From contig NZ_VKAB01000016.1 of NCBI RefSeq assembly GCF_009769385.1, positions 248,001 to 312,000 on the forward strand: a stretch of 64,000 nt of DNA, given 5' to 3'. The stretch's first letter is position 1. The number at the start of each line of letters is the position of its first letter. The notes below the pieces were generated by a model. The model did no database searches. It was given only the letters and a program-made list of their open reading frames with translations, and was not told where the DNA came from. The DNA comes from Saccharothrix deserti (GTDB lineage: Bacteria; Actinomycetota; Actinomycetes; Mycobacteriales; Pseudonocardiaceae). Made by a program: the position numbers and the translations under genes. Shown piece by piece: positions 1 to 64,000 of this stretch.

Positions 1-1
1 G

Positions 2-739
2 GGCGGCATCGGCCACGAGGCGGCGTCGGCCGACCGCCGGTTGACCACGCACCTGCGCAGGCTGGCCGGCGTGAGCCGACGGGTCGCCTCGGTGTGCACC
101 GGCGCCACCGTCCTGGCCGCGGCCGGGCTGCTGGCGGGCAGGCGGGCCACCACGCACTGGAGGTACGCGGCCCGGCTCGCCGCCCGCTACCCCGACGTGA
201 CGGTCGATCCCGCGCCGCTGTTCGTCAAGGACGGCAACGTCTACACGTCCGCGGGCGTGACGAGCGCTCTGGACCTCACCCTGGCGTTCGTCGAGGAGGA
301 CGAAGGGGCGTCGCTCGCCCGTGAAGTCGCCAGGACGCTGGTCACCTATCTGCAACGCCCCGGGAACCAGGCGCAGGTGAGCATGTTCCTCACCGCGCCG
401 CTGCCCGACCACGGCGTGGTGAGGGACCTGATCAGCCACATCGTGAGCCGGCTGGACGCCGATCTCGGCGCGGCGGCGCTGGCCGGCCGGGCGGGTCTGA
501 GCACCCGACAGCTGACCAGGCTGTTCGACACCCACCTCGGCACGACGCCGAGCCGGTACGTGCGCGCGGTGCGGACCGAGGCCGCCGCCAACCTGCTGGC
601 CACCACGGAACTGCCGCTCACCGCGGTCGCGCGCCGGTGCGGTTTCGGCTCGACCGAAACCCTGCGCCAGGCCTTCCTCGACCACTACGAAACCTCCCCG
701 TCGGCCTACCGCGCGGCAAACCGACGGCGGGCGTCATGA
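2..739 (+). CDS. GlxA-family AraC-type transcriptional regulator (5' end missing)
   Basis: The reading frame is already open at the first base, so the N-terminus lies outside the window; about 245 residues are visible where the family usually has about 320. The visible part holds the end of the DJ-1/PfpI-like amidotransferase-fold sensor domain (SVCTGATVLAAAGLL is the usual nucleophile-elbow segment with its Cys). An AraC double-HTH domain follows in the last 95 residues, ending with the typical second helix-turn-helix (RRCGFGSTETLRQAF). Such proteins sense a small ligand with the degenerate amidotransferase domain and activate nearby genes. The target is not visible. It converges on the LysR gene with a 13-bp gap. 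Confidence 0.85.
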   Translation, partial: GGIGHEAASADRRLTTHLRRLAGVSRRVASVCTGATVLAAAGLLAGRRATTHWRYAARLAARYPDVTVDPAPLFVKDGNVYTSAGVTSALDLTLAFVEEDEGASLAREVARTLVTYLQRPGNQAQVSMFLTAPLPDHGVVRDLISHIVSRLDADLGAAALAGRAGLSTRQLTRLFDTHLGTTPSRYVRAVRTEAAANLLATTELPLTAVARRCGFGSTETLRQAFLDHYETSPSAYRAANRRRAS

Positions 740-752
740 AAGTCGTTGCGTG

Positions 753-1649
753 TCACAGAGATGCCGCGTCGTGCAGGTACGTGACCATGTCCGAGATCGG
801 GGTGCGTGGTCGCGGCCGGTGCACGAGGCAGATCTCCCGGGCCATCGGCTGGTCGAGGTCGCGGACGAGGTAGGCGCCGTGTTCGGCGGAGCGCAGTGTG
901 GTGTCCGGCACGAGGGCGACGCCCAAACCGGCGCCGACCAGGGCGAGGGTGACCGCGTAGTCCCGGGTCTCGTACGCCACGTGCAGCTCGACGCCGGCCC
1001 GCCGGGCGGCCCCGTCCAGCGTGATCCGGTTGGGCACGCCGGGTGCGCCGGAGATCCACTCGTCGGCGGTGAGCGCGGCCAGCGGCAGCCTGCCGGCGGC
1101 GGCGTGGCGGTGACCGGCGGGCAGCACCAGCCGCAGCGGGTCGGTCATCAGGCGGGCGCGGTGCACGCCGGCGGCGGAGGCCGGTGGCACGTCGGGGTAG
1201 CGATGCGTGATCAGCAGGTCGAGGTTCCCGGAGGTGACGAGCCCGTACCCGTCGGGCGGCTCGATGTCCAGCAGGGAGAGGCGCACCTGCGGGTGGGCGC
1301 GGCGGAACGTGGCCAGCGCGGCGGGCACCAGGGCCTGGCCCGCGCTCGCGAACGTGCCGACGGACAGGTGTTCGCGGGGTAGCCGCCGGGCGTCGCGGAT
1401 GGCGTCCTCGGCTTCGTGGACCGCGCCGAGGACGCGTTCGCCGTGGCTGACCAGCACCTCACCGAGCGGTGTCGGCCGCACCCCGCCGGGGCCGCGGTCG
1501 ACCAGGCGCTCGCCGACCTCCCGTTCCAACTTGGCGAGCTGCTGGGACAGGGCAGAGGCGGTGAAGCCCATGCGCTTGGCCGCGGCGGCGATCGAGCCGC
1601 TGTGGGCGACCTCGACCAGGACCCGCAGCCGCTCGATGTCCAGAGCCAT
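753..1649 (-). CDS. LysR-family transcriptional regulator
   Basis: A 298-residue protein of normal LysR length. It has an N-terminal winged HTH (about residues 4-62, with SIAAAAKRMGFTASALSQQL as recognition region) and a C-terminal periplasmic-binding-like effector domain. It is divergent from the PLP-dependent dehydratase gene, with 61 bp between the two starts. This is the classic arrangement in which a LysR protein controls itself and the divergent gene. The effector is unknown; an amino acid or keto acid related to the dehydratase substrate is a reasonable inference. Confidence 0.88.
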   Translation of the reverse strand: MALDIERLRVLVEVAHSGSIAAAAKRMGFTASALSQQLAKLEREVGERLVDRGPGGVRPTPLGEVLVSHGERVLGAVHEAEDAIRDARRLPREHLSVGTFASAGQALVPAALATFRRAHPQVRLSLLDIEPPDGYGLVTSGNLDLLITHRYPDVPPASAAGVHRARLMTDPLRLVLPAGHRHAAAGRLPLAALTADEWISGAPGVPNRITLDGAARRAGVELHVAYETRDYAVTLALVGAGLGVALVPDTTLRSAEHGAYLVRDLDQPMAREICLVHRPRPRTPISDMVTYLHDAASL

Positions 1650-1710
1650 TAGCGTTCCTTAACCCTCCCCAGCAGATTCCGCTTCAGCTTACGGCCGTCG
1701 GGCGTGCAGA

Positions 1711-2658
1711 GTGAGCGACGTGATTGAACATGCGGAAATCGCGGCCGCACTGCCGACCGTGGACGACGTCAGGCGGGCCGGCGAGCGGATCGCACCGCAC
1801 GTCCGGCGTACGCCGGTGCTGGAGGCCGAGGTCGCCGGCCGCCGGGTGACGCTGAAGCTGGAGCACCTGCAACTCACCGGCACGTTCAAGATCCGCGGTG
1901 CGCTCAACGCGCTGCTGAGCCGACCGGAGACCGACCAGGTGGTGACCGCGTCCGGCGGCAACCACGGGCTGGGCGTGGCCACCGCGGCACGGGTGCTCGG
2001 TGTCCGAGCCACCATCTACGTGCCCCGGACGGTGCCGCCGGACAAGGAACGGCGGATCGCCGCGACCGGCGCGACGCTGGTCCGGCACGGTCGGCGGTAC
2101 GCCGAAGCCGAACAAGCCGCGCGCGCCTACGCCGAGCAGAACGGCCTGCGCTACCTGCACGCCTACGACGACGTGGACGTGGTGGCCGGACAGGGCACCG
2201 TGGGTCTGGAAATCGCCGAGCAGGCGCCGGGCTGCGACACCGTCGCGGTGGCGGTCGGCGGCGGTGGGCTGATCGCCGGGGTGAGCCTCGGGGTCGGGGC
2301 CCGCGCAGTCGTCGGTGTGGAGCCACAGGGGTGCGCCGGCCTGCACGCGGCGGTCGCCGCCGGTGAACCGGTCGACAGCCCGGTCGATTCGGTCGCGGCG
2401 TCCGCGTTGGGCGCCAGCCGCATCGGGCAGGTCCCGTACGCGACACTCCGGACGACGTCCCTGCGACTGGCGCTCGTCGACGACGCACAGATCATCGCCG
2501 CCACCCACCGGTTGTGGGAGGACTTCCGGCTCGCGGTGGAGCCCGCCGGCGCGACCGCGTTCGCCGCTTGGCTGGCCGGACAGGTTCCGGGCGACAATCC
2601 CTGCGTGATCGTGTGTGGCGCGAACGCCGACTGGACCCTGAACGGCGGCACCCGGTGA
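1711..2658 (+). CDS. Threonine/serine dehydratase-like PLP enzyme (fold type II)
   Basis: A 315-residue protein starting at GTG. Fold-type-II PLP landmarks are clear: Schiff-base lysine Lys60 in FKIRGA, the asparagine loop SGGNHG at 81-86, and the glycine-rich phosphate-binding loop GGGG at 183-186. Enzymes with this layout deaminate L-threonine or L-serine to 2-oxo acids, or act on 3-hydroxyaspartate or as racemases. There is no C-terminal ACT regulatory domain, so it belongs to the short catabolic type rather than the biosynthetic IlvA type. The divergent LysR gene is the probable regulator. The stop codon overlaps the start of the peroxiredoxin gene, so the two are cotranslated. Confidence 0.8.
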   Translation: MSDVIEHAEIAAALPTVDDVRRAGERIAPHVRRTPVLEAEVAGRRVTLKLEHLQLTGTFKIRGALNALLSRPETDQVVTASGGNHGLGVATAARVLGVRATIYVPRTVPPDKERRIAATGATLVRHGRRYAEAEQAARAYAEQNGLRYLHAYDDVDVVAGQGTVGLEIAEQAPGCDTVAVAVGGGGLIAGVSLGVGARAVVGVEPQGCAGLHAAVAAGEPVDSPVDSVAASALGASRIGQVPYATLRTTSLRLALVDDAQIIAATHRLWEDFRLAVEPAGATAFAAWLAGQVPGDNPCVIVCGANADWTLNGGTR

Positions 2659-3218
2659 ACCCGGAACAACTACCCGACGGCCTGCCGGTGCCATCCGACG
2701 ACGGCGCCGCCGACCACCTGCCGGGCAGTGCCGTACCCGCACTGGCACTGCCGACCACCGACGGGCGCGAGGTCGACCTCGCCGCGCTCGGGCAGCCACG
2801 CGCGGTGCTGTACGTCTACCCGATGACCGCACGGCCCGGCGTGCCGTCGCCGGACGGGTGGGACCAGATCCCCGGTGCTCGGGGCTGCACGCCCGAGTCC
2901 TGCGGGTTCCGGGACCACCACGCGGAGTTGGCCGCCGCCGGCGCGCAGGTCTGCGGACTGTCCAGCCAGGACACGGACTACCAGGCCGAAGCCGTCACCA
3001 GGCTGCGCCTGCCGTTCCCGCTGATCTCCGACAGCGACATGCTGCTCGCGCGGCAGCTCGCCCTGCCCACCTTCACCGTCGGCGATCTCCGTCTGTACAA
3101 GCGGATCACGCTCGTCCTCCGCGATCACCGGGTCGAGCACGTCTTCTACCCGGTCTTCCCACCCGACCGCCACGCCCAGCACGTCCTCGACTGGCTGCAC
3201 GCCAACCCCACGTCGTAG
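2655..3218 (+). CDS. Peroxiredoxin-like protein (AhpC/TSA, BCP-type)
   Basis: The start is placed at the GTG overlapping the dehydratase stop (GTGA, 4-bp overlap), giving 187 residues; the open frame extends further upstream without family similarity. The thioredoxin fold is recognisable, with a BCP-like cysteine pair at Cys78 and Cys83 (GCTPESCGFRD). The five-residue spacing is that of peroxidatic and resolving cysteines in BCP-type peroxiredoxins. It probably reduces peroxides in the cytoplasm. Translational coupling to a PLP dehydratase is unusual and may mean the dehydratase or its product generates oxidative stress, but that is inference. Confidence 0.72.
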   Translation: MNPEQLPDGLPVPSDDGAADHLPGSAVPALALPTTDGREVDLAALGQPRAVLYVYPMTARPGVPSPDGWDQIPGARGCTPESCGFRDHHAELAAAGAQVCGLSSQDTDYQAEAVTRLRLPFPLISDSDMLLARQLALPTFTVGDLRLYKRITLVLRDHRVEHVFYPVFPPDRHAQHVLDWLHANPTS

Positions 3219-3227
3219 GCACGGGCC

Positions 3228-3258
3228 GGTGGGGAGCGAGCCTCGCTCGCTCCCCACC
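3228..3258. terminator. Bidirectional terminator hairpin
   Basis: A perfect 13-bp inverted repeat (GGTGGGGAGCGAG at 3228-3240, complement at 3246-3258) with a 5-base loop fills the 40 bp between two convergent genes, the peroxiredoxin and the ROK regulator. There is no clear T-tract, as is common in high-GC actinomycetes. Confidence 0.75.
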
Positions 3259-4371
3259 TCACCTGGCTATGACGGCCGAGCGCAGGCGGTTGAGCGCGTC
3301 GAGTCGTGCGCCGGCCAGGGACGGTTCCACGGTTAGTTCAGCGGCCCGGACGAGCACGTGCCGGGGCAGGCCCGCGAATGCCTCGGCGATGGTGTCGAGG
3401 ACGACGGGGTGACCACCCCACGGTCCGCCGATGACGATGGTTTCCGGGTCGGCGAGCGCGACGACCGCGGCGAGCACCCCGCTGACGGCCTTGCCCAGCG
3501 CGTCCCGGGTGGCCGCGGCCCTCGGCCCGGTGACGGCGGCCAGCAGGCGGTCGACGTCGATCGCCGTGGACCCGGGCAGCCGCAGGCCGAGTTCGTCGAA
3601 CACCTCGATGAGGCGGATCGCCTTACCCCGTGGTCCCACCGTGACGAGGTGCGCGATCTCACCGGTGAGACCGCCGTGCCCGCGCCTGATCTCGCCGTCG
3701 CTGACGATCGCGCAGCCCATGCCCGCGCCGAGGAAGACGTAGGCGAAATCGTCCCACTGTCCTTTGTGGACGTCCCGTTCGGCCCGCGCCGCCCAGTTCA
3801 CGTCGTTGTCCACGGTGACCGGTCCGTCGACGTGGGGCGCCAGGACCTCGACGGTGTCGAGCTCGCCGAGCAGGAACGGCGCGTCGGGCAGCTGGACCAT
3901 CCGGCCGGTGACGCGGTCCACCGGGTCGGCGGCGCTCACGACCGCGAGACGGGCGGTGCCACGCCGGGCCGTGGTAACGGCGGTCCGGAGCGCGGCGGCG
4001 ACCTCCTCGGGCCGGGCCGGCTCGCCGATCTTCACCTCCGCCCGCGACACCGTGTCACCGTGGGCGTCGACGCACTCGGCGACGATGCCTTCCGGCGCGA
4101 TGGCGACGGCCAGGGCGACACCCACGTCGGCCAAGGCGTAGTACGAGCCGACCCGGCCACGGCCGCGACCACCCGGCGTCCGTTCGCCGGTGTCCACCAC
4201 CAGACCGGCCTCGGTCAGCCGGCGCACGCTCTCCCCCACCGTCGGCTTCGAGATGCCGGTCTCGGTGGCCAGTTCAGCCCGGGTCAGCCGTCGGTGCTGC
4301 ATGAGCGCACGCAGGACGTGCTCGTCCGTCAGCGAGCGCAGCAGCTCCAACGAGGGCTTGGCGGGGTCCAC
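3259..4371 (-). CDS. ROK-family transcriptional repressor
   Basis: A 370-residue protein from a GTG start. An N-terminal MarR-like winged HTH (about residues 15-65, LTRAELATETGISKPTVGES) is followed by a ROK sugar-kinase-like domain. The ROK zinc motif (CxCGxxGC) is absent, so this is one of the diverged ROK repressors. It is divergent from the DUF1479 gene, and a matched pair of half-sites lies between them, so it very probably represses itself and that gene. The inducer cannot be read from sequence; for the family it is usually a sugar or sugar phosphate. Confidence 0.85.
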   Translation of the reverse strand: MDPAKPSLELLRSLTDEHVLRALMQHRRLTRAELATETGISKPTVGESVRRLTEAGLVVDTGERTPGGRGRGRVGSYYALADVGVALAVAIAPEGIVAECVDAHGDTVSRAEVKIGEPARPEEVAAALRTAVTTARRGTARLAVVSAADPVDRVTGRMVQLPDAPFLLGELDTVEVLAPHVDGPVTVDNDVNWAARAERDVHKGQWDDFAYVFLGAGMGCAIVSDGEIRRGHGGLTGEIAHLVTVGPRGKAIRLIEVFDELGLRLPGSTAIDVDRLLAAVTGPRAAATRDALGKAVSGVLAAVVALADPETIVIGGPWGGHPVVLDTIAEAFAGLPRHVLVRAAELTVEPSLAGARLDALNRLRSAVIAR

Positions 4372-4378
4372 CGGCCAA

Positions 4379-4459
4379 TTCTAGTCAGGAGTCTTGCCCA
4401 GAAAGGCGGCGACACCCTACAGTCGCCCCAAGCCTTCAAGTAAGGACAGCTAACTAGAA
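4379..4459. promoter_or_regulatory. Predicted ROK operator pair in the ROK/DUF1479 divergent promoter
   Basis: Two 10-bp half-sites face each other across the intergenic region: TTCTAGTCAG at 4379-4388 and CTAACTAGAA at 4450-4459, which match as inverted repeats at 9 of 10 positions. The second lies directly upstream of the AAGGAG ribosome-binding site (4458-4463) of the DUF1479 gene. Widely spaced A/T-rich half-sites suit ROK repressors, which can loop DNA between distant half-sites. Confidence 0.5.
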
Positions 4460-4470
4460 GGAGCGCCATC

Positions 4471-5772
4471 GTGTCACCGCAACCCGCGCTCGACACCGCG
4501 CCGTTGTCCGGACTGCCGCACTGGGAGCGCGCACCGGCGGACCTCCCGGACGCGATCAGGCAGATCAAGGCCGCGCTGCGGGCCCGGATCGCCGCCTCGG
4601 GCCGCACCGTGGAGGAGGTCTTCGCCGTCGTGGAGAGGCTGATCGAGGCCGAGGTCGACGAGATCACCGCCGCACGGGCGCGCGGTGAGGGGATCTGGCC
4701 CGTCATCGACTACTCGGACATCGCGGCCGGCACGGTGTCGGACGAGGCGCGGGCGCTGCTGCGCCGGCGCGGCTGCCTCGTCGTGCGCGGGCACTTCGAG
4801 CGGGAACAGGCGCTGGGTTGGGACCGCGACATCGTCGAGTACGTCGAGAGCAACAACTTCTTCGACACCTACCGAGGTCCCGGCGACGATTTCTTCGGCA
4901 GTGTCGGCTCCAAGCCCGAGATCTACCCCATCTACTGGTCACCGGCCCAGATGCAGGCTCGGCAGAGCGACCGGATGGCCCGGGTGCAGACGTTCCTCAA
5001 CAGCATGTGGAAGCACGAGTCCGAGGGTGTGCGGTGGTTCGACCCGAGCCGGGACTCGCTGTACCCGGACCGGATCCGCCGTCGGCCGCCGGGCGCCGAC
5101 TCCGCCGGTCTCGGCACCCACCTGGACCCCGGCACGCTCGACCTGTGGATGACCGAGGCGTACCAGCGGGCGTTCCGCCACCTGTTCGACGGCAGCGTCG
5201 AGCGGTACGACCCGTGGGACGCGGCCTACCGCACCGACGGACCGCAGTACCCCGGCACCACGATGTGCTCGGCCTTCCGCACGTTCCAGGGCTGGACCGC
5301 GCTGTCGGACATGCGGCACGACCAAGGCGTTCTCCACACCGTGCCGATCCCCGCCGCGATGGCCTACCTGATGCTGCGCCCGCTGCTGGCCGACGTGCCC
5401 GACGACGACATGTGCGGCGTGACCGTGAACCAGGTCTTCCCCGCCGACCACAAGTGGCACTCGCCGCTCCTCGACGCGCTCAGCGGCATCCCGGACGTGC
5501 GAGCCGGGGACTCCGTCTGGTGGCACTGCGACATGATCCACAGCGTGGCGTCGGTGGCGGACCAACAGGGCTGGGGCAACGTCATGTACATCCCGGCGGC
5601 GCCCTGGTGCCCCCGCAACGAGCGGTACGCCGCGAGCGTCCGGGAAGCCTTCCGCACCGGTTCCAGCCCGAGCGACTTCCCCGAGGAACACTACGAACGC
5701 ACCTGGCCGAACCGCTTCCAGCCGCACGAGCTCAACGACATCGGCAGGCGCGGGCTCGGCCTTTCGCCGTAG
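4471..5772 (+). CDS. DUF1479 family protein, predicted Fe(II)/2-oxoglutarate-type dioxygenase (YbiU-like)
   Basis: A 433-residue protein from GTG with the ribosome-binding site AAGGAG at 7-base spacing. Length and content match the DUF1479 family (E. coli YbiU). A double-stranded beta-helix metal site is suggested by His217-x-Asp219 (GTHLDPG) and a distal His357 (DMIHSV). The family is related to Fe(II)/2-oxoglutarate oxygenases; its physiological substrate is unknown to me. The divergent ROK repressor and operator pair suggest expression controlled by a carbohydrate-like ligand, so a role in modifying a sugar-related compound is possible. It is not clearly in an operon: the next gene begins 88 bp further on. 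Confidence 0.82.
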   Translation: MSPQPALDTAPLSGLPHWERAPADLPDAIRQIKAALRARIAASGRTVEEVFAVVERLIEAEVDEITAARARGEGIWPVIDYSDIAAGTVSDEARALLRRRGCLVVRGHFEREQALGWDRDIVEYVESNNFFDTYRGPGDDFFGSVGSKPEIYPIYWSPAQMQARQSDRMARVQTFLNSMWKHESEGVRWFDPSRDSLYPDRIRRRPPGADSAGLGTHLDPGTLDLWMTEAYQRAFRHLFDGSVERYDPWDAAYRTDGPQYPGTTMCSAFRTFQGWTALSDMRHDQGVLHTVPIPAAMAYLMLRPLLADVPDDDMCGVTVNQVFPADHKWHSPLLDALSGIPDVRAGDSVWWHCDMIHSVASVADQQGWGNVMYIPAAPWCPRNERYAASVREAFRTGSSPSDFPEEHYERTWPNRFQPHELNDIGRRGLGLSP

Positions 5773-5860
5773 TTGGTCGAGGACCGGCGACAACGGCGGG
5801 ACCGTGATCGTGGGCCACGACCACGACAGGGCCCGTGGGGTGGCTGACTAACCTGCTCCG

Positions 5861-8800
5861 GTGACCGTTGTGCTGGTTCTGCTGTCGGGCGTGTCCTATC
5901 GCGACCAGGAGATCACCCGGCCCCAGCTGCGCAACCTCCTCGCGCTCCTGGCCGATGACCTGCGCGTGGGCTGCGGCACCGCTCGGTTGGTGGAAGCGCT
6001 CTGGCCGGACGCACGGCCCGAGCACCCGGCCAAGGCACTGCAGGTCCTCGTCTCCCACGCCCGAGCGCAGTTGGGTTCCGACGTCATCGCCGGCACGCCC
6101 ACGGGTTACCGCCTCGCCCTGCGCGAGGACGAGGTCGACACGTCGGCCGTGCTGCTCAGCGCGTCGGCCAGTGCGCGGCATTCCCGCACCGGCGACCACG
6201 CGGCGGCGCTCGCGCACGCCGAGGCCGGTCTCGCGCTGTGGGAGGGTGCGGCGAGCGAAGACGACGGCCTCACCGACCCGTTGTCCGCGTTGCGTGCGGC
6301 ACGGGCGTCGACGTATCGATCGCTGGTGCGTGCCCGCGCGTTGGCCCTGTCGCGGCTCGGTCGCCGTGCCGAGGCGGTCGAGCCGCTCACCGAACTCGTC
6401 CAGGAGCGTCCACGGGACGAGGAGGTCCTGGTGGAGCTGCTGCGCTGCGAGGCGGCGACGGTGGGCACGCCGGCAGCTCTGGCCAGGTACGACGCATACC
6501 GGCGTGCGTTGCGCGACGAGCTGGGCAGCGATCCCGGTTCCGCGCTCCAGGGCGTGCATCGACAGCTGTTGCAAGGCGATGTGCCGGTGGTCCGGCACGG
6601 TGTGCCGCACGAGCCCAACCCGCTGCTCGGCCGCGACGACGACATCGCGGCGGTGGCGAACCTGCTGCGCACGTCGCGGGTCACGTCGATCGTGGGCGCC
6701 GGTGGCCTGGGCAAGACCCGTCTCGCGCACGCCGTGAGCCGCCGGGCGGAGCAACGTGTCGTGCACCTGGTCGCGTTGGCCGGGGTCGGGAGTGATGACG
6801 ACGTGGTCGGCGAGGTCGCGTCGGCACTCGGCGTCGGGGAGGCCGGGCGCGGTCCGGTCGGCCGTCTCGCCATCCCGACCGACGTCCTCACCGGCATCGT
6901 CAACGCCCTCGGTCCTGGTCCCGCGTTGTTGGTGCTGGACAACTGCGAGCACGTCGTCGACGGCGTTGCCGAGCTGGTGCGGGCCGTGGTGTCGACGAGC
7001 GAGGACCTGCGCGTGCTCACCACCAGTCGCGCCCCGCTCGGCCTCACGTCGGAATCGGTGTACCTGCTGCCGGAGTTGAGCCTGCCGACGGCGGTCGAGT
7101 TGTTCACCCGGCGTGCGCGGGCGGCCCGCCCTGATGTGGACCTGCCCGCCGACGCGGTGTCGGAGTTGTGCGGCCACCTGGACGGGCTGCCGCTCGCCGT
7201 GGAACTGGCGGCGGCGCGCGTCCGGGTCATGTCCGTCGCCGAGATCTCCCGTCACCTGGACGACCGGTTCGCCTTGCTGCGCGGCGCCGCGCGGGACGCA
7301 CCGCCGCGACACCGCACGCTCCACGCCGTCATCGACTGGAGCTGGAACCTCCTCGAACCCGCCGGGCAGGCCGCGATGCGGGCGCTGTCGATCTTCCCCG
7401 GCGGATTCACCGCCGACGCCGCGCGTCACCTGCTCGGCCACGACGACGTCCTGCCGGTCGTGGAGCAGCTGGTCGACCAGTCGTTGCTCAAGGTCACCGA
7501 CACGGCGTCGGGCACACGCTTCCGGATGTTGGAGACCGTGCGTGAGTTCAGCACGGCACGTCGCGAGGAAGCCGGTGAGAGCGACCGGGTGAGCGGCCGT
7601 TTCCTCGCGTGGGCACGGGACTTCGGGGTGGCACACCACGAGTCGGTCTTCGGCACGGAACTCGTCTCCGCCGTGGAGCGGATCAGGGCCGAACAGGACA
7701 ACTTCGTGCAGGCACTGCGCCACGGACTCGACCGGGGCGACGGCCCGATCGTCGCGGCGACGTCCGCCGTGCTGGGCGGTCTGTGGATCACCGAGTCGAA
7801 CCTCACCCGCATGGCGACGCTGGCCGGGGAGCCCGCTTCGGTCCTGTCGCGGTTCCGGCCCGAGCCCGCTCTCGTCGAGGCCACCAGAACGGCCGCGGTG
7901 CTGTGCGCGGTGAGCGGCTTCCTCGTGCAGGAGCCGCACCCGGTGCGTGCCCTGGTCGCGCTGCGTCGGCTTCCGCCCGCCCCGCCGGACACCCTGATCA
8001 GGGCGACCGGGATCGTGCTGCGCGCGGTGGCCGGCGGATCGGACCTCTCGGCACTGCACGCGCTGTGCGACAGCGACGACCCGCTGACGGCCGGCATGGC
8101 CAACGCCGCGGCCGGCTACTTCTTCGAGAGCGACAACGACCTGGACAGCGCGCTGAAGGCGGCCAGGCGGATGCTCGCGGCGTTCGAGAACCGGGGAATC
8201 CCGTCGATGCGGGCCTTCGCCCACTCCCGGATCGGCGAGCTGTGCCTCCAGATCGACCGGGCCGACGAGGCACGACGTCACCTGGGCGTGGCTCTGTCGG
8301 TGGTGGAGGAACTCGGGGCGTGGGCCAGCGCGACCCGGTTGCGGTGGGCACTGGTGCTGGCCAACCTGGGGTGCGGCGCCGTCGACGAGGCGGAGCACTG
8401 GCTGGAGCAGGCCGTGCGGGGTGGCTGGGACGAAGCGGCCGGCGCGTTGATGTTCGACGTCGGCGTGCGTGCGGAGATCCTGCTCGCTCGCGGTGACGTC
8501 GACGCGGGCCTGCGCTTGTGGCGCCGGGCCGCCGACCGGCTGAGGGACACCGGGAGCCCGGTCTCCGGCGGCGGTCTGCCCAGCCCGGCGTTGTGGGCCT
8601 TGGAGGTCCGGGCCGTGACCGTGATCGCCCACGCGCACCACGGCCGGCTCCACCTCGTCGAGGAGATCGCCGGCGAGCTGCCGCACGCGCTGTCGCGGAT
8701 GATCACGGATTCCCTCGCGCGCTCACCGGAATCCTTCGTGGACCTCCCGGTCTGCGGCGCGCTCCTGCTGGCCGTGGCGATGGTGGACCTGGAACGGGGT

Positions 8801-9055
8801 GAACGCACCGGTGACGCGCGTGCCACGAGGTCGGGCGTGCGGATGATCGCCCTGGCGGAGCGCTTCGGTTACCTGCGGGGATTCCAGCCGACCATGTCCG
8901 CCGCGCGAGCCGGGAACACCGCCGAGCAAGCCGACAGGTCGGCGTACGACGACGCGGTGTCGTCGTACGCCGACCTCGGTCGCGACGAGCTGCGACCCGC
9001 CGCGTTGACGGCTCTGCGGACGCGTGATCAGCTCACCGGACCGGGTCCCTCCTGA
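5861..9055 (+). CDS. AfsR/SARP-like BTAD and NB-ARC ATPase transcriptional regulator
   Basis: A 1064-residue protein from GTG. Domains in order: a short OmpR-like winged-helix DNA-binding domain (about 1-88), a bacterial transcriptional activation domain (about 95-240), an NB-ARC/STAND ATPase (Walker A GAGGLGKT at about 279-286, Walker B LLVLDN ending near 360), and a long helical TPR-like C-terminal region. This layout is that of AfsR-type activators that switch on secondary metabolism or stress genes after ATP-dependent oligomerisation. The 3' end overlaps the convergent permease gene by 23 bp. The target genes are not evident; the exporters that follow and the polyketide locus at 14.7-27 kb are candidates only by proximity. 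Confidence 0.88.
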   Translation: MTVVLVLLSGVSYRDQEITRPQLRNLLALLADDLRVGCGTARLVEALWPDARPEHPAKALQVLVSHARAQLGSDVIAGTPTGYRLALREDEVDTSAVLLSASASARHSRTGDHAAALAHAEAGLALWEGAASEDDGLTDPLSALRAARASTYRSLVRARALALSRLGRRAEAVEPLTELVQERPRDEEVLVELLRCEAATVGTPAALARYDAYRRALRDELGSDPGSALQGVHRQLLQGDVPVVRHGVPHEPNPLLGRDDDIAAVANLLRTSRVTSIVGAGGLGKTRLAHAVSRRAEQRVVHLVALAGVGSDDDVVGEVASALGVGEAGRGPVGRLAIPTDVLTGIVNALGPGPALLVLDNCEHVVDGVAELVRAVVSTSEDLRVLTTSRAPLGLTSESVYLLPELSLPTAVELFTRRARAARPDVDLPADAVSELCGHLDGLPLAVELAAARVRVMSVAEISRHLDDRFALLRGAARDAPPRHRTLHAVIDWSWNLLEPAGQAAMRALSIFPGGFTADAARHLLGHDDVLPVVEQLVDQSLLKVTDTASGTRFRMLETVREFSTARREEAGESDRVSGRFLAWARDFGVAHHESVFGTELVSAVERIRAEQDNFVQALRHGLDRGDGPIVAATSAVLGGLWITESNLTRMATLAGEPASVLSRFRPEPALVEATRTAAVLCAVSGFLVQEPHPVRALVALRRLPPAPPDTLIRATGIVLRAVAGGSDLSALHALCDSDDPLTAGMANAAAGYFFESDNDLDSALKAARRMLAAFENRGIPSMRAFAHSRIGELCLQIDRADEARRHLGVALSVVEELGAWASATRLRWALVLANLGCGAVDEAEHWLEQAVRGGWDEAAGALMFDVGVRAEILLARGDVDAGLRLWRRAADRLRDTGSPVSGGGLPSPALWALEVRAVTVIAHAHHGRLHLVEEIAGELPHALSRMITDSLARSPESFVDLPVCGALLLAVAMVDLERGERTGDARATRSGVRMIALAERFGYLRGFQPTMSAARAGNTAEQADRSAYDDAVSSYADLGRDELRPAALTALRTRDQLTGPGPS

Positions 9056-9818
9056 ACAGCGCTCGCGCCCAGAGGTAGCCGGCCGACGCGAGGCCCACGC
9101 ACCAGGCGACGGCGATGATGCCGCTGTTGCCGACCGGAGTGCCCATCATCAGGCCCCGCAACGTGTCGATGATCGGGGTGAACGGCTCGTGCTCGGCGAA
9201 CCAGCGCACCGCTCCCGACATCGAGTCCGGCGGGACGAACGCGCTGCTGACGAACGGCAGGACCTGGACGAGGAGGGTGAACCCGGTCGTGCCCTCGGCG
9301 GTCTTGGCCGCCAGGCCGACCGCCACCGCGAGCCAGGTCAGCGCGAGCACGAGCAGCGTGACGACGCCGAACGCCGCGAGCCATCCGACCGGATCGGCGG
9401 CCGGGCGGAAACCCATCAGCAGCGCCACCCCGATGACCAGGACGATGCTGACCAGCGTCCGGGCCGTGGCACCCACGACGTGTCCGGTCAGCACGGACGC
9501 ACGGGAGATCGCCATCGTGCGGAACCGGGCGATGATCCCTTCGGTCATGTCCCTGTTCACGGCCATCGCCGTCATCGCGGATCCGTACCCCACGGTCATC
9601 AGGAGGATGCCGGGCACGACGTAGTCGATGTAGGCGCCGGGTGACCTGTCCCCGAAGCCGGCGTTCAACGCGCCGCCGAAGACGCCGACGAACAGCAACA
9701 GCAGGAGGACCGGCACACCCAACGAGGTGATCATCGTCGCGGGATAGCGCAGCGTGTGCCGGACGTTGCGCCGCAGCATCGTCGCCGAATCGGTCACGGC
9801 GTGCGTCAGGGTGCTCAT
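9033..9818 (-). CDS. ABC-2 type multidrug transporter permease (DrrB-like)
   Basis: A 261-residue integral membrane protein with about six hydrophobic segments and the ABC-2 permease layout, including a conserved periplasmic loop region (PFVSSAFVPPDSMSG) typical of DrrB/daunorubicin-resistance permeases. Its start overlaps the stop of the upstream ATPase gene by 4 bp, so permease and ATPase are coupled. The pair should form an ATP-driven exporter of a lipophilic compound. Its 3' end overlaps the convergent AfsR-like gene. Confidence 0.85.
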   Translation of the reverse strand: MSTLTHAVTDSATMLRRNVRHTLRYPATMITSLGVPVLLLLLFVGVFGGALNAGFGDRSPGAYIDYVVPGILLMTVGYGSAMTAMAVNRDMTEGIIARFRTMAISRASVLTGHVVGATARTLVSIVLVIGVALLMGFRPAADPVGWLAAFGVVTLLVLALTWLAVAVGLAAKTAEGTTGFTLLVQVLPFVSSAFVPPDSMSGAVRWFAEHEPFTPIIDTLRGLMMGTPVGNSGIIAVAWCVGLASAGYLWARALFRRDPVR

Positions 9819-10801
9819 CGGACCGCTTCTTCCTCGGTGATTTCTTTGGTGGGGCGGCCGGTGAGGGCGAAGAAGACGTCATCGAGATCGGGCGTGTGCA
9901 CCGACAGTCCGTCGACCTCGATCGAGGCTTCGTCGAGCCGGTCGAGCAGCGCCCTCAGTGACCGGACGCTGCCGTCGCCGGGGACCTGCAACGCGAGCGC
10001 GTCGTCGTCCCGCGAGGCCCCGTCGAGGGTGCGGGCGGCGGCGTCCAGCCCGGTGGTGTCGGCGAACTGCAGTCGGACGTGCCCGCCGGGGACGCGGCGT
10101 TTGAGCTCTTCCGCCGTCCCCACAGCGACGAGCCTGCCGTGGTCGAGGACGGCGATCCGGTCGGCGAGTTCGTCTGCCTCGTCCAGGTACTGCGTGGTCA
10201 GGAAGATCGTGACGCCGTCGGCCACGAGTCGGCGGATGATCTGCCACACCGTGCGCCGGCTGCGCGGGTCGAGGCCGGTGGTCGGCTCGTCGAGGAAGAT
10301 GACGCGCGGGTCTCCGACCAGGGTCATCGCGAGGTCGAGCCGGCGCCGCATGCCGCCGGAGTACGTGGCGGCCGTCTTCCCGGCCGCCTCGTCGAGGTCG
10401 AATCGCGTCAGCAGTTCGGCCGCCCGCCGCCGGCCCTCGGCTCGACCCAGGTGGTGCAGGTCGGCCATGAGGACCAGGTTCTCCTCGCCGGTGAGCAGGT
10501 TGTCGACCGCCGAGAACTGGCCGGTGACGCCGATCGCGGCACGGATCCCGTCCGGGTCGGTGGCGAGGTCGCAGCCCGCGACCCGCACCTCACCGCCGTC
10601 CGCGCTGATCAACGTGGACAGGATCCGCACCGCGGTGGTCTTGCCCGCGCCGTTGGGGCCGAGCAGCGCGAAGACCGTTCCCTCCGCGACGTCCAGGTCG
10701 ATGCCGTCGAGCACCCCGTGGTCGCCGAACGACTTGCGCAGCCCGGATGCCACGATTGCCGACCGGGACCGGCCGGCCGACTGGGACTGGCTGGTGGTCA
10801 C
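9815..10801 (-). CDS. ABC transporter ATP-binding protein (DrrA-like)
   Basis: A 328-residue protein from GTG. It has the complete nucleotide-binding domain: Walker A GPNGAGKT, signature YSGGMRRRLD, and Walker B with the catalytic glutamate and D-loop (FLDEPTTGLD). The C-terminal DrrA-type extension (about residues 220-328) is present. It drives the DrrB-like permease encoded immediately downstream. It is divergent from a TetR gene across 224 bp containing two palindromes that are good TetR operator candidates, so export may be induced by the transported compound. Confidence 0.9.
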   Translation of the reverse strand: MTTSQSQSAGRSRSAIVASGLRKSFGDHGVLDGIDLDVAEGTVFALLGPNGAGKTTAVRILSTLISADGGEVRVAGCDLATDPDGIRAAIGVTGQFSAVDNLLTGEENLVLMADLHHLGRAEGRRRAAELLTRFDLDEAAGKTAATYSGGMRRRLDLAMTLVGDPRVIFLDEPTTGLDPRSRRTVWQIIRRLVADGVTIFLTTQYLDEADELADRIAVLDHGRLVAVGTAEELKRRVPGGHVRLQFADTTGLDAAARTLDGASRDDDALALQVPGDGSVRSLRALLDRLDEASIEVDGLSVHTPDLDDVFFALTGRPTKEITEEEAVR

Positions 10802-10968
10802 GTCCCTCCTCTCATCGCTGTGGCGCTGGTGGCCACGACGACGCCAAGGGTGCGTGCCGAGAGGTTCATCCCGGTTTCACCGCGGTTCACCGGGTTTCAC
10901 GGGTTCGCGGGTTCGCGGCACCAAATCGCGTCCTACTCCCTGCGTTCCGACGTGCGAGCGGCACCACA

Positions 10969-11007
10969 GACCGATTCGGTCGGTTTACCTACCGGATCGG
11001 TCGGTAA
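10969..11007. promoter_or_regulatory. Two tandem TetR-type palindromes
   Basis: GACCGATTCGGTC (10969-10981) is a perfect 13-bp palindrome with an unpaired centre. It is followed at once by a second, imperfect 23-bp palindrome (10985-11007) with outer arms TTACC and GGTAA. Both share the core elements ACCG and CGGT. They end 18 bp before the TetR start and sit between the divergent DrrAB operon and the TetR-MMPL operon, so one repressor could control both exporters. Confidence 0.6.
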
Positions 11008-11025
11008 GGACGTACGGTCGGCGGC

Positions 11026-11628
11026 ATGGCACGACGGTTCCGGCAGCAGGTCGACGACGAGATCCTCGACCGGGCGGCCGCGCTCTTCGCCCAGCACGGG
11101 TTCGACCAGACGTCGCTGAAGTCCCTGGCCGACGCCGTCGGCCTGTCCAAGGCCGGTCTGCTGCACCACTACCCGAGCAAGGAAGCCCTCTACGAGGCAG
11201 CTCGGGTGGCGGGTCGTGACCGGGGCAGGTCGGTGCTGGAGCAGTTGGAACACCTGCCGCCCGGTCGGGAACGGGATCGGCGTGCGCTGGAACTGGTGAC
11301 CGACCTCGCGCTGGACCGGCCGGGGTGGGTGGCGCTGGCGTTCAGCTCGTTCACCACGCCCGATGCCGCCACCACGTTCAATGAACAGTTCGATGAACAG
11401 ACCGTTTTCGTCGCGGAGATGTTCGCCATCGACCTGGACGGCTCCGACCCGGAACGGTTCGTGCGCGTCGTCGGCGCGCTGAGCGCGATGGCCGTGCTGA
11501 GCCTGGCCGCCAACCGCAAGGGCGAGAAGACCACGTGGCGGCCGCACATCATCGCGACCTGTTTCGACGCGCTCGGCCATTCCCGGCCCGACGCCTCTTC
11601 GTCAAGTTCCCACCAGGTGGAGGCCTGA
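11026..11628 (+). CDS. TetR-family transcriptional regulator
   Basis: A 200-residue protein with the TetR N-terminal three-helix DNA-binding domain (about 8-55; FAQHGFDQTSLKSLADAVGLSKAGLLHHY is typical) and a variable ligand-binding C-terminus. The MMPL transporter gene begins 7 bases after its stop, so the two form an operon. Two palindromes just upstream are probable autoregulatory operators. Such TetR/MMPL pairs usually respond to a hydrophobic compound that the transporter exports. Confidence 0.88.
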   Translation: MARRFRQQVDDEILDRAAALFAQHGFDQTSLKSLADAVGLSKAGLLHHYPSKEALYEAARVAGRDRGRSVLEQLEHLPPGRERDRRALELVTDLALDRPGWVALAFSSFTTPDAATTFNEQFDEQTVFVAEMFAIDLDGSDPERFVRVVGALSAMAVLSLAANRKGEKTTWRPHIIATCFDALGHSRPDASSSSSHQVEA

Positions 11629-11634
11629 TCCCCG

Positions 11635-13830
11635 ATGGCACTTCTGTTGCAGAGACTCGGCTTGGCCGCCTATCGGCGCCGGTTGGCGGTTGTCCTGCTG
11701 TGGCTGGTCGTCCTGGTCGGCTCGGGTGTGGGTGCCGTGACGCTGTCCGGCACCACGTCGAACAGCTTCTCGATCCCCGGTCAGGAGTCCTCCACCGCGC
11801 TGGAGAAGATCCAGTCGGAGTTCGGCGGTAGTGGTGCGACCGCACGCGTGGTGGTGCGGGCCCCCGAGGGGCAGACGCTGACCACGCCGGAGAACGCCCA
11901 GGCCGTCGGGAAGATGGTGGCCGAACTCGGCGCCCTGCCCGGTGTGTCCTCGGCGAGCAACCCGCTGGACCCGGCCGCACCGACGGTCAACGCCGGGCAG
12001 AACACCGCCTACAGCACGGTGACCTACAACGCCGCCGTGGGTGAGGTGACCGCCGAGCAGCAGACCGCGCTGCTCAGCGCCGTCGACAACGTCCGAGCGG
12101 GCGGGTTGACCGCCGAGGTGACGGGCGAGGCCACCCAGACGCCACCGCACATCGGCGGCGTGACCGAGGCGCTCGGCGTCGTCATCGCCCTGTTGATCCT
12201 CGCGCTGACCTACGGGTCGCTGGTCACGGCCGGGATGAACCTGCTGACCGCTGCCGTCGGCGTGGGCATCGGCGTCCTGGGCATCACCATCGCCACCGGG
12301 TTCATGGAACTGCAGTCCACCACCACGGCGCTGGCCGGCATGTTGGGCCTGGCCGTCGGCATCGACTACGCCCTGTTCATCATCAACCGCTACCGGCAGG
12401 AACTGCGGCGCGGCGCGGACGTTCCGGCCGCCATCGGCATCGCCGTGGGCACCGCCGGGTCGGCGGTGGTGACCGCGGGCATCACCGTGGTCATCGCCCT
12501 GGTGGGGCTGATCGTGGTCGGCATCCCGTTCCTGACGCAGATGGGTGTCGCCGCGGCCGTGACCATCGTGGTGGCCGTCCTCGTCGCCGTCACGCTGGTG
12601 CCCGCCGTGCTCGGTTTCCTCGGCCGCCGCGCCCTTCCGCGCAAGCAGCGCACCGCCCCGGCGGACCCGGCCGAGACGACCGAGGCGACCGGCACGCCGG
12701 AGCGGGGCTTCTACGCGGGCTGGATCGGCACGATCACCCGGCGCCGGGTGGCGGCGCTGCTGCTGTCGATCATCGCCCTGGGTGTCGTCGCGGTGCCGTT
12801 CGCGTCCATGCAGACCACCCTGGTCCAGTCACCCGAGGCGGACAGCACCCAGGAACGGGCCGAGCAGCTGCTCACCGACGGCTTCGGCCCCGGCTTCAAC
12901 GGGCCGCTGATCGTCCTGTTCGAGGGCGACAACGCCGTCCGGACCGCCACCGAGGCCTCGGGGCCGATCGGCGCGCTCGGCGACGTCGCCTTCGTGGCCC
13001 GCGCCATCCCCGACGCCGACGGCACCGCGGCCCTGCTCACCGTCATCCCCGAGTCCGGTCCCACCAGTGAGGCCACCGAGCGGCTCGTCACCGACATGCG
13101 CGACTACCTGGCCGGTCTCGACGGCGTCACCGCGTCCGTCACCGGCGCCACGGCGGTCAGCGTCGACGTGGCCGTGGCCCTCGACGAGGCGCTGCCGATC
13201 TACCTCGTGCTGGTCGTGGGTCTGGCGCTGATCCTGCTCGTGCTGGTGTTCCGGTCGCTGCTGGTGCCGCTGGTCGGCGTGCTCGGCTTCCTGCTGACCG
13301 TGGGGGCCTCGCTCGGCGCGACCGTCGCGGTGTTCCAGTGGGGCTGGCTGGCCGACGCGATCAACCTCGACACCACCGGACCGCTGATCAGCCTCACCTC
13401 GATCCTGGTGATCGGCATCCTGTTCGGCCTCGCCATGGACTACCAGATCTTCCTGGTCTCCCGCATGCACGAGGCCCACCACCGGGGCGCCGCGCCCCGT
13501 GACGCCATCCTGACCGGCTTCCGCCAGGCCGCCCCGGTCGTCGTCGCCGCGGCACTGATCATGTTCTCGGTCTTCGCCGGGTTCGTCCCGGCGGGCCAGC
13601 TCGCGATGAAGTCCATCGCCTTCGCCCTGGCCATCGGCATCCTCGCGGACGCGTTCGTGGTCCGCATGGTCCTGGTGCCGGCGGCGTTGGCCCTGCTCGG
13701 CGAACGGGCCTGGTGGCTGCCCAAGTGGCTGCGGTGGCTGCCCGCCCTCGACGTCGAAGGCGCCGCGCTCGTCCAGGAGGACCCGAAGACCGAGACCGAG
13801 GGGCACGTGCGCGGCGACGCCGGCCGCTAG
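11635..13830 (+). CDS. MMPL-family RND transporter
   Basis: A 731-residue membrane protein with the duplicated MMPL topology: one N-terminal TM, a large extracytoplasmic porter loop, five TMs, then the same again. The Asp-Tyr proton-relay pairs of MmpL proteins are present in both halves (AVGIDYALF at about residues 240-248, and GLAMDYQIF in the second half). It should be a proton-driven exporter of lipids or a hydrophobic metabolite. It lacks the long cytoplasmic C-terminal tail of MmpL3, so it looks like the drug/pigment-export type (ActII-3-like). It forms an operon with the preceding TetR gene and ends at a strong terminator. Confidence 0.88.
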   Translation: MALLLQRLGLAAYRRRLAVVLLWLVVLVGSGVGAVTLSGTTSNSFSIPGQESSTALEKIQSEFGGSGATARVVVRAPEGQTLTTPENAQAVGKMVAELGALPGVSSASNPLDPAAPTVNAGQNTAYSTVTYNAAVGEVTAEQQTALLSAVDNVRAGGLTAEVTGEATQTPPHIGGVTEALGVVIALLILALTYGSLVTAGMNLLTAAVGVGIGVLGITIATGFMELQSTTTALAGMLGLAVGIDYALFIINRYRQELRRGADVPAAIGIAVGTAGSAVVTAGITVVIALVGLIVVGIPFLTQMGVAAAVTIVVAVLVAVTLVPAVLGFLGRRALPRKQRTAPADPAETTEATGTPERGFYAGWIGTITRRRVAALLLSIIALGVVAVPFASMQTTLVQSPEADSTQERAEQLLTDGFGPGFNGPLIVLFEGDNAVRTATEASGPIGALGDVAFVARAIPDADGTAALLTVIPESGPTSEATERLVTDMRDYLAGLDGVTASVTGATAVSVDVAVALDEALPIYLVLVVGLALILLVLVFRSLLVPLVGVLGFLLTVGASLGATVAVFQWGWLADAINLDTTGPLISLTSILVIGILFGLAMDYQIFLVSRMHEAHHRGAAPRDAILTGFRQAAPVVVAAALIMFSVFAGFVPAGQLAMKSIAFALAIGILADAFVVRMVLVPAALALLGERAWWLPKWLRWLPALDVEGAALVQEDPKTETEGHVRGDAGR

Positions 13831-13842
13831 CCGACCGGTGTG

Positions 13843-13881
13843 GGACGGCCGCGACGGGGTGCGCCCCCGTCGCGGCCGTCC
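13843..13881 (+). terminator. Strong intrinsic terminator hairpin after the MMPL gene
   Basis: A perfect 17-bp inverted repeat (GGACGGCCGCGACGGGG at 13843-13859, complement at 13865-13881) with a 5-base loop, 13 bp past the MMPL stop codon. Confidence 0.85.
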
Positions 13882-13979
13882 TGCTGCGATCATGTGCGCT
13901 CGTCCTGCGCTCGCCGCGTGCCCGCGGTCCACTGTGGTAGCCGACCACGACAGCCGAGGACCGACCCGGAGGTAACCCG

Positions 13980-14696
13980 ATGAGCGCGCGTTTCCAGGAA
14001 CTCGACTGGCGTCAGACGCCTCTGGGTGAACTCGTCCTGCGCCGCCGCTGGGACCCGGTCTTCGACCGGGAGGTGCACGAGATCAAGCTCAACGACGAGT
14101 TCCTGATGTCGAGCCTGTTCACCGTCTCCGAGGTGGAGATGGCGCACCTGGCCCTGGCGGACATGCCGGCGCCGCTGGACGTGGTCGTGGGCGGCCTGGG
14201 CCTCGGCTACACCGCGCGGACCGTGCTGGAGAACCCGAACGTGCGGTCGATGCTCGTCATCGACGCGCTCGGCGAGGTCATCGAATGGCACCGCCAGGGG
14301 CTGCTGCCGGGCGGTCAGGCGTTGGCCGCCGACCCGCGCTGCCGACTGCTCCACGGCGACTTCTTCGCACTCTCGCGCTCCGCCGAAGGGCTCGACCCGG
14401 ACGAACCCGGCCGCCGGTTCCACGCGATCATCGTCGACATCGACCACTCGCCGCGCCACCTGCTGCACCCGGACAACGCCGACTTCTACCAGGCCGAAGG
14501 CCTCCGACGGCTGGCCGACCGCCTCCACACCGGCGGCGTCTTCGCCCTCTGGTCCAACGAACCGCCGGACGACGAGTACACCGCGGCGCTCGCCGACCAC
14601 TTCGCCCAGGCCCGTGCCGAGGTCGTCCGCTTCCACAACGCACTGCAACAACGCGACGCCACCAGCACCGTCTACCTGGCGAAGGCGCCCGGCTGA
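13980..14696 (+). CDS. Spermidine/spermine synthase-like methyltransferase-fold protein
   Basis: A 238-residue protein with ribosome-binding site GGAGG at 13969-13973. It has a Rossmann-type fold with a glycine-rich nucleotide motif (VVGGLGLGYTAR) and the acidic strand ends (VIDALGEV, IIVDIDHS) seen in polyamine-synthase-like proteins. The N-terminal tetramerisation region of true spermidine synthases is short here. Many actinomycete homologues are annotated as spermidine synthase without proof. The substrate could be decarboxylated S-adenosylmethionine plus an amine, or it could be a plain methyltransferase. It converges on the TetR gene of the lipid locus. Confidence 0.6.
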   Translation: MSARFQELDWRQTPLGELVLRRRWDPVFDREVHEIKLNDEFLMSSLFTVSEVEMAHLALADMPAPLDVVVGGLGLGYTARTVLENPNVRSMLVIDALGEVIEWHRQGLLPGGQALAADPRCRLLHGDFFALSRSAEGLDPDEPGRRFHAIIVDIDHSPRHLLHPDNADFYQAEGLRRLADRLHTGGVFALWSNEPPDDEYTAALADHFAQARAEVVRFHNALQQRDATSTVYLAKAPG

Positions 14697-14720
14697 GGCA
14701 GTCGGCCGAGGCGGTCGGCG

Positions 14721-15350
14721 TCAGCGCAGGAGCAGGCGCAGGACGCCCTCGGCTTTCTCGATGTTCGGTTCCTGGCCGGCGATGATGTTGAGGTACGTGT
14801 ACGACTCGATGATCCGGACGATGACGTACGCGACCTCGTGCAGGTCGGCGGGCAGGGCCATCCGGCCGGCATCGGTCTCCTCCTGGAGGATCTGCCGGAA
14901 CGCCTCGATCAGGCGGGGCTGGAAGCCGGTGTCGTGCCTGGTCAGCAGGCGCATCGCCAGTTCACCCTCGGTGGCGATCCAGTGCTTCATGCCGGGGTTG
15001 TCGAGGACCTGCTCGAGGAACCCCGTGGCGATCCGGACCACCCGTTCCGAGCCCGTCTCCCGGACCTCCCGGTTCAGCTCGCCGATCACGAACTCCGTCA
15101 GCGACCACGTCACCTCGACCAGCAGCTGGTCGCGCGAGCCGACCCACCGGTAGAGGGTGACGCGGCTGATCTCCAGCTGCTCGGCCAGCACGCTCATGTC
15201 GATGCGCTGTTGGCGCAGGAAGTTGCGCTTGGCCTGGCGGAGGGCGTCCACGGGCGTGGGTCGGGTGCGCTTCTTCAGCGCGGCGAGGTCCTGCTGCAGC
15301 TTCGTCGGACCGCGGGCGTCCGACCCGCCCACAGGAGACATGGATGTCAT
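14721..15350 (-). CDS. TetR-family regulator of the FAAL-acyltransferase-MFS operon
   Basis: Start chosen at ATG 15350, which overlaps the MFS stop (ATGA); another ATG lies 9 bases downstream. This gives 209 residues. The HTH is at about residues 38-80 (MSVLAEQLEISRVTLYRWVGSRDQL), preceded by a basic stretch, with a TetR-like all-helical C-terminal domain. It is the last gene of a four-gene operon (FAAL, antigen-85-like, MFS, TetR) and is the natural candidate for binding the inverted repeats in the FAAL/PKS divergent promoter. The ligand is probably the exported lipid or a precursor, which is inference. Confidence 0.82.
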   Translation of the reverse strand: MTSMSPVGGSDARGPTKLQQDLAALKKRTRPTPVDALRQAKRNFLRQQRIDMSVLAEQLEISRVTLYRWVGSRDQLLVEVTWSLTEFVIGELNREVRETGSERVVRIATGFLEQVLDNPGMKHWIATEGELAMRLLTRHDTGFQPRLIEAFRQILQEETDAGRMALPADLHEVAYVIVRIIESYTYLNIIAGQEPNIEKAEGVLRLLLR

Positions 15351-16801
15351 GGTCGCACAGCCCGGCGCGAGGGCCGTCGGGTGATCTTGCCCGCGCCGGC
15401 GGACAGCGCGAGCAGGAACGCCACGGCCACCGCGAGCGCGGCTACCAGCACACCGGCCGCGTAACCGTCGGCGATTGACTTCGGTTCTCCGTCGGAGGCA
15501 GCGGCGGTGACGGCGTACGTGCTGCCGACGGCGGCGACGCCCAGCGCGCCCGCCAGCTCGCGGGCGGCGGTGACGGCTCCGGAGGCCACCCCGGCGAACC
15601 GGTCCTCCACCGAGTCCAGCACCGCCGTGGTCAACGGGGTGGTGAGCGCCGAGCCGAACCCGGCCAACGCCAGGCAGGCGAGCAGTCCCCCGGCGTGCGC
15701 GCGGTCCGCGAGTCCGACGATGGCGAACAGCGCCACCGCGACCAGTGCCAGTCCGAGGCCCGCGACGTGCCACGAGCCGATCCGCCGCACCAGCGGGGCC
15801 ACGACCGGCGTGCCCACCACCACCGCCAGCGCGATCGGCACGAAGAACAGGCCGCTGCCCGCCGGCGTGAGCCCGAGGACCCGTTCCAGGTACGGCGGGC
15901 TGACGAACAGCAGCCCGGTGATCGCGATGCTCCACAACGCCTGGGCCAGTGCGCCGACCACGAACACCCGCCGCCCGATCACGGCACGCGGCAGCAGCGG
16001 GTGCGCGGTCCGCCTCTCGTGGACGACGAACACCAGCGACGCCGCCACCGCCACCACGACGAGCACGGGCGGGCCGGTGTCGAGCAGGAGGGCCATGAAG
16101 GCGAACATCGCCACCGACAGGGCCGTGGTCCCGAGCACGGTCAGCCGCGTCCTCGCGCCCGGTCCACCCGGTGTGCCCGGTCCGCCCGGCCGCAGCGTCA
16201 CGGCCGCCAGCACGAGCGTGACCAGGCAGCACGGCACCGCGCCCAGGAAGATCCACCGCCAGTGCGCGAACTGGGACAACGCACCGCCCAACGCCGGACC
16301 GATCGCCAGCGCGGCAGCCAGCGCCGCCGTCCACACCGCGATGCCGAGTGGACGGTGTCGCGGGTGCAGGTCGGTGCGCAGCAACGCGAGTCCGGTCGGC
16401 ACGAGCAGCGCCGCCGCGGCGCCCTGCCCCGCCCGCCACAGCGCCAACGCCACACCCGACCCGGCGGTGCCACACCCCAGTGAGGTGACGGCGAACGCGG
16501 CCAGGCCGATCAGCAGCACCCGCCGTGGGCCGAACCGGTCGCCCAGCGCGCCCGCCGTGATCAGCAGACCGGCGAAGACGAGCATGTAGCTCACCACGAC
16601 CCACTGCAGGCCCGTCGTGGACAGCCGCAGGTCCGCGCCGATCGTCGGCAACGCCACCATCAGGATGCTGTTGTCCAGCGCGGTGACGAACCCGGCGAAC
16701 CCGGCGACGAGCACCGTCGGCAACGGTCGCCGCGCCACCGGGTCCGCTCCCCCGGCCACACCACCGGCGTCCACACCACCGGGATCCACGCCGGGGTCCA
16801 C
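15347..16801 (-). CDS. MFS transporter (EmrB/QacA-type, 14-TM)
   Basis: A 484-residue membrane protein from GTG with about 14 hydrophobic segments. It carries the MFS motif A region between TM2 and TM3 (GALGDRFGPRRVLLIG) and a motif C-like stretch (ALAIGPALGGAL) of drug/proton antiporters. It sits one base after the antigen-85-like gene and overlaps the TetR gene, so it is part of the lipid-locus operon. It probably exports the product or a precursor across the membrane. No MmpL3-type flippase is encoded in this operon, so this protein may take that role. Confidence 0.88.
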   Translation of the reverse strand: MDPGVDPGGVDAGGVAGGADPVARRPLPTVLVAGFAGFVTALDNSILMVALPTIGADLRLSTTGLQWVVVSYMLVFAGLLITAGALGDRFGPRRVLLIGLAAFAVTSLGCGTAGSGVALALWRAGQGAAAALLVPTGLALLRTDLHPRHRPLGIAVWTAALAAALAIGPALGGALSQFAHWRWIFLGAVPCCLVTLVLAAVTLRPGGPGTPGGPGARTRLTVLGTTALSVAMFAFMALLLDTGPPVLVVVAVAASLVFVVHERRTAHPLLPRAVIGRRVFVVGALAQALWSIAITGLLFVSPPYLERVLGLTPAGSGLFFVPIALAVVVGTPVVAPLVRRIGSWHVAGLGLALVAVALFAIVGLADRAHAGGLLACLALAGFGSALTTPLTTAVLDSVEDRFAGVASGAVTAARELAGALGVAAVGSTYAVTAAASDGEPKSIADGYAAGVLVAALAVAVAFLLALSAGAGKITRRPSRRAVRP

Positions 16802-16802
16802 G

Positions 16803-17765
16803 TCAGCCGGGCAGGCCGAGCGCGGTCATCAACTGCGGCCAGGAGCGGCGCAGTTCGCGCTGCCAGTACGGCCAGGTGTGGGTGCCGTCGCCGTACGCGT
16901 TGACGGTGATCGGGATGTTCAGCAGGCGCATCCTGAGCACGAAGTCGGGCGAGGTGGCGCCGACGATCCGCTCATTGGCGTCGTAGTCGAAACCTGGGTC
17001 GAGCGGGCCGGTGAACCCGTTGCCGTAGGACATGTACAACGACGTCCCGCGCAGCCCGGCGGCGAGTTCCTTCGGGTTGTTCGCCCGCCAGACCTGCTCC
17101 TGGAAGCGGTCGTCGCCCCACAGCGCGCTCGCGGACAGGCCTTCGCGCAGCACGGTCGCCGTCACGTACGCCGGCACACCGACGAACTGGGTGGACAGCA
17201 CGCCGCTGTACGACGCCGCCGCCTTGAAGTACCCCGGTCGCTTGGCCGCGTACTTGAACGCGCCCGTGCCGCCGGCGGACAGACCGGCGATCGCCCTGCT
17301 GCTGCCGGCGCGGTAGCCGCGTTCGAGCAGCTGGACCAGTTCGGTCATGTGGAACGTCTCCCACGCGGGCGTGCCGCCGCGACCGCCGTTCCACCAGTCC
17401 GAGTACCAGCCTGCCCGGCCGCCGTCGGGCATGACGATCAGCACGTCGCTGGACGCGCTCAGCTGCTCGACATCGGTTTCCCTGGTCCACGAGGTGTAGT
17501 CGTCGCCGCACCCCTGGAGCAGGAACAGCACCGGCCAGGTGCGGGTCGCGGTCGGCGACCAGCCGGGCGGCGTCAGCAGCCGCACGGGGACGTTGCCGCC
17601 GATGGCGGGCGAGTTGACGGTGAGGTCGTAGGTTCGGTCGTCCAGGCGGGTCTGCTTCACCACGGTCGCGCCGTCGTCGGCCACGACCGCGACGGCGGGC
17701 GGTGCGGGCACGATGACCGACACCACCAACGCGGCGGCCACGGCGAGGGGTGATCTGAGGGACAT
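16803..17765 (-). CDS. Secreted antigen 85-like esterase/mycolyltransferase-family protein
   Basis: Start set at 17765, where an AGGAG site precedes a good signal peptide (residues 1-27, ending APPAVA); an upstream in-frame ATG at 17798 adds 11 non-signal residues. The 320-residue protein is an esterase-D/antigen-85 alpha/beta hydrolase. Nucleophile Ser163 (AGLSAGGTGAF), acidic residue probably Glu265, His296 (GDGTHTWPYWQ). The last motif and the region 226-250 (WRANNPKEL, then YGNG) closely recall antigen 85 (GTHSWEYW; WVYCGNG). Antigen 85 proteins transfer mycolyl chains between trehalose and arabinogalactan outside the cell. Placement 37 bases after the FAAL gene suggests it transfers or hydrolyses the PKS-made lipid. 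Confidence 0.75.
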   Translation of the reverse strand: MSLRSPLAVAAALVVSVIVPAPPAVAVVADDGATVVKQTRLDDRTYDLTVNSPAIGGNVPVRLLTPPGWSPTATRTWPVLFLLQGCGDDYTSWTRETDVEQLSASSDVLIVMPDGGRAGWYSDWWNGGRGGTPAWETFHMTELVQLLERGYRAGSSRAIAGLSAGGTGAFKYAAKRPGYFKAAASYSGVLSTQFVGVPAYVTATVLREGLSASALWGDDRFQEQVWRANNPKELAAGLRGTSLYMSYGNGFTGPLDPGFDYDANERIVGATSPDFVLRMRLLNIPITVNAYGDGTHTWPYWQRELRRSWPQLMTALGLPG

Positions 17766-17802
17766 TGCGGGCTCCTGACGGGGTCGAGGCCGGGTCACGC
17801 GG

Positions 17803-19545
17803 TCACGCGGTCACGGCGAAGCTGCCTTCGAGGTACCTCTCACGGCACAGGGAGCGGGACAGCTTGCCGCTCGACGTGCGCGGCACCGTGCCCGGTTCGG
17901 CCAGCACGACGTCGTGCACGCGCAGGTCGTGGTGCGTGGACACCTCGGCCCGCACCAGAGCGGCGAGCCGTGCGAGGTCGATGTCCTCTCGTGGGGTGCG
18001 CGGGCTGCGTTCCGCGACGACGACCAGCACCTCCTGGTCGCCGCGGTCGACGGCGAAGGCAGCGACGTGGCCGTCCCGCAGGGCGGAGTCGACCGACTCC
18101 ACGGTGGCCTCGATGTCCTGCGGGTAGTGGTTGCGGCCGTCGATGATGATCGTGTCCTTGATCCGGCTGACCACGTAGAACTGCCCCTCGTGCCGCACGC
18201 CCAGGTCGCCGGTGCGCAGCCAGCCGTCGCGCGGCAGCCCGGCCGGCGGGTCGGTGACGGTCGTGCCGAACACGCCGACGTCCCGTTCGCCGCCGGACCA
18301 GTAGCCGGGTGAGACGTTGGGGCCGGACACCCGGATCTCGCCGACCCGTCCGTCTGGCAGCGGCTCGTCGGTGGCCGAGTCCACGATCAGGACGTGCTGG
18401 TCGACGGGTGCCCCGTGGCCGACCAGTGTGGTGCTCGGCTGCCCGTCGACAGGGGCGACGGCGCGGCCCGCGGCGAGCGCGGCCCGGTCGAAGGCCGTGG
18501 TCACCGGCGCCTGCCGGGCGGCGGTGACGTAGACGGTGGCCTCTGCCAGGCCGTAGGACGGGCGCTGGACGTCCGCACCCAGGCCGTGCGGCGCGAAGGC
18601 CTCCTGGAACCGGGCCACGGTGCCGGCGCGCACCGGCTCACTGCCGTTGGCCAGCGTGAGCACGCCGGTCAGGTCCAGCGTGGACCGCTTGGCCTCGGGC
18701 ACGCGGCGCACGCACAGGTCGTAGGCGAAGTTCGGCGCCGCGCTGAGCACCGACTGCCGGCCACTCATCGCTTCGAGCCAGCGGATCGGGCTGTACAGGA
18801 ACGCGAGCGGGTCCATGAACACGGTTTCCGACCCGAACACCAGTGGCGAGCCCATGCCCAGCACCAGACCCATGTCGTGGAACAGCGGCAGCCAGCTGAC
18901 CGGGCTCACCTCGTCCACCACGCCGTAGGCGCGCAAGGCCTGCCGGGCGTTGACCATCAGGTTCCGGTGCGTCACGACGACACCGGCGGGTTGCCGGGTG
19001 GAGCCCGACGTGTACTGGAGGTACGCGGGCTGGTCGGCCTGCGTCGCGGCGATGGTTCCGGTCGGTGGCAGCGCCTCCAGGTCCTCGACCGCCAGGACGT
19101 CGAACGGCCCGGCCAGCTCCTCCCGGGTCGCCGCGAGCAGTGCCGTTGTGGTGAGCAGGGCCTTCGGCGCGCAGTCGCCCAGCACGCCGACGATCCGATC
19201 GCGGTGCCCGGCGCCGTCGACCGGGAAGAGCGGCACCGCGAGCACCCCGGCGTAGAGGCACCCGAAGAACGCCGTCACGTAGTGGAGTCCTTGCGGCAGC
19301 AGCAGAACGGCGCGGTCACCGGGTTCGGCGCGGGCGCGCAGGCCGGATGCGATGGCGCGGGCCCGACTGTCCACTTCGGACCAGGTGAGCGTGGTGGCGC
19401 GACCGCGGTTGTCCTCCGAGTAGTCCACGAAGGTGAAGGCCGGCCGGTCGGGCTTCTCCCGCGCCCAGCGCAGGACCGCCTCCGTGACCGTGCCCCGGCC
19501 GACTTCGGACGCCGGTACCCGGCCGGGTGACATCGCGACAGTCAT
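17803..19545 (-). CDS. Fatty acyl-AMP ligase (FAAL, FadD32-like)
   Basis: A 580-residue adenylate-forming enzyme with ribosome-binding site GGAGG at 5-base spacing. Key motifs: A3 LQYTSGSTRQPAG (177-189), SYGLAEATVYV as in FAALs rather than CoA ligases, RTGDLG, and the C-terminal IIIDGRNHYPQDIE that is characteristic of FadD32-type FAALs. The C-terminal catalytic lysine is about Lys561 (TSSGKLSR). FAALs activate fatty acids as acyl-AMP and hand them to an acyl carrier domain instead of CoA. The divergent PKS begins with a carrier domain of just the type FadD32 loads, so the partnership is strongly implied. First gene of a four-gene operon. Confidence 0.88.
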   Translation of the reverse strand: MTVAMSPGRVPASEVGRGTVTEAVLRWAREKPDRPAFTFVDYSEDNRGRATTLTWSEVDSRARAIASGLRARAEPGDRAVLLLPQGLHYVTAFFGCLYAGVLAVPLFPVDGAGHRDRIVGVLGDCAPKALLTTTALLAATREELAGPFDVLAVEDLEALPPTGTIAATQADQPAYLQYTSGSTRQPAGVVVTHRNLMVNARQALRAYGVVDEVSPVSWLPLFHDMGLVLGMGSPLVFGSETVFMDPLAFLYSPIRWLEAMSGRQSVLSAAPNFAYDLCVRRVPEAKRSTLDLTGVLTLANGSEPVRAGTVARFQEAFAPHGLGADVQRPSYGLAEATVYVTAARQAPVTTAFDRAALAAGRAVAPVDGQPSTTLVGHGAPVDQHVLIVDSATDEPLPDGRVGEIRVSGPNVSPGYWSGGERDVGVFGTTVTDPPAGLPRDGWLRTGDLGVRHEGQFYVVSRIKDTIIIDGRNHYPQDIEATVESVDSALRDGHVAAFAVDRGDQEVLVVVAERSPRTPREDIDLARLAALVRAEVSTHHDLRVHDVVLAEPGTVPRTSSGKLSRSLCRERYLEGSFAVTA

Positions 19546-19918
19546 CCGAACCTCCTCGATGAGGTGAGAAGCGGAGTGCGAGCGGCGGAACGCGACGTGC
19601 AGCTAAGCCACGTCACGTCGCATAACGGAACAAACCGTTCATGTGTAACAACGCGAGGACGCTACATTTACGCCTCAGAGTGTGTCAACGAGCGCTTTGA
19701 GTGACCGATACAGGGGATTACACACCCAAACGGCCTATTGCCGTACAGGAGCGCGGGCCGCAATCATCAGGTTTCCGTTCATTACAGAAGCTCCAAGTGT
19801 TACATTCGCCGTTCTGCGAACCAGGTTCGTGGGACGCCGCACCAGCCGCCGGGCCGTGTCCGCCGCCCGCGTTGCCCGCGCGTTCCACCCGTCCCTGCTC
19901 ACCGCCCCGAAGGTGCCC
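19546..19918. promoter_or_regulatory. Divergent promoter region between FAAL and PKS, with three inverted repeats
   Basis: This 373-bp gap is clearly more AT-rich than its surroundings. It holds GACGTG (19594-19599) facing CACGTC (19609-19614); AACGG-N6-CCGTT (19624-19639); and TGTAAC (19644-19649) facing GCTACA (19661-19666), 5 of 6 paired. TGTAACA (19644-19650) also faces TGTTACA at 19798-19804. These are candidate operators for the TetR protein at 14.7 kb, controlling both arms of the locus. No convincing -10/-35 pair can be assigned by eye. Confidence 0.55.
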
Positions 19919-22900
19919 ATGAGCGGTCACACCCCGTCGACCGAAGCCGGCCTCAGAGACTGGTTGGCAGCCAACATCGCCGAGACCGTCGGCCTCCCGC
20001 CCGAGGACCTCGACGTCGACCGCCCGCTCGTCGAACTGGGGCTGTCGTCCCGCGACGCCGTGGTGCTGGCCGGCGCGCTCGGCGAGGTCACCGGCCTCGA
20101 CCTGCCGGTCAGCGCGCTGTGGCAACACCCGACCGTCGCCCAACTCGCGCGCCACCTGTCCGACCGGACCGAGGGCGGTGCACGGGGTGAACCCGAGCCC
20201 GGTCGCACGGCCACCGACGAGGCGATCGCCGTCATCGGTCTGGGCTGCCGACTCCCCGGCGGTGTGCACGGCCCGGACGAGTTCTGGTCCCTGCTGCGCG
20301 ACGGACGCGACGCGGTGCGCGCGGCACCGCTCGAACGCTGGGACGCGATGCCCGACGGCGCGCCCCGGTGGGGCGGTTTCCTCGACGACATCACGGGTTT
20401 CGACGCCGAGTTCTTCGGCATCGCGCCGCACGAGGCGGCGAGCATGGACCCCCAGCAGCGGCTGGTGCTGGAGGTGGTCCAGGAGTCGCTACAGCACGCG
20501 GCCGTCCCGGCGGACTCGTTGCGCGGCACGGCAACCGGCGTGTTCGTCGGCATCTCGGCCGGCGAGTACGGCGCGGCGTCCGCCGTCGACCCGGCCCGGA
20601 TGAGCCCGTGGACCGCAACCGGCGGCGCGCTGAGCATCGCGGCCAACCGGGTGTCGTACCTGCTGGACCTGCGCGGACCCAGCATGGCGGTGGACACCGC
20701 GTGCTCGTCGTCGCTGGTGGCGGTTCACCAGGCGTGCCAGAGCCTGCGTTCGGGTGAGAGCGACACCGCGTTGGTGGCCGGGGTGAACCTGCTGCTGACG
20801 CCCGCGCTCACGGTGGGCTTCCACCGGGCCGGGCTGTTGTCGGCGGACGGCCGCTGCAAGCCGTTCGACGCCTCGGCCGACGGTATCGCCCGCGCCGAGG
20901 GCTGCGCCGCCGTGGTGCTCAAGCGGTTGTCCGACGCACGACGCGACGGCGACCGCGTGCTGGCCGTGATCCGGGGCAGCGCGGTGAACTCCGACGGCCG
21001 CTCCAACGGTCTGATGGCGCCCAACCCGCGTGCCCAGGCCGAACTCGTCCGGCGGGCCTACCGCGACGCGGGCGTGGACCCGGCGCAGGTGGACTACGTC
21101 GAGGCGCACGGCACGGGCACGCTGCTCGGCGACCCGATCGAGGCGGGCGCGCTCGGCGAGGTGCTGGGCCGTGACCGCGACCCGGACCGCCCGCTGCTGA
21201 TCGGATCGGTCAAGTCCAACATCGGGCACACCGAGTCGGCCGCCGGTCTGGTCGGCCTGGTCAAGACCGTGCTGGCCATCCGGCACGGCGAGATCCCGCC
21301 CAGCCTGCACTTCACCGAACCCAACCCGCACATCGACTTCACCGGGCTGCGCGTGGTCACCGAACCCGTCGACTGGCCCCGGTACGCAGGTCGGGTCACG
21401 GCCGGTGTCTCGTCGTTCGGGTTCGGCGGCACCAATGCGCACGTGGTGCTGGAGGAGGCCGCCGCGCTCGAAGGTGCCACGCCGGACGACGACGCCGTCC
21501 ACGCCGTGGTGCTGTCCGGGATGTCCGACGACCGGGTCAGGCGGCACGCCGAGGTGGTCGCGGACTGGTTGCGGGACAACGACACCCCTCTCGGCGCTGT
21601 GGCGGCGACCCTGGCCCGCCGACGTGGGGCCGACCGCGTGCGGGCCGCGGTCGTCGGCCGTGACCGCGCCGAGGTCACCGACCGGCTGCGCGCCATGGCC
21701 ATGGGGCAGCGCACACCGGGCGTGGTCCCCCCACAACCGGTTCGGCGCGCCACGGACCGGAAGCTGGTGTGGGTGTTCTCCGGTTTCGGTTCCGGCAGAC
21801 CGGGCATGGCGCGCGGGCTGCTGGCCGACGAGCCCGCGTTCGCCGCCGCAGTGGACGAGGTGGACGACCTGCTGCGCGAGCACACCGACGTGTCCCTGCG
21901 GGGACTCCTCGTCGACCCGCCCGACGCGATGGACTTCGAGCAGGGTCAGATCGCGTTGTTCGGTGTGCAGGTCGGCCTGGCCGCGCTGTGGCGGTCCTAC
22001 GGCGTGCGGCCGGCAGCCGTCATCGGGCAGTCGTCCGGCGAGGTGGCCGCGGTGGTGGTCGGTGGGGCACTGAGCCTGACCGACGGCGTGCGGGTGGCCG
22101 CCACCCGCGCCCGACTGATGGGCCGGATCGACGCGGCGGACTCGGGTGCGATGGCGGCGGTCGAACTGACCACCAACGAGATCGACGCGTTCACGCACGA
22201 CCTGCCCGACCTCGCGATCGCGGTCCACGCCGCGCCCCGGCGCAACACGGTGGCCGGACCGCGCCCGCAAATCGAGACCCTGATCCGGCGGGCCGAGTCG
22301 CAGGGCCGCCTGGCGACCGTGCTGCCGCTGCGCACCAGTGCGCACACCGCCGCCGTCGACCAGGTGCTCGCCGAACTGCGGGCGGAGCTGCGGTCCGTGC
22401 GGCGACAGGACGGCGGAGTCCCGTGCTACAGCACGGTCACCGAAGAGCCGCCGTCCTTCGACGCCGAGTACTGGGCGCACCACATGCGCCGGCCGGTCCG
22501 CTTCACCCAGGCCGTGGCCGCCGCCGTCGGGGACGGTCACGACGGGTTCCTGGAGGTCTCGCCGCACCCGATCGCGTTGGCCTCGGTCGAGGAGACGGCG
22601 CGGGATGCGGGTCTGGCGGACCTGCTGCTGTGCGGGTCGTTGCGGCGGGACCAGGACGACACGACGACGTTCCACGCGAACCGGGCGTTGCTCGCGGTGG
22701 ACGGGTCGGCTCCCCTGCCCGACGCGGCGGTCACCGATGTACCGGTGGTGCCGTGGCAGCACGTGCGGCACTGGCTCGCGCCGACTCCGACGGCTGTCGG
22801 CACGACGGGGCATCCACTGCTCGGCGCCCACGCCGAGGTTCCGGGTGGGCTCACCCACGTGTGGCACGCCGACGTGGGGCTCAAGGCGTTGCCGTGGTTG

Positions 22901-25900
22901 TCCGACCACTGCGTGCACGACGTGCCGGTGCTGCCCGGCGCGGCGTACACCGAGATCGCCCTGGCCGCCGCGGTCGAGGTGTTGGCGGTGCCCGCGCGGG
23001 ATCTGGCCGTCAGCGATGTCGTGTTCGAAGGGCTGCTCGCGCTGGACGACCAGGTCGCCCTCAGCACTGTCGCCGAGGACGACCGGCGCGGCGGTGTGCG
23101 GGTCGAGATCCACTCCAAGTCCGCCGGTGGGCGGTGGGCCCGGCACGCCACGGCGACCGTCGTGCCGGCCTCGCCCGGTGCGGTGCGTGCGCCGGTCGTG
23201 TGTGACGGACTGGCGGAGTTGGCCCTGTACGACCGGGTGGCGGAGAGCGGGTTGCACTACGGGCCGGCGTTCCGGGGTGTCCGGTCGGTGGTCGCCGGTG
23301 ATGGTCTCGCGGTTGGCGCGATCGCTGTGACGGAGGAGGAACGTTCGGCGCACCTGCCGGTGACGTTGTTCGACTCGTGCCTCCAAGTCCTGGCCGCCGC
23401 CGCGTTCGAACCGCTCGGCGTGCGGGCCGGACGCACCTACCTGCCGGTGGGCATCGGTTCGGTCCGGGTGCACGGCGACCCACGTCAGGGTGTGCGGTGC
23501 GAGGCCGCGGTTGTCGTGGTGGACGACCGGGACGACGAACTGGTCGGCTCGGTGTGGCTCTACGACGACGCCGACGTGCTCCTGGTGGAGGCGACCGACG
23601 TCCGGGTGCGGGTGGTGGACGGGGCGGCGGTGCCCGTGCCGTTGTCCGGGCTCGCCTTCGAGATGCAGTGGGAACGCCTGGCGCTGCCGCCGTCGTCTTC
23701 CGGTAGCCACGACTGGCTTCTGCTCACCGACCAACCCGACGACCCGTTCGTGGCGCGGTTCGCCGCACTAGCGGACGCGGCAGGCGATCGGGTGCGAGTC
23801 GCCGGCTCCTTGCGCGGTGTCGACCAACCCGTGCAAGGAGTCGTGCTCATGCCTGGCGCGATCGGCGGGCCGGGGATGGTCGAGGCGGCCGAACGGGAGG
23901 TGGTCGTGGCGGCACGGGTCGCCGCCGAGTTGGCCGCGAGGCAGGACCCGCCGCGGCTGTGGATCGCGACCCGTGAGGCGTCGGCAGTGGGGTCCGGTGA
24001 GCCGGGATCGCCCGGTCAGGCCGCGTTGCGGGCGTTGGTGCGCGTGCTCGCCTTCGAACACCCCCGGTTGCGCGCGTCCCTGGTCGACCTGCCTCGGACG
24101 GGTGACGCCGAGGCGTTGCTGGCCGAACTGCGTGCCGACCAGGCCGACGACGAGGTGGGGTGGCGCGGACGTGACCGGCACGTGGCCCGGCTGCGGCCCA
24201 CCGCGATCTCCGCGCCCGTGACCGGAGCGGTCGTCCTGCCCGGCTCCTACCTGATCACCGGTGGTCTGGGTGGGCTCGGTCTGGTGGTGGCGCAGTGGTT
24301 GGCCGGGCTGGGCGCGACCCGGGTCGTGCTCAACGGCCGGCGCGGGGCGACCGCCGACAGTGCGGCTGAGCTGGCGAAGATCCAGGCCACCGGCACCGAG
24401 GTGGTCGTGGTGACCGGTGACATCGCCGAGCCGGGTGTGGCCGAACGCGTGGTGGCGGCGGCCGTGGCCGGGGAACGGCGGCTGCGCGGTGTGGTCCACG
24501 CGGCGGGTGCCCTGGTGGACGTGCCGGTCGAGCGGGTGGACGCGGACAGCGTGCGGGCGGCGTTCGCGCCGAAGGCTCGTGGCGCGTGGCGGCTGCACGA
24601 GGCGACCGACGGCCTCGACCTGGACTGGTGGGTGAACTTCTCGTCCGCCGCGGCCATGCTCGGGTCACCGGGCCAGACTCCCTACGCCGCGGCCAACGCC
24701 TGGCTCGACGCGTTCACCGCGTGGCGGCGGTCGCAAGGGCTGGTCGCGACGACCATCGACTTCGGGGCGTGGGGTCAGGTCGGTCTCGCTCGTGACTCGG
24801 ACAACCCGCTGTTGCGGCCGATCTCGCCGGCGGAGGGGATCCAGGCGCTGGAGGCGATCCTGCTCGCCGACCGGCCGGACACGGGTGTCATCCGGATGGA
24901 CCGGCAGGCCGCTGTCGACCTGTTCCCCGAGTTGGGCAGGCGGCCGTTCTTCTCCGCCGTGCTGGCCACACCGTCGACAGTGGACGACGAGTGGCCGGGG
25001 CCGGACGCGCTGCGGGACGTGCCGGACGCGGCGGTGTTGGTGCGGCGCAGGTTGCGGACGGTGGTCGGGCGGGTCATGGGCTATGCCGACGACCAGTTGA
25101 GCACCACCGTCGCGCTGGCCGACCTGGGCTTGGACTCGCTGATGGCGATGCGTGCCCGCAACGCCGTCGAGCACGACCTGGGCGTGCAGCTGCCGATGCC
25201 GCTGCTACTGCGGGGAGCAACCCTCGATGACGTGGCGCGGCACGTCACGACGGAGTTGGGCGTGGTCGACGACGTCGCTTCGCCGGGTCCGGTGGAGACC
25301 GGATTCGTCGCGCCGCGTGATCCGACCGAGCGGTGGCTGGCCGGGTTGTGGGCCGAGGTGCTCGGCCGCTCGCGGATCGACGTCACCGAGGACTTCTTCG
25401 CCGTCGGTGGTGACGCGGAGCGCGCGGAGGTGCTGCTCGCGGCGATCAGGCGGCGGTTGGGTGCGGACGCGCCGACCGGGCGGCTGATGGCGGTGCCGAC
25501 CGTGGAGGGCATGGCCGACGAGCTGCGGTCGGCGTTCGAGGGGGTCGACGGTCCGGTCCGGGTGCTGCGCTGGTCGGGTGGGCGCCCGCCGCTGCACCTG
25601 TTCCACCCGGCGGGCGGGCCGACGAGCGTCTACCAGCCGTTGGTCGAACTCCTGGGCGACGACCAGCCCTGTTACGGCTACGAGCGGCTGGACGACGTGG
25701 CCGATCTGACCGCCAAGGCGGCGCGGTACGTCGAGCTGATCCGGGAGATCCAGCCGACCGGGCCGTACCGGCTGGGCGGGTGGTCGTTCGGCGGTTGCCT
25801 GGCGCACGAGATCGCCTGTCAGCTCCACGCGGCCGGCGAGCGGGTGGACGTCGTCGTGATGATCGACTCCGTCCGGCCGCTGCCGTCGCCCGACGTGCCG

Positions 25901-26389
25901 CCCACCGAGGTCCTCCGGCACCGGTTCGGCCGGTACGTCGAGCACATCCAGCGGACGCACGGTGTCACGGTGCAGCTGCCGTGGGAGGAGCTGGCAGGCC
26001 TGGACGACCACGGTCAGATCGATGCGGTCATCGCCGCCGTGGCGGAGGCGGGCGTGCGGATGAGCGCCGGCGCCCTGCACCACCAGCGGACGTCCTATTT
26101 GGACGCCAGGACGGCGGAGCGCTTCCAGCCCAAGCACTTCCCCGGCTCGGTGGTGTTCTACCGGGCGACCGTGCGGGAAACGCTGACGACCGTGCTGGAC
26201 CCGCGCTACCTGCGGACGTTGGACGACGACGACCTCGGGTGGTCGGACACCGTGGACCGGCTGGACATCGTCCCCGTGCCGGGGGACCACCTCTCCATGA
26301 TCGACCCGCCGAACGTGGAAGTACTGGCCGCGCACCTGAACGCGCTGCTCGCCGACACACCCGTGCCTCGGCCGGGAGAGGCGCAATGA
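19919..26389 (+). CDS. Pks13-like type I polyketide synthase: ACP-KS-AT-DH-KR-ACP-(degenerate carrier)-TE
   Basis: Start set at ATG 19919 (GAAGG site, 5-base spacing; the frame is open from 19682 but the extra 79 residues resemble no domain), giving 2156 residues. Domains: N-terminal ACP (Ser44 in LGLSSRD, as in Pks13); KS about 102-515 (Cys262, His397, His437); AT about 615-910 (Ser705 in GQSSGE); DH about 964-1220 (His997, Asp1152 in DSCLQ; the usual HxxxG glycine is Asp); KR about 1440-1640 (TGGLGG from 1447, Tyr1589); ACP (Ser1740 in LGLDSLMAM); a carrier-like domain whose GGDS serine is Ala1833; TE about 1890-2150 (Ser1956 in GGWSFGG, Asp1983, His2124). The N-terminal ACP, TE and degenerate carrier resemble Mycobacterium Pks13, which condenses two fatty acyl chains and transfers the product to trehalose. 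Pks13 itself has no DH or KR; its ketone is reduced in trans. This enzyme should take an acyl chain from the FAAL, condense it with an AT-loaded carboxyacyl unit, and reduce or dehydrate it before release. The product is inferred. Confidence 0.88.
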
Positions 26390-27327
26390 CCCCGGTCCGG
26401 TCGCGCCTGGCCGCCGTCGTGCTCGTCGTCGGCGTGCTCGCTGGTCAGGCCGCGTCTCCCGGCTACGCCAGCGCTGACTCGGACCCGCCGGCCGGGCCGC
26501 CGCAGTCCGATATCCGCATAGCCCAGTTCTACTCGTGGTGGCATCCGACGGCGTCTCCGGCGGGTGCCAACGATTGGGCCTGCCGGACCACACCGCGTCA
26601 CCCCCGGCCGGTCGTGCTGGTTCTCGGCACCGGGTCCAACGCCTACTACGAGTGGGCACGGATGGCGCCGGTGCTCCGTGGCGAGGGTTATTGCGTGTTC
26701 GCGCCGAACGTCGGTGGCCGGCCCGGCAGTCCGGTGCAGGCCGTCGGGCCGATCGCGGAGACGGCGCGGCAGTTCGCCGTGTTCGTCGACCGGGTGCTGG
26801 CCGCGACCGGTGCGTCCAAAGTGGACGTCGTCGGGCACTCGCAGGGTGGTGTGGTGGCCCGGTACCACCTCAAGTACCTGGGTGGTCGCGAGAAGGTCGA
26901 CGCCCTCATAGGGCTGGCGCCCGCGAATCGCGGCACGACGGTGCACGGCCTGCTCACCCTGATCACCGCGATTCCGCTCACCTCATGGGCGCTCGGCGTC
27001 GGTTGCCCGGCCTGTGTCGAGTTGGAGAGGGGCTCTCGGTTCATGGCCGAACTGAATTCCGGCGGCATGACGTACCCGGAGATCGACTACACGGTGATCA
27101 TCACGAACAGGGACATCGTGGTGTCGCCCTACCGGTCGAGTTTCCTGCCCGCCGGGCCCAACGTGCGCAACACGTTGCTGCAGGACGTCTGCCCGCACGA
27201 GCGCGCTGACCACGTCGACATCACCTACAGCGCGGTGGCGACCCGTCTCGTGCTCAACGCCCTCGATCCCGGTTCCGCCGTCCCGCCCGACTGCGGTCGC
27301 CGGGACGCCAACGCCGGAACGCCCTGA
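26386..27327 (+). CDS. Secreted lipase (class 2/EstA-like alpha/beta hydrolase)
   Basis: Start ATG 26386 overlaps the PKS stop by 4 bp (ATGA), so translation is coupled to the synthase; the 313-residue product begins with a signal peptide (about 1-31). The fold is that of triacylglycerol lipase class 2 and PGAP1-like lipases: GTGSN oxyanion region, nucleophile elbow VGHSQGGVVARYH, a conserved PANRGT segment after it, and a late Asp and His (DHVDI). In mycobacteria the pks13-fadD32 locus also has an exported lipase/thioesterase-type hydrolase (Rv3802c), though of the cutinase type. Likely extracellular acyl hydrolase or transferase acting on the locus product. Confidence 0.8.
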   Translation: MTPVRSRLAAVVLVVGVLAGQAASPGYASADSDPPAGPPQSDIRIAQFYSWWHPTASPAGANDWACRTTPRHPRPVVLVLGTGSNAYYEWARMAPVLRGEGYCVFAPNVGGRPGSPVQAVGPIAETARQFAVFVDRVLAATGASKVDVVGHSQGGVVARYHLKYLGGREKVDALIGLAPANRGTTVHGLLTLITAIPLTSWALGVGCPACVELERGSRFMAELNSGGMTYPEIDYTVIITNRDIVVSPYRSSFLPAGPNVRNTLLQDVCPHERADHVDITYSAVATRLVLNALDPGSAVPPDCGRRDANAGTP

Positions 27328-27336
27328 GGAGCAGCC

Positions 27337-27798
27337 ATGCGCACCTCCCGGAACGGCAACGTGAACGGCAATGGGAACGGGAACGGGAACGGGATTGGGA
27401 ACGGGACAACGCCTGGTGCACGGTGGCAGGACGTGCCCCGCGGCCCGTGGGCCCCGGACGCTCCTCTCGACGCGGAACTGCTCGTGCAGCGGTGCCACGA
27501 CAGCGTCTCGGTCGCGCACCTGGCAGGCCAGGCGGCGGACCTGTTCGCCGGGCTGCCGCGCGGCAAGGCGGCCCGGCTCACGGAGACGCTGGAGGCCCTC
27601 CTGGCGTCCAGGCACCGCACCGCGACCGAGGTGGCCACGGCGCTCGGCATCCACGCGCAGACCGCCCGGTACCGGCTGCGGCAGCTCGACCTGATCCTCG
27701 GCGACCGGCTGGACGACCCGCAGTTCCGGCTGCGAATCCAACTCTCGTTGCGCGCGGACAGGCTGCGACGCGGTTTCCCGGGACAAAGCAGTCAATAG
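27337..27798 (+). CDS. Small PucR-type HTH protein
   Basis: A 153-residue protein. Residues 8-23 are a low-complexity Asn-Gly repeat encoded by a GGGAAC tandem array. The C-terminal half is the PucR C-terminal helix-turn-helix (TATEVATALGIHAQTARYRL). Full PucR/CdaR regulators have a sensor or GGDEF-like domain in front; here only about 60 residues of helical sequence (VAHLAGQAADLFAGL) precede the HTH. It could be a genuine mini-regulator of the lipid locus or a truncated PucR. It starts 10 bases after the lipase stop and so is probably cotranscribed with it. Confidence 0.65.
   Translation: MRTSRNGNVNGNGNGNGNGIGNGTTPGARWQDVPRGPWAPDAPLDAELLVQRCHDSVSVAHLAGQAADLFAGLPRGKAARLTETLEALLASRHRTATEVATALGIHAQTARYRLRQLDLILGDRLDDPQFRLRIQLSLRADRLRRGFPGQSSQ
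27351..27405 (+). repeat. GGGAAC simple tandem repeat inside the PucR-type gene
   Basis: Degenerate hexamer array with perfect GGGAAC units in the stretch 27373-27405, interrupted once by ATT. It encodes Asn-Gly dipeptides, and length change in steps of six keeps the frame. Confidence 0.75.
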
Positions 27799-27929
27799 CG
27801 CGACAACCGCGCGGACCAATGTTGTCAACTGACAGCAGGTTTTATCCGAGGCTATTCACGGCACCACACCGAACCGCTAGTGCCCAATTCACGGAGTCCA
27901 TCTTTCAGTGTCGAAGGAGTTTGATTCCC

Positions 27930-28796
27930 GTGCGTCTCAAGAAATTCTCGCGGCCATTCTCGATGGCCGCCGCGGTCGTCACCGCGACCGCGTTGTTCAT
28001 CTCACCGCAGGCGTCGGCCGATCCCACCGCGTTCGTACAACACGGGCCGGATCCGACATCGCAGTCCGTGCAGGCCCAACGCGGCCCGTACGCCACCTCC
28101 CGAACGACCGTCTCGTCGGGTACGGGCTTCAACCGGGGCACCATCTACTACCCCACCACCACCAGCGAGGGCACGTTCAGCGCGGTGGCGGTCATCCCCG
28201 GATTCACCGAGAGTGAGTCCACCATGTCGTGGTACGGCACCACGTTGTCCTCACACGGGTTCGTGGTGTTCACCCTGGAGGCCGAGGGCGGGCTCGACTT
28301 CCCCGACGCCCGCGCCGACCAGCTGCTCGCTGCGCTGGACTACCTGGTGAACTCGTCGTCGGTGCGCGACCGGGTCGACCGCAACCGGCTCGGCGTGATG
28401 GGCCACTCGATGGGCGGCGGCGGCACGCTGGAGGCGGCGAACGAGCGCCCGTCGCTGCGGGCGGCGATCCCGCTGGCGGCGTGGCACAACACCAAGAACT
28501 TCCCGCAGGTGCAGGCCGCGACACTCGTCATCGGCGCCGAGGGTGACAGCGTCGCCTCGCCCGGCAGTCACTCGGAGCCCTTCTACCAGGGCCTGCGGTC
28601 GGCGGAGAAGGCGTACCTGGAGCTGAACAACGGCAACCACTTCACCACCAATTCCTACACGCCGACCGTCACCAAGTACGCGGTGTCGTGGCTGAAGCGG
28701 TTCCTGGACGACGACACCCGCTACAGCCAATTCCTGTGCCCGCCCCCGTCGCCGGACTCGAACATCAACGAATACCGCCACACCTGCCCGGTCTGA
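27930..28796 (+). CDS. Secreted bacterial cutinase / type I PET-hydrolase-like polyesterase
   Basis: Start GTG 27930 with GAAGGAG upstream; upstream in-frame sequence has no signal peptide. The 288-residue precursor has a Sec signal (1-30, ending QASA). It matches the Thermobifida/LCC cutinase family: Ser160 in GHSMGGGGTLE, Met161, Trp185 in AAWH, Asp206 in GAEGDSVA, His237 in NGNHF, and a C-terminal Cys270-Cys286 pair. The precursor numbering of Ser160, Trp185, Asp206 and His237 is the same as in IsPETase. His159 and Phe238 are the ordinary cutinase residues (type I) and the second PETase disulfide is absent. Phe92 replaces the usual oxyanion-hole tyrosine. Likely hydrolyses cutin or other polyesters extracellularly. 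Confidence 0.85.
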   Translation: MRLKKFSRPFSMAAAVVTATALFISPQASADPTAFVQHGPDPTSQSVQAQRGPYATSRTTVSSGTGFNRGTIYYPTTTSEGTFSAVAVIPGFTESESTMSWYGTTLSSHGFVVFTLEAEGGLDFPDARADQLLAALDYLVNSSSVRDRVDRNRLGVMGHSMGGGGTLEAANERPSLRAAIPLAAWHNTKNFPQVQAATLVIGAEGDSVASPGSHSEPFYQGLRSAEKAYLELNNGNHFTTNSYTPTVTKYAVSWLKRFLDDDTRYSQFLCPPPSPDSNINEYRHTCPV

Positions 28797-28927
28797 GCAA
28801 GCCGACCGATCCGAGCAAGCCGACCGGTCCGACCACGCGCGGGGCCGGGGCCGTCTGCGGGGCGTCTACGGGCGTCTCCGGCCCCGTGTCGTGAGCACTC
28901 CGGAAAACCTTTGAGAGAAGGCAGACG

Positions 28928-30352
28928 ATGACCCAGATATTCCGACGATCCGCCGCTGTCGTGGCAGCGGCGGTGTCGACGGTCGCCGCACTCGTGCTCC
29001 CGGTGCCGACCGCCTCCTCGGCACCGACCGCCGCCGTCCCGACCCCGCAGGTGCGTGAGATCCCGTCCACGGCGGGCCGGGGATTCCCGGCCAGCGGCTC
29101 CCACGGCGTGCTCGACCTCGCCGCGCGCGGCTACCTCGAGCAGGAGTACATGCTGTCCGGCACCGCCAGTACCTACCGGGCGGAAGGGCTCTGGACCGAC
29201 AACGGCCGGTGGCGCGCGGTCGTGGACGGGACCGGGGTCGACTACACCACCAGGATGGTGGTGGTCCGCCCGAACAACATGGCCGCGTTCAGCGGAACCG
29301 TCGTGGTCGAGTGGCTGAACGTGAGCTTCGGTGTCGACATCCCGGTGGACTTCTCCCAGTCCTACGAGTACTTCGCGCGGCAGGGCATCGTCTACGTCGG
29401 CCTCACCGTCCAGCAGGTGGGCGCGCAGACGTTGACGAAAATCGACCCCGCGCGGTACGCGGGGGTGTCGATCCCCGACGACTCGGCGTCCTACGACATC
29501 ATGTCCCAAGCGGCACAAGCGATCCGGACCACGCCCGCGCTGCTCGGCGGACAGACCCCGAGGACCGTGCTGGCCACCGGGCACTCCCAGTCGGCGTTCC
29601 GGCTGACGACGTACGCGAACGCGATCCAGCCGTCGCACGGCGTCTACGACGGGATCATGCTGCACGGCCGGGCGGGCGGTGCGGCCCCGATCAACTCCGA
29701 CTCAGCGCTCACGATCACCACCCGGATCCGCGAGGACCTGTCGGTTCCTGTCTTCACGCTCCAGGCTGAGACGGACATCGTCGCCTCGTCCTCGGTGCGC
29801 CAGGACACCGCGCGCGTCCGCACGTGGGAGGTGGCGGGCACGGCTCACGCCGACAAGTACGGCGTCGACCTGTACAACGCGGCCAACGCCCGGGACAAGG
29901 CGGTCAACGACGGGGCACCGACCGTGTGCGACGACCCGATCAACTCGATGACGTTCCGCTACGCGCAGAACGCCGCCTACGATCACCTGATCCGGTGGGC
30001 ACGGGGTGGTGCGGCTCCGCCGACCGCCGAGCCGATCCGGGTGTTGTTCGGCGTCATCGTCGTGCGCGACCAGGACAACAACGCGCTCGGCGGCGTGCGA
30101 CTGCCGGACCTCGACGTGCCGGTGGCGACGTACGGGCCCAACAACAGCGGTGGCAACGTCGCCGCCGCGTGCATGCTGTTGGGGCGGACCACTCCGTTCA
30201 CGCCGGCCCGCATCGCGGCTCTGTACCCGGACCACGCCACCTACGTGGCCCGCTTTACGGCGGCTGCGGATCGAGCCGTGCGGGCGGGGGTGATGCTTCC
30301 GGTGGACCGGAACGAGGCCGTGGCCCGAGCTGCTGCGGCGCCCGTCCCGTGA
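28928..30352 (+). CDS. Secreted alpha/beta-hydrolase domain protein (Abhydrolase_10-like)
   Basis: A 474-residue protein with a signal peptide (1-32, ending TASSA). The alpha/beta-hydrolase nucleophile motif GHSQSA lies near residue 220, with a VEWLN segment earlier and GTAHAD (His) later, as in the uncharacterised alpha/beta-hydrolase domain family common in actinobacteria and mycobacteria. Substrate unknown. It is the last of three secreted hydrolases on the plus strand between 26.4 and 30.4 kb and is separated from the cutinase by 131 bp, so it may have its own promoter. Confidence 0.78.
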   Translation: MTQIFRRSAAVVAAAVSTVAALVLPVPTASSAPTAAVPTPQVREIPSTAGRGFPASGSHGVLDLAARGYLEQEYMLSGTASTYRAEGLWTDNGRWRAVVDGTGVDYTTRMVVVRPNNMAAFSGTVVVEWLNVSFGVDIPVDFSQSYEYFARQGIVYVGLTVQQVGAQTLTKIDPARYAGVSIPDDSASYDIMSQAAQAIRTTPALLGGQTPRTVLATGHSQSAFRLTTYANAIQPSHGVYDGIMLHGRAGGAAPINSDSALTITTRIREDLSVPVFTLQAETDIVASSSVRQDTARVRTWEVAGTAHADKYGVDLYNAANARDKAVNDGAPTVCDDPINSMTFRYAQNAAYDHLIRWARGGAAPPTAEPIRVLFGVIVVRDQDNNALGGVRLPDLDVPVATYGPNNSGGNVAAACMLLGRTTPFTPARIAALYPDHATYVARFTAAADRAVRAGVMLPVDRNEAVARAAAAPVP

Positions 30353-30415
30353 TCGGGTGATCTGTTGGGGTTGTGGTGTGCGACTTGGGTTTGGTGCACG
30401 CCACGGGTTGGGTCC

Positions 30416-30548
30416 GGCTCGATTTGACATGGGGCCCTTACGGGCACCGGAGGCAGGCCGCAGCCGGCAGGCATGGCAGGGAAGAGCGCCCGCCAAGCCT
30501 GCCGGCTCCGACCAGCCTATGGCACCCGAACCCATGTCAAATCGAGCC
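30416..30548. repeat. 133-bp nested palindromic element between convergent genes
   Basis: Outer arms are an 18-bp perfect inverted repeat: GGCTCGATTTGACATGGG at 30416-30433 and its complement at 30531-30548. Inside are a GCCC-TTAC-GGGC mini-hairpin (30434-30445) and an inner inverted repeat AGCCGGCAGGC (30462-30472 and 30497-30507), which extends by four more pairs after one mismatch. No coding sequence is evident. Terminal inverted repeats with internal hairpins suit a small non-autonomous repeat (MITE/REP-like) that doubles as a terminator for the two flanking genes. Confidence 0.7.
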
Positions 30549-30633
30549 TCGTCGGCCACCGCCGGGTCGGTGTGGGTCGGGTGGGATTGGTGGCCATGCC
30601 GGCTGGCGGCGGATTGCGGTGGGGCGCGGTGCG

Positions 30634-32127
30634 TCAGAAGCGGATCAGGGCGGTGCCGGTGATGAACTCGTAGGCGAAGTTGACGAAGAAGAACCCGAAG
30701 AACAGGACGTTCAGCACCAGCAGCACGTAGTGCCACGGGCGGGGGCGGGCCGGGCGGGGTAGCTTCGAGTTCAGGTACATCAGCGCGAACGGGAAGATGA
30801 GCGCGCCCAGGTTCGACATGTTGGCCGAGATCTGGACCAGCTCCACGGGCAGCGCCAGGTGCAGTGCTCCGGCGATGATCGCCAGCACCAGGAGCATGAA
30901 CGGGTAGTAGAACCGGCGTGGGTCGCCTTCGATTCGCTTGCGCAGCTTCGGGCTGGTGGCGTGCACGGCGTCGGTGAAATTGCGGACCAGTGCCTCGAAG
31001 ATCCCGAGCTGGGTGGAGAACAGGATCAGCACCCCGACCACCAGCATCAGGTAGAACATGCCGCTGCCGTACTGCGCGCCCAACTGCTCGGCGGCGAACG
31101 TGGGCACGTTGGCCGCCGTCGGCTTCTGGCCGGACGTCGCCACCACGTGCGCCATCAGGATCGTCGGCAGCAGGATGCCGACCATCGCACCACCGAAGAA
31201 CACCAGCCACAGGTCGACCAGCAGCAACCGGTACCAGCGCCGCCAACGGCTCGCGTTCTCCGGTGTGTCGCGGAACGTCACGCCGACCGGCCGCACTTCC
31301 TGCCGTCCGCCGCGCAAACCGGACAGGAACCCGACGCGGTGGCCCATGCCGTAGCCCTTGTCGCGGTAGTGGTTCATGGCGTACCAGTTCAGGCCCGACG
31401 CCAGCGCGGTGAACCCGGCCAACGCTCCCAGTTGGGTCGCGGTGATCCCGGCGGGCGGTGCGGAGGGTGTGACCAGGCTGCGGATCGCCTCCCACCACAC
31501 GTCGAACGGCACCACCACGAGGTCGACCACCAGCAGCACTACGAGCAGTGAGCCGACCATGACCCAGTTCGACAGCTCCAGCGCGCGGGAGATCTTGCGG
31601 GCGGTCAGGGTGATCAGGAAGACCACGAGGAGCAGCGCGATCGCCAGCAGCCGCACCCACTCGACCTCGCCCGGTTGGTGCACCCTGCCGGTGATGAGCG
31701 CGAACAGCCCTTGGCCCGCGCCGGCCGCCCAGCCGCCGAAGACGAACGCGAAGTAGAAGATCAGCAGCGAGAACGGCACCCAGAACTTCCACCCCGGCGG
31801 CACCCGGCCCCAGCCCACTACTGGCACCTCGCCGGTCGCCACGACGTACCGGGAGATCTCCACGTTGTAGAAGGTCTGCAGCACGGCCGAAACGAGGATG
31901 ACCCAGCCGACACCGATGAACCCGTACTGCCCGACCGCCTGCGGCCCCAACAGCCACTCGCCGCTGCCGATGGAGATGCCCAACGCGATCAGGCTCGGCC
32001 CGATGACGAACTGCACCACCTGGCGCGGCCCGAGCCTGCGGACGTTGAAGACCTCTTCGGGCTCCGGGAGGTCGTCCAGCGCGAGCGGCGGCCTGCTGGT
32101 GCCGAGTGGGAACGTGGGCTGCGTCAT
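30634..32127 (-). CDS. Nramp-like (APC superfamily) membrane transporter
   Basis: A 497-residue integral membrane protein with about 11-12 hydrophobic segments. The first segment (PSLIALGISIGSGEWLLGPQ) resembles TM1 of Nramp-related actinobacterial transporters but lacks the DPGN metal-binding signature of true Nramp proteins, so manganese or iron transport should not be assumed. Related proteins are usually called Nramp family divalent metal transporter without evidence. It is monocistronic and converges on the secreted hydrolase gene across the palindromic element. Confidence 0.65.
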   Translation of the reverse strand: MTQPTFPLGTSRPPLALDDLPEPEEVFNVRRLGPRQVVQFVIGPSLIALGISIGSGEWLLGPQAVGQYGFIGVGWVILVSAVLQTFYNVEISRYVVATGEVPVVGWGRVPPGWKFWVPFSLLIFYFAFVFGGWAAGAGQGLFALITGRVHQPGEVEWVRLLAIALLLVVFLITLTARKISRALELSNWVMVGSLLVVLLVVDLVVVPFDVWWEAIRSLVTPSAPPAGITATQLGALAGFTALASGLNWYAMNHYRDKGYGMGHRVGFLSGLRGGRQEVRPVGVTFRDTPENASRWRRWYRLLLVDLWLVFFGGAMVGILLPTILMAHVVATSGQKPTAANVPTFAAEQLGAQYGSGMFYLMLVVGVLILFSTQLGIFEALVRNFTDAVHATSPKLRKRIEGDPRRFYYPFMLLVLAIIAGALHLALPVELVQISANMSNLGALIFPFALMYLNSKLPRPARPRPWHYVLLVLNVLFFGFFFVNFAYEFITGTALIRF

Positions 32128-32270
32128 CGCGACCTCCCCGGTTCACCCCATTGTCGGACCCACGTCAAGGTCACGCCGGACAGCGCACGAACCGCCGCAG
32201 CGCACTTCTGATCACGCGCTTGGGCATGGGAGGTCGGATCCTCGTCATCCCGTGGTGCGGACGCCTGGGA

Positions 32271-33176
32271 TCAGCGGCCCGTGGCCGTCAGGACGGCGGA
32301 GGCGATCGCCTCGTGGCCGGCGGCCGTGGGGTGGACGTCGGTCTGGCCGCAGAAGTACGTCAGCGCGCACACCTTCGCCACGGGTGTCGGGATCGGGCCG
32401 TACGTGGGATCTTGGGTCACCTCGGTCAACGGGCCGTAGCCCCCGGTGGTGGCGGTGACGTCGACGAACGTCGCCCCGATCTTGTCGTACTCGGCTTTGA
32501 GGGCGGTGTTGAAGAAGTCCCGGAACAGCGGCACCGACAGGCGCGCGAGGCTCTGACCGTCCGGGAACACCGGGGACACCCACGCGCCGAGGAACACGTC
32601 CGGGTAAGTCAATCCCACGATCGGGGCATCGCCTGCGGCTTCGCGCAGGGCGGGCAGGGTGGCGGCCAGGTTCGCCCGGACGTCGGCCACGGCACGGGAC
32701 GCGCACGCCAACGCGTCCTGCGCCTGTGCGCACGGCGCCAGGTCGTTGCCGCCGATCACCACCGTCACCAGGCCCACTCGCCCCTGGTGCTCGCGCAGCG
32801 CCTGCACGGCCGCGTCGAGTTGCGTGCGGCCGGCCGGGTCCGGTGCGTCGGGGGCACGGTTGCCGGGGGCGCAGCCGGGGGCGCCGCGCATCTGCGCGGA
32901 CGTGGCGCCGCTGCACGCCAGGTTGATCAACCGCAGGTCCGACTGCCCGGCGACGAGGTAGGCGAAGCCGTCGCGGGTGGCGCCCGCCGGTGTGCCGGCC
33001 TCCGCCGGTCGGTAGCCGGTCGCGTACGAGTCGCCCAACGACACGTACACGCGTTCGACCGGCGGTGCGCTGGACGTCGTGGACGTCGTCGCGGGAGTCC
33101 CGGTCGGCCCTCCGGTGCACGCTCCGAGCGCCACCAGCAGCGCCCCGATCAGTGCCGATCGCCGAAGTCCCGGCAC
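32271..33176 (-). CDS. SGNH/GDSL-family esterase lipoprotein
   Basis: A 301-residue protein from GTG. A short signal ends in a lipobox (VALGAC, Cys20), so it is probably a lipoprotein. SGNH blocks are present: block I SLGDSYATGY with nucleophile Ser, block III GGND, and block V DVHPTAAGHEA with the catalytic Asp and His. It should hydrolyse ester bonds of lipids or acetylated sugars at the cell surface. It is divergent from a conserved hypothetical gene, with 122 bp between the starts. Confidence 0.83.
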   Translation of the reverse strand: MPGLRRSALIGALLVALGACTGGPTGTPATTSTTSSAPPVERVYVSLGDSYATGYRPAEAGTPAGATRDGFAYLVAGQSDLRLINLACSGATSAQMRGAPGCAPGNRAPDAPDPAGRTQLDAAVQALREHQGRVGLVTVVIGGNDLAPCAQAQDALACASRAVADVRANLAATLPALREAAGDAPIVGLTYPDVFLGAWVSPVFPDGQSLARLSVPLFRDFFNTALKAEYDKIGATFVDVTATTGGYGPLTEVTQDPTYGPIPTPVAKVCALTYFCGQTDVHPTAAGHEAIASAVLTATGR

Positions 33177-33298
33177 GTCGACCCCTTCCGTCCGGAATGT
33201 GACCCGTCCCCCGGTTTCCCAGGCTACAGCGGGATTAACCCGTGCTGTCGAGCCACAGTGGACCGGTGGTGTCGGAGGGCGCCGTTACGGTGACGGGC

Positions 33299-34036
33299 AT
33301 GATCGACAACGGTTTCTGGGAGACGCCGCCGGACCAGGAGGTCGACGGCTACGGCGAGGGCACCATCACCCTCGTCTTTCCCCCTTTCCAGCCCTATTCC
33401 CGCCCCACTCCCGCCAGCGCCGCGAATTTCGCCCCGCACGACCCGGTACGCGCCCGAGCCTTCGCCGAGTCCTTCCCCACCGTCGAGGCCATCCTGGAAG
33501 AACTTCCCCTCACCGACGCCTCCCCCGAGTCCGCGGCGACACGAGCCGACCTGGAGTTGGTCAGGGTCGGCTGTTGGGGCAACGTGATCGCCATCTCCGA
33601 CTACGCCCTCGCCGACCGCGGCCTCGTGTGCCCGCTGCTGGACGTGACCAGCGCGCTGGCCGAGCGCCACCCCGAGGCCCGGATCATCGGGGACGCGAGC
33701 GTGAACGCCGGGGAGACTCACGTCGAGACCGCCATCCACCTGCCCGGTGGGCTGGAGCTGTACTCCGAGGGGTGGCCCGCCACGGACGGCCACTTCGAGT
33801 TCCGCGGCTCCGTCCACGACATCGCGCGCGCCGTCGGCATCAGTCGTGAAGCCCTGGCCGAGGAATACATCCACCTGGACGAGGAACCCTCGGCCATTCC
33901 CTTGGAGCACTTCGGCCGTGTCCTGCTGTGGCCGTACAGCCCGTGGGGCCGCGCGGCCCTCGAGATGTCCCACTTCCGTGTCCGCCACACCAAGAACGCC
34001 ACGGCCCACATGGAGGAGATCTGGCTCCCGGACTAG
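33299..34036 (+). CDS. Conserved hypothetical protein (possibly DUF6333)
   Basis: Start set at ATG 33299; upstream in-frame starts at 33242 and 33269 are possible. The 245-residue protein has no signal peptide or membrane segment. It begins with a short motif-like stretch (GYGEGTITLVFPPF) and has an acidic, mixed alpha/beta composition, with a conserved-looking RVGCWGNVIAISDYALADRG segment in the middle. It resembles proteins of unknown function in Streptomyces (I think DUF6333). No catalytic motif is visible. It converges on the sigma factor gene with 15 bp between the stops. Confidence 0.6.
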   Translation: MIDNGFWETPPDQEVDGYGEGTITLVFPPFQPYSRPTPASAANFAPHDPVRARAFAESFPTVEAILEELPLTDASPESAATRADLELVRVGCWGNVIAISDYALADRGLVCPLLDVTSALAERHPEARIIGDASVNAGETHVETAIHLPGGLELYSEGWPATDGHFEFRGSVHDIARAVGISREALAEEYIHLDEEPSAIPLEHFGRVLLWPYSPWGRAALEMSHFRVRHTKNATAHMEEIWLPD

Positions 34037-34051
34037 GTGACGAACGCCGGC

Positions 34052-35737
34052 CTACTTCTTCGGCGTGACGACGAGGGGGATTTCCACCGCCACGGGTTGC
34101 CCGGAACCGGCCGTGATGGTGCCGGTGATCGTGCCGCTGACGGCTTTCGGGCCGGCGAGGAGCCGGAAGACGAACGTCACCGTGCCGCCGGGCGCCAGCT
34201 CCTGCTTGGCCGTGCACGTCACCGTGCCCTTGCCCGCATCGCACCCGACGGTCTCGTCCTGCTCGCCGTCTAACGACACCAGCGGCTCGCCCCGCAGGTT
34301 GTTGCCGGCGCCGACCACCTGGACGCCTTCGGGCAGGGACAGCACGAGTGTCGGCGTCGGAACGGGGGTCGAGCCGGTGTTGCGGACGGTGACGGGCATG
34401 TCGACGGGCGGCCCGCCGGTGCCCATGGCGAATTCGTCGGGCACCAGCGGCTCGACCGGGGGCTCGTCGGGGCCGCTGGTCGTGGGCGCTCCCGTCGGAA
34501 CCGGTTCGGAGGGGTCGTTCGCGGGTCCCGTGGTGGTCGACGACGTCGTGCCGGACGGCGTGGTGGACGTGGACTGCGTCTCCGAAGTCGACCCGGGCGC
34601 CTGCTGGTCGAGCCGCACCGTGGGCGGCTGGGCGTCGACCGTCGGCACGACCGCCTGCTGTTCGGTGTTCAGACCCCACACGACGGCGACCACCACTGCC
34701 GTGGTCGACGCCGCGACGCCGAGCCACTGCGATGTGGCCGTGACGGAGTTCGTCGCCGCACCCGCGCCCACCGCACCCGCGCCCACCGCACCCGCGACGG
34801 CCGTGCCCGCCTTCGCCGATCCGGCGGCGGTCGTGGCCAGGTAGCCGGTGACGCTCGTGCCCAGCACCAGCGGCGCGATGACCGCGCGCAGCGTGCCGTT
34901 GACATCGGCCAGTTCGGCGGCCAACGCACGGCAGCTGACGCACTCGTCCAGGTGCACCTCGACGTGCGCCGTCTCCCGCCGGGTGAGGCCGCCGCGGGTC
35001 CACGCGCCCAGCTTGGCGACGGTGGCGCGGCAGCGGTCCGTGGGGTTGTTCGCCAGGTGCGCCTGGAGGTAGGCCGTCTTGAGGCCTTCGCGCGCCCGGT
35101 AGGCCAACGCCGACGCGCCGTTGGCGGTCAGCCCGAGCAGCGGCGCCAACTCGGCGGCCGACTGGCCCTCGATCTCGGTCTGCCACAACACCGTCTGCCA
35201 CCGTTCGGGCAGGCTGGCGAACGCCCGGCTGGCCAGCGACCGCTCCAGCGTCGCCACGGCCGGGTCGTGGAAGGGCACGGTGGTGACCTTCTCGACCCCC
35301 GACACCGCCTCCACGTCGTCGGCCAGCTTGAGCCTCTTGTCCTTCCGCGTCTTGTCGTACGCGGTGTGCCGCAACGCGGTCAGCAGGTAGGCGCGGAACG
35401 CCGAGTCCGGCCCGCCGCCGGCCCGCAGCGTGTCGAGGACCTTGGCGAACGCGTCCGAGACCAGGTCCTCGGCCTCGGCGCTCGACCTGGACAGGTGGCG
35501 CGCCAGGTTCCGGGCGGCCCGGACGTGGCGCTCGAACAACAGCCCGTACGCCTGGATCGCCCCGCCGCGCACGGCCTCGATCAGCTCGGCGTCCGAGGGC
35601 GGCCGGGAGGACTGCGACACGTCGGACGCACTCGGCACCGGCTCCGGCTGGAGGGCCTGGTCGAGGTCGTCGCGCAGCGCGTCCACGTCGGCGGTCCCCC
35701 ACCGGCGCAAGTCGTGCTCGTCGGGATGCCCGATCAA
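34052..35737 (-). CDS. ECF sigma factor fused to zinc-finger anti-sigma, transmembrane and exported domains
   Basis: Start placed at TTG 35737 because GGAAGGAG lies 8 bases upstream; the frame is open to 35836. 561 residues in order: sigma region 2 (FERHVRAARNLARHL, then DLVSDAFAKV), sigma region 4 (SLPERWQTVLWQTEIEGQSAAELAPLLG), a zinc-binding anti-sigma motif (HVEVHLDECVSC), an Ala/Gly-rich segment with a membrane span (AASTTAVVVAVVWGL), a Thr/Ser/Pro-rich linker, and a C-terminal beta domain of about 110 residues that would be outside the membrane. It is an all-in-one sensor: signal domain, membrane anchor, inhibitory ZAS-like domain and sigma factor. Release would presumably need proteolysis. 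Regulated genes unknown. Confidence 0.82.
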   Translation of the reverse strand: MIGHPDEHDLRRWGTADVDALRDDLDQALQPEPVPSASDVSQSSRPPSDAELIEAVRGGAIQAYGLLFERHVRAARNLARHLSRSSAEAEDLVSDAFAKVLDTLRAGGGPDSAFRAYLLTALRHTAYDKTRKDKRLKLADDVEAVSGVEKVTTVPFHDPAVATLERSLASRAFASLPERWQTVLWQTEIEGQSAAELAPLLGLTANGASALAYRAREGLKTAYLQAHLANNPTDRCRATVAKLGAWTRGGLTRRETAHVEVHLDECVSCRALAAELADVNGTLRAVIAPLVLGTSVTGYLATTAAGSAKAGTAVAGAVGAGAVGAGAATNSVTATSQWLGVAASTTAVVVAVVWGLNTEQQAVVPTVDAQPPTVRLDQQAPGSTSETQSTSTTPSGTTSSTTTGPANDPSEPVPTGAPTTSGPDEPPVEPLVPDEFAMGTGGPPVDMPVTVRNTGSTPVPTPTLVLSLPEGVQVVGAGNNLRGEPLVSLDGEQDETVGCDAGKGTVTCTAKQELAPGGTVTFVFRLLAGPKAVSGTITGTITAGSGQPVAVEIPLVVTPKK

Positions 35738-35785
35738 CCGGACGTCTCCTTCCCCAGCACGGCATACGTGGCGTGCACCGCGGAC

Positions 35786-35812
35786 CATATCGAAGGCCTG
35801 GCCGCAAGTTTC
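35786..35812 (-). promoter_or_regulatory. Candidate ECF-type promoter for the fused sigma factor gene
   Basis: Reading the minus strand, GAAACTT (35812-35806) resembles an ECF -35 element, with CGATATG (35792-35786) as a possible -10. It sits about 50 bp upstream of the proposed TTG start and inside the longer open frame, which supports the internal start and suggests autoregulation. Spacing is slightly short. Confidence 0.3.
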
Positions 35813-35869
35813 ATCGAGATACCCTATGCGGGCCAACCCCTGACACGTTTACCCGCAAGTCCCCTCCTC

Positions 35870-35886
35870 GGGTGAATGCTTCACCC
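35870..35886. promoter_or_regulatory. Short perfect hairpin/operator in the sigma factor-LacI intergenic region
   Basis: GGGTGAA-TGC-TTCACCC is a perfect 7-bp inverted repeat between the two divergent genes. A second inverted pair, GTTTCG (35904-35909) and CGAAAC (35933-35938), lies closer to the LacI gene and could be its autoregulatory site. Function is unproven. Confidence 0.35.
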
Positions 35887-36026
35887 GGGCGGCGGTACGA
35901 GAAGTTTCGCTGACAATGGCGAATTATTTCGACGAAACGGCGATCCTCGGTACGCCGAACGGCGCACAACCACGTGCCGAGCGGTCATGATCGATTCGGC
36001 CGGACGGCTTCCGTAGACTGCGGACC

Positions 36027-37064
36027 GTGACGGACATCGCGGACGGCCGGCGGCGGGGGCGTCGACGGGGAGAGCTGACGGTCGCGACCATCGCACAGCT
36101 CGCCGGGGTGTCCAAGCCGACCGTGTCGAAGGTCCTGAACGGCCGGGCGGGCGTGGCGCTGGAGACCCGGCAACGGGTCGAGGCGCTGCTGCGCGAGCAC
36201 GGGTACCGCCGCCCGGAGGCCATCGCGCCCGCGGCCATCCTCGAAGTCGTGTTCTACGGGCTGGAACGCCACATGGCGATCGAGATCATGCGCGGCGTGG
36301 AGCCGGTGGCGCGCCGGCACGAGCTGGCCGTCGCGTTCACCGAGGTGGTGGAGCATGCGCCGGGCCGGACCTGGGCCGAGCAGCTGCTGGCCCGGCACCC
36401 GGTCGGCGTGATCGCGGTGTGCTCGGCGTTCACCCCGGAGCAGCACGCGCTGCTGGCCGCCAGCGCGATCCCGCTGGTGGCGCTGGACCCGTCCGGGGAA
36501 CCGCTGCACGCCACGCCTTCGGTCGGCGCGACGAACTGGAGCGGCGGGATCACGGCCGCCCGACACCTGCTCGACCTCGGCCACCGGAAGATCGCGGTGA
36601 TCGGCGGACCTCCCGAATCCCTGAGCGCCCGAGCCCGGTTGGAGGGCTGCCGGGCCGCGATGGACGCCGCCGGCACGCGGCTCGACGACCGGCTGGTGCG
36701 CACCGTGGAGTTCAGCTTCGAGCACGGCCTGGACGCCGGCGTCGAGCTGTTGAGCCTGCCGGACCGGCCGACCGCGGTGCTGTGCGGCAACGACCTCCAG
36801 GCGCTGGGCGTCTACGCGGCGGCCTGGCGGCTGGGCCTGCGCATCCCGCAGGACCTCAGCGTGGTCGGCTTCGACGACATCGACAACACCCGCTGGTGCT
36901 CACCGCCGATGACCTCCGTGCGGCAGCCGCTCGCCGAGATGGGCGCGACGGCCGCCCGGATGCTCCTGACCCTCGCCGCCGGGAACTCCCCCACCCACAA
37001 CCGGATCGAACTCGCCACCACCCTCGTCGTGCGCGGCAGCACGGCACCGCCCGCGCAAGCCTGA
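36027..37064 (+). CDS. LacI-family transcriptional regulator of the xylan/arabinoxylan module
   Basis: A 345-residue protein with the LacI HTH (about 12-58; TVATIAQLAGVSKPTVSKVLNG, then a hinge helix) and a periplasmic-binding-like effector domain with the usual end motifs (VVGFDDIDNTRWCSPPMTSVRQP). It lies directly upstream of and codirectional with three secreted hemicellulase genes. A perfect palindrome of LacI type precedes the GH62 gene, so the protein most likely represses this set until a xylan- or arabinan-derived sugar binds. A small hairpin ends the gene. Confidence 0.87.
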   Translation: MTDIADGRRRGRRRGELTVATIAQLAGVSKPTVSKVLNGRAGVALETRQRVEALLREHGYRRPEAIAPAAILEVVFYGLERHMAIEIMRGVEPVARRHELAVAFTEVVEHAPGRTWAEQLLARHPVGVIAVCSAFTPEQHALLAASAIPLVALDPSGEPLHATPSVGATNWSGGITAARHLLDLGHRKIAVIGGPPESLSARARLEGCRAAMDAAGTRLDDRLVRTVEFSFEHGLDAGVELLSLPDRPTAVLCGNDLQALGVYAAAWRLGLRIPQDLSVVGFDDIDNTRWCSPPMTSVRQPLAEMGATAARMLLTLAAGNSPTHNRIELATTLVVRGSTAPPAQA

Positions 37065-37079
37065 CGCCCTCGGGCGTCA
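37062..37079 (+). terminator. Short hairpin at the LacI gene stop
   Basis: TGACGCCC (37062-37069, including the stop codon) pairs with GGGCGTCA (37072-37079) across a 2-base loop. Confidence 0.4.
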
Positions 37080-37130
37080 CGGGGCGTTATTGAGACGGCA
37101 TGCGTCCCTCTGGACCTTGTCTTCCGAACT

Positions 37131-37169
37131 GTTTCGCTCAATACTCCTAAATGTTTCAGCGCCGGAACA
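37131..37169 (+). promoter_or_regulatory. Possible LacI-type control region before the CE1-CBM2 gene
   Basis: GTTTCGCT (37131-37138) repeats an 8-mer found in the LacI promoter (35904-35911). TGTTTCAGCGCCGGAACA (37152-37169) is an imperfect palindrome (14 of 18 positions) with a central GCGC, like the perfect LacI site at 38574. Confidence 0.3.
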
Positions 37170-37236
37170 CGAGTAGGGCACGGGGAGTCCCCCGATGCCG
37201 ACCACATCCATGCCTCGTTCCGGAGGACTGACACCC

Positions 37237-38517
37237 GTGAGACTGAACAGCAGAACGCTGGGCGCAGCCGCGGCGACCGTCGTGATGGCGATCGCGGCGG
37301 CGTTGACGTTCGCGGCACCGGCACCGGCGGCGAGCCTGACCGAAGTGACGAACTTCGGCACCAACCCCACCAACCTGCGCATGCACCTGTACGTGCCGGA
37401 CCGCGTCGCGGCCAAGCCGCCGATCCTGGTGGCGATCCACTACTGCGGCGGCTCGGGTCCGGCGTTCCACTCCGGCACCCAGTACGCGTCGCTGGCCGAC
37501 CGGTACGGCTACATCGTGATCTACCCGTCGGTGACCCGCAGCAGCAAGTGCTGGGACGTGTCCTCGCCGGCGGCGCTGCGGCGCGGCGGCGGCAGCGACC
37601 CGGTCGGGATCATGGCGATGGTCGACTACGTGAAGCAGCGCCACAACGCCGACGCGGGCCGCATCTTCGCCACCGGCACCTCGTCCGGGGCGATGATGAC
37701 CAACGTCCTGCTCGGCGACTACCCGGACGTGTTCAAAGCGGGCGCCTCGTTCGCCGGTGTGCCGTTCGCCTGCTTCGCCACCACCAACGGCTCGGAGTGG
37801 AACAGCCAGTGCTCCGGCGGCCAACTCATCAAGTCGCCGCAGGAGTGGGGCGACCTGGTCCGCGCCGCCTACCCCGGCTACACCGGGCCGCGACCGCGGA
37901 TGCAGATCTGGCACGGCACCAACGACGACACCCTGCGCTACCCGAACTTCGGCGAGCAGGTCAAGCAGTGGACCAACGTGCACGGCCTGAGCCAGACGCC
38001 GACGTTCACCGACACCCCGCAGTCCGGCTACACCCGCACCCGCTACGGCAGCACCGGCGGCATGGCGCAGGTCGAGGCCATCAGCATGCAGGGCATCACG
38101 CACAACCTGCCCGTCGACGCCGCACAGGTGATCCGCTTCTTCGGCCTCGACAGCGGCACGTCGCCGACCACCACCACCACGGCGCCGCCGACCAGGACGG
38201 GCTGCCGGGTCGCGTACTCGGTGAGCGCCTGGAACACCGGCCTCACCACGACGATCACCATCACCAACACCGGCAGCCTGGCGGTCAACGGCTGGAGCCT
38301 CGCGTTCACGCTCCCGAGTGGACAGACCATCACCAGCGGCTGGAACGCCACCTACTCCCCGACCAGCGGCCCGGTGACCGCCAAGAACGTCGCCCACAAC
38401 GCCACCATCGCCCCCGTCAACGGCTACGTGAGCATCGGCTTCCAGGCCAACCACACCGGCAACACCGGCGAACCGACCTCGTTCACCCTCAACGGGCAGG
38501 AGTGCGCCGTCGTCTGA
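37237..38517 (+). CDS. Secreted CE1 esterase (acetylxylan/feruloyl esterase, PHB-depolymerase-like) with C-terminal CBM2
   Basis: Start GTG 37237 with GGAGG upstream, giving 426 residues; the 14 residues before it do not fit a signal peptide. Signal peptide about 1-32. The catalytic domain (about 35-310) is of the esterase-PHB type: IHYCGGSG oxyanion loop, nucleophile Ser149 in GTSSGAM, and an HGTNDDT Asp region, with a late His in the domain. A Thr-rich linker leads to a CBM2 (about 326-426) with two flanking cysteines and conserved tryptophans that bind cellulose or xylan. Likely deacetylates or deferuloylates xylan outside the cell. Confidence 0.87.
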
Positions 38518-38573
38518 GCCCACGGCCACCGCGACCCGGCGGTCCTGGGTCTGTGTCGTCCCGGTCGCGCAGT

Positions 38574-38587
38574 TGTTAGCGCTAACA
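38574..38587 (+). promoter_or_regulatory. Perfect LacI-type operator before the GH62 gene
   Basis: TGTTAGCGCTAACA is a perfect 14-bp palindrome with the central CG step typical of LacI-family operators. It is centred about 52 bp upstream of the GH62 start, in a promoter position. The LacI gene 1.5 kb upstream is the obvious partner. Confidence 0.75.
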
Positions 38588-38632
38588 GCCCCTTTTCGCA
38601 CAACGCACCACCTCAACGGAGAGGAGTCCGGG

Positions 38633-40087
38633 ATGCGGCATCCCACCCGACTTCGCACTCACCTGTCCGTCATCGCCGTCATCGGGTTGGCCCTGGCCGG
38701 GACGACGGTCGCGCTGTCCGCGCAGGCCGCGGCGGCGCCCGGCTGCTCGGTCGAGTACTCGGTGACCTCGCAGTGGTCCGGCGGGTTCGGCGCGAACGTC
38801 ACCGTCAAGAACCTCGGCGACCCGATCAACGGGTGGACGCTGACCTGGTCCTACGCGGCCGGGCAGCAGGTCACGCAGGCCTGGAACGCGTCGGTGACGC
38901 AGTCCGGCGCCCAGGTCACCGCCAAGAACGTCAGCTACAACGCCGGCATCGCCACGGGCGCGAGCGTCGCGTTCGGGTTCAACGGCTCCTCCACCGGCAG
39001 CAACCCGGCGCCGACCGCGTTCACGTTGAACGGCACGGCCTGCACCGGTGACGTCGGCCCGACGACGACCAGCACCACGACCACCACGACGTCGGTCACC
39101 ACGACGACCTCGAACCCGCCCGCGGGCAGCCTGCCGTCGAGCTTCCGCTGGTCCTCCAGCGGGATCCTGATCAGCCCGAAGCCGGACTCGTCCCACGCCA
39201 ACGTGGCGGTCAAGGACCCCAGCGTGGTCTACCACAACGGCAAGTGGCACGTGTTCGCCTCGACCTACACCACCGGCTACAACCTGATGTACACCAGCTT
39301 CACCGACTGGTCGCAGGCCTCTTCCGCACCGCACACGTACCTGGACACGACCGCGATCGGAGGCGGCTACAAGGCGGCGCCGCACGTGTTCTACTTCGCG
39401 CCGCAGCGGCTGTGGTACCTGGTTTACCAGACCGGTGACAACGCGTCGTACTCGACCACGACGGACATCGCCAACCCGCAGTCGTGGAGCGCGCCGAAGA
39501 AGTTCTACGCCGACGGCATGCCGCAGATCATCCGCGACAACATCGGCGCCGGCTACTGGGTCGACTTCTGGGTCATCTGCGACACGGCCAAGTGCTACTT
39601 GTTCTCCTCCGACGACAACGGCCACCTCTACCGGTCCGAGACCACGGTCGCGAACTACCCCAACGGGTTCACCAACACCGTGATCGCCATGCAGGACGCC
39701 AACAAGAACCGGCTGTTCGAGGCGGCCAACGTCTACAAGATCCAGGGCCGCAACCAGTACCTCCTGGTGCACGAGGCCATCGGCTCCGACGGCAGGCGCT
39801 ACTTCCGCACCTGGACCGCACCCGCCATCACCGGGCCGTGGACCTCGCTGGCCGACACCGAGGCCAACCCGTTCGCCCGGCACAACAACGTCACCTTCCC
39901 CGGCGGGGTGTGGACGCGCGACATCAGCCACGGCGAGATGCTCCGCTCCGGCACCGACCAGATCATGGAGATCAGCCCCTGCAACCTCCGCTTCCTCTAC
40001 CAGGGCATGGACCCCAACGCGGGCGGTGACTACAACCGGCTGCCCTGGCGACTCGGTCTGCTGACCCAGACCAACTCCACCTGCTGA
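38633..40087 (+). CDS. Secreted GH62 alpha-L-arabinofuranosidase with N-terminal CBM2
   Basis: Start ATG 38633 after a GGAGAGGAG site; 484 residues. Signal peptide about 1-36, CBM2 about 38-136 (starts [16 protein letters not shown]), Thr-rich linker, then a GH62 five-blade propeller (about 160-484). Catalytic candidates are the Asp in [16 protein letters not shown] (base) and the Glu in [10 protein letters not shown] (acid), with a third Asp in the IICD-type segment ([14 protein letters not shown]). GH62 enzymes remove single arabinose branches from arabinoxylan, exposing xylan to the neighbouring xylanase and esterase. A perfect LacI palindrome lies in its promoter. Confidence 0.9.
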
Positions 40088-40127
40088 CCTGACGGGACCT
40101 CCCGAGAGCAGCAGACATTCCGGCAAC

Positions 40128-40164
40128 GCGAGCGCGGACGCGCGGCACCGCGTACCGCGCTCGC
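40128..40164 (+). terminator. Hairpin after the GH62 gene
   Basis: GCGAGCGCGG (40128-40137) pairs perfectly with CCGCGCTCGC (40155-40164), 41 bp beyond the stop codon. No T-tract. Confidence 0.5.
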
Positions 40165-40170
40165 GTCGGC

Positions 40171-40210
40171 CGGAGTGGTCGCCCGGAGTAGTCGCCGTCC
40201 GGAGTGGTCG
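40171..40210. repeat. 13-bp tandem repeat in the GH62-GH30 gap
   Basis: CGGAGTGGTCGCC (40171-40183), CGGAGTAGTCGCC (40184-40196) and, after 3 bases, CGGAGTGGTCG (40200-40210). It is noncoding and follows the hairpin. Confidence 0.6.
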
Positions 40211-40318
40211 ACGACGAACCGACACCGTGCCGAACCACGCCGGACATCCGCCCGCCACAACCGCCCATGCCGCAACGGATACGGCCACCGCGCGTCCGGC
40301 ACGGCCGGTGGAGACCGT

Positions 40319-40350
40319 CGAGTGTCCGAGTGTCCGAGTACCCGAGTGTC
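40319..40350 (+). repeat. Four 8-bp tandem units directly before the GH30 ribosome-binding site
   Basis: CGAGTGTC, CGAGTGTC, CGAGTACC, CGAGTGTC occupy 40319-40350, and AGGAGG follows at once (40351-40356). This is the leader of the GH30 gene. The array could be a slippage product or bind a regulator. Length change here would not affect reading frame. Confidence 0.65.
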
Positions 40351-40360
40351 AGGAGGAACG

Positions 40361-42208
40361 ATGCAGACCAGAACAACGCGAATGGGCGCGACCCTGGCGG
40401 CGGTCGTCACGGTGACGGCGTTGGCCGGTTACCTGGTCGTGGCAGGCGAGCGCACCGCGTTCGCGGCCTCGGCCGTCACCATCGACGGTGCCCGCACCCA
40501 CCAGCGCATCGACGGGTTCGGGATCTCGGAGGCGTTCGGACAGGCCAACGCCATCCGCTATTTGGGCGACACCCCGCTGCGCAAGCAGGTGCTCGACCTG
40601 TTGTTCAGCCAGACGAACGGGGCCGGGTTCAGCATCCTGCGCAACCTGATCCCGTCGGACCCCGCCCACACCATGCTGCCGAACGCCCCGTCGAGCCCGT
40701 CCGCCACGCCCACCTACGTGTGGAACGGCTCCGACGACGCCACCGACTGGGGCCAGTTGTGGCTCACCAAGCAGGCCAAGAGCTACGGCGTGTCGACGAT
40801 CTACAACGACGCCTGGAGCGCTCCGGGCTTCATGAAGACCAACAACGACGAGGCCAACGGCGGCACGCTGTGCGGGGTCCCGGGTGCTTCGTGCGCCAGC
40901 GGTGACTGGCGGCAGGCCTACGCCAACTACCTCGTGCAGAACGTCAAGAACTACGCCTCCGTGGGAATCACCGTCCCCTACCTGGGGTTCCTCAACGAGC
41001 CGACCTGGACGACCGGCTACTCCAGCATGCTGATCAACCCGGCGCAGGCGGCCGACTTCTCGAAGGTCCTGGCCGCCACCATCCGCTCGGCCGGGCTGTC
41101 CACCAAGGTCGTCTGCTGTGAGACGCTCGGCTGGAACAACCTGCCCAGCTACACCAGCGCGATCCTGGGCGACTCGGCCGCCGCGTCCGCCGTGGGCGTG
41201 TTCAGCAGCCACGGCTACTCCAGCGCGCCGAACTCCGTCGTCAACACCGGCGGCAAGCCCGTGTGGCAGACGGAGTGGTCTCACGGTCAGGGCACGTTCA
41301 ACGCCGCCTGGGACGACAGCAGCGCCCAATCCGGGTTCTCGTGGGCGCAGAACATCCACAACGGGCTGGCCAACGCGAACCTCAACGCGTTCCTGTACTG
41401 GTGGGGCGTCAGCAACAGCACGTCGAGCAACAGCGCGCTGATCCAGCTCAGCGGCACGACGCTGAACTTCGCCAAGCGGTACTACTCGTTCGTCAACTAC
41501 AGCCGGTTCATCCGGCCGGGCGCGGTCCGCATCGGCGCCACCACGGGGGACGCCAACCTCAAGGTCACCGCGTTCAAGAACACCGACGGTTCGGTGGTGA
41601 TCGTGGCCCTCAACGCCGCCGCCGGCGCCACCCAGACGTCGTTCACGCTGCCCGGCACCGGCATCACGACCGGCTCGGCCACCCCGTACCTCACCAACGG
41701 GTCGAACAACACGGCGCGGCAACAGCCGGTCGCCGTCACCGGGGGCGGGTTCAGCGCGAACGTGCCAGGCCGATCCCTGGTCACGTACACGATTCCCGCC
41801 GCCGGCGGCCCGCCGCCCACCTCGACCACGACACCCACGACGTCCAGCGCGACCACAACGTCCAGCGCGACCACGACGTCCACGTCCACCACGACCACCA
41901 CCGCTCCGCCCAGTGGTGACGGCTGCAGCGCCTCGGTGTCGGTGAACCAGTGGAACGGCGGCTTCGTCGCGACCGTCAAGGTGACCGCCGGGGCGTCGGC
42001 GATCAACGGTTGGCGGGTCACGCTCACCCTGCCGACCGGCGCCACCGTGACGAACACCTGGAACGCGGTGTCCGGTGGCAGCACCGGCACGGTCCAGTTC
42101 GGCAACGCCGGCCACAACGGCCGGATGGCCGCGGGCCAGGCGACCGAGTTCGGGTTCCAGGCCACCGGCAGCGGGTCCGGCTTGACGCCGACCTGTTCCA
42201 CCGCGTGA
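40361..42208 (+). CDS. Secreted GH30-family xylanase/glycosidase with C-terminal CBM2
   Basis: Start ATG 40361 after AGGAGG; 615 residues. Signal peptide about 1-37. The GH30 TIM barrel plus side beta-domain spans about 38-475: acid/base Glu213 in GFLNEPTW and nucleophile Glu305 in WQTEWSH. A Ser/Thr/Pro linker leads to a CBM2 (about 515-615, GCSASVSVNQWNGGF). GH30 members cut xylan, glucuronoxylan or beta-1,6-linked glycans; the neighbours make xylan most likely, but the subfamily cannot be fixed by eye. With the CE1 esterase and GH62 debranching enzyme it forms a small arabinoxylan-degrading set. Confidence 0.86.
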   Translation: MQTRTTRMGATLAAVVTVTALAGYLVVAGERTAFAASAVTIDGARTHQRIDGFGISEAFGQANAIRYLGDTPLRKQVLDLLFSQTNGAGFSILRNLIPSDPAHTMLPNAPSSPSATPTYVWNGSDDATDWGQLWLTKQAKSYGVSTIYNDAWSAPGFMKTNNDEANGGTLCGVPGASCASGDWRQAYANYLVQNVKNYASVGITVPYLGFLNEPTWTTGYSSMLINPAQAADFSKVLAATIRSAGLSTKVVCCETLGWNNLPSYTSAILGDSAAASAVGVFSSHGYSSAPNSVVNTGGKPVWQTEWSHGQGTFNAAWDDSSAQSGFSWAQNIHNGLANANLNAFLYWWGVSNSTSSNSALIQLSGTTLNFAKRYYSFVNYSRFIRPGAVRIGATTGDANLKVTAFKNTDGSVVIVALNAAAGATQTSFTLPGTGITTGSATPYLTNGSNNTARQQPVAVTGGGFSANVPGRSLVTYTIPAAGGPPPTSTTTPTTSSATTTSSATTTSTSTTTTTAPPSGDGCSASVSVNQWNGGFVATVKVTAGASAINGWRVTLTLPTGATVTNTWNAVSGGSTGTVQFGNAGHNGRMAAGQATEFGFQATGSGSGLTPTCSTA

Positions 42209-42237
42209 TACGGGCGTGCTGTTCCATCGCGTGACAC
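42193..42237 (+). repeat. 19-bp direct repeat spanning the GH30 stop codon
   Basis: CTGTTCCACCGCGTGATAC (42193-42211) and CTGTTCCATCGCGTGACAC (42219-42237) differ at two positions. The first copy contains the stop codon, so the second looks like a duplication of the gene's 3' end. Confidence 0.55.
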
Positions 42238-42277
42238 CGGTGTGCCCGCCACCCCGCCGCGCCGTGCCGCCTCCTTC

Positions 42278-42306
42278 TTTCCCGGCAACGCTGGGGGCGC
42301 GGGAAA
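42278..42306 (+). terminator. Possible terminator of the GH30 gene
   Basis: TTTCCCG (42278-42284) pairs with CGGGAAA (42300-42306) and is followed by AGTTT. The loop is long (15 bases), so this is tentative. Confidence 0.35.
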
Positions 42307-42400
42307 AGTTTCCGCAGATCTTCCATTGACATTCGCTTCGCTCGATCAGGTGATCTCGAGCTGTCATCGGGAGATCTGGGTTCGTGGCGGGCACGCCTGC

Positions 42401-42490
42401 GGGTTCAGCCGTCCACAGTAGGCGGTCAGGGTTCAGCCGTCCACAGTAAGCGGTCGGGGGTCGGTCGTCGAGAGTATGCGGTCGGGGGTC
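42401..42490. repeat. 28-bp tandem repeat, three units plus a partial fourth
   Basis: Units begin at 42401, 42429 and 42457, each 28 bp long; a fourth partial unit starts at 42485 and runs into the end of the cystathionine-gamma-synthase-like gene. Units 1 and 2 differ at two positions and unit 3 at more. The shared features are GGGTTCAGCCGTCCACAGTA (unit 1) and a closing GCGGTC. There are no spacers, so it is not a CRISPR. It may have grown from the gene's 3' end. Confidence 0.8.
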
Positions 42491-43643
42491 AGCGGTCGAG
42501 GGCTTGGGAGATGTCCTGCCACAGGTCGTCGGCGTCCTCGATGCCCACCGACAGCCGGATCGTGCCGCCGGTGATGCCGCTCGCGTTCAGCTCCTCCTCG
42601 GTGAGCTGGCGGTGCGAGGTGCTGGCCGGGTGCAGCACCAACGTCTCCGCGCCGCCCAACGACGGCGCCAGCCGGACCAAATCCAGGCCGGTGACGAACT
42701 TGCGGCCCGCCTCCACGTCCGCCAGGTCGAAGGAGAACGTGCTGCCGTAACCGCCGAGGAAACCGGTCGCGACGGCGTGACTGGGGTGCGTGTCGAGGCC
42801 GGGCCAGTACACCGCGCGCACGGCCGGGTGCGCGGCCAGGCGGTGGGCCAGGACCTCGGCGTTCTGCTCGTGCCTGCGCATCCGCAGCGCGAGGGTGCAC
42901 AGGCCCCGGATGGTGAGCCAGGCCGCGAACGGGTCCGGGGTGACGCCCAGTTCGATCGAGTGGTGCCAGGTCGCGCGGTACCGGGCCTGGTCGGCGAAGA
43001 CCGCGACGCCGCCGGTCACGTCGCTGTGGCCGCCGAGGTACTTCGTGGTCGAGTGGACGACCACGTCCGCGCCGTGCTCGATCGGGCGGCACAGCAGCGG
43101 TGAGGCGAAGGTGTTGTCCACGACGACCATCGCGTCACCCGCGACGGCGCTGAGCGCGGGCAGGTCGCTGACGTGGCCCGTGGGGTTGGCGATGGTCTCC
43201 AGGTAGAGGATCTTGGTCTCGGGTCGCAGCGCCGCGCGGACCTCGTCCGGGTCGTGGCCGCCGACGTACGTGACGGTGATGCCCCAGCGCTCCACCAGGT
43301 CGTGCAGCAGGGCGAGGGTACCGCCGTAGAGCGCGCGTTGAGCGATCACGTGGTCACCTGCCTTGAGGTTCGCGAGCAGCACCGCGTTGATCGCGCCCAT
43401 CCCGGACGAGGTCGCCAGCGCCGCCACACCACCCTCCAGCGCCGCGATCGCGTCCTCCAGCGCCCGCACCGTCGGGTTGCCCAGCCGCGTGTACACGAAC
43501 GCGCCGTCCGGCCTGTTCATCCCGTCGGCGAAGGCGTCGAGGTCGTCGAACGAGAAGCCGGACGTCTGGTAGAGCGGCACGGACAGGGGCTTGCTGGTCA
43601 GGGCGGGGACTTCGGTGTGCACAACGCGGGTGTCAGGCTGCAT
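42489..43643 (-). CDS. Cystathionine gamma-synthase / methionine gamma-lyase family PLP enzyme
   Basis: A 384-residue protein of normal length for the Cys/Met-metabolism PLP family (fold type I). Schiff-base lysine Lys201 in HSTTKYLGGHSD, Asp176 in VVVDNTFASP, and the tetramer-related YTRLGNPT motif at 51-58 are in place. Members make cystathionine from O-acyl-homoserine and cysteine, or split methionine or cystathionine; sequence alone does not separate them. It is divergent from a MocR regulator, 64 bp away, which probably senses PLP or an amino acid and controls it. Its stop lies at the end of a 28-bp tandem repeat array. Confidence 0.83.
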   Translation of the reverse strand: MQPDTRVVHTEVPALTSKPLSVPLYQTSGFSFDDLDAFADGMNRPDGAFVYTRLGNPTVRALEDAIAALEGGVAALATSSGMGAINAVLLANLKAGDHVIAQRALYGGTLALLHDLVERWGITVTYVGGHDPDEVRAALRPETKILYLETIANPTGHVSDLPALSAVAGDAMVVVDNTFASPLLCRPIEHGADVVVHSTTKYLGGHSDVTGGVAVFADQARYRATWHHSIELGVTPDPFAAWLTIRGLCTLALRMRRHEQNAEVLAHRLAAHPAVRAVYWPGLDTHPSHAVATGFLGGYGSTFSFDLADVEAGRKFVTGLDLVRLAPSLGGAETLVLHPASTSHRQLTEEELNASGITGGTIRLSVGIEDADDLWQDISQALDR

Positions 43644-43682
43644 GCGTCGAGTCTGGGGTCCGAAAGTGGTGTGGCAGTAGGT

Positions 43683-43700
43683 CCAATCCGGCTAGATTGG
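43683..43700. promoter_or_regulatory. Inverted repeat in the MocR divergent promoter
   Basis: CCAATC (43683-43688) and GATTGG (43695-43700) form a perfect 6-bp inverted repeat across 6 bases, 8 bp before the MocR start. It is a candidate site for MocR or for the divergent gene's control. Confidence 0.45.
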
Positions 43701-43707
43701 TCTCATT

Positions 43708-45135
43708 GTGAAGCCAATTGCGAAGCCGATCGCCGCGAAGCCGATCGCCGTGGACGACCTGGCCGGACGGCTCGGGCGCTGGTCCGCGGGCCGGGGGTCG
43801 CTGTACCTGCTGCTGGCCGCGCGCCTGCGCGAGTTGATCGACGAAGGGCTGCTGCCGTCGGGCACGCTGTTGCCGCCGGACCGGTCGCTGGCCTCGGGTC
43901 TCGCGGTCGGGCGGACGACCGTGATCGCGGCGTACGACCTGCTCAGGCAAGAGGGACGGCTGACGCGGCGGCGTGGCAGCGGCACGTGGGTGTCACCGGG
44001 TGGCGGTGCGGCGGCGGCCCGTCCGGAGACCGCCAACCCGATGTTCGTGAACCTCCTGGAGCCGCCCGACGGTGTGCTGCAGTTCGCCTGCGCCGGTCCG
44101 CTGGCACCGCCCGATCGGCTGGTCGAGGCCTGTCGGCGGGTGGCGGACCGGCTGGCGGTCGTGGACCTGGGCTACCACCCGTCCGGGCACCCGGCGCTGC
44201 GTGCGGCGCTCGCCGCCCGGTACAGCGGTCTCGGCGTGCCGACCGGCTCCGACCAGATCCTGGTGACCACGGGAGCGCAGCAAGCGCTCGCGCTGCTGAC
44301 CCGCGCGCTGGTGCGGCCGGGTGACGAGGTGCTGGTGGAGGCGCCGACGTACCCCGGCGCGTTGGACCTGTTCCGGGAGGCCGGTGCGGTGATCCGGGCG
44401 GACGACGACCTCGCGGGCGCGCTGGGCAGGTGCAAGCCGGCGCTGGTGTACGCGATGCCCGCGTTCCGCAACCCCACCGGCTCGTCGATGAGCACGTTGG
44501 AGCGCACCCGGCTCACGCGGGTGGCGGGCGACGTGCCGCTGGTGTTCGACGAGGTGCTGGCGGAGTTGGACCTGACCGGGGCGCCGTCGCGGCCACCCGT
44601 TCCGGAGGCCGTCACGGTGGGGTCGCTGAGCAAGGTGGTGTGGGGCGGGCTGCGGATCGGCTGGGTGCGGGCCGATGCGGCGCTCGTGGGCCGGCTGGCC
44701 CGTTTCAAGGCGGTGCAGGACCTCGGCAGCGCTGTGTTGGACCAGCTCGCGGCGGTGGAGCTGCTGGCCGACTTCACCGCCGTGCGCTCCGCGCGTGTCA
44801 CGGCGTTGCGGCGGCAGCACGACCACCTTTGTGCGCTGCTGCGGGAGGAGCTGCCGGAGTGGGAGTTCACGGCCGCGGCGGGCGGCCAGACGTTGTGGGC
44901 ACGGCTGCCGGGCGTCGACGCGGCGTCGTACGCCCAGGTGGCGCTGCGGCACGGGGTGGCCGTGCTGCCCGGCGGCTCCCTCGACCCGACCGGCGGCAGC
45001 ACCGACCGGCTGCGCCTGCCGTTCACCGCCGAACCGGAGGTGATCAGCACCGCCGTGGCGGGTCTGGCCGCCGCGTGGCGGGCGTTCGCCGCCGAACCCG
45101 CGCGCCCACGGCTCGTGCCGTCGATGTCGGTCTAG
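43708..45135 (+). CDS. MocR/PdxR-type GntR-aminotransferase fusion regulator
   Basis: A 475-residue protein from GTG. The first 14 residues are a repeated Lys-Pro-Ile-Ala pattern. A GntR winged HTH (about 18-90; LPPDRSLASGLAVGRTTVIAAYDLL) is followed by a fold-type-I aminotransferase-like domain with its PLP lysine (VGSLSKVVWGGLRIGWVRAD). MocR proteins use bound PLP adducts as a signal, usually for amino-acid or vitamin B6 genes. The divergent Cys/Met-metabolism enzyme is the likely target. Confidence 0.87.
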   Translation: MKPIAKPIAAKPIAVDDLAGRLGRWSAGRGSLYLLLAARLRELIDEGLLPSGTLLPPDRSLASGLAVGRTTVIAAYDLLRQEGRLTRRRGSGTWVSPGGGAAAARPETANPMFVNLLEPPDGVLQFACAGPLAPPDRLVEACRRVADRLAVVDLGYHPSGHPALRAALAARYSGLGVPTGSDQILVTTGAQQALALLTRALVRPGDEVLVEAPTYPGALDLFREAGAVIRADDDLAGALGRCKPALVYAMPAFRNPTGSSMSTLERTRLTRVAGDVPLVFDEVLAELDLTGAPSRPPVPEAVTVGSLSKVVWGGLRIGWVRADAALVGRLARFKAVQDLGSAVLDQLAAVELLADFTAVRSARVTALRRQHDHLCALLREELPEWEFTAAAGGQTLWARLPGVDAASYAQVALRHGVAVLPGGSLDPTGGSTDRLRLPFTAEPEVISTAVAGLAAAWRAFAAEPARPRLVPSMSV

Positions 45136-45163
45136 CGACGGCTGGGTCGGTCCGGCGGTCGGT

Positions 45164-45832
45164 CTAGCGGTCGCCGGCGGGTGCTTGTTGGGCACGAAGA
45201 AGCAGTTGCCTGCCCCACACGACGCCGATCAAGGCCAGCACCAGCCAGGCCGCCGCTGCCGCGATCGAGCGGGGTGAGTCGAGGGCGAGTGCGGCGTCAC
45301 CGAGGGTGGCGGCGAGGGCCGTGGTCGGGAGCAGGCCGAGCGCGGTGCCGGCGGCGAAGGAACTCGGGGCGACGGCGGTGACGCCCGCGCCGTAGTTCGA
45401 GACCGCGAACGGGATCACCGGGAGCAGTCGGAGCACCACCGTGGCGGCCAGGCCGTTGCGCTCGAAGACCGAGTCGAGCACTCGCAGCCTTCCGGAGCCC
45501 AGCCACCGGGCGACGGACCGCCGTCCGAGCAGGCGGGCGGTGAAGAAGGCGATCAGTGCCCCGGCCGTGAAGCCGACCACCGCGATGACCAGTCCGGGCA
45601 GGACTCCGAACAGCAGGCCGGACGCCGTGGCCAGCACGGGTTTCGGGAAGAACGCCGCCGTTCCCGTCGCGCACAGCAACAGGAACACCAGCGGCGCCCA
45701 CGGTCCGTTGCCGTCGATCCAACCGCGGAGCTGCTCGGGCTCGGGCAGGTCGACCAGCACGGCCACGACGGCGAGCGCTAGGACCACAACGGCCAGGCCG
45801 ATCAACCGCACGCGCCCCACCGTCTCCCCCAA
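45164..45832 (-). CDS. TVP38/TMEM64-family membrane protein
   Basis: A 222-residue protein with about five or six hydrophobic segments; the start is probably TTG at 45832. It has the VTT/DedA-like core motif region (FPKPVLATASGLLFGVLPGLVIAVVG starts the conserved block, with a later ARLLGRR) and a short C-terminal TM. VTT proteins move or scramble lipids or act in membrane homeostasis; the exact role here is unknown. Its promoter lies next to a 23-bp palindrome shared with the divergent DUF3152 gene. Confidence 0.75.
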   Translation of the reverse strand: MGETVGRVRLIGLAVVVLALAVVAVLVDLPEPEQLRGWIDGNGPWAPLVFLLLCATGTAAFFPKPVLATASGLLFGVLPGLVIAVVGFTAGALIAFFTARLLGRRSVARWLGSGRLRVLDSVFERNGLAATVVLRLLPVIPFAVSNYGAGVTAVAPSSFAAGTALGLLPTTALAATLGDAALALDSPRSIAAAAAWLVLALIGVVWGRQLLLRAQQAPAGDR

Positions 45833-45850
45833 CCACTCTCACCCGCGCCG

Positions 45851-45873
45851 ATCTACTATGAGCCATAGTAGAT
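45851..45873. promoter_or_regulatory. Perfect 10-bp-arm palindrome between TVP38 and DUF3152 genes
   Basis: ATCTACTATG (45851-45860), spacer AGC, then CATAGTAGAT (45864-45873). It lies 18 bp from the TVP38 start and 21 bp from the DUF3152 start, so a bound repressor could block both. Its core, CTATG-N3-CATAG, recurs at 46887-46899. Confidence 0.7.
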
Positions 45874-45894
45874 CATGTGTCATCCTGAGCCGCG

Positions 45895-46860
45895 ATGAAA
45901 CCCTCACTCCGCGATCGCGCCGAATCGAGTCGCAGACAGCGCGCCGACCAGCCGCTCGTCGCCCGACAGCGTCCAGCCGACCGCCGCAGGACGGCTCGAC
46001 CGCGCAAGCGCTCGACCCGCGGGAAGGTCGCCACGGCGGTGAGCGTACTCATGCTCGCCGGGCTGACCGCCTTCGTCGTGCGCGAGACCGTCACATCACC
46101 TCGCCCGCCGGCCCTGGTGGCGACACCGGCCACCTCCGACGGGCACGCCGAGGGCGGACCGGAGGACGGCGGGCACGCCTCCCCCGGCCGCACTCCCCCG
46201 GCGCCCAACCCCGACCCGGCGCTGTTCGACGCGGCCACCGCCTCTGCGGAACTGCCGCCCGGCGGGGAGTTCACCGCGCAGGGCGGCAAGAAGTGGACGG
46301 TGGTCCCCGGTACGGCACCGGCCGTGGGCGGAGTGAACCGTGTCACCTACACGGTCGAGGTCGAAGAGGGCATAGGGCTCGTCGGCGGTCCGGAGGGCTT
46401 CGCCGCCGACGTCACCACCATCCTCGCCGATCCGCGCGGGTGGATCGGCGACGGGCAGCACGGGTTCCAGCGGGTCGACACCGGCGAGCCGGACCTGCGC
46501 ATCAGGCTCACGTCCCAGCTGACCACGCGTGATGTGTGCGGGTTCTCGATCCCGCTCGAAGGGTCGTGCGCCACCACGGAGGTCGTGACGGTCAACGTCG
46601 CCCGGTGGGTGCGCGGCGCGGTGTCGTTCCAGGGCGCGTTGGTCGAGTACAAGCAGTACGTGGTCAACCACGAGGTCGGGCACGGCCTCGGCTACAACCA
46701 CAAACCGTGCCAGGAGAACGGCGCGCTCGCCCCCGTGATGATGCAGCAGTCCTGGGGCGTTTCGAACGACTACCTGGCCGCGCTCGGCACGGATCGGGTG
46801 GTCGTGGACGGCAAGGTGTGCCGGCCGAACGCTTGGCCGTACCCGACCGGGAGCCGTTGA
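45895..46860 (+). CDS. DUF3152 membrane-anchored putative metallopeptidase-like protein
   Basis: A 321-residue protein. The N-terminal 43 residues are strongly basic, followed by one membrane segment (about 45-63), a Pro-rich stalk, and an extracytoplasmic domain matching DUF3152. A zincin-type motif NHEVGHGLGYNH (258-269: His259, Glu260, His263, His269) argues for a zinc peptidase fold, and two cysteines (Cys215, Cys225) may pair. Substrate is unknown. A 23-bp palindrome shared with the divergent membrane protein gene lies just upstream. Confidence 0.78.
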   Translation: MKPSLRDRAESSRRQRADQPLVARQRPADRRRTARPRKRSTRGKVATAVSVLMLAGLTAFVVRETVTSPRPPALVATPATSDGHAEGGPEDGGHASPGRTPPAPNPDPALFDAATASAELPPGGEFTAQGGKKWTVVPGTAPAVGGVNRVTYTVEVEEGIGLVGGPEGFAADVTTILADPRGWIGDGQHGFQRVDTGEPDLRIRLTSQLTTRDVCGFSIPLEGSCATTEVVTVNVARWVRGAVSFQGALVEYKQYVVNHEVGHGLGYNHKPCQENGALAPVMMQQSWGVSNDYLAALGTDRVVVDGKVCRPNAWPYPTGSR

Positions 46861-46886
46861 GCGACCGGGCTGGGCACCCCTGTCAA

Positions 46887-46899
46887 CTATGCACCATAG
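46887..46899 (+). promoter_or_regulatory. Second copy of the CTATG-N3-CATAG operator, before the DUF6153 gene
   Basis: CTATG-CAC-CATAG lies 18 bp before the DUF6153 start, the same distance as the first copy (45851-45873) from the TVP38 start. Identical half-sites with the same 3-base spacer suggest one repressor controls the TVP38, DUF3152 and DUF6153-DUF305 units. Confidence 0.65.
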
Positions 46900-46917
46900 G
46901 ACGTCCGCCGGCGATTT

Positions 46918-47325
46918 GTGTATCGTGACGACGTGCTCCACCGAGTCCGCACCCGAGCCTCGCAGTGGGCCTTGGTGTGGGCTGTCGCGTTCGCCGTGGT
47001 CGGTATGCACCACCTCGGCACACAAGAGTCGGCCGTGCGACCGACGGCCGCCTCGGCAGCCGCCACCGTGGTCGACTGCTGCGCCGACGACGCGTCCGAA
47101 GAGCACAGTCCCGGCTCCGGCGGGCAGCACGACATGCTGCACCTGTGCCTGGCGATCCTGGCCGCCGCACTGGGCCTGACCCTGGCCCTGCTCGCGGTCC
47201 GCGGCCGGCGCCTACCCGAACGGTTCGAGTCGTTCGCCACCCGGGTGACACGTCCGCGGTCCCCTCCCCCGAGACCCGGCGGCGCATCGGCGCTGCTGGC
47301 GAACCTCTGCGTGCTGCGGCTGTGA
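46918..47325 (+). CDS. DUF6153-like small membrane protein
   Basis: A 135-residue protein from GTG (a second GTG 18 bases downstream is possible). One TM near residues 18-32, a Cys-Cys and His-rich extracytoplasmic loop (CCADDASEEHSPGSGGQH, then HLC), and a second TM at about 78-92. The Cys/His content suggests metal binding. Similar proteins usually precede DUF305 lipoproteins in actinomycetes, as here (81 bp to the next gene). Probably an operon of metal-related surface proteins; the function is not proven. Confidence 0.62.
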   Translation: MYRDDVLHRVRTRASQWALVWAVAFAVVGMHHLGTQESAVRPTAASAAATVVDCCADDASEEHSPGSGGQHDMLHLCLAILAAALGLTLALLAVRGRRLPERFESFATRVTRPRSPPPRPGGASALLANLCVLRL

Positions 47326-47406
47326 CAGGCGGCGCGTGACGTCCTTCGTGGACGCCGACGCGACGCCACACGACCGACTGGATTTTTCAACACCGCAGAG
47401 GACACC

Positions 47407-48033
47407 ATGACCAGGAAGAACCTGGTCGGGACGGCGCTCGCCGTCCTGACCACCGGACTCGTGCTCACCGCGTGCGGCAGCGGCTCCGACACCGGTTCCG
47501 GCGGCCACGACATGGGCAGCATGACCGGGACCACGAGCGCCACCAGCACCGCGGCCGCCGCGCCGTCGGGCGAGCACAACGACGCGGACATCACGTTCGC
47601 GCAGGGCATGATCCCGCACCACCAGGGCGCGCTGGAGATGGCCGAGCTCGCCGAAGGCCGGACGTCCAACGCCAAGGTGCTCGACCTCGCGTCGCGCATC
47701 GAGAAGGCGCAGGACCCCGAGATCAAGACCATGACCGACTGGCTCAAGGCCTGGGGCGCCGAAGCGCCTACCGGCATGCCGGGTATGGATCACGGCACGT
47801 CGATGCCCGGCATGGGCACCGAGGAAATGGACATGCTGAAGCAGGCCAAGGACGCCGGCTTCGACAAGATGTTCCTGGAGATGATGATCGAGCACCACCA
47901 GGGCGCGATCGACATGTCGAACACCGAGCTCCAGCAGGGCTCCAACGCCGACGCCAAGAAGCTCGCCCAGGACATCATCGACGCCCAGCAGAAGGAAATC
48001 ACCGAAATGCAGGACCTGCTCAAGACGATCTGA
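47407..48033 (+). CDS. DUF305 lipoprotein (ferritin-like, probable copper-associated)
   Basis: A 208-residue protein with a lipobox (LTAC, Cys23) and a Gly/Ser/Thr-rich tether containing His and Met residues. It has two DUF305 four-helix repeats, each with the signature MIPHHQGALEMA or MIEHHQGAIDMS. Between them is a Met-rich stretch (GMPGMDHGTSMPGMG) of the kind found in periplasmic copper-binding proteins. It sits on the outer face of the membrane and probably binds copper or another metal. Cotranscribed with DUF6153. Confidence 0.85.
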   Translation: MTRKNLVGTALAVLTTGLVLTACGSGSDTGSGGHDMGSMTGTTSATSTAAAAPSGEHNDADITFAQGMIPHHQGALEMAELAEGRTSNAKVLDLASRIEKAQDPEIKTMTDWLKAWGAEAPTGMPGMDHGTSMPGMGTEEMDMLKQAKDAGFDKMFLEMMIEHHQGAIDMSNTELQQGSNADAKKLAQDIIDAQQKEITEMQDLLKTI

Positions 48034-48046
48034 TCCGGTGAACACC

Positions 48047-48078
48047 GACGTGCGGGCGCGTCACTGCGCCCGCACGTC
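48047..48078 (+). terminator. Terminator hairpin after the DUF305 gene
   Basis: GACGTGCGGGCGC (48047-48059) and its complement (48066-48078) form a perfect 13-bp stem with a 6-base loop, 14 bp past the stop. Confidence 0.8.
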
Positions 48079-48128
48079 ACGTACGACTGCCTCACACCCT
48101 GTGCCGCTCGAAAAGTCATCGCTGCAGG

Positions 48129-48630
48129 TCAAGCGGCGTGTCTGTACTCGTTGACGAGTCCGCCCGGGATCCGGGTGCGCGGCAGTCTGCGGGTGTCGAG
48201 GTCGTGCGGCGGGACGGGGTGCTGGTGCCTCGGGTGGTGGTCGGTCGCGGGCTTGGTGGGGTCGGTGCCGGAGGAAGGCCAACGCATGGAGCCGCTTGCC
48301 GACCAGGGTGTCGACGTGGAGGAAGTCCGCCGCGATGATGCCCTCGGCCTGGGCGGCGGGGAACTCGCGCCGGGTCGGGCCGCAGCGGCGTGGGGCCGGG
48401 TCGATGCCTGCCGCGCGCAGGATCTGCCGGACCGCCGAGGCGGCGATCCGGTGGCCGAGTCGGGCCGACTCGCCGTGGACGCGTCGGTGTCCCCACCGCG
48501 GGTCCTCCTCGGCGAGCCGCAGCACGAGCGACCTGATCGCCGCCGGGTTTGACGGGCGTCCGGTGCGTCGCCGGGCGGTGTGGTCCCACCTCCCGGCTCG
48601 GTGCTCGCCGAGCAGTGCCCGCAACAGCTC
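48129..48630 (-). pseudogene. Relic of an IS3/IS481-type DDE transposase
   Basis: One frame (about 48624 down to 48275) reads as the N-terminal half of an integrase-core transposase (SLVLRLAEEDPRWGHRRVHGE, AAGIDPAPRR, IIAADFLHVDT with the first catalytic Asp, then LHALAFL). The reading then fails. Only the typical C-terminus (GGLVNEYRHAA, stop at 48129) remains in another frame, so most of the DDE core is deleted and the frame is broken. It marks the left edge of a mobile-element graveyard. Confidence 0.75.
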
Positions 48631-48762
48631 GCCAGGATACTCCGCAGGCTACGACAGCCGGTCCCGTGAACACCCGAGAAGATCACGGTTCCCTCGGCTC
48701 AACGGCTCACGCGGTGAGGCCCGGCGGTCCGGGCGCGTGCCGCGGCGGGCGCTATCGGTCCG

Positions 48763-49629
48763 TCACAGGCCGATGTCGGCAAGCCACTGGCTTGTGCTCC
48801 GGGGGGCGATGCCCAGCAGCTTCTGGGCGGAGTGTTCGGGCGCGATCGAGAGGTCCGGGAGCATGCCCACGGACTCGTAGATTGCCGCGACGTCGGCGGC
48901 GGGGCCCTCCCCGATCAGGGGAGCGACAGAGGTCCGGAAGTGCTCGGGGGTGATCGGCTCGAAGACCACGTCCCGCCCGAGCCGGGCGCCGAACGCCTCG
49001 GCCAGGTCCGGTCCGGTGATCGCCGGGTACTGCCCGACGGAGACCACACCGGTGACGTCCGGGCGATCGAACAGGGCGACCGCGACGTCGGCGATGTCCA
49101 GGTGCGACGCCCACGAGACGGGGAAGTCGGCCCGCACCGGGTAGGGCAGCACACCCCGCTCCCGGACCGCGTCGAGGACGTACGGCATGAGCAGGTTCTC
49201 CAGGTACAGCGTGGGCGCGATCACCGCATGGGCCACCCCACTGTCCGCCAGGCCACGGACCAGCGTCGAGGCCGCGCTCTCGACAGGCTCCCCCTGACGG
49301 CCGTCGCCGGCGGGGTCGGGCGAGGAACCGCTGGTGGAGAACACCACGCGGGCCGGCCGGGCCGCGCGGACGGCGGCGACGATGTTGCGCGCATAGGCCC
49401 GGCGGTCCTCTTCCGAGGTCATCGGCAGGTGGACGAACACCCCTTCGGCGTCGCGGTAGGCCCGGGTCAGTTCCGCGGTGGAGGAGTAGCCGGCGGCCAC
49501 CACCGTCGCGCCAGGCACGACGGCATCCGTGTTGCGGGTCAGGGCGACCACGGGCTTGCCCGCGGCGACGAGAGCGGCGACGACAGGGGCACCCTGGGCG
49601 CCCGTGGCGGCATGGATCACGTAGGTCAT
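48763..49629 (-). CDS. NmrA-like NAD(P)-binding protein
   Basis: A 288-residue atypical short-chain dehydrogenase of the NmrA/HSCARG group: N-terminal dinucleotide motif (IHAATGAQGAPVV, with Ala in place of the first Gly of GxxGxxG), VFVHLPM, STSGSS and APTLYLEN. The catalytic Tyr-x3-Lys is not obvious, consistent with redox-sensor or quinone/NADPH-binding homologues. It is divergent from an HxlR regulator across a promoter with long inverted repeats, so HxlR most likely controls it, possibly in response to electrophiles or quinones (inference). Confidence 0.82.
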   Translation of the reverse strand: MTYVIHAATGAQGAPVVAALVAAGKPVVALTRNTDAVVPGATVVAAGYSSTAELTRAYRDAEGVFVHLPMTSEEDRRAYARNIVAAVRAARPARVVFSTSGSSPDPAGDGRQGEPVESAASTLVRGLADSGVAHAVIAPTLYLENLLMPYVLDAVRERGVLPYPVRADFPVSWASHLDIADVAVALFDRPDVTGVVSVGQYPAITGPDLAEAFGARLGRDVVFEPITPEHFRTSVAPLIGEGPAADVAAIYESVGMLPDLSIAPEHSAQKLLGIAPRSTSQWLADIGL

Positions 49630-49631
49630 GA

Positions 49632-49678
49632 CCCATTAGTGCATGGGATGCACCAGTTACATCAACTGCACTAATGGG
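49632..49678. promoter_or_regulatory. HxlR operator region with 12-bp and 6-bp inverted repeats
   Basis: CCCATTAGTGCA (49632-49643) and TGCACTAATGGG (49667-49678) are perfectly inverted. Within the first half, GTGCAT-GGG-ATGCAC (49639-49653) is a smaller perfect palindrome. The whole 62-bp gap between the two divergent starts is thus operator-like. Confidence 0.75.
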
Positions 49679-49691
49679 ATAAGCTGAAAAA

Positions 49692-50027
49692 GTGACGAAC
49701 CCCTGTCTCCCCGAGTGCGGCGTCGCCCGGTTCCTCACCCTGCTCAACGGGCCGTGGGCCACCCTCATCGTGCGCGAACTCCTGCACGGTCCTCGCCGCT
49801 TCACCGAACTGCGCGACGCCCTGCCCGGCATCAGCCCTCACACCCTGACCAGCCGGCTGCGCCAGTTCGAGGAGCACGGCATCGTCACCCGCACCGCCTA
49901 CGCCGAAATCCCGCCGCGCGTGGAGTACCGGCTCACCGCCGCCGGAGAGGGACTGCGCGAGGTCCTGGAAGCCATGGCCACCTGGGCCATGTCGATCCCG
50001 GCCCCCGCGCCGGACACAGCATCCTGA
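49692..50027 (+). CDS. HxlR-family transcriptional regulator
   Basis: A 111-residue protein from GTG with the HxlR signature: an early cysteine-containing segment (NPCLPECGVARFL), a winged HTH (RELLHGPRRFTELRDALPGISPHTLTSRLRQFEEHGIV), and a wing (EYRLTAAGEGL). Members sense aldehydes, quinones or disulfide stress through an N-terminal cysteine. It is divergent from the NmrA-like gene and is the probable ligand of the inverted repeats between them. Confidence 0.88.
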   Translation: MTNPCLPECGVARFLTLLNGPWATLIVRELLHGPRRFTELRDALPGISPHTLTSRLRQFEEHGIVTRTAYAEIPPRVEYRLTAAGEGLREVLEAMATWAMSIPAPAPDTAS

Positions 50028-50162
50028 ACGGCGCCCGGGGCCAAAACCTATCCTGATCGTCCCCTGGTTGTTCGGAGTCGGGTTGCTGGATGCTCGCCGA
50101 GCTATAGAAGGTTGAACCATCAGGGTTAGGTCGCGGCGTGTCGGGCTGACTGTGGCCGATGG

Positions 50163-50290
50163 GTGCGGCATGTGGTTCGGGTGCGCTATCCCGATGGTGG
50201 CGAGCTGACGGCCGGGGGCGGGCCCGGCGTGAGGCGGTCCGGTTGCAGGCGGCGGAGTTGTTCGGCCAGGGCGTGCCGGTCGGAGCCGAC
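50163..50290 (+). pseudogene. N-terminal relic of a helix-turn-helix (IS630-like) transposase
   Basis: One frame reads VRVRYPDGGELTA and then, after a frame change near 50208, another reads GRGRARREAVRLQAAELFGQGVPV. Together they match the usual opening of IS630/winged-helix transposases. The rest of the gene is missing. Confidence 0.55.
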
Positions 50291-50419
50291 GATGGTGACG
50301 GGCAGTCCGTCGCAGGTCGTTTCGGCGTGCACGGCAGGCGTACCCACCAGCGACCACGCAGCCGCCACGGCGAAGCTCGCCATCGCGCCTACCGAGGATC
50401 TGGCAATGGATTTGCGCAC
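50290..50419 (-). pseudogene. N-terminal fragment of a secreted calcium-binding-like (RTX-type) protein
   Basis: On the minus strand a signal-peptide-like sequence (MASFAVAAAWSLVGTPAVHA) is followed by TTCDGLPVTIVGSD, the usual start of exported RTX-type calcium-binding proteins (normally CDG-x-x-ATIVGT and then repeats). The frame runs straight into the transposase relic, so the gene appears to be truncated by that insertion. The start codon is uncertain (GTG at 50419 is possible). Confidence 0.4.
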
Positions 50420-50613
50420 AGCGATCTCATTCCAGTTCGCCGCGTAACGCGGAACCGGTCGATCACAATGGGAGAGCTGCACAACTCATGTATGTCATCG
50501 CCCGCACCAGGCACGACGTTACGGCCGAAAATTGCGGAATGCTCCCGAAAACGCCGACAGCGAATGTGACGCGAGAGGCTGACCCGGGTGGTAAAGCTTG
50601 GCATACTGCGAAG

Positions 50614-51450
50614 ATGGCCACTGGACTCGTCGGCTGGGTGGAACGGCGTGCGTTGCGCGGCTCCGGGCGGCTGGCCGCTTTCGCCGCGGGCTACCTGTAC
50701 CGGCGTTCGCGCTATCGGGCCTCCCCCTACGTGGAGTCGCTCGTGCGGGTGATGTGCCAGGCCCCGGACGAGCGGGTGGCGGGTCGGGCGCGGTCGGCGC
50801 TGGAGCAGGCGTGGCACAACCAACCGCTGTCGCGTGAGCGCATCTGGAACGGCATCCGGAACGTCGTGCGGGCCGAGGCGGAGAGGAATCGCCGCAATGG
50901 CCGCGACCTGCCGTGGGTCGTCATCCTGGCGCTGCTCGACGTCCGGCCCGACCTCGTGCACCACTACAACCAGCAGGAACTGGCCCAGAAGCTGCTGGGC
51001 ACCCTGGCCGGCCCGGAACCGCTCCACGTCGTCGACGCGTGCCGCCGCATCCTGCGCGGACTGCCCTCCGGGGCCGGCCGGGAACTGGTCTGCGAGCAGG
51101 CCATCGCCGGCGACGCCGAGGCCCTTGCCGCCGCGGTCGACGCCGAGTACGTGCCCGTCGAGCCCACGCGGGTTCCGCTCTTCCTGTTCTGCACCGAGCA
51201 GTGGGACCGCTACGACCGGCTGGATCCGGCCGGGCGTGAACTCCGCAAGCACCGCCACGGCTACACGGACGCCGACTGGCACCGGCTCGACGAGGTCGCC
51301 GACCGCACCGGGCGCGCCTGCCCAACTCCTCCTCGACCACGCCCGCCGGCCACCTCGCAGCCGTCCACGTCCGCCCGCACAACCGGCGGCACCGGGACGT
51401 CGGGCTCGGGCGGGTTCAGCACGGGTGGGTTCACGGTCCACGGGGTGTGA
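50614..51450 (+). CDS. Uncharacterised protein, helical repeat-like
   Basis: Start set at ATG 50614; the frame is open from 50488 but the extra residues look random. The 278-residue protein has an amphipathic N-terminus (MATGLVGWVERRALRGSG), then alpha-helical, HEAT-like sequence (SLVRVMCQAPDERVAGRARSALEQAW is the clearest helix pair). After residue about 230 it becomes Pro/Thr/Ser/Gly-rich (SARTTGGTGTSGSGGFSTGGF). That tail may result from a frameshift, because composition changes abruptly near 51315. I do not recognise the family. It lies among mobile-element relics. Confidence 0.5.
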   Translation: MATGLVGWVERRALRGSGRLAAFAAGYLYRRSRYRASPYVESLVRVMCQAPDERVAGRARSALEQAWHNQPLSRERIWNGIRNVVRAEAERNRRNGRDLPWVVILALLDVRPDLVHHYNQQELAQKLLGTLAGPEPLHVVDACRRILRGLPSGAGRELVCEQAIAGDAEALAAAVDAEYVPVEPTRVPLFLFCTEQWDRYDRLDPAGRELRKHRHGYTDADWHRLDEVADRTGRACPTPPRPRPPATSQPSTSARTTGGTGTSGSGGFSTGGFTVHGV

Positions 51451-51689
51451 GGACCAGCAGGCGGATTCGTCGCGTGCCGTTCACCGCTTGCCGCCCGGCG
51501 CGGTGATCATGCGCAGCCCGCGGCGCTTCGGGCAGGACGTGCCGGGCCGGCGCACGCGCAGGGGTGCCCGCTCGGCTGGTTGGTGGCGGCGGATTGGTGC
51601 CTGGTGCGGTGCACGGCGATGCCGACCAGGACCGACGCGATCCTTCCTGTCGTGCGAACGTGCCTGTCGAGGGTCTCTGGTGTGCCGGC

Positions 51690-51910
51690 GCGGCGGCGCG
51701 CTCGGGTTGCGGTTGCGGTTGCGGGACCTGGACCGTGACCGGTGTCTGATTCTTCTGCGGGAGAAGGGCATGACGTCGCGGTGGCAGCCGGTGTCGCCGA
51801 CGCTGATGGACAGCCTGGTCCATCACGCCCACCAGCGCGGCGCGCGGGAGCCGGACAGCCCGGTGCTGCGCTACCACGACGGCAACCCGCTGACCCGCAA
51901 GCGCTTGTAG
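51690..51910 (+). pseudogene. Relic of a tyrosine recombinase/integrase
   Basis: The final part of a plus-strand frame ending at 51910 reads LRLRDLDRDRCLILLREKG, then SRWQPVSPTLMDSLVHHAHQRG and VLRYHDGNPLTRKRL, the middle segment of actinobacterial site-specific integrases. The catalytic C-terminal half with R-H-x-x-Y and the true N-terminus are absent. Confidence 0.65.
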
Positions 51911-52296
51911 CTCGCGGGGGGTAGTCGGCGATGGGGAACCGGGCTTCTCATCCCGCAGTGGAGGCGGAGCGTGCGGCATGACGGCGTCATCCGCACACTT
52001 CTTTCGGCACGGTCGTTACCGCGAACTGGTTCTCTACCCGCTGGCCTGCAGTGGTCCTCGGACCGTTGGTGATTCCCGCCAGGACGCTGAAGGTCGCCGC
52101 CGTCAAAAAGTAGTCGCCTGATAACCGACGCGACGGCTGGCAGGGGCCGGGAACCCAGCGCCGGCCCATGAGGTCCTCAACGGACCTGCGAACGACACCT
52201 CAACGATGCACGGCGGGCCGGCGTCGCGGCCTGCGGAGAGGAAGTCAGGAACAGTGGACTCTGGGGCAAGCGATCGTCCACGACCCGCTCTGCGGA
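51911..52296. other. Degenerate intergenic stretch, no supported gene
   Basis: Short open frames exist on both strands (the longest is 60 residues on the minus strand, 51987-52169, containing LTAATFSVLAGITNG) but none has a good ribosome-binding site and family match. I see no repeat or RNA structure. Probably decayed mobile-element cargo. Confidence 0.5.
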
Positions 52297-52437
52297 TCAG
52301 TCGTTGATGGGAGGGCAGTGGTTCGGGGGCCGGCAGCTCGTCGCGCCGGCGGACAGGTTGGCCGCTTCGTCGGCTCCCGCGCCGGGGAGAGCCAAAAGAA
52401 CGGCACCGGTCGCGGCGAGGACCAGCAATCCGCTCAA
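52297..52437 (-). CDS. Possible small secreted peptide (46 residues)
   Basis: From a TTG at 52437 the frame encodes a hydrophobic signal-like segment ([20 protein letters not shown]) followed by about 25 residues ending in a two-cysteine Pro-rich tail ([12 protein letters not shown]) and a stop at 52297. The upstream side abuts an IS5-type relic, so the real N-terminus may be lost. It could be a truncated exported protein or a genuine small secreted peptide. No ribosome-binding site is convincing. Confidence 0.3.
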
Positions 52438-52692
52438 CCGGGAGCACCTGCGTCGTCGGGGGATCCGGCGACGATTCCGAGCAAGGCCGACCAGGACACG
52501 AACCGCAAGACCAAGGGTCGAAGGGCGGCCGGCCGCCGGCCTTCGACCCCGAGACCTACAAACAGCGCCACGCGGTGGAATGCGGCATCAACCGGCTCAA
52601 ACGCCACCGCGCCGTGGCCACCCGCTACGACCAACCTCGCCGTGCGCTACGAAACCACCGTCCACATCACCGCGATCAACGAATGGCTCTGA
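52430..52692 (+). pseudogene. C-terminal relic of an IS5-family transposase
   Basis: Pieces in different frames align to the usual IS5 C-terminus: HLRRRGIR near 52445, [17 protein letters not shown] near 52475-52520, [19 protein letters not shown] then [11 protein letters not shown] (52540-52630), and [18 protein letters not shown] with stop at 52692. At least two frameshifts, one by an extra base near 52630, make it inactive. Confidence 0.75.
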
Positions 52693-52989
52693 CCGACTTC
52701 GACACAGGCCCTGGCGCGGGCATGGTGGGCGCCATCCTCGGTCAACTATCGGCGCCGACGACCGAAGCCTGGCACACCGGGCGTGGACGCACACCAGCCG
52801 GGTGGCCACCACGGACTTGGCGCCGTGTCCTCACCTCTCACCGCGGTCTGTCCGGGCACCTCCGGCCACGCACGCGGCTGGACCGACATCACCTGATCCC
52901 TCCCGTGACCGGGACGGACGCCGGTCCACCGGATCATCACCCATCCCGGCGATCACGCCGGTGAAACCGCCTGACCAGCGCATCCTCAA
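52693..52989. other. Intergenic stretch between relics, nothing recognised
   Basis: No frame here shows a family match, ribosome-binding site or plausible signal peptide, and no strong inverted repeat was seen. It lies between the IS5-type relic and an inositol-phosphate-synthase fragment. Confidence 0.5.
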
Positions 52990-53200
52990 TTGCGCAACAG
53001 AGTCCCACACGCGTGCCTCCGACTCCAGCTTGCTGCCCGCGTGCGCCGGGTCCTCTGACGTGGCGCCGTCGCCGCCACCGTGCAGGTCGGTGCCCGCCCA
53101 CGACCGCACCCGCAGCGCCCGCGCGGTGAACATCGGCACGAGCGCGGTCCGCAGCAACGTCTCCCCCGTCTTGCCGTCACGCCGCGCGTAGCGCCACGTA
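52990..53200 (-). pseudogene. Fragment resembling inositol-3-phosphate synthase
   Basis: On the minus strand the frame reads DGKTGETLLRTALVPMF, then LRVRSWAGTDLHGGGDGA and DPAHAGSKLESEARV. This is the conserved central NAD/catalytic segment of myo-inositol-phosphate synthases (GKTGET and the SW-GTN-GG-DG block). Both ends of the roughly 360-residue enzyme are missing and there is no start codon, so it is a gene remnant, perhaps left by recombination between mobile elements. Confidence 0.55.
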
Positions 53201-53288
53201 GGCGGATACCGAACTGGGCGGCAGCACGGTCCGCCCGGTGCGATCTCACGCCACGACTGGTCCTCCTCTCGATGGGAACGTCCGGATT

Positions 53289-54263
53289 TCAGGACGCGTC
53301 CTGGACAGCACGCGTGCCCGCCGGCGGTGGCTCGGCGTAGGCGCGCAAAAGGGAGTCGGCGGCCAACCGGTACAGCGACTCCAAGCGGCGACGTGGGTAG
53401 AGGCCCGGCTGTTGTCTGCCGCGTTCCCAGCCACGCACCGAGTCGGTGCTGGTGGTGCACCGCTGTGCCACTTGGGCTTGGGTCAGGCCGTTCCACTGTC
53501 GCAGTACGCGCAGCACCTCCGGCAAGTCACCCGGCAGCCACGCCTCCGGGGAGAGGAACGCGGGTTTTCCGGCCCTCGCCGCTGTCGCCACCGCGGCCAC
53601 GGGCACCTCGTACAGGGAGGCCATGAGCCGGATGGCATGCCAAGGTGGCACAGCGTCGCCTCGTTCCCAACCGCGGAGGGTCGTCCGCGAGACCCCTAGC
53701 AGGTTCGCGACCTTGACCTGCGAGTAGCCGGCCAGATCGCGCAGTCGTGCCAGTTCGCCGCTCAGCCGCACCACGGTCCGGGCGCCACGCGGGGACTCGC
53801 GCAACGTCCTGGCCAGTCCGTCGGGCCCCGTGCCGAGGCACTCGGCGAGCGGGGCGAGCAGCCGGACCGGCAGCCTGCTGCCGCCCCTCTCCCAGTTGTA
53901 GACCGTCCCCACCGTGACGCGCAGAGCGTCCGCGATGCGCCGGGCCGGCAGGCCGAGGTCCCTGCGGAGTGCGCGCAACCCGTGGCCCGGCACGGTGTCG
54001 TCGACGAGCGGGTGTTCCGGTCCCTCGGCGAAGAAGGCCTCCACCCGTTCCGGCTCCAGGCGGAGTGCGTCCGCGAGCGCTGCCGCCAGCACCGGGTCCG
54101 GTGTTCGCTGCCGCCGCTCCCAGCGCAGCAGGCACGCGGTGGTGACCCCGACGCTCTCCGCCACCTCACGCGACGTGAGTCCGAGGTTCAGCCGCACGGT
54201 CCGCAGTGAAGGTGTGGTCGGCGCCTCGCCCCCTTCCGGGGCGCGCGACTCGGAGTCGGCCAT
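53289..54263 (-). CDS. Regulator built of four tandem XRE-type HTH domains
   Basis: Start ATG 54263 with GAAGGTG upstream; 324 residues. Four helix-turn-helix units of about 48 residues occur at about 20-68, 96-144, 171-220 and 250-299. Each begins with an L-R-x-x-R-like helix and ends its recognition part with a tryptophan-glutamate-arginine motif (RWERR, NWERG, GWERG, GWERG). No enzymatic or ligand domain is visible; the linkers are 25-30 residues. It could bind a long array of DNA sites or act as a scaffold. It is codirectional with, and 11 bp before the end of, the TIM-barrel isomerase gene, so it may be the last gene of the sugar operon. Confidence 0.78.
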   Translation of the reverse strand: MADSESRAPEGGEAPTTPSLRTVRLNLGLTSREVAESVGVTTACLLRWERRQRTPDPVLAAALADALRLEPERVEAFFAEGPEHPLVDDTVPGHGLRALRRDLGLPARRIADALRVTVGTVYNWERGGSRLPVRLLAPLAECLGTGPDGLARTLRESPRGARTVVRLSGELARLRDLAGYSQVKVANLLGVSRTTLRGWERGDAVPPWHAIRLMASLYEVPVAAVATAARAGKPAFLSPEAWLPGDLPEVLRVLRQWNGLTQAQVAQRCTTSTDSVRGWERGRQQPGLYPRRRLESLYRLAADSLLRAYAEPPPAGTRAVQDAS

Positions 54264-54274
54264 CGCTGACACCT

Positions 54275-55282
54275 TCAGTCGCCGCTGGCGAAAGCGGCGT
54301 CGAAAGAGGCCGAAGGCGCGTCGAAGGCGTGCTTGCGCACGAACTCCAGCGCCTCCGGCGCACCGACCAACCGGTCCATCCCGGCGTCCTCCCACTCGAC
54401 GCTGATGGGTCCGTCGTAGCCGATGCTGTTCAGCATCCGGAACGACCGCTCCCACGGCACGTCGCCACGTCCGGTGGACACGAAGTCCCAGCCGCGCCGC
54501 GGGTCGGCCCACGGCAGGTGGGAGCCGAGTCGGCCGTTGCGCCCGTCGCCGACTTGACGACGGGCGTCCTTGCAGTCGACGTGGTAGATGCGGTCGCGGA
54601 AGTCCCAGAGGAAGCCGACCGGGTCGAGGTCCTGCCAGACGAAGTGCGACGGGTCCCAGTTGAGGCCGAACGCCAGCCGGTGCCCGATCGCGTCCAGGGC
54701 CCGCACGGTCGTCCAGTAGTCGTAGGCGATCTCGGACGGGTGCACCTCGTGCGCGAACCGGACGCCGACCTCGTCGAACACGTCGAGGATCGGGTTCCAG
54801 CGGGCGGCGAAGTCGGCGTAACCGGCATCGATCATCGACGGCGGCACCGGCGGGAACATCGCCACCGTCTTCCAGATGGACGAACCGGTGAAGCCGACGA
54901 CGGTGCCCGCGCCGAGGCGTGCGGCGGCCCGCGCGGTCATCTTCATCTCCTCCGCAGCGCGCTGCCGCACTCCTTCAGGCTTGCCGTCTCCCCATATCCG
55001 GGCGGAGAGGATGCCTTGGTGCCGCTCGTCGATCGGGTCGTCGCAGACGGCTTGCCCGGTGAGGTGGTTGGAGATCGTCCAGACCTTCAGGTTGTGCTTG
55101 GCGAGGATCGCCAGCCGGTCCTTGACGTAGTCGTCGTCCTCGGCGGCTCGCCAGGGGTCCAGGTGGTCGCCCCAGCAGGCGATCTCCAACCCGTCGTAGC
55201 CCCACTCGGCGGCCAGTCGGGCGACCTCGTCGAACGGCAGGTCGGCCCACTGGCCGGTGAACAAGGTGATGGGACGCGTCAT
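54275..55282 (-). CDS. Sugar phosphate isomerase/epimerase (AP endonuclease-like TIM barrel)
   Basis: A 335-residue protein of the xylose-isomerase-like TIM-barrel superfamily. Metal-ligand candidates lie in [28 protein letters not shown] and SVEWEDAG, which fall at the ends of successive barrel strands. These proteins isomerise or epimerise sugars or inositol-like polyols. Directly upstream in the same operon is a Gfo/Idh/MocA dehydrogenase (24 bp gap), the usual partner that makes the keto sugar. Likely a cytoplasmic catabolic enzyme for the sugar imported by the neighbouring ABC transporter. Confidence 0.82.
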
Positions 55283-55306
55283 CGTGCTCTCCCGTGGTCG
55301 AAGGGG

Positions 55307-56488
55307 TCAGACGTCTCGCCAGGCGCGGGCCGCGGAGCTGTCCTCGACGGCCGCGAGGACCCGCTGGACCTGGAGCCCGTCGGCGAACGAGGGTGTGGGA
55401 GCGGTTCCGCCGGCCACGGCGCGGACGAAGTCGACGGCCTGGTGGACGAACGCGTGCTCGTAGCCCAGGCCGTGCCCGGCGGGCCACCAGGCGTCGACGT
55501 AGGGGTGTTGCGGCTCGGTGACGACGATGCGGCGGAAGCCCGCGACCGCCGCGTCTTCGGTGCCGTCGAAGTAGTGCAGGACGTTCATGTCCTCGAAGTC
55601 GAACGCGAGGCTGCCCGCCGAGCCGTTGATCTCGATGCGGATGGCGTTCTTGCGGCCGTTGGCGAACCGGGTGGCCTCGAACGAGCCGAGTGCGCCGCCG
55701 GTGAAGCGGGCCAGGAACAGGGCGGCGTCGTCCACGGTGACCGGTCCCGTCCCGGCCGACGAGGCGGTACCGGACAGTCCGGAGTGGACGGACGCGAGGG
55801 GCCGTTCGGCCACGAACGTCTCCAGCGTCCCGCACACTTCGCGGATGGTGTCGCCGAGGATGAACTGGGTGGCGTCGACGATGTGCGCGCCGATGTCACC
55901 CAACGCGCCGGACCCGGCCTTCTCCTTCTGGAGTCGCCACGAGAGCGGCGCGGCGGGGTCGACGATCCAGTCCTGCAGGTACTGCGCGCGCACGTGGTGG
56001 ACGCGCCCCAACCGGCCTTGCGCGACCAGGTCGCGGGCCAGCGAGATCGCCGGCACGCGTCGGTAGGTGAAGCCCACCATGGCGCGCACTCCCCGCTCGG
56101 CGGCGCGGTCGGCGGCGGACGCCATCGCCTCGGCTTCGGCGACGCTGTTGGCGAGCGGCTTCTCGCACAGGACGTGCTTGCCCGCCTCCAACGCGGCGAC
56201 GGCGATCTCGGCGTGCGTGTCGCCGGGGGTGCAGATGTCGACCACGTGCACGTCGCCGCGATCGAGCAGGGCCTTCCAGTCGGTTTCGGCGTGCGCCCAG
56301 CCCAGTCGGGCGGCGGCGGCCTCGGCCCGCGCCCGGTCGCGACCGCAGACCACGGCCATCACGGGGCGGGCGGGCAGGTCGAAGAAGCGGGGCGCGACCC
56401 GCCACGCCTGGGAGTGGGCGGCTCCCATGAACGCGTGGCCGACCATCGCGATGCCCAGGGTCGGTGTCGTCCCGTCGGGTGTCGTCAC
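55307..56488 (-). CDS. Gfo/Idh/MocA family oxidoreductase
   Basis: A 393-residue protein. N-terminal Rossmann domain (MVGHAFMGAAHSQAW; the motif is GxxFMG rather than GxGxxG), the EKP motif (GKHVLCEKPLANS), and a C-terminal alpha/beta domain with the conserved GDIGAHIVD segment containing the catalytic Asp/His pair. Such enzymes oxidise sugars or inositols at one carbon using NAD(P). The gap to the upstream solute-binding protein gene is 28 bp, so it belongs to the ABC sugar operon. Confidence 0.88.
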   Translation of the reverse strand: MTTPDGTTPTLGIAMVGHAFMGAAHSQAWRVAPRFFDLPARPVMAVVCGRDRARAEAAAARLGWAHAETDWKALLDRGDVHVVDICTPGDTHAEIAVAALEAGKHVLCEKPLANSVAEAEAMASAADRAAERGVRAMVGFTYRRVPAISLARDLVAQGRLGRVHHVRAQYLQDWIVDPAAPLSWRLQKEKAGSGALGDIGAHIVDATQFILGDTIREVCGTLETFVAERPLASVHSGLSGTASSAGTGPVTVDDAALFLARFTGGALGSFEATRFANGRKNAIRIEINGSAGSLAFDFEDMNVLHYFDGTEDAAVAGFRRIVVTEPQHPYVDAWWPAGHGLGYEHAFVHQAVDFVRAVAGGTAPTPSFADGLQVQRVLAAVEDSSAARAWRDV

Positions 56489-56516
56489 GGCGGTGTGCTC
56501 CTCGTCGGAGTGGGTG

Positions 56517-57560
56517 TCAGGATTCGAACGCGGTGGGCAGGTAGTCGTCGACGTTGTCCTTGGTCACGACCGGCGCGAACAGCTCGACCTGGCGCGGGAC
56601 CTCGACCTCGACCAGGTCGCCGAGGCTCTTGCCCTGCACGGCCAGGCGGGCCAGCCGGATGCCGTCGGCGCCCTGGGTGGACGGGTAGACCACGGTGGCC
56701 TTGTGCAGGCCGTTGTCGGCCTTGATCTCGCGCATGACGTTGGCCGACCCGGCGCCACCGACCAGGAAGAACTCGCTGCGGCCGGAGTTCTTGATCGCGG
56801 CGCCGACGCCGATGCCCTGGTCGTCGTCGTGGTTCCAGATCGCGTCGATGCGCGGGGCGGCCTGGAGCAGGTTCGCGGCGGCCTTCTCACCGCTCTCCAC
56901 GGTGAACTCGGCGGCCACGCGGTTGTCGACGTTCAACCCGCACTCGCCGAGGGCGTCGGCGAAGCCCTTGCTGCGGTCCTGCGTGAGCGGCAGGGAGTCG
57001 ATGCCGGCGATCTCGGCGACGACGGCGTCGGACTTGCCCTTCAGCTTCTCGCAGACGTAGGTGCCCGCCGAGACGCCCATGCCGTAGTTGTCGCCCAGGA
57101 CGGTCGAGCGTGCCGCGAACGGGCTGTCGAACTCGCGGTCGACGTTGATCACCGTGATGCCGGCCTTCATCGCCTTGAGCGCCACCGGCGTCATCGCCGC
57201 GCCGTCGAAGGGCAGCAGCACGATGGCGTCGACCTTGTCGTTGATGAAGGTCTCGACCTGGCTGATCTGGAGGTTGACGTCGTTGGTGCCCTCCACCACC
57301 TTCAGTTCCACGTCGGAGTACTTCTCGGCCTCGGCCCTGGCGGCGGCGGAGATGGCCGCCATCCAGCCGTGGTCCGCGGCGGGCGCGGAGAAGCCGATGA
57401 CGACCTTCTCGCCGGGTTCGTCGTTGGCGACCTTCACACCGGCTTGACCACCGGTTTGCGTTGCCGTGTCGGGGGTGTTGCCGGTACAGGCGGTGAGCGC
57501 GACGCCGGTGACGAGGATCGCGACGAGGGCGCCGGCGCGGGCGGTTCTGGTGCGTGACAT
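56517..57560 (-). CDS. Sugar ABC transporter substrate-binding lipoprotein (RbsB-type)
   Basis: Start ATG 57560; 347 residues. Signal with lipobox LTAC (Cys25), then a type I periplasmic-binding fold (Peripla_BP_4): VIGFSAPAADHGW, DAIVLLPFDG, TVINVDREF, WNHDDDQGIGV. It captures a pentose, inositol or similar sugar outside the membrane for the RbsC- and RbsA-like proteins encoded upstream. Sugar identity cannot be assigned, but the partner isomerase and dehydrogenase suggest an unusual hexose, pentose or cyclitol. Confidence 0.88.
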   Translation of the reverse strand: MSRTRTARAGALVAILVTGVALTACTGNTPDTATQTGGQAGVKVANDEPGEKVVIGFSAPAADHGWMAAISAAARAEAEKYSDVELKVVEGTNDVNLQISQVETFINDKVDAIVLLPFDGAAMTPVALKAMKAGITVINVDREFDSPFAARSTVLGDNYGMGVSAGTYVCEKLKGKSDAVVAEIAGIDSLPLTQDRSKGFADALGECGLNVDNRVAAEFTVESGEKAAANLLQAAPRIDAIWNHDDDQGIGVGAAIKNSGRSEFFLVGGAGSANVMREIKADNGLHKATVVYPSTQGADGIRLARLAVQGKSLGDLVEVEVPRQVELFAPVVTKDNVDDYLPTAFES

Positions 57561-57613
57561 GGGATGTTCTCCTGGTGTGACGGCGGTTGTGGTGTGGCGG
57601 CGGGGGTTCGCGG

Positions 57614-58657
57614 TCAGGTGTCGCCGCGCCGGGCGAGCCGCTGCTGGAGGAGCACGGCGACGACGATGATCGCGCCCTTGGCGACGGCCTGCGCGGAGAT
57701 GGAGAGGTTGTTGAGGGTGAAGACGTTGGACAGCGTGGTGAAGATCAGCACGCCGAAGACGGTGCCCGCGATGGTGCCGCGACCGCCGGAGAGCAGCGTG
57801 CCGCCGATGACGACCGCGGCGATGGCGTCCAACTCGTAGAGGACGCCGTGGGTGGAGCTGCCGGTGGTGGTGCGGGCGATGAGCATGACCGCGGCGATGC
57901 CGCAGCACACACCCAGCAACGTGTAGAGCAGCACGGTGTGCCGCCGCACGTCGATACCCGCCAGCCGGGCGGCTTCCGGGTTGCCGCCGACGGCGAAGGT
58001 GCGGCGACCGAACGTGGTGCGGTTGAGCACCACCCAACCGACGATCGCGACCACCACGAAGATGATGACCAGCACCGGTACGCCCAGCACCGAGGCGTCG
58101 AAGAACGCGGTGAAGCCCGGCACGTTCACGATCTGCGTCTTGCGGTTGGAGAGGATCTCGGCCAGGCCGCGTGCGGCGGCGAGCATGGCCAGCGTCGCGA
58201 TGAACGCCACGATCCGGCCGTACGCGATCAGCCCGCCGTTGATGACCCCGCAGCCCGCGCCGACCGCCAACGCGGTGAACACCAGTGCCGACCAGTGCGC
58301 GTCGTTGGCCACGGACTGCGTGGCCAACGTCGTGGCCCACACGGAGGACAGCGCCACGATCGCCCCGACGGACAGGTCGATGCCGCCGCCGGTGATGACG
58401 AACGTCATGCCCACGCTCACCACGCCGATCACCGAGGCCAGGCGCAGGATCGTCAGCAGGTTGTCCACGTCGGCGAACCGGTCCCCCGCCGTGATGACGC
58501 CGACCAGGCACAGCAGCACCAGGGCGACCACGAGGCCGGTGTTGCGCCCGGCCGCGGATCCCAGGATCCCGGTGACCGCGCGCCTGGCGCGGCCCCCGTC
58601 GGGCGGGCCGGACGTCGGTGCGACGGCGGCCGTCGCGGTGTTCTCGCTCATGCGCAC
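57614..58657 (-). CDS. Sugar ABC transporter permease (RbsC-type)
   Basis: A 347-residue membrane protein with about 9-10 hydrophobic segments. It has the branched-chain/ribose permease landmarks GMTFVITGGGIDLSVGA and a C-terminal IGGTLLSGGRGTI, and LARLAGIDVRR-type cytoplasmic loop residues (AARLAGIDVRRH). It forms the channel with the RbsA-like ATPase. It is 88 bp after the ATPase gene and 53 bp before the binding-protein gene. Confidence 0.9.
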   Translation of the reverse strand: MRMSENTATAAVAPTSGPPDGGRARRAVTGILGSAAGRNTGLVVALVLLCLVGVITAGDRFADVDNLLTILRLASVIGVVSVGMTFVITGGGIDLSVGAIVALSSVWATTLATQSVANDAHWSALVFTALAVGAGCGVINGGLIAYGRIVAFIATLAMLAAARGLAEILSNRKTQIVNVPGFTAFFDASVLGVPVLVIIFVVVAIVGWVVLNRTTFGRRTFAVGGNPEAARLAGIDVRRHTVLLYTLLGVCCGIAAVMLIARTTTGSSTHGVLYELDAIAAVVIGGTLLSGGRGTIAGTVFGVLIFTTLSNVFTLNNLSISAQAVAKGAIIVVAVLLQQRLARRGDT

Positions 58658-58698
58658 ACCTCGCTAGCGCTCGGCGTGGCAAGAGCGCAAAGCACTGT

Positions 58699-58711
58699 GT
58701 TGAAGTTGAAC
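58699..58711. promoter_or_regulatory. Direct repeat in the ATPase-permease gap
   Basis: GTTGAAGTTGAAC, two copies of GTTGAA in tandem, within the 88-bp gap between the transporter ATPase and permease genes. It is A/T-rich compared with its surroundings and could be an internal site for the ROK regulator. This is speculative. Confidence 0.25.
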
Positions 58712-58745
58712 GATCCGGTGCTGGATGATTTGGCTGCAAGCTCGC

Positions 58746-60260
58746 TCATGCGGCGGTTCCTCCCATGACCAGGTCCAGGACCCGGGACTCGTCGATCTCC
58801 TGGGCCGGCCCCTCGTGGACGACACGCCCTTCGCGCACCACCAGGACCCGGTCCGACAGGCCGAGGACCTCCTCGACGTCGCTGGACACCACGACCACGG
58901 CCACGCCCCGCTCGGCGAGGTCCCGGATCAGCTCGTAGATCTCGCTGCGCGCGCCGACGTCCACACCGCGCGTGGGCTCGTCCAGCAGCAGGACCCGGCA
59001 CTCGCGCAGCAGCCACCGGGCCAGCACGACCTTCTGCTGGTTGCCGCCCGACAGGGTGCGCACCGCCCGGTCGACACCCGGTGGACGGACGTCCAACGCG
59101 GTGGTCAACTCCCGCGCCCGCACGCGCTCCGCGCCGCTGTCCAGGAAGCCGAAACGGGCGAACGCGGGCAACGTGGACACCGTGATGTTGCGGTAGACGG
59201 CCTGGTCGAGCAGCAGGCCCTGGCTCTTGCGCTCCTCCGGGCACAGCCCGACACCGGCGCGAACAGCCGCACCGACGGAACCGCGCCGAAGCCGCTTGCC
59301 ATCGACCTCCACGGTGCCCGCCGAGGGTTTGCGCGCACCGTAGACAGCCTCCAGGATCTCCGATCGCCCGGAGCCCACCAGCCCGGCCAACCCGACGACC
59401 TCGCCCGCGCGGACGGTGAGGTCCACTCCCGAGAACCGCCCCGACGCCGCGAGGCCGCGCACGGTGAGCACGACGGGCGCGGTCGGATCGAGTGGCTCGC
59501 GGCCGGGGAAGGCGTACTCCAGGTCACGCCCGGTCATCAGCTTGATCAGGTCGGCGGTCCGCACCTCGCGGGCGGGCAGGCCGGTGGCGACGGTGCGGCC
59601 GTCCTTGAGCACGGTGACCCGGTCGCCGATCTCGCGGATCTCCTCCATCCGGTGGGAGATGTAGACGACGGCCACGCCCTGGGCGGTCAATTCCCTGATG
59701 ACCCGGAACAGGGTGCGCACCTCGTCCTGGTCCAGCACGGCCGACGGCTCATCCATGATCAACAACCGGCCGTCGCGGGACAGCGCGCGAGCCATGCTCA
59801 CGATCTGCTGGTTGGCCGCGGACAACCGGCCCGCGTCGCGGTCCGCCGGGATGTCGGGGTGGCCCAGCCGCTCCAGCAGGGCGCGGGTGCGCCTGCGCAC
59901 CTCGGCGCGGCGGGTGAACCCCGCGGTGGCCGGCTCGTGGCCCAGGAACACGTTGTCGGCGACCGAGAGCCCGGCCACCAGGTCCAGCTCCTGGTAGATG
60001 GCCGCCACGCCGGTGCGCATCGCGTCCGTCGGGTTGTCGAACGACACGACCTCGCCCTGCCAGCGCAGTTCGCCCTCGTCCGGCCGGTGCGCCCCGGCCA
60101 GCACCTTGATCAACGTCGACTTGCCCGCGCCGTTCTGCCCCAGCAGGCAGTGCACCTCGCCCGCGCGGACGTCGAAGTCGACCCCGCCGAGGGCGGTCAC
60201 GCCCGGGAAGCGCTTCACCACACCCCGGACGGACAGCAACGGGGTTCCGCTGGACGTCAT
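58746..60260 (-). CDS. Sugar ABC transporter ATPase with two nucleotide-binding domains (RbsA-type)
   Basis: Start ATG 60260, overlapping the ROK stop by 4 bp; 504 residues. First domain: Walker A GQNGAGKST, signature LSAANQQ, Walker B LLIMDEPSAVL. Second domain: a degenerate Walker A (GLVGSGRSEI), signature LSGGNQQK, Walker B VLLLDEPTRGVD, as is normal for RbsA/MglA-type proteins in which only one site is fully active. It energises the RbsC-like permease. Translational coupling to the ROK regulator shows one operon. Confidence 0.92.
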   Translation of the reverse strand: MTSSGTPLLSVRGVVKRFPGVTALGGVDFDVRAGEVHCLLGQNGAGKSTLIKVLAGAHRPDEGELRWQGEVVSFDNPTDAMRTGVAAIYQELDLVAGLSVADNVFLGHEPATAGFTRRAEVRRRTRALLERLGHPDIPADRDAGRLSAANQQIVSMARALSRDGRLLIMDEPSAVLDQDEVRTLFRVIRELTAQGVAVVYISHRMEEIREIGDRVTVLKDGRTVATGLPAREVRTADLIKLMTGRDLEYAFPGREPLDPTAPVVLTVRGLAASGRFSGVDLTVRAGEVVGLAGLVGSGRSEILEAVYGARKPSAGTVEVDGKRLRRGSVGAAVRAGVGLCPEERKSQGLLLDQAVYRNITVSTLPAFARFGFLDSGAERVRARELTTALDVRPPGVDRAVRTLSGGNQQKVVLARWLLRECRVLLLDEPTRGVDVGARSEIYELIRDLAERGVAVVVVSSDVEEVLGLSDRVLVVREGRVVHEGPAQEIDESRVLDLVMGGTAA

Positions 60261-61537
60261 ACCGATTCCTCCTGTGCCACGGGGTGGTGCCCGTCGGCCG
60301 ACTCGACGAGGGTGGGGTCCTGGAAGACGTGGTCGAGGACCTGCGACGCCCCTCCGCGGGCGGAGGCGGAAAAACCGAGCGTCGAGAACGTCACGCGCGT
60401 GCCGCCCGCGTCGCCCGCGAAGACGTGGAGCCGCAACTCGTCGTGCAGGAAGCCCGCGATCCACGGCGAGAGGGCCGCGAAGTAGCCGCCGAGGACCAGC
60501 AGTCGAGGGTTGAAGACGTTGACGAGGATGCCCGCGCCGACGCCGAGCCAGTGCGCGATCTCGGCGAACGCGGCCAGGACCCTGGGGTCGCCCGCCCGGG
60601 CGCGATTGCTGATCTCGGCGAGCCGCTTCTCCACGTCCAGCGACGGGTCGCGGACCGGGTCGTGTTCCGACGCCGCCGCCGTGAGCAGGGCGTTGAGGCC
60701 GACGGCGGCCTCCCAGCAGCCCCTTCTGCCGCACCCGCAACGCGGACCGCCCGCTCGAACCCGCATGTGCCCGACCTCGCCCGCGAAGCCGGCGGCGCCG
60801 CGCAGCAACTGTCCGCCGGCGACCACGCCGCCGCCGATGCCCACCGCACCGCTGAGCAGGACCAGGTCGGCGCTGCGGTCCGGGCCCTGTCCCTCGATCT
60901 CGGCCAGCGCGGCCAGGTTGGCCTCGTTGTCCAGCAGCACGGGGTACGGCGGGTCGCCGAGGATGCGCCGGATCTCGGCGACCACCGCGACGTCGGTCCA
61001 GCCGAGGTTCGGCGCCTCGTGGACGATTCCGGTCCCCACCTCGACCAGGCCGGGTACGGCGATGGTCATCCCGACCGGGCGGATGCCGTCCTTGGCCAGA
61101 CGCTTCTGGGCCTGGCCCAGCAGCCGCCCCAGACGTGTCAGCACCAGGGCGGGCTCCATGCGCGCGGTGTCGAGGGCGAGCCGCTTCTCCGACACGACAT
61201 CGCCGCGCAGGTTGAGCACGAGCACCCACAGGTAGTCGATGTTGACCTCGGCCCCGACCGCGACCACGTGCTCGCCGTCGAGCCGGATGTACTGGCCCGG
61301 CCTGCCGACCGTCGCAGGCTCCGCCTCCCCCTCGCCCACCAGGCCGCGGTCGACCAGTTCGGCGACGAGACTGGACACCGTCGCCTTGTTCAAGCCGGTC
61401 TCCGCGGCGAGCCGCGCCCTGGACCGCGGGCCGCGGTCGCGCAGGTGCGACAGCACGACCGAGAGGTTGTGCCTGCGGACCGTGAGCTGGTCCGCGGCCC
61501 CGCTGCGCGCGCGCAGGCGGACGGGCCTGCTTCTCAT
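60257..61537 (-). CDS. ROK-family regulator of the sugar operon
   Basis: Start ATG 61537 (GAGGAG 5 bases upstream); 426 residues, the frame being open further upstream. Winged HTH at about 20-75 (SRARLAAETGLNKATVSSL), then a full ROK domain with an ATP-type phosphate loop-like segment (GAVGIGGGVVAGG), the conserved ExGH (GEVGHM) and the zinc motif CGCGRRGC. First gene of the operon ROK-RbsA-RbsC-RbsB-dehydrogenase-isomerase, which it probably represses in the absence of the sugar or its phosphate. A hairpin terminator separates it from the large secreted protein gene upstream. Confidence 0.9.
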   Translation of the reverse strand: MRSRPVRLRARSGAADQLTVRRHNLSVVLSHLRDRGPRSRARLAAETGLNKATVSSLVAELVDRGLVGEGEAEPATVGRPGQYIRLDGEHVVAVGAEVNIDYLWVLVLNLRGDVVSEKRLALDTARMEPALVLTRLGRLLGQAQKRLAKDGIRPVGMTIAVPGLVEVGTGIVHEAPNLGWTDVAVVAEIRRILGDPPYPVLLDNEANLAALAEIEGQGPDRSADLVLLSGAVGIGGGVVAGGQLLRGAAGFAGEVGHMRVRAGGPRCGCGRRGCWEAAVGLNALLTAAASEHDPVRDPSLDVEKRLAEISNRARAGDPRVLAAFAEIAHWLGVGAGILVNVFNPRLLVLGGYFAALSPWIAGFLHDELRLHVFAGDAGGTRVTFSTLGFSASARGGASQVLDHVFQDPTLVESADGHHPVAQEESV

Positions 61538-61600
61538 GCCACTCCTCGGTGTCACCGGACAGCGCCGGCCGGAGGCCGGGTGCCGGATACGGGAAGGGGA

Positions 61601-61629
61601 GGTGTGGCCCGCACCGTGCGGGCCACACC
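61601..61629 (-). terminator. Terminator hairpin after the large secreted protein gene
   Basis: GGTGTGGCCCGCA (61601-61613) and its exact complement (61617-61629) with a 3-base loop, 6 bp downstream of the stop of the minus-strand gene. Confidence 0.8.
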
Positions 61630-61635
61630 CACGAC

Positions 61636-64000
61636 CTACTCGTGCGGCAGGGCGTCCGGGTTGTGCCCGGACTTGGGGGTGTACCGACCGATGACCTCGA
61701 CGTTGCCCGCGACGTCGATGGAGCGGTACTCCAGGACGTCCTTGCCGGGCCTCAGCTTGATCTCGCCGCCGCGGTAGACCTGCCACGGTCCGCGGGAGAT
61801 CCGGTACTCGGTCTTGGCCACGCCGGAGGTGTTGTCGGCCGCCCGGAGCCGCACCCGGGACGCCGCCGCGCCGCGCTCGGCCGCGGTCACCGGTGTCACG
61901 GTGTCGACCTTGACGTCGACCACCGTCTCCGTCGAGGTGTTGCCCGCCGCGTCGGTCGCGCGCACGCCGATCCGGTGCACCCCCTCACTTGCGACGGCCA
62001 CCGCGCCGGAGTAGGGCAGCCACGCCCCGGCATCGACCCGGTACTCGACCACCGGGCCACCGGAGGTCTCGTCGGCCGCCGAGGCCGACACCGTGACCGG
62101 CCGCGTCCACCAGCCCTCGGCGCCGGACGGCGTGTCGGCCTTCGCGGTGACCTTCGGCGCGGTCTGGTCGACCTTGATCGTGACCGCCTTCTCCTCGGAC
62201 GTGTTGCCCGCGGTGTCGGAGGCCCGGAAGGTCACCGCGCGCGTGCCGTCCTCGGTGAACGACAGCGGTGCCGTGTACTCCGCCCAGCCGCCATCGCCGA
62301 CCCGGTACTCCACGTACACCTGGCCCGGACGGTCGTCGGTGGCCGTGGCGGTCACCGTCACCGGTCCCTTCCACCACCCGTTCGCGCCGGTGGGCGCGGC
62401 GGGCGCGACGGCCACCGACAGCTCCGGTGCCGTCCGGTCGCCGTCGATCACCCGGAAGTGGTCGAACCGCGCGGGCTTCGACGCCGTCTGCGGGCCGCCG
62501 AGAGCGAACAGGCCGATCTTCGCGTTGTTCGCGAGTGCGGTGTTGACCACCGGTTCGAGTGACGTCCAGGTCTGCCCGTCCGGGCTGTAGGAGCCGGTGT
62601 AGGTGTTCCCGGACTTGGTCAGCCTCAGGTGCCACACGCCTTGGGTGAGGCCGCCCGCGGTGGGCTGCGGTTGGTCGATCACATCGCCGGTTTCCGAGCG
62701 CAGCTCGATCCCCCGATCCACCGCCGAGCCCGGTGCGTTGGTGGTGAGGTAGTCGAACTTCACGTAGTTCGCGTCGTCGCCGTAAGCGATCAACCCGGCC
62801 TGCTGGTACTGCTCGTTCAGGGCGGAGGCGTCCACCTTCGTCTCGATGGTCCAGTCGTCGCCCGGTGCGCTCTGGAGGATGAAGTTGGCCGGCGCGTCGG
62901 TGGACGTGCCGTAGATGTCACCGTCGCTGGTGTCGATGCGCAGGGCACCGTCGGCCACGCCGTAGCCGGTGGGGTCGCGCCGGACGATGGTGTTCCAGCG
63001 GCAGCCGTCGAGCGACGGACCGGTGAAGTCGTCGTTCGGGTCGACCTCGGCCGTGGTGTCCGGCGTGATGCCGAACGTGTCGAACTCGGCGTCAACGACG
63101 GGGTGGTCACCGGAGCCGGCCAGCGACAGCAGGCCGATCTTCGGGTTGGTGATGCCCGCCAGCGACTTGGTCTGCGGCATCGGGGTGAAGGTGTGGCCGT
63201 CCGCGCTGTAGGACGCGGTCAGGTTCTCCCCGTCGCTGTTGAACCTGATCCAGACGGTGTCGGGGTACTCCGCGCCCAGCGGCGCGGTGTTGGACTCGCC
63301 GACCTCGTTGGGTGAGCCGTTCTCCTCCCGGATGAACTGGAAGATGCGGCTCGCCGCGTCGTCGCTGCCGGTGGTGCGGCCCTCCAACACCATCTTGGCG
63401 TAGTTGTCGTCGTCGCCGTAGACGATGAGCCCTGCCTGCTGGTACGCCTGCCGGGCGGGCAGCCGGAGCTTGGTGGTGGCCTCGAAGGCCCCCGGCGGCA
63501 GGTCCTGGAGCACGATGTTCGGCGCGTCGCCGCCGGTGCCGTAGATGTCGGCGGGCGCGGTGGGGATCACGAGGTGCCCGTCGCGGACGGCGAGGTCCTG
63601 GTTCTCCCGCACCACCGTGGTCCACCGGCCCCGGTCCAGCGAGGCGCCGAGGAAGTCGTCCGACCGGCCGGCGAGGCAGTCCGTCGGCGGCGTCCGCACG
63701 GTGATCTCGACGTTCGCCGTGCCGCTCGCGCCCCTGGCGTCGGTCGCGGTGACCTTGGCCTGGAACGTGCCGCCGGTGGCGTAGGTGTGGCTGGTCGTGG
63801 CACCGGTGCCGGTGCCGCCGTCACCGAACGTCCAAGCGTACCGGATGGGGTCGTCGCCCTCGGGATCGGTGGCGGTCGCGGTGAAGTCGACCGTCAGCGG
63901 CGTGGCGCCCGACGTCGGGGTGGCCGTGGCGGTGACCGCGGGCCGCCGGTTGTGCGTGACACCCCCGCCGACGAACTCCAGCCAGTTGATGTTCGCGAGG
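61636..64000 (-). CDS. Large secreted multidomain carbohydrate-associated protein (5' end beyond the window)
   Basis: The frame is open through the right edge, so the protein is larger than the 787 residues visible; apparent internal starts such as 63699 are not the gene start. Visible domains from the edge: the end of a CBM6-like module (ANINWLEFVGGG), a PKD domain (TPLTVDFTATATDPEGDDP, then YAWTFGDG), two DUF1349/GH43-C2-like concanavalin domains (YQQAGLIVYGDDDNYAKM and YQQAGLIAYGDDANYVKF), and three OmpL47-type Ig repeats (VEYRVGDGGWAEY, VEYRVDAGAWLPY, TEYRISRGPWQVY). This order is typical of actinobacterial ThuA/sugar-dehydrogenase-type secreted proteins, whose catalytic part would lie outside the window. 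The sugar operon next door probably imports its product. Confidence 0.82.
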   Translation of the reverse strand, partial: LANINWLEFVGGGVTHNRRPAVTATATPTSGATPLTVDFTATATDPEGDDPIRYAWTFGDGGTGTGATTSHTYATGGTFQAKVTATDARGASGTANVEITVRTPPTDCLAGRSDDFLGASLDRGRWTTVVRENQDLAVRDGHLVIPTAPADIYGTGGDAPNIVLQDLPPGAFEATTKLRLPARQAYQQAGLIVYGDDDNYAKMVLEGRTTGSDDAASRIFQFIREENGSPNEVGESNTAPLGAEYPDTVWIRFNSDGENLTASYSADGHTFTPMPQTKSLAGITNPKIGLLSLAGSGDHPVVDAEFDTFGITPDTTAEVDPNDDFTGPSLDGCRWNTIVRRDPTGYGVADGALRIDTSDGDIYGTSTDAPANFILQSAPGDDWTIETKVDASALNEQYQQAGLIAYGDDANYVKFDYLTTNAPGSAVDRGIELRSETGDVIDQPQPTAGGLTQGVWHLRLTKSGNTYTGSYSPDGQTWTSLEPVVNTALANNAKIGLFALGGPQTASKPARFDHFRVIDGDRTAPELSVAVAPAAPTGANGWWKGPVTVTATATDDRPGQVYVEYRVGDGGWAEYTAPLSFTEDGTRAVTFRASDTAGNTSEEKAVTIKVDQTAPKVTAKADTPSGAEGWWTRPVTVSASAADETSGGPVVEYRVDAGAWLPYSGAVAVASEGVHRIGVRATDAAGNTSTETVVDVKVDTVTPVTAAERGAAASRVRLRAADNTSGVAKTEYRISRGPWQVYRGGEIKLRPGKDVLEYRSIDVAGNVEVIGRYTPKSGHNPDALPHE

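Follow-up and report, generated by a model that had tools for sequence, protein, structure and literature searches.

Does a condensing synthase that carries its own DH and KR domains share its ancestry with Pks13, and what lipid would it make in a host that need not make mycolates? The question is raised by one gene in a 64,000-nucleotide stretch of Saccharothrix deserti DNA, here called the window. The open frame reaches 26389 from a GTG at 19682, and the in-frame ATG at 19919 gives 2156 codons and a stop. Pfam placed the KS at residues 101-465, the AT at 617-931, the DH at 965-1237, the KR at 1442-1619, and the TE at 1891-2141, and found PP-binding in three stretches, so that the domain order is ACP1-KS-AT-DH-KR-ACP2-pseudoACP-TE (Table 1). 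The original prediction was of an N-terminal ACP, KS-AT, second ACP, degenerate carrier, and TE laid out as in Pks13, with DH and KR inserted between AT and ACP2. As an observation it was confirmed: Pfam recovered the plan, and alignment found the named residues in place, including DH His997 and Asp1152 and KR Tyr1589. The length of the insert needed correction, to ~790 residues with linkers from the ~650 proposed.

Table 1 Features of the synthase and its neighbourhood in the window.
Feature	Position	Strand	Evidence
MmpL-family transporter, possible exporter	11635..13830	+	
MFS transporter, last gene of apparent FAAL-acyltransferase-MFS operon	15347..16801	-	
PS1/Ag85-family acyltransferase (PF00756), secreted-looking	16803..17798	-	
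Fatty acyl-AMP ligase (FAAL), divergent from synthase	17803..19545	-	
Divergent intergenic region, FAAL / synthase	19546..19918		
Pks13-related condensing synthase, 2156 aa	19919..26389	+	Pfam, NCBIfam, PDB matches
ACP1, loading carrier, LGLSSRD	19958..20158	+	Pfam PF00550; aligned to family
KS, Cys262	20219..21463 (C-terminal limit approximate)	+	Pfam, PDB matches, trees
AT, GQSSG, specificity motif TSAH	21767..22711	+	Pfam, motif alignment, tree
DH, His997/Asp1152/Gln1156	22811..23629	+	Pfam, alignment
KR, Ser1575/Tyr1589/Asn1593, Asp1534	24242..24775	+	Pfam, alignment
ACP2, LGLDSLM, Ser1740	25016..25273 (limits approximate)	+	Pfam, alignment
Pseudo-ACP, Ala1833 replacing serine	25301..25543 (limits approximate)	+	Pfam, family alignment
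TE of Pks13 type, with HQRTSYLD stretch	25589..26341	+	Pfam, tree, PDB scores, alignment
PucR-type HTH protein; membership unsure, similar genes near many family loci	27337..27798	+	

Alignment identified Ser705 and His809 as the AT catalytic residues and Ser1956, Asp1983, and His2124 as the TE triad. By analogy with LGLDSL, the arm-bearing serine of ACP1 should be Ser44. The DH motif HxxxGxxxxP has Asp1001 at the Gly position, and we take Asp1534 of the KR to belong to a B-type motif. The expected TE triad spacing was recovered: Ser1956 and Asp1983 lie 27 residues apart, in a stretch where the window TE aligns gap-free to that of Pks13, and Ser and His lie 168 apart, against 166 for the Ser1533 and His1699 named for Pks13 in PMC5509550. 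The degenerate third carrier is also real, with Ala1833 in the serine column and no Ser in any of the 36 DH-KR synthases aligned (window included). A profile of this domain scored 40 bits with the Pks13 pseudo-ACP in the PDB (6c4v), and NRPS carriers scored higher, up to 74. Pks13 itself is described as having a cryptic serine-less pseudo-ACP (6C4V) between ACP2 and TE (PMC9210659, PMC9900942). Because Pks13 shares this oddity, the window plan can be read as the Pks13 plan plus a DH-KR block inserted after the AT and before ACP2.

The curated models and the trees answer the question of kinship differently. The best NCBIfam match of the window synthase was the Pks13 model NF040607, at 1372.8 bits against a curated cut-off of 2100; four Pks13 controls scored 2624-2831, and five relatives, including L074, which lacks DH-KR, scored 1248-1414. 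The Pks2 model gave 1063 bits. Run over the whole genome, the Pks13 model matched the window gene in two separate pieces (721 and 343 bits), and a piece of another PKS reached 751. Set against the order ACP-KS-AT-ACP-pseudoACP-TE without reducing domains, the window synthase departs from Pks13 in having DH and KR and agrees in the rest. By the curated model, then, it is not Pks13, but the trees place it as kin of Pks13, and Pks13 chains were its best PDB matches (E 9.7e-296).

In the concatenated KS+AT tree, built from 41 chosen rows, one branch (100/99) separated 17 DH-KR synthases, three synthases without DH-KR, and five Pks13 from all 16 other PKS, so that the window KS and AT did not group with ordinary modular enzymes. 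The other KS and AT rows were PKS from the window genome, from G030, G035, G050, G055, G073, G078, and G090, and from one uncultured Marinobacterium, none of them a named PUFA-type or mycobacterial PKS. Family and Pks13 also stood apart from all other rows in quick trees of KS alone (SH-aLRT 97) and AT (SH-aLRT 98), and from six other rows in the TE tree (97/99). Against the PDB, the window TE scored 188 bits with Pks13 and 70 with the next family. The original prediction had proposed that KS, AT, and TE would branch with Pks13, and they did so, apart from the other synthases sampled. The clade indicates kinship with Pks13, and the trees leave the branching order inside it unfixed. Repeats were left out before the KS, TE, AT, and FAAL trees (L001, L083-L085, L089, L093, L101, L104). 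The modular PKS L159 was dropped at a later stage, and five distant rows were removed before a 75-row KS tree. Pks13 rows L075-L078 exceed the model cut-off; the assignment of L153 and L158 to Pks13 is based solely on their genome family, their size, and their place in the tree. The two-module L073, counted as other, falls outside the Pks13 clade. DH-KR presence and absence need three changes on the 75-row tree. Given these changes and the unfixed inner order, we leave the direction (gain or loss) undecided.

These groupings bear on the possibility that the enzyme is an ordinary secondary-metabolite PKS module whose likeness to Pks13 arose by convergence. The genome is PKS-rich and the DH-KR block is of a common PKS type, as such an origin would have it, but KS, AT, and TE all group with Pks13, and the pseudo-ACP and the PS1/Ag85-type neighbour are held in common with Pks13 systems. 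We consider convergence very improbable. A PUFA-type PKS was rejected on score alone (311 bits with the PfaA model vs 1373 for Pks13), with no PfaA in the trees. The Gln of GQSxG was rejected as a mark of Pks13 because it is absent from three of the six Pks13 sampled and from most family members.

Searches of related genomes indicate that the window synthase is one of a widespread actinomycete family. The 36 DH-KR synthases come from five actinomycete families and were read together with five relatives lacking DH-KR and six Pks13. The nearest named relative is in Saccharothrix sp. ALI-22-I (KS 96%). The C-terminal part matched 30 of 99 relatives at E 1e-40, a count that includes the window's own genome, four Pks13 genomes, and weak NRPS-type TEs. 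Alignment A1 matched 65 of 393 genomes of the class at E 1e-60: 38 in the Pks13-holding genome family and 27 elsewhere, among them the window genome and G386 (a modular PKS). From the 65 we drew a second set of 20 loci in 19 genomes. With up to 12 candidates scored per genome, none of the 22 DH-KR-type genomes of the first set held a Pks13 over the cut-off, and all four controls were positive. The window genome has none over the NCBIfam cut-off, and Saccharothrix is placed in the order Pseudonocardiales, which PMC6194230 states to be free of mycolic acids. In genome family f31 (8-11 Mb genomes outside the window's order), L154-L157 are AccD-FAAL-synthase-PS1/Ag85-type cassettes whose synthases, without DH and KR, have a plan nearer to Pks13. 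One genome, G055, holds both types (L058 and L074, one with DH-KR and one without), and two others hold two family synthases each (L066 and L070 in G066; L143 and L144 in G319).

The two added domains differ in their conservation. In the KR, Tyr and Asn are present in all 36 members, and Ser and the Asp1534 equivalent in 35 each. In one automatic alignment the DH His is present in 25 of 36 and the DH Asp in 27, with five members gapped at the Asp. The His is missing in L062, L065, L066, L148-L152, and L160-L162; alignment is weak in the last group, and the DH of L162 was not detected by tblastn. With a near-invariant KR and the DH His lost in 11 of 36, the constant addition appears to be ketoreduction. 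Could the block be largely idle, the synthase acting as a plain Pks13 with reduction elsewhere? The DH losses and the five relatives without the whole block fit such an enzyme, but retention of the KR Tyr, Asn, and Ser over five families points to selection on the KR, and we give this alternative very little weight. Functional reduction in cis is the reading we carry forward. On the residues present, the DH-defective members are predicted to make an alpha-alkyl-beta-hydroxy acyl chain, the mycolate motif. The window synthase has its DH residues, but with Asp1001 in place of Gly, and may also make a 2-alkyl-2-enoyl chain. In mycolate makers the keto group is reduced by a separate reductase (PMC9900942, PMC2568869).

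Transcribed away from the synthase, the FAAL, PF00756 acyltransferase, and MFS genes (15347-19545, minus strand) look like an operon. Across the 36 loci, which are ~20-kb stretches (the window counted by its surroundings), a FAAL was found in 29 (absent from seven), a PS1/Ag85-type gene in 31, an MFS gene in 30, AccD in 10, and MmpL in nine, the MmpL of L162 being a short edge piece. The acyltransferase begins with a hydrophobic stretch that, read by eye, resembles a signal peptide. Its family profile scored 264 bits with PS1, 165 with Cmt1, 147 with Ag85A, and at most 105 with plain esterases in the PDB, which places it closer to the PS1/Ag85 mycoloyltransferases than to other PF00756 esterases. 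The window FAAL scored 488 bits with the FadD32 NCBIfam model (cut-off 975). FAAL as proof of FadD32 kinship was dropped, because the only named mycobacterial FAALs in the FAAL tree (support 92) were those beside Pks13 and FadD32 and FadD23 scored alike in the PDB.

Several further genes lie near these synthases. PucR-type HTH genes occur near 13 of the 20 second-set stretches (e.g. L144, L148-L152, L154-L157, L160-L162), which hints at shared control. A lipase-like frame (26401-27327) lies directly behind the window synthase, with a 49% similar frame in L071 (17906-18748). PETase-like (27426-28796) and Abhydrolase_10 (28928-30352) frames follow downstream and recur beside few other family synthases. 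In L061, L063, and L064, from three genomes of one family, an FxSxx-COOH system TPR protein is encoded next to the synthase, with a TIR domain in the L063 copy.

A PF00756-family gene and AccD lie near the synthase in all six Pks13 loci. Pks13 has AccD4 adjacent, but the neighbouring genes of the window synthase showed no AccD. Of six AccD-like matches in the window genome five were fetched, and none of these joined the AccD4 set in the tree. Among first-set loci, AccD lies beside eight of 22 by tblastn (six of 22 from gene tables). In an AccD tree, from which ten distant AccDs had been removed, linked AccDs grouped with AccD4 and away from the housekeeping PccB sequences (89/88, branch not starred). 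AccDs grouping with AccD4 lie beside 10 of 36 family synthases and four of the five lacking DH-KR. The linked AccD of L062 scored 760 bits with PccB and 543 with the PDB chain labelled D4a, which we take to be AccD4.

Which unit the AT would load can be judged from its four-residue specificity site, where HAFH is read as malonyl and YASH as methylmalonyl (PMC6164871). Family motifs (n=36) were GAGH in 15, TSGH in six, VAGH and GAAH in three each, VAAH and GGAH in two each, and TSAH (window), AGGH, VASH, YASH (L069), and AAAH once each. The six Pks13 divided equally between GASH and GAGH, with TSAH in none of them. GAGH also occurs in four of the five synthases without DH-KR and in none of 34 other ATs. 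The first residue is G, T, V, or A in 35 of 36 family members, all five relatives without DH-KR, and all six Pks13; in the 34 other ATs it is Y, H, F, I, R, or C in 27 and V in seven, never G, T, or A. GHSQG with GAGH has been read as butyl-, pentyl-, or hexylmalonyl (PMC7522111). The small motif residues together with this published reading suggest that the extender is likely larger than methylmalonyl. Crotonyl-CoA carboxylase/reductase genes, present in all six genomes tested, are a possible second extender source. The window genome has two (G000:C1:557595-558770 and G000:C11:21159-22343).

If the AT of an enzyme with this ancestry loaded short units, the product would differ: an ordinary specialised lipid, in which a fatty acid has gained two carbons and a small branch and is attached to a sugar or a peptide. 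The extender would then range from methyl- to hexylmalonyl. The butyl- to hexylmalonyl reading of GAGH lies within this range, and crotonyl-CoA carboxylase/reductase can make alkylmalonyl-CoA. The lack of an AccD seen beside the window synthase and the high PccB score of the L062 AccD agree with it, as do the single-sequence scores of the window AT, in which PpsA (216 bits) and PpsC (215) come slightly ahead of Pks13 (202). Set against these are the joining of the AT to Pks13 at 98 and of KS+AT at 100/99, and the AccD4-grouping AccDs beside family synthases with and without DH-KR. We regard the short extender as unlikely, and as the most serious of the alternatives.

What is shown above is common descent, the arrangement of the domains, the catalytic residues, the neighbouring genes, and the occurrence across genomes; the route proposed from these is putative in its reactions, extender, chain lengths, product, acceptor, and exporter. 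We favour, with moderate confidence, a route in which a FAAL-loaded chain is condensed with an alkylmalonyl extender and the product is reduced in cis to a mycolate-like lipid. The divergently encoded FAAL would adenylate a fatty acid and load it onto ACP1. The AT would select a malonyl unit whose alpha-alkyl group is longer than methyl (a carboxyacyl unit) and place it on ACP2, and the KS would join both chains by Claisen condensation. The KR would then reduce the beta-ketone on ACP2, an in cis equivalent of the in trans step of CmrA for mycolates. With an intact DH, as seems to be so in the window, loss of water may follow and give a 2-alkyl-2-enoyl chain. The Pks13-type TE would hand the chain over to an acceptor, which may be a sugar, and after export the PS1/Ag85-type enzyme would pass the acyl group on extracellularly. 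The interpretation in the original prediction is thus partly supported: the KS, AT, and TE trees back the kinship with Pks13, and the two-chain condensation and new lipid are plausible extensions of it.

No paper on Pks13 kin with DH-KR was among the matches listed in open-licence PubMed Central. PpsA, which is FAAL-loaded, resembles Pks13 in how its AT scores against the window AT, but the window synthase differs from PpsA/Pks2/MAS-type enzymes in having no ER and in having a TE and pseudo-ACP, and two rows whose length suggests MAS-like enzymes (L086, L090) lie apart from the Pks13 clade in the KS+AT tree. The best PDB matches of the window acyltransferase are Corynebacterium PS1 and the antigen 85 mycoloyltransferases, with which it has in common the nucleophile and YSDW-like and GTHxWxYW-like stretches. 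It differs in that genes of the window type adjoin synthases in genomes without Pks13 over the cut-off.

The closest system is Pks13 (Rv3800c) with FadD32 and AccD4, the mycolic acid condensation system, in which a meromycolyl chain is joined to a long carboxyacyl chain and passed to trehalose. By domain comparison and trees, the window synthase and Pks13 share their ancestry, and all of the Pks13 plan (ACP1-KS-AT-ACP2-pseudoACP-TE, pseudo-ACP included) is retained, with a DH-KR block added. The KS/AT/TE clade, the FAAL neighbour, the small AT motif residues, and the Ag85-type genes nearby are alike, and an AccD4-like gene beside the synthase is a likeness in some relatives only. The differences are the built-in DH and KR, the score under the Pks13 cut-off, the 22 of 22 family genomes with no Pks13 over it, the lack of an AccD seen next to the window gene, and a reduction predicted in cis where mycolate makers use CmrA (Rv2509). 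What would be new is a Pks13-type condensation that is most likely coupled to reduction in cis, outside the mycolate makers. More tentatively, and short of an even chance, many non-mycolate filamentous actinomycetes may make and export mycolate-like lipids (alpha-alkyl-beta-hydroxy or 2-alkyl-2-enoyl) and attach them extracellularly via PS1/Ag85-type enzymes. The fadD32-pks13-accD4 locus is said to occur only in mycolate makers (PMC9900942), and Ag85 genes only in mycolate-positive species (PMC6194230). The kin found here, Pks13 relatives below the cut-off and members of the PS1/Ag85 family that are not Ag85 proper, make both statements less sharp. The family would supply naturally occurring enzymes that condense two chains and reduce the product in cis, and the origin of the mycolate layer becomes testable through lipid analysis of these harmless bacteria. 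If the proposal is true, mycobacterial Pks13 would represent a single branch of a lipid system that arose earlier in actinomycetes, with CmrA in the role of the in-cis KR retained by the other branches.
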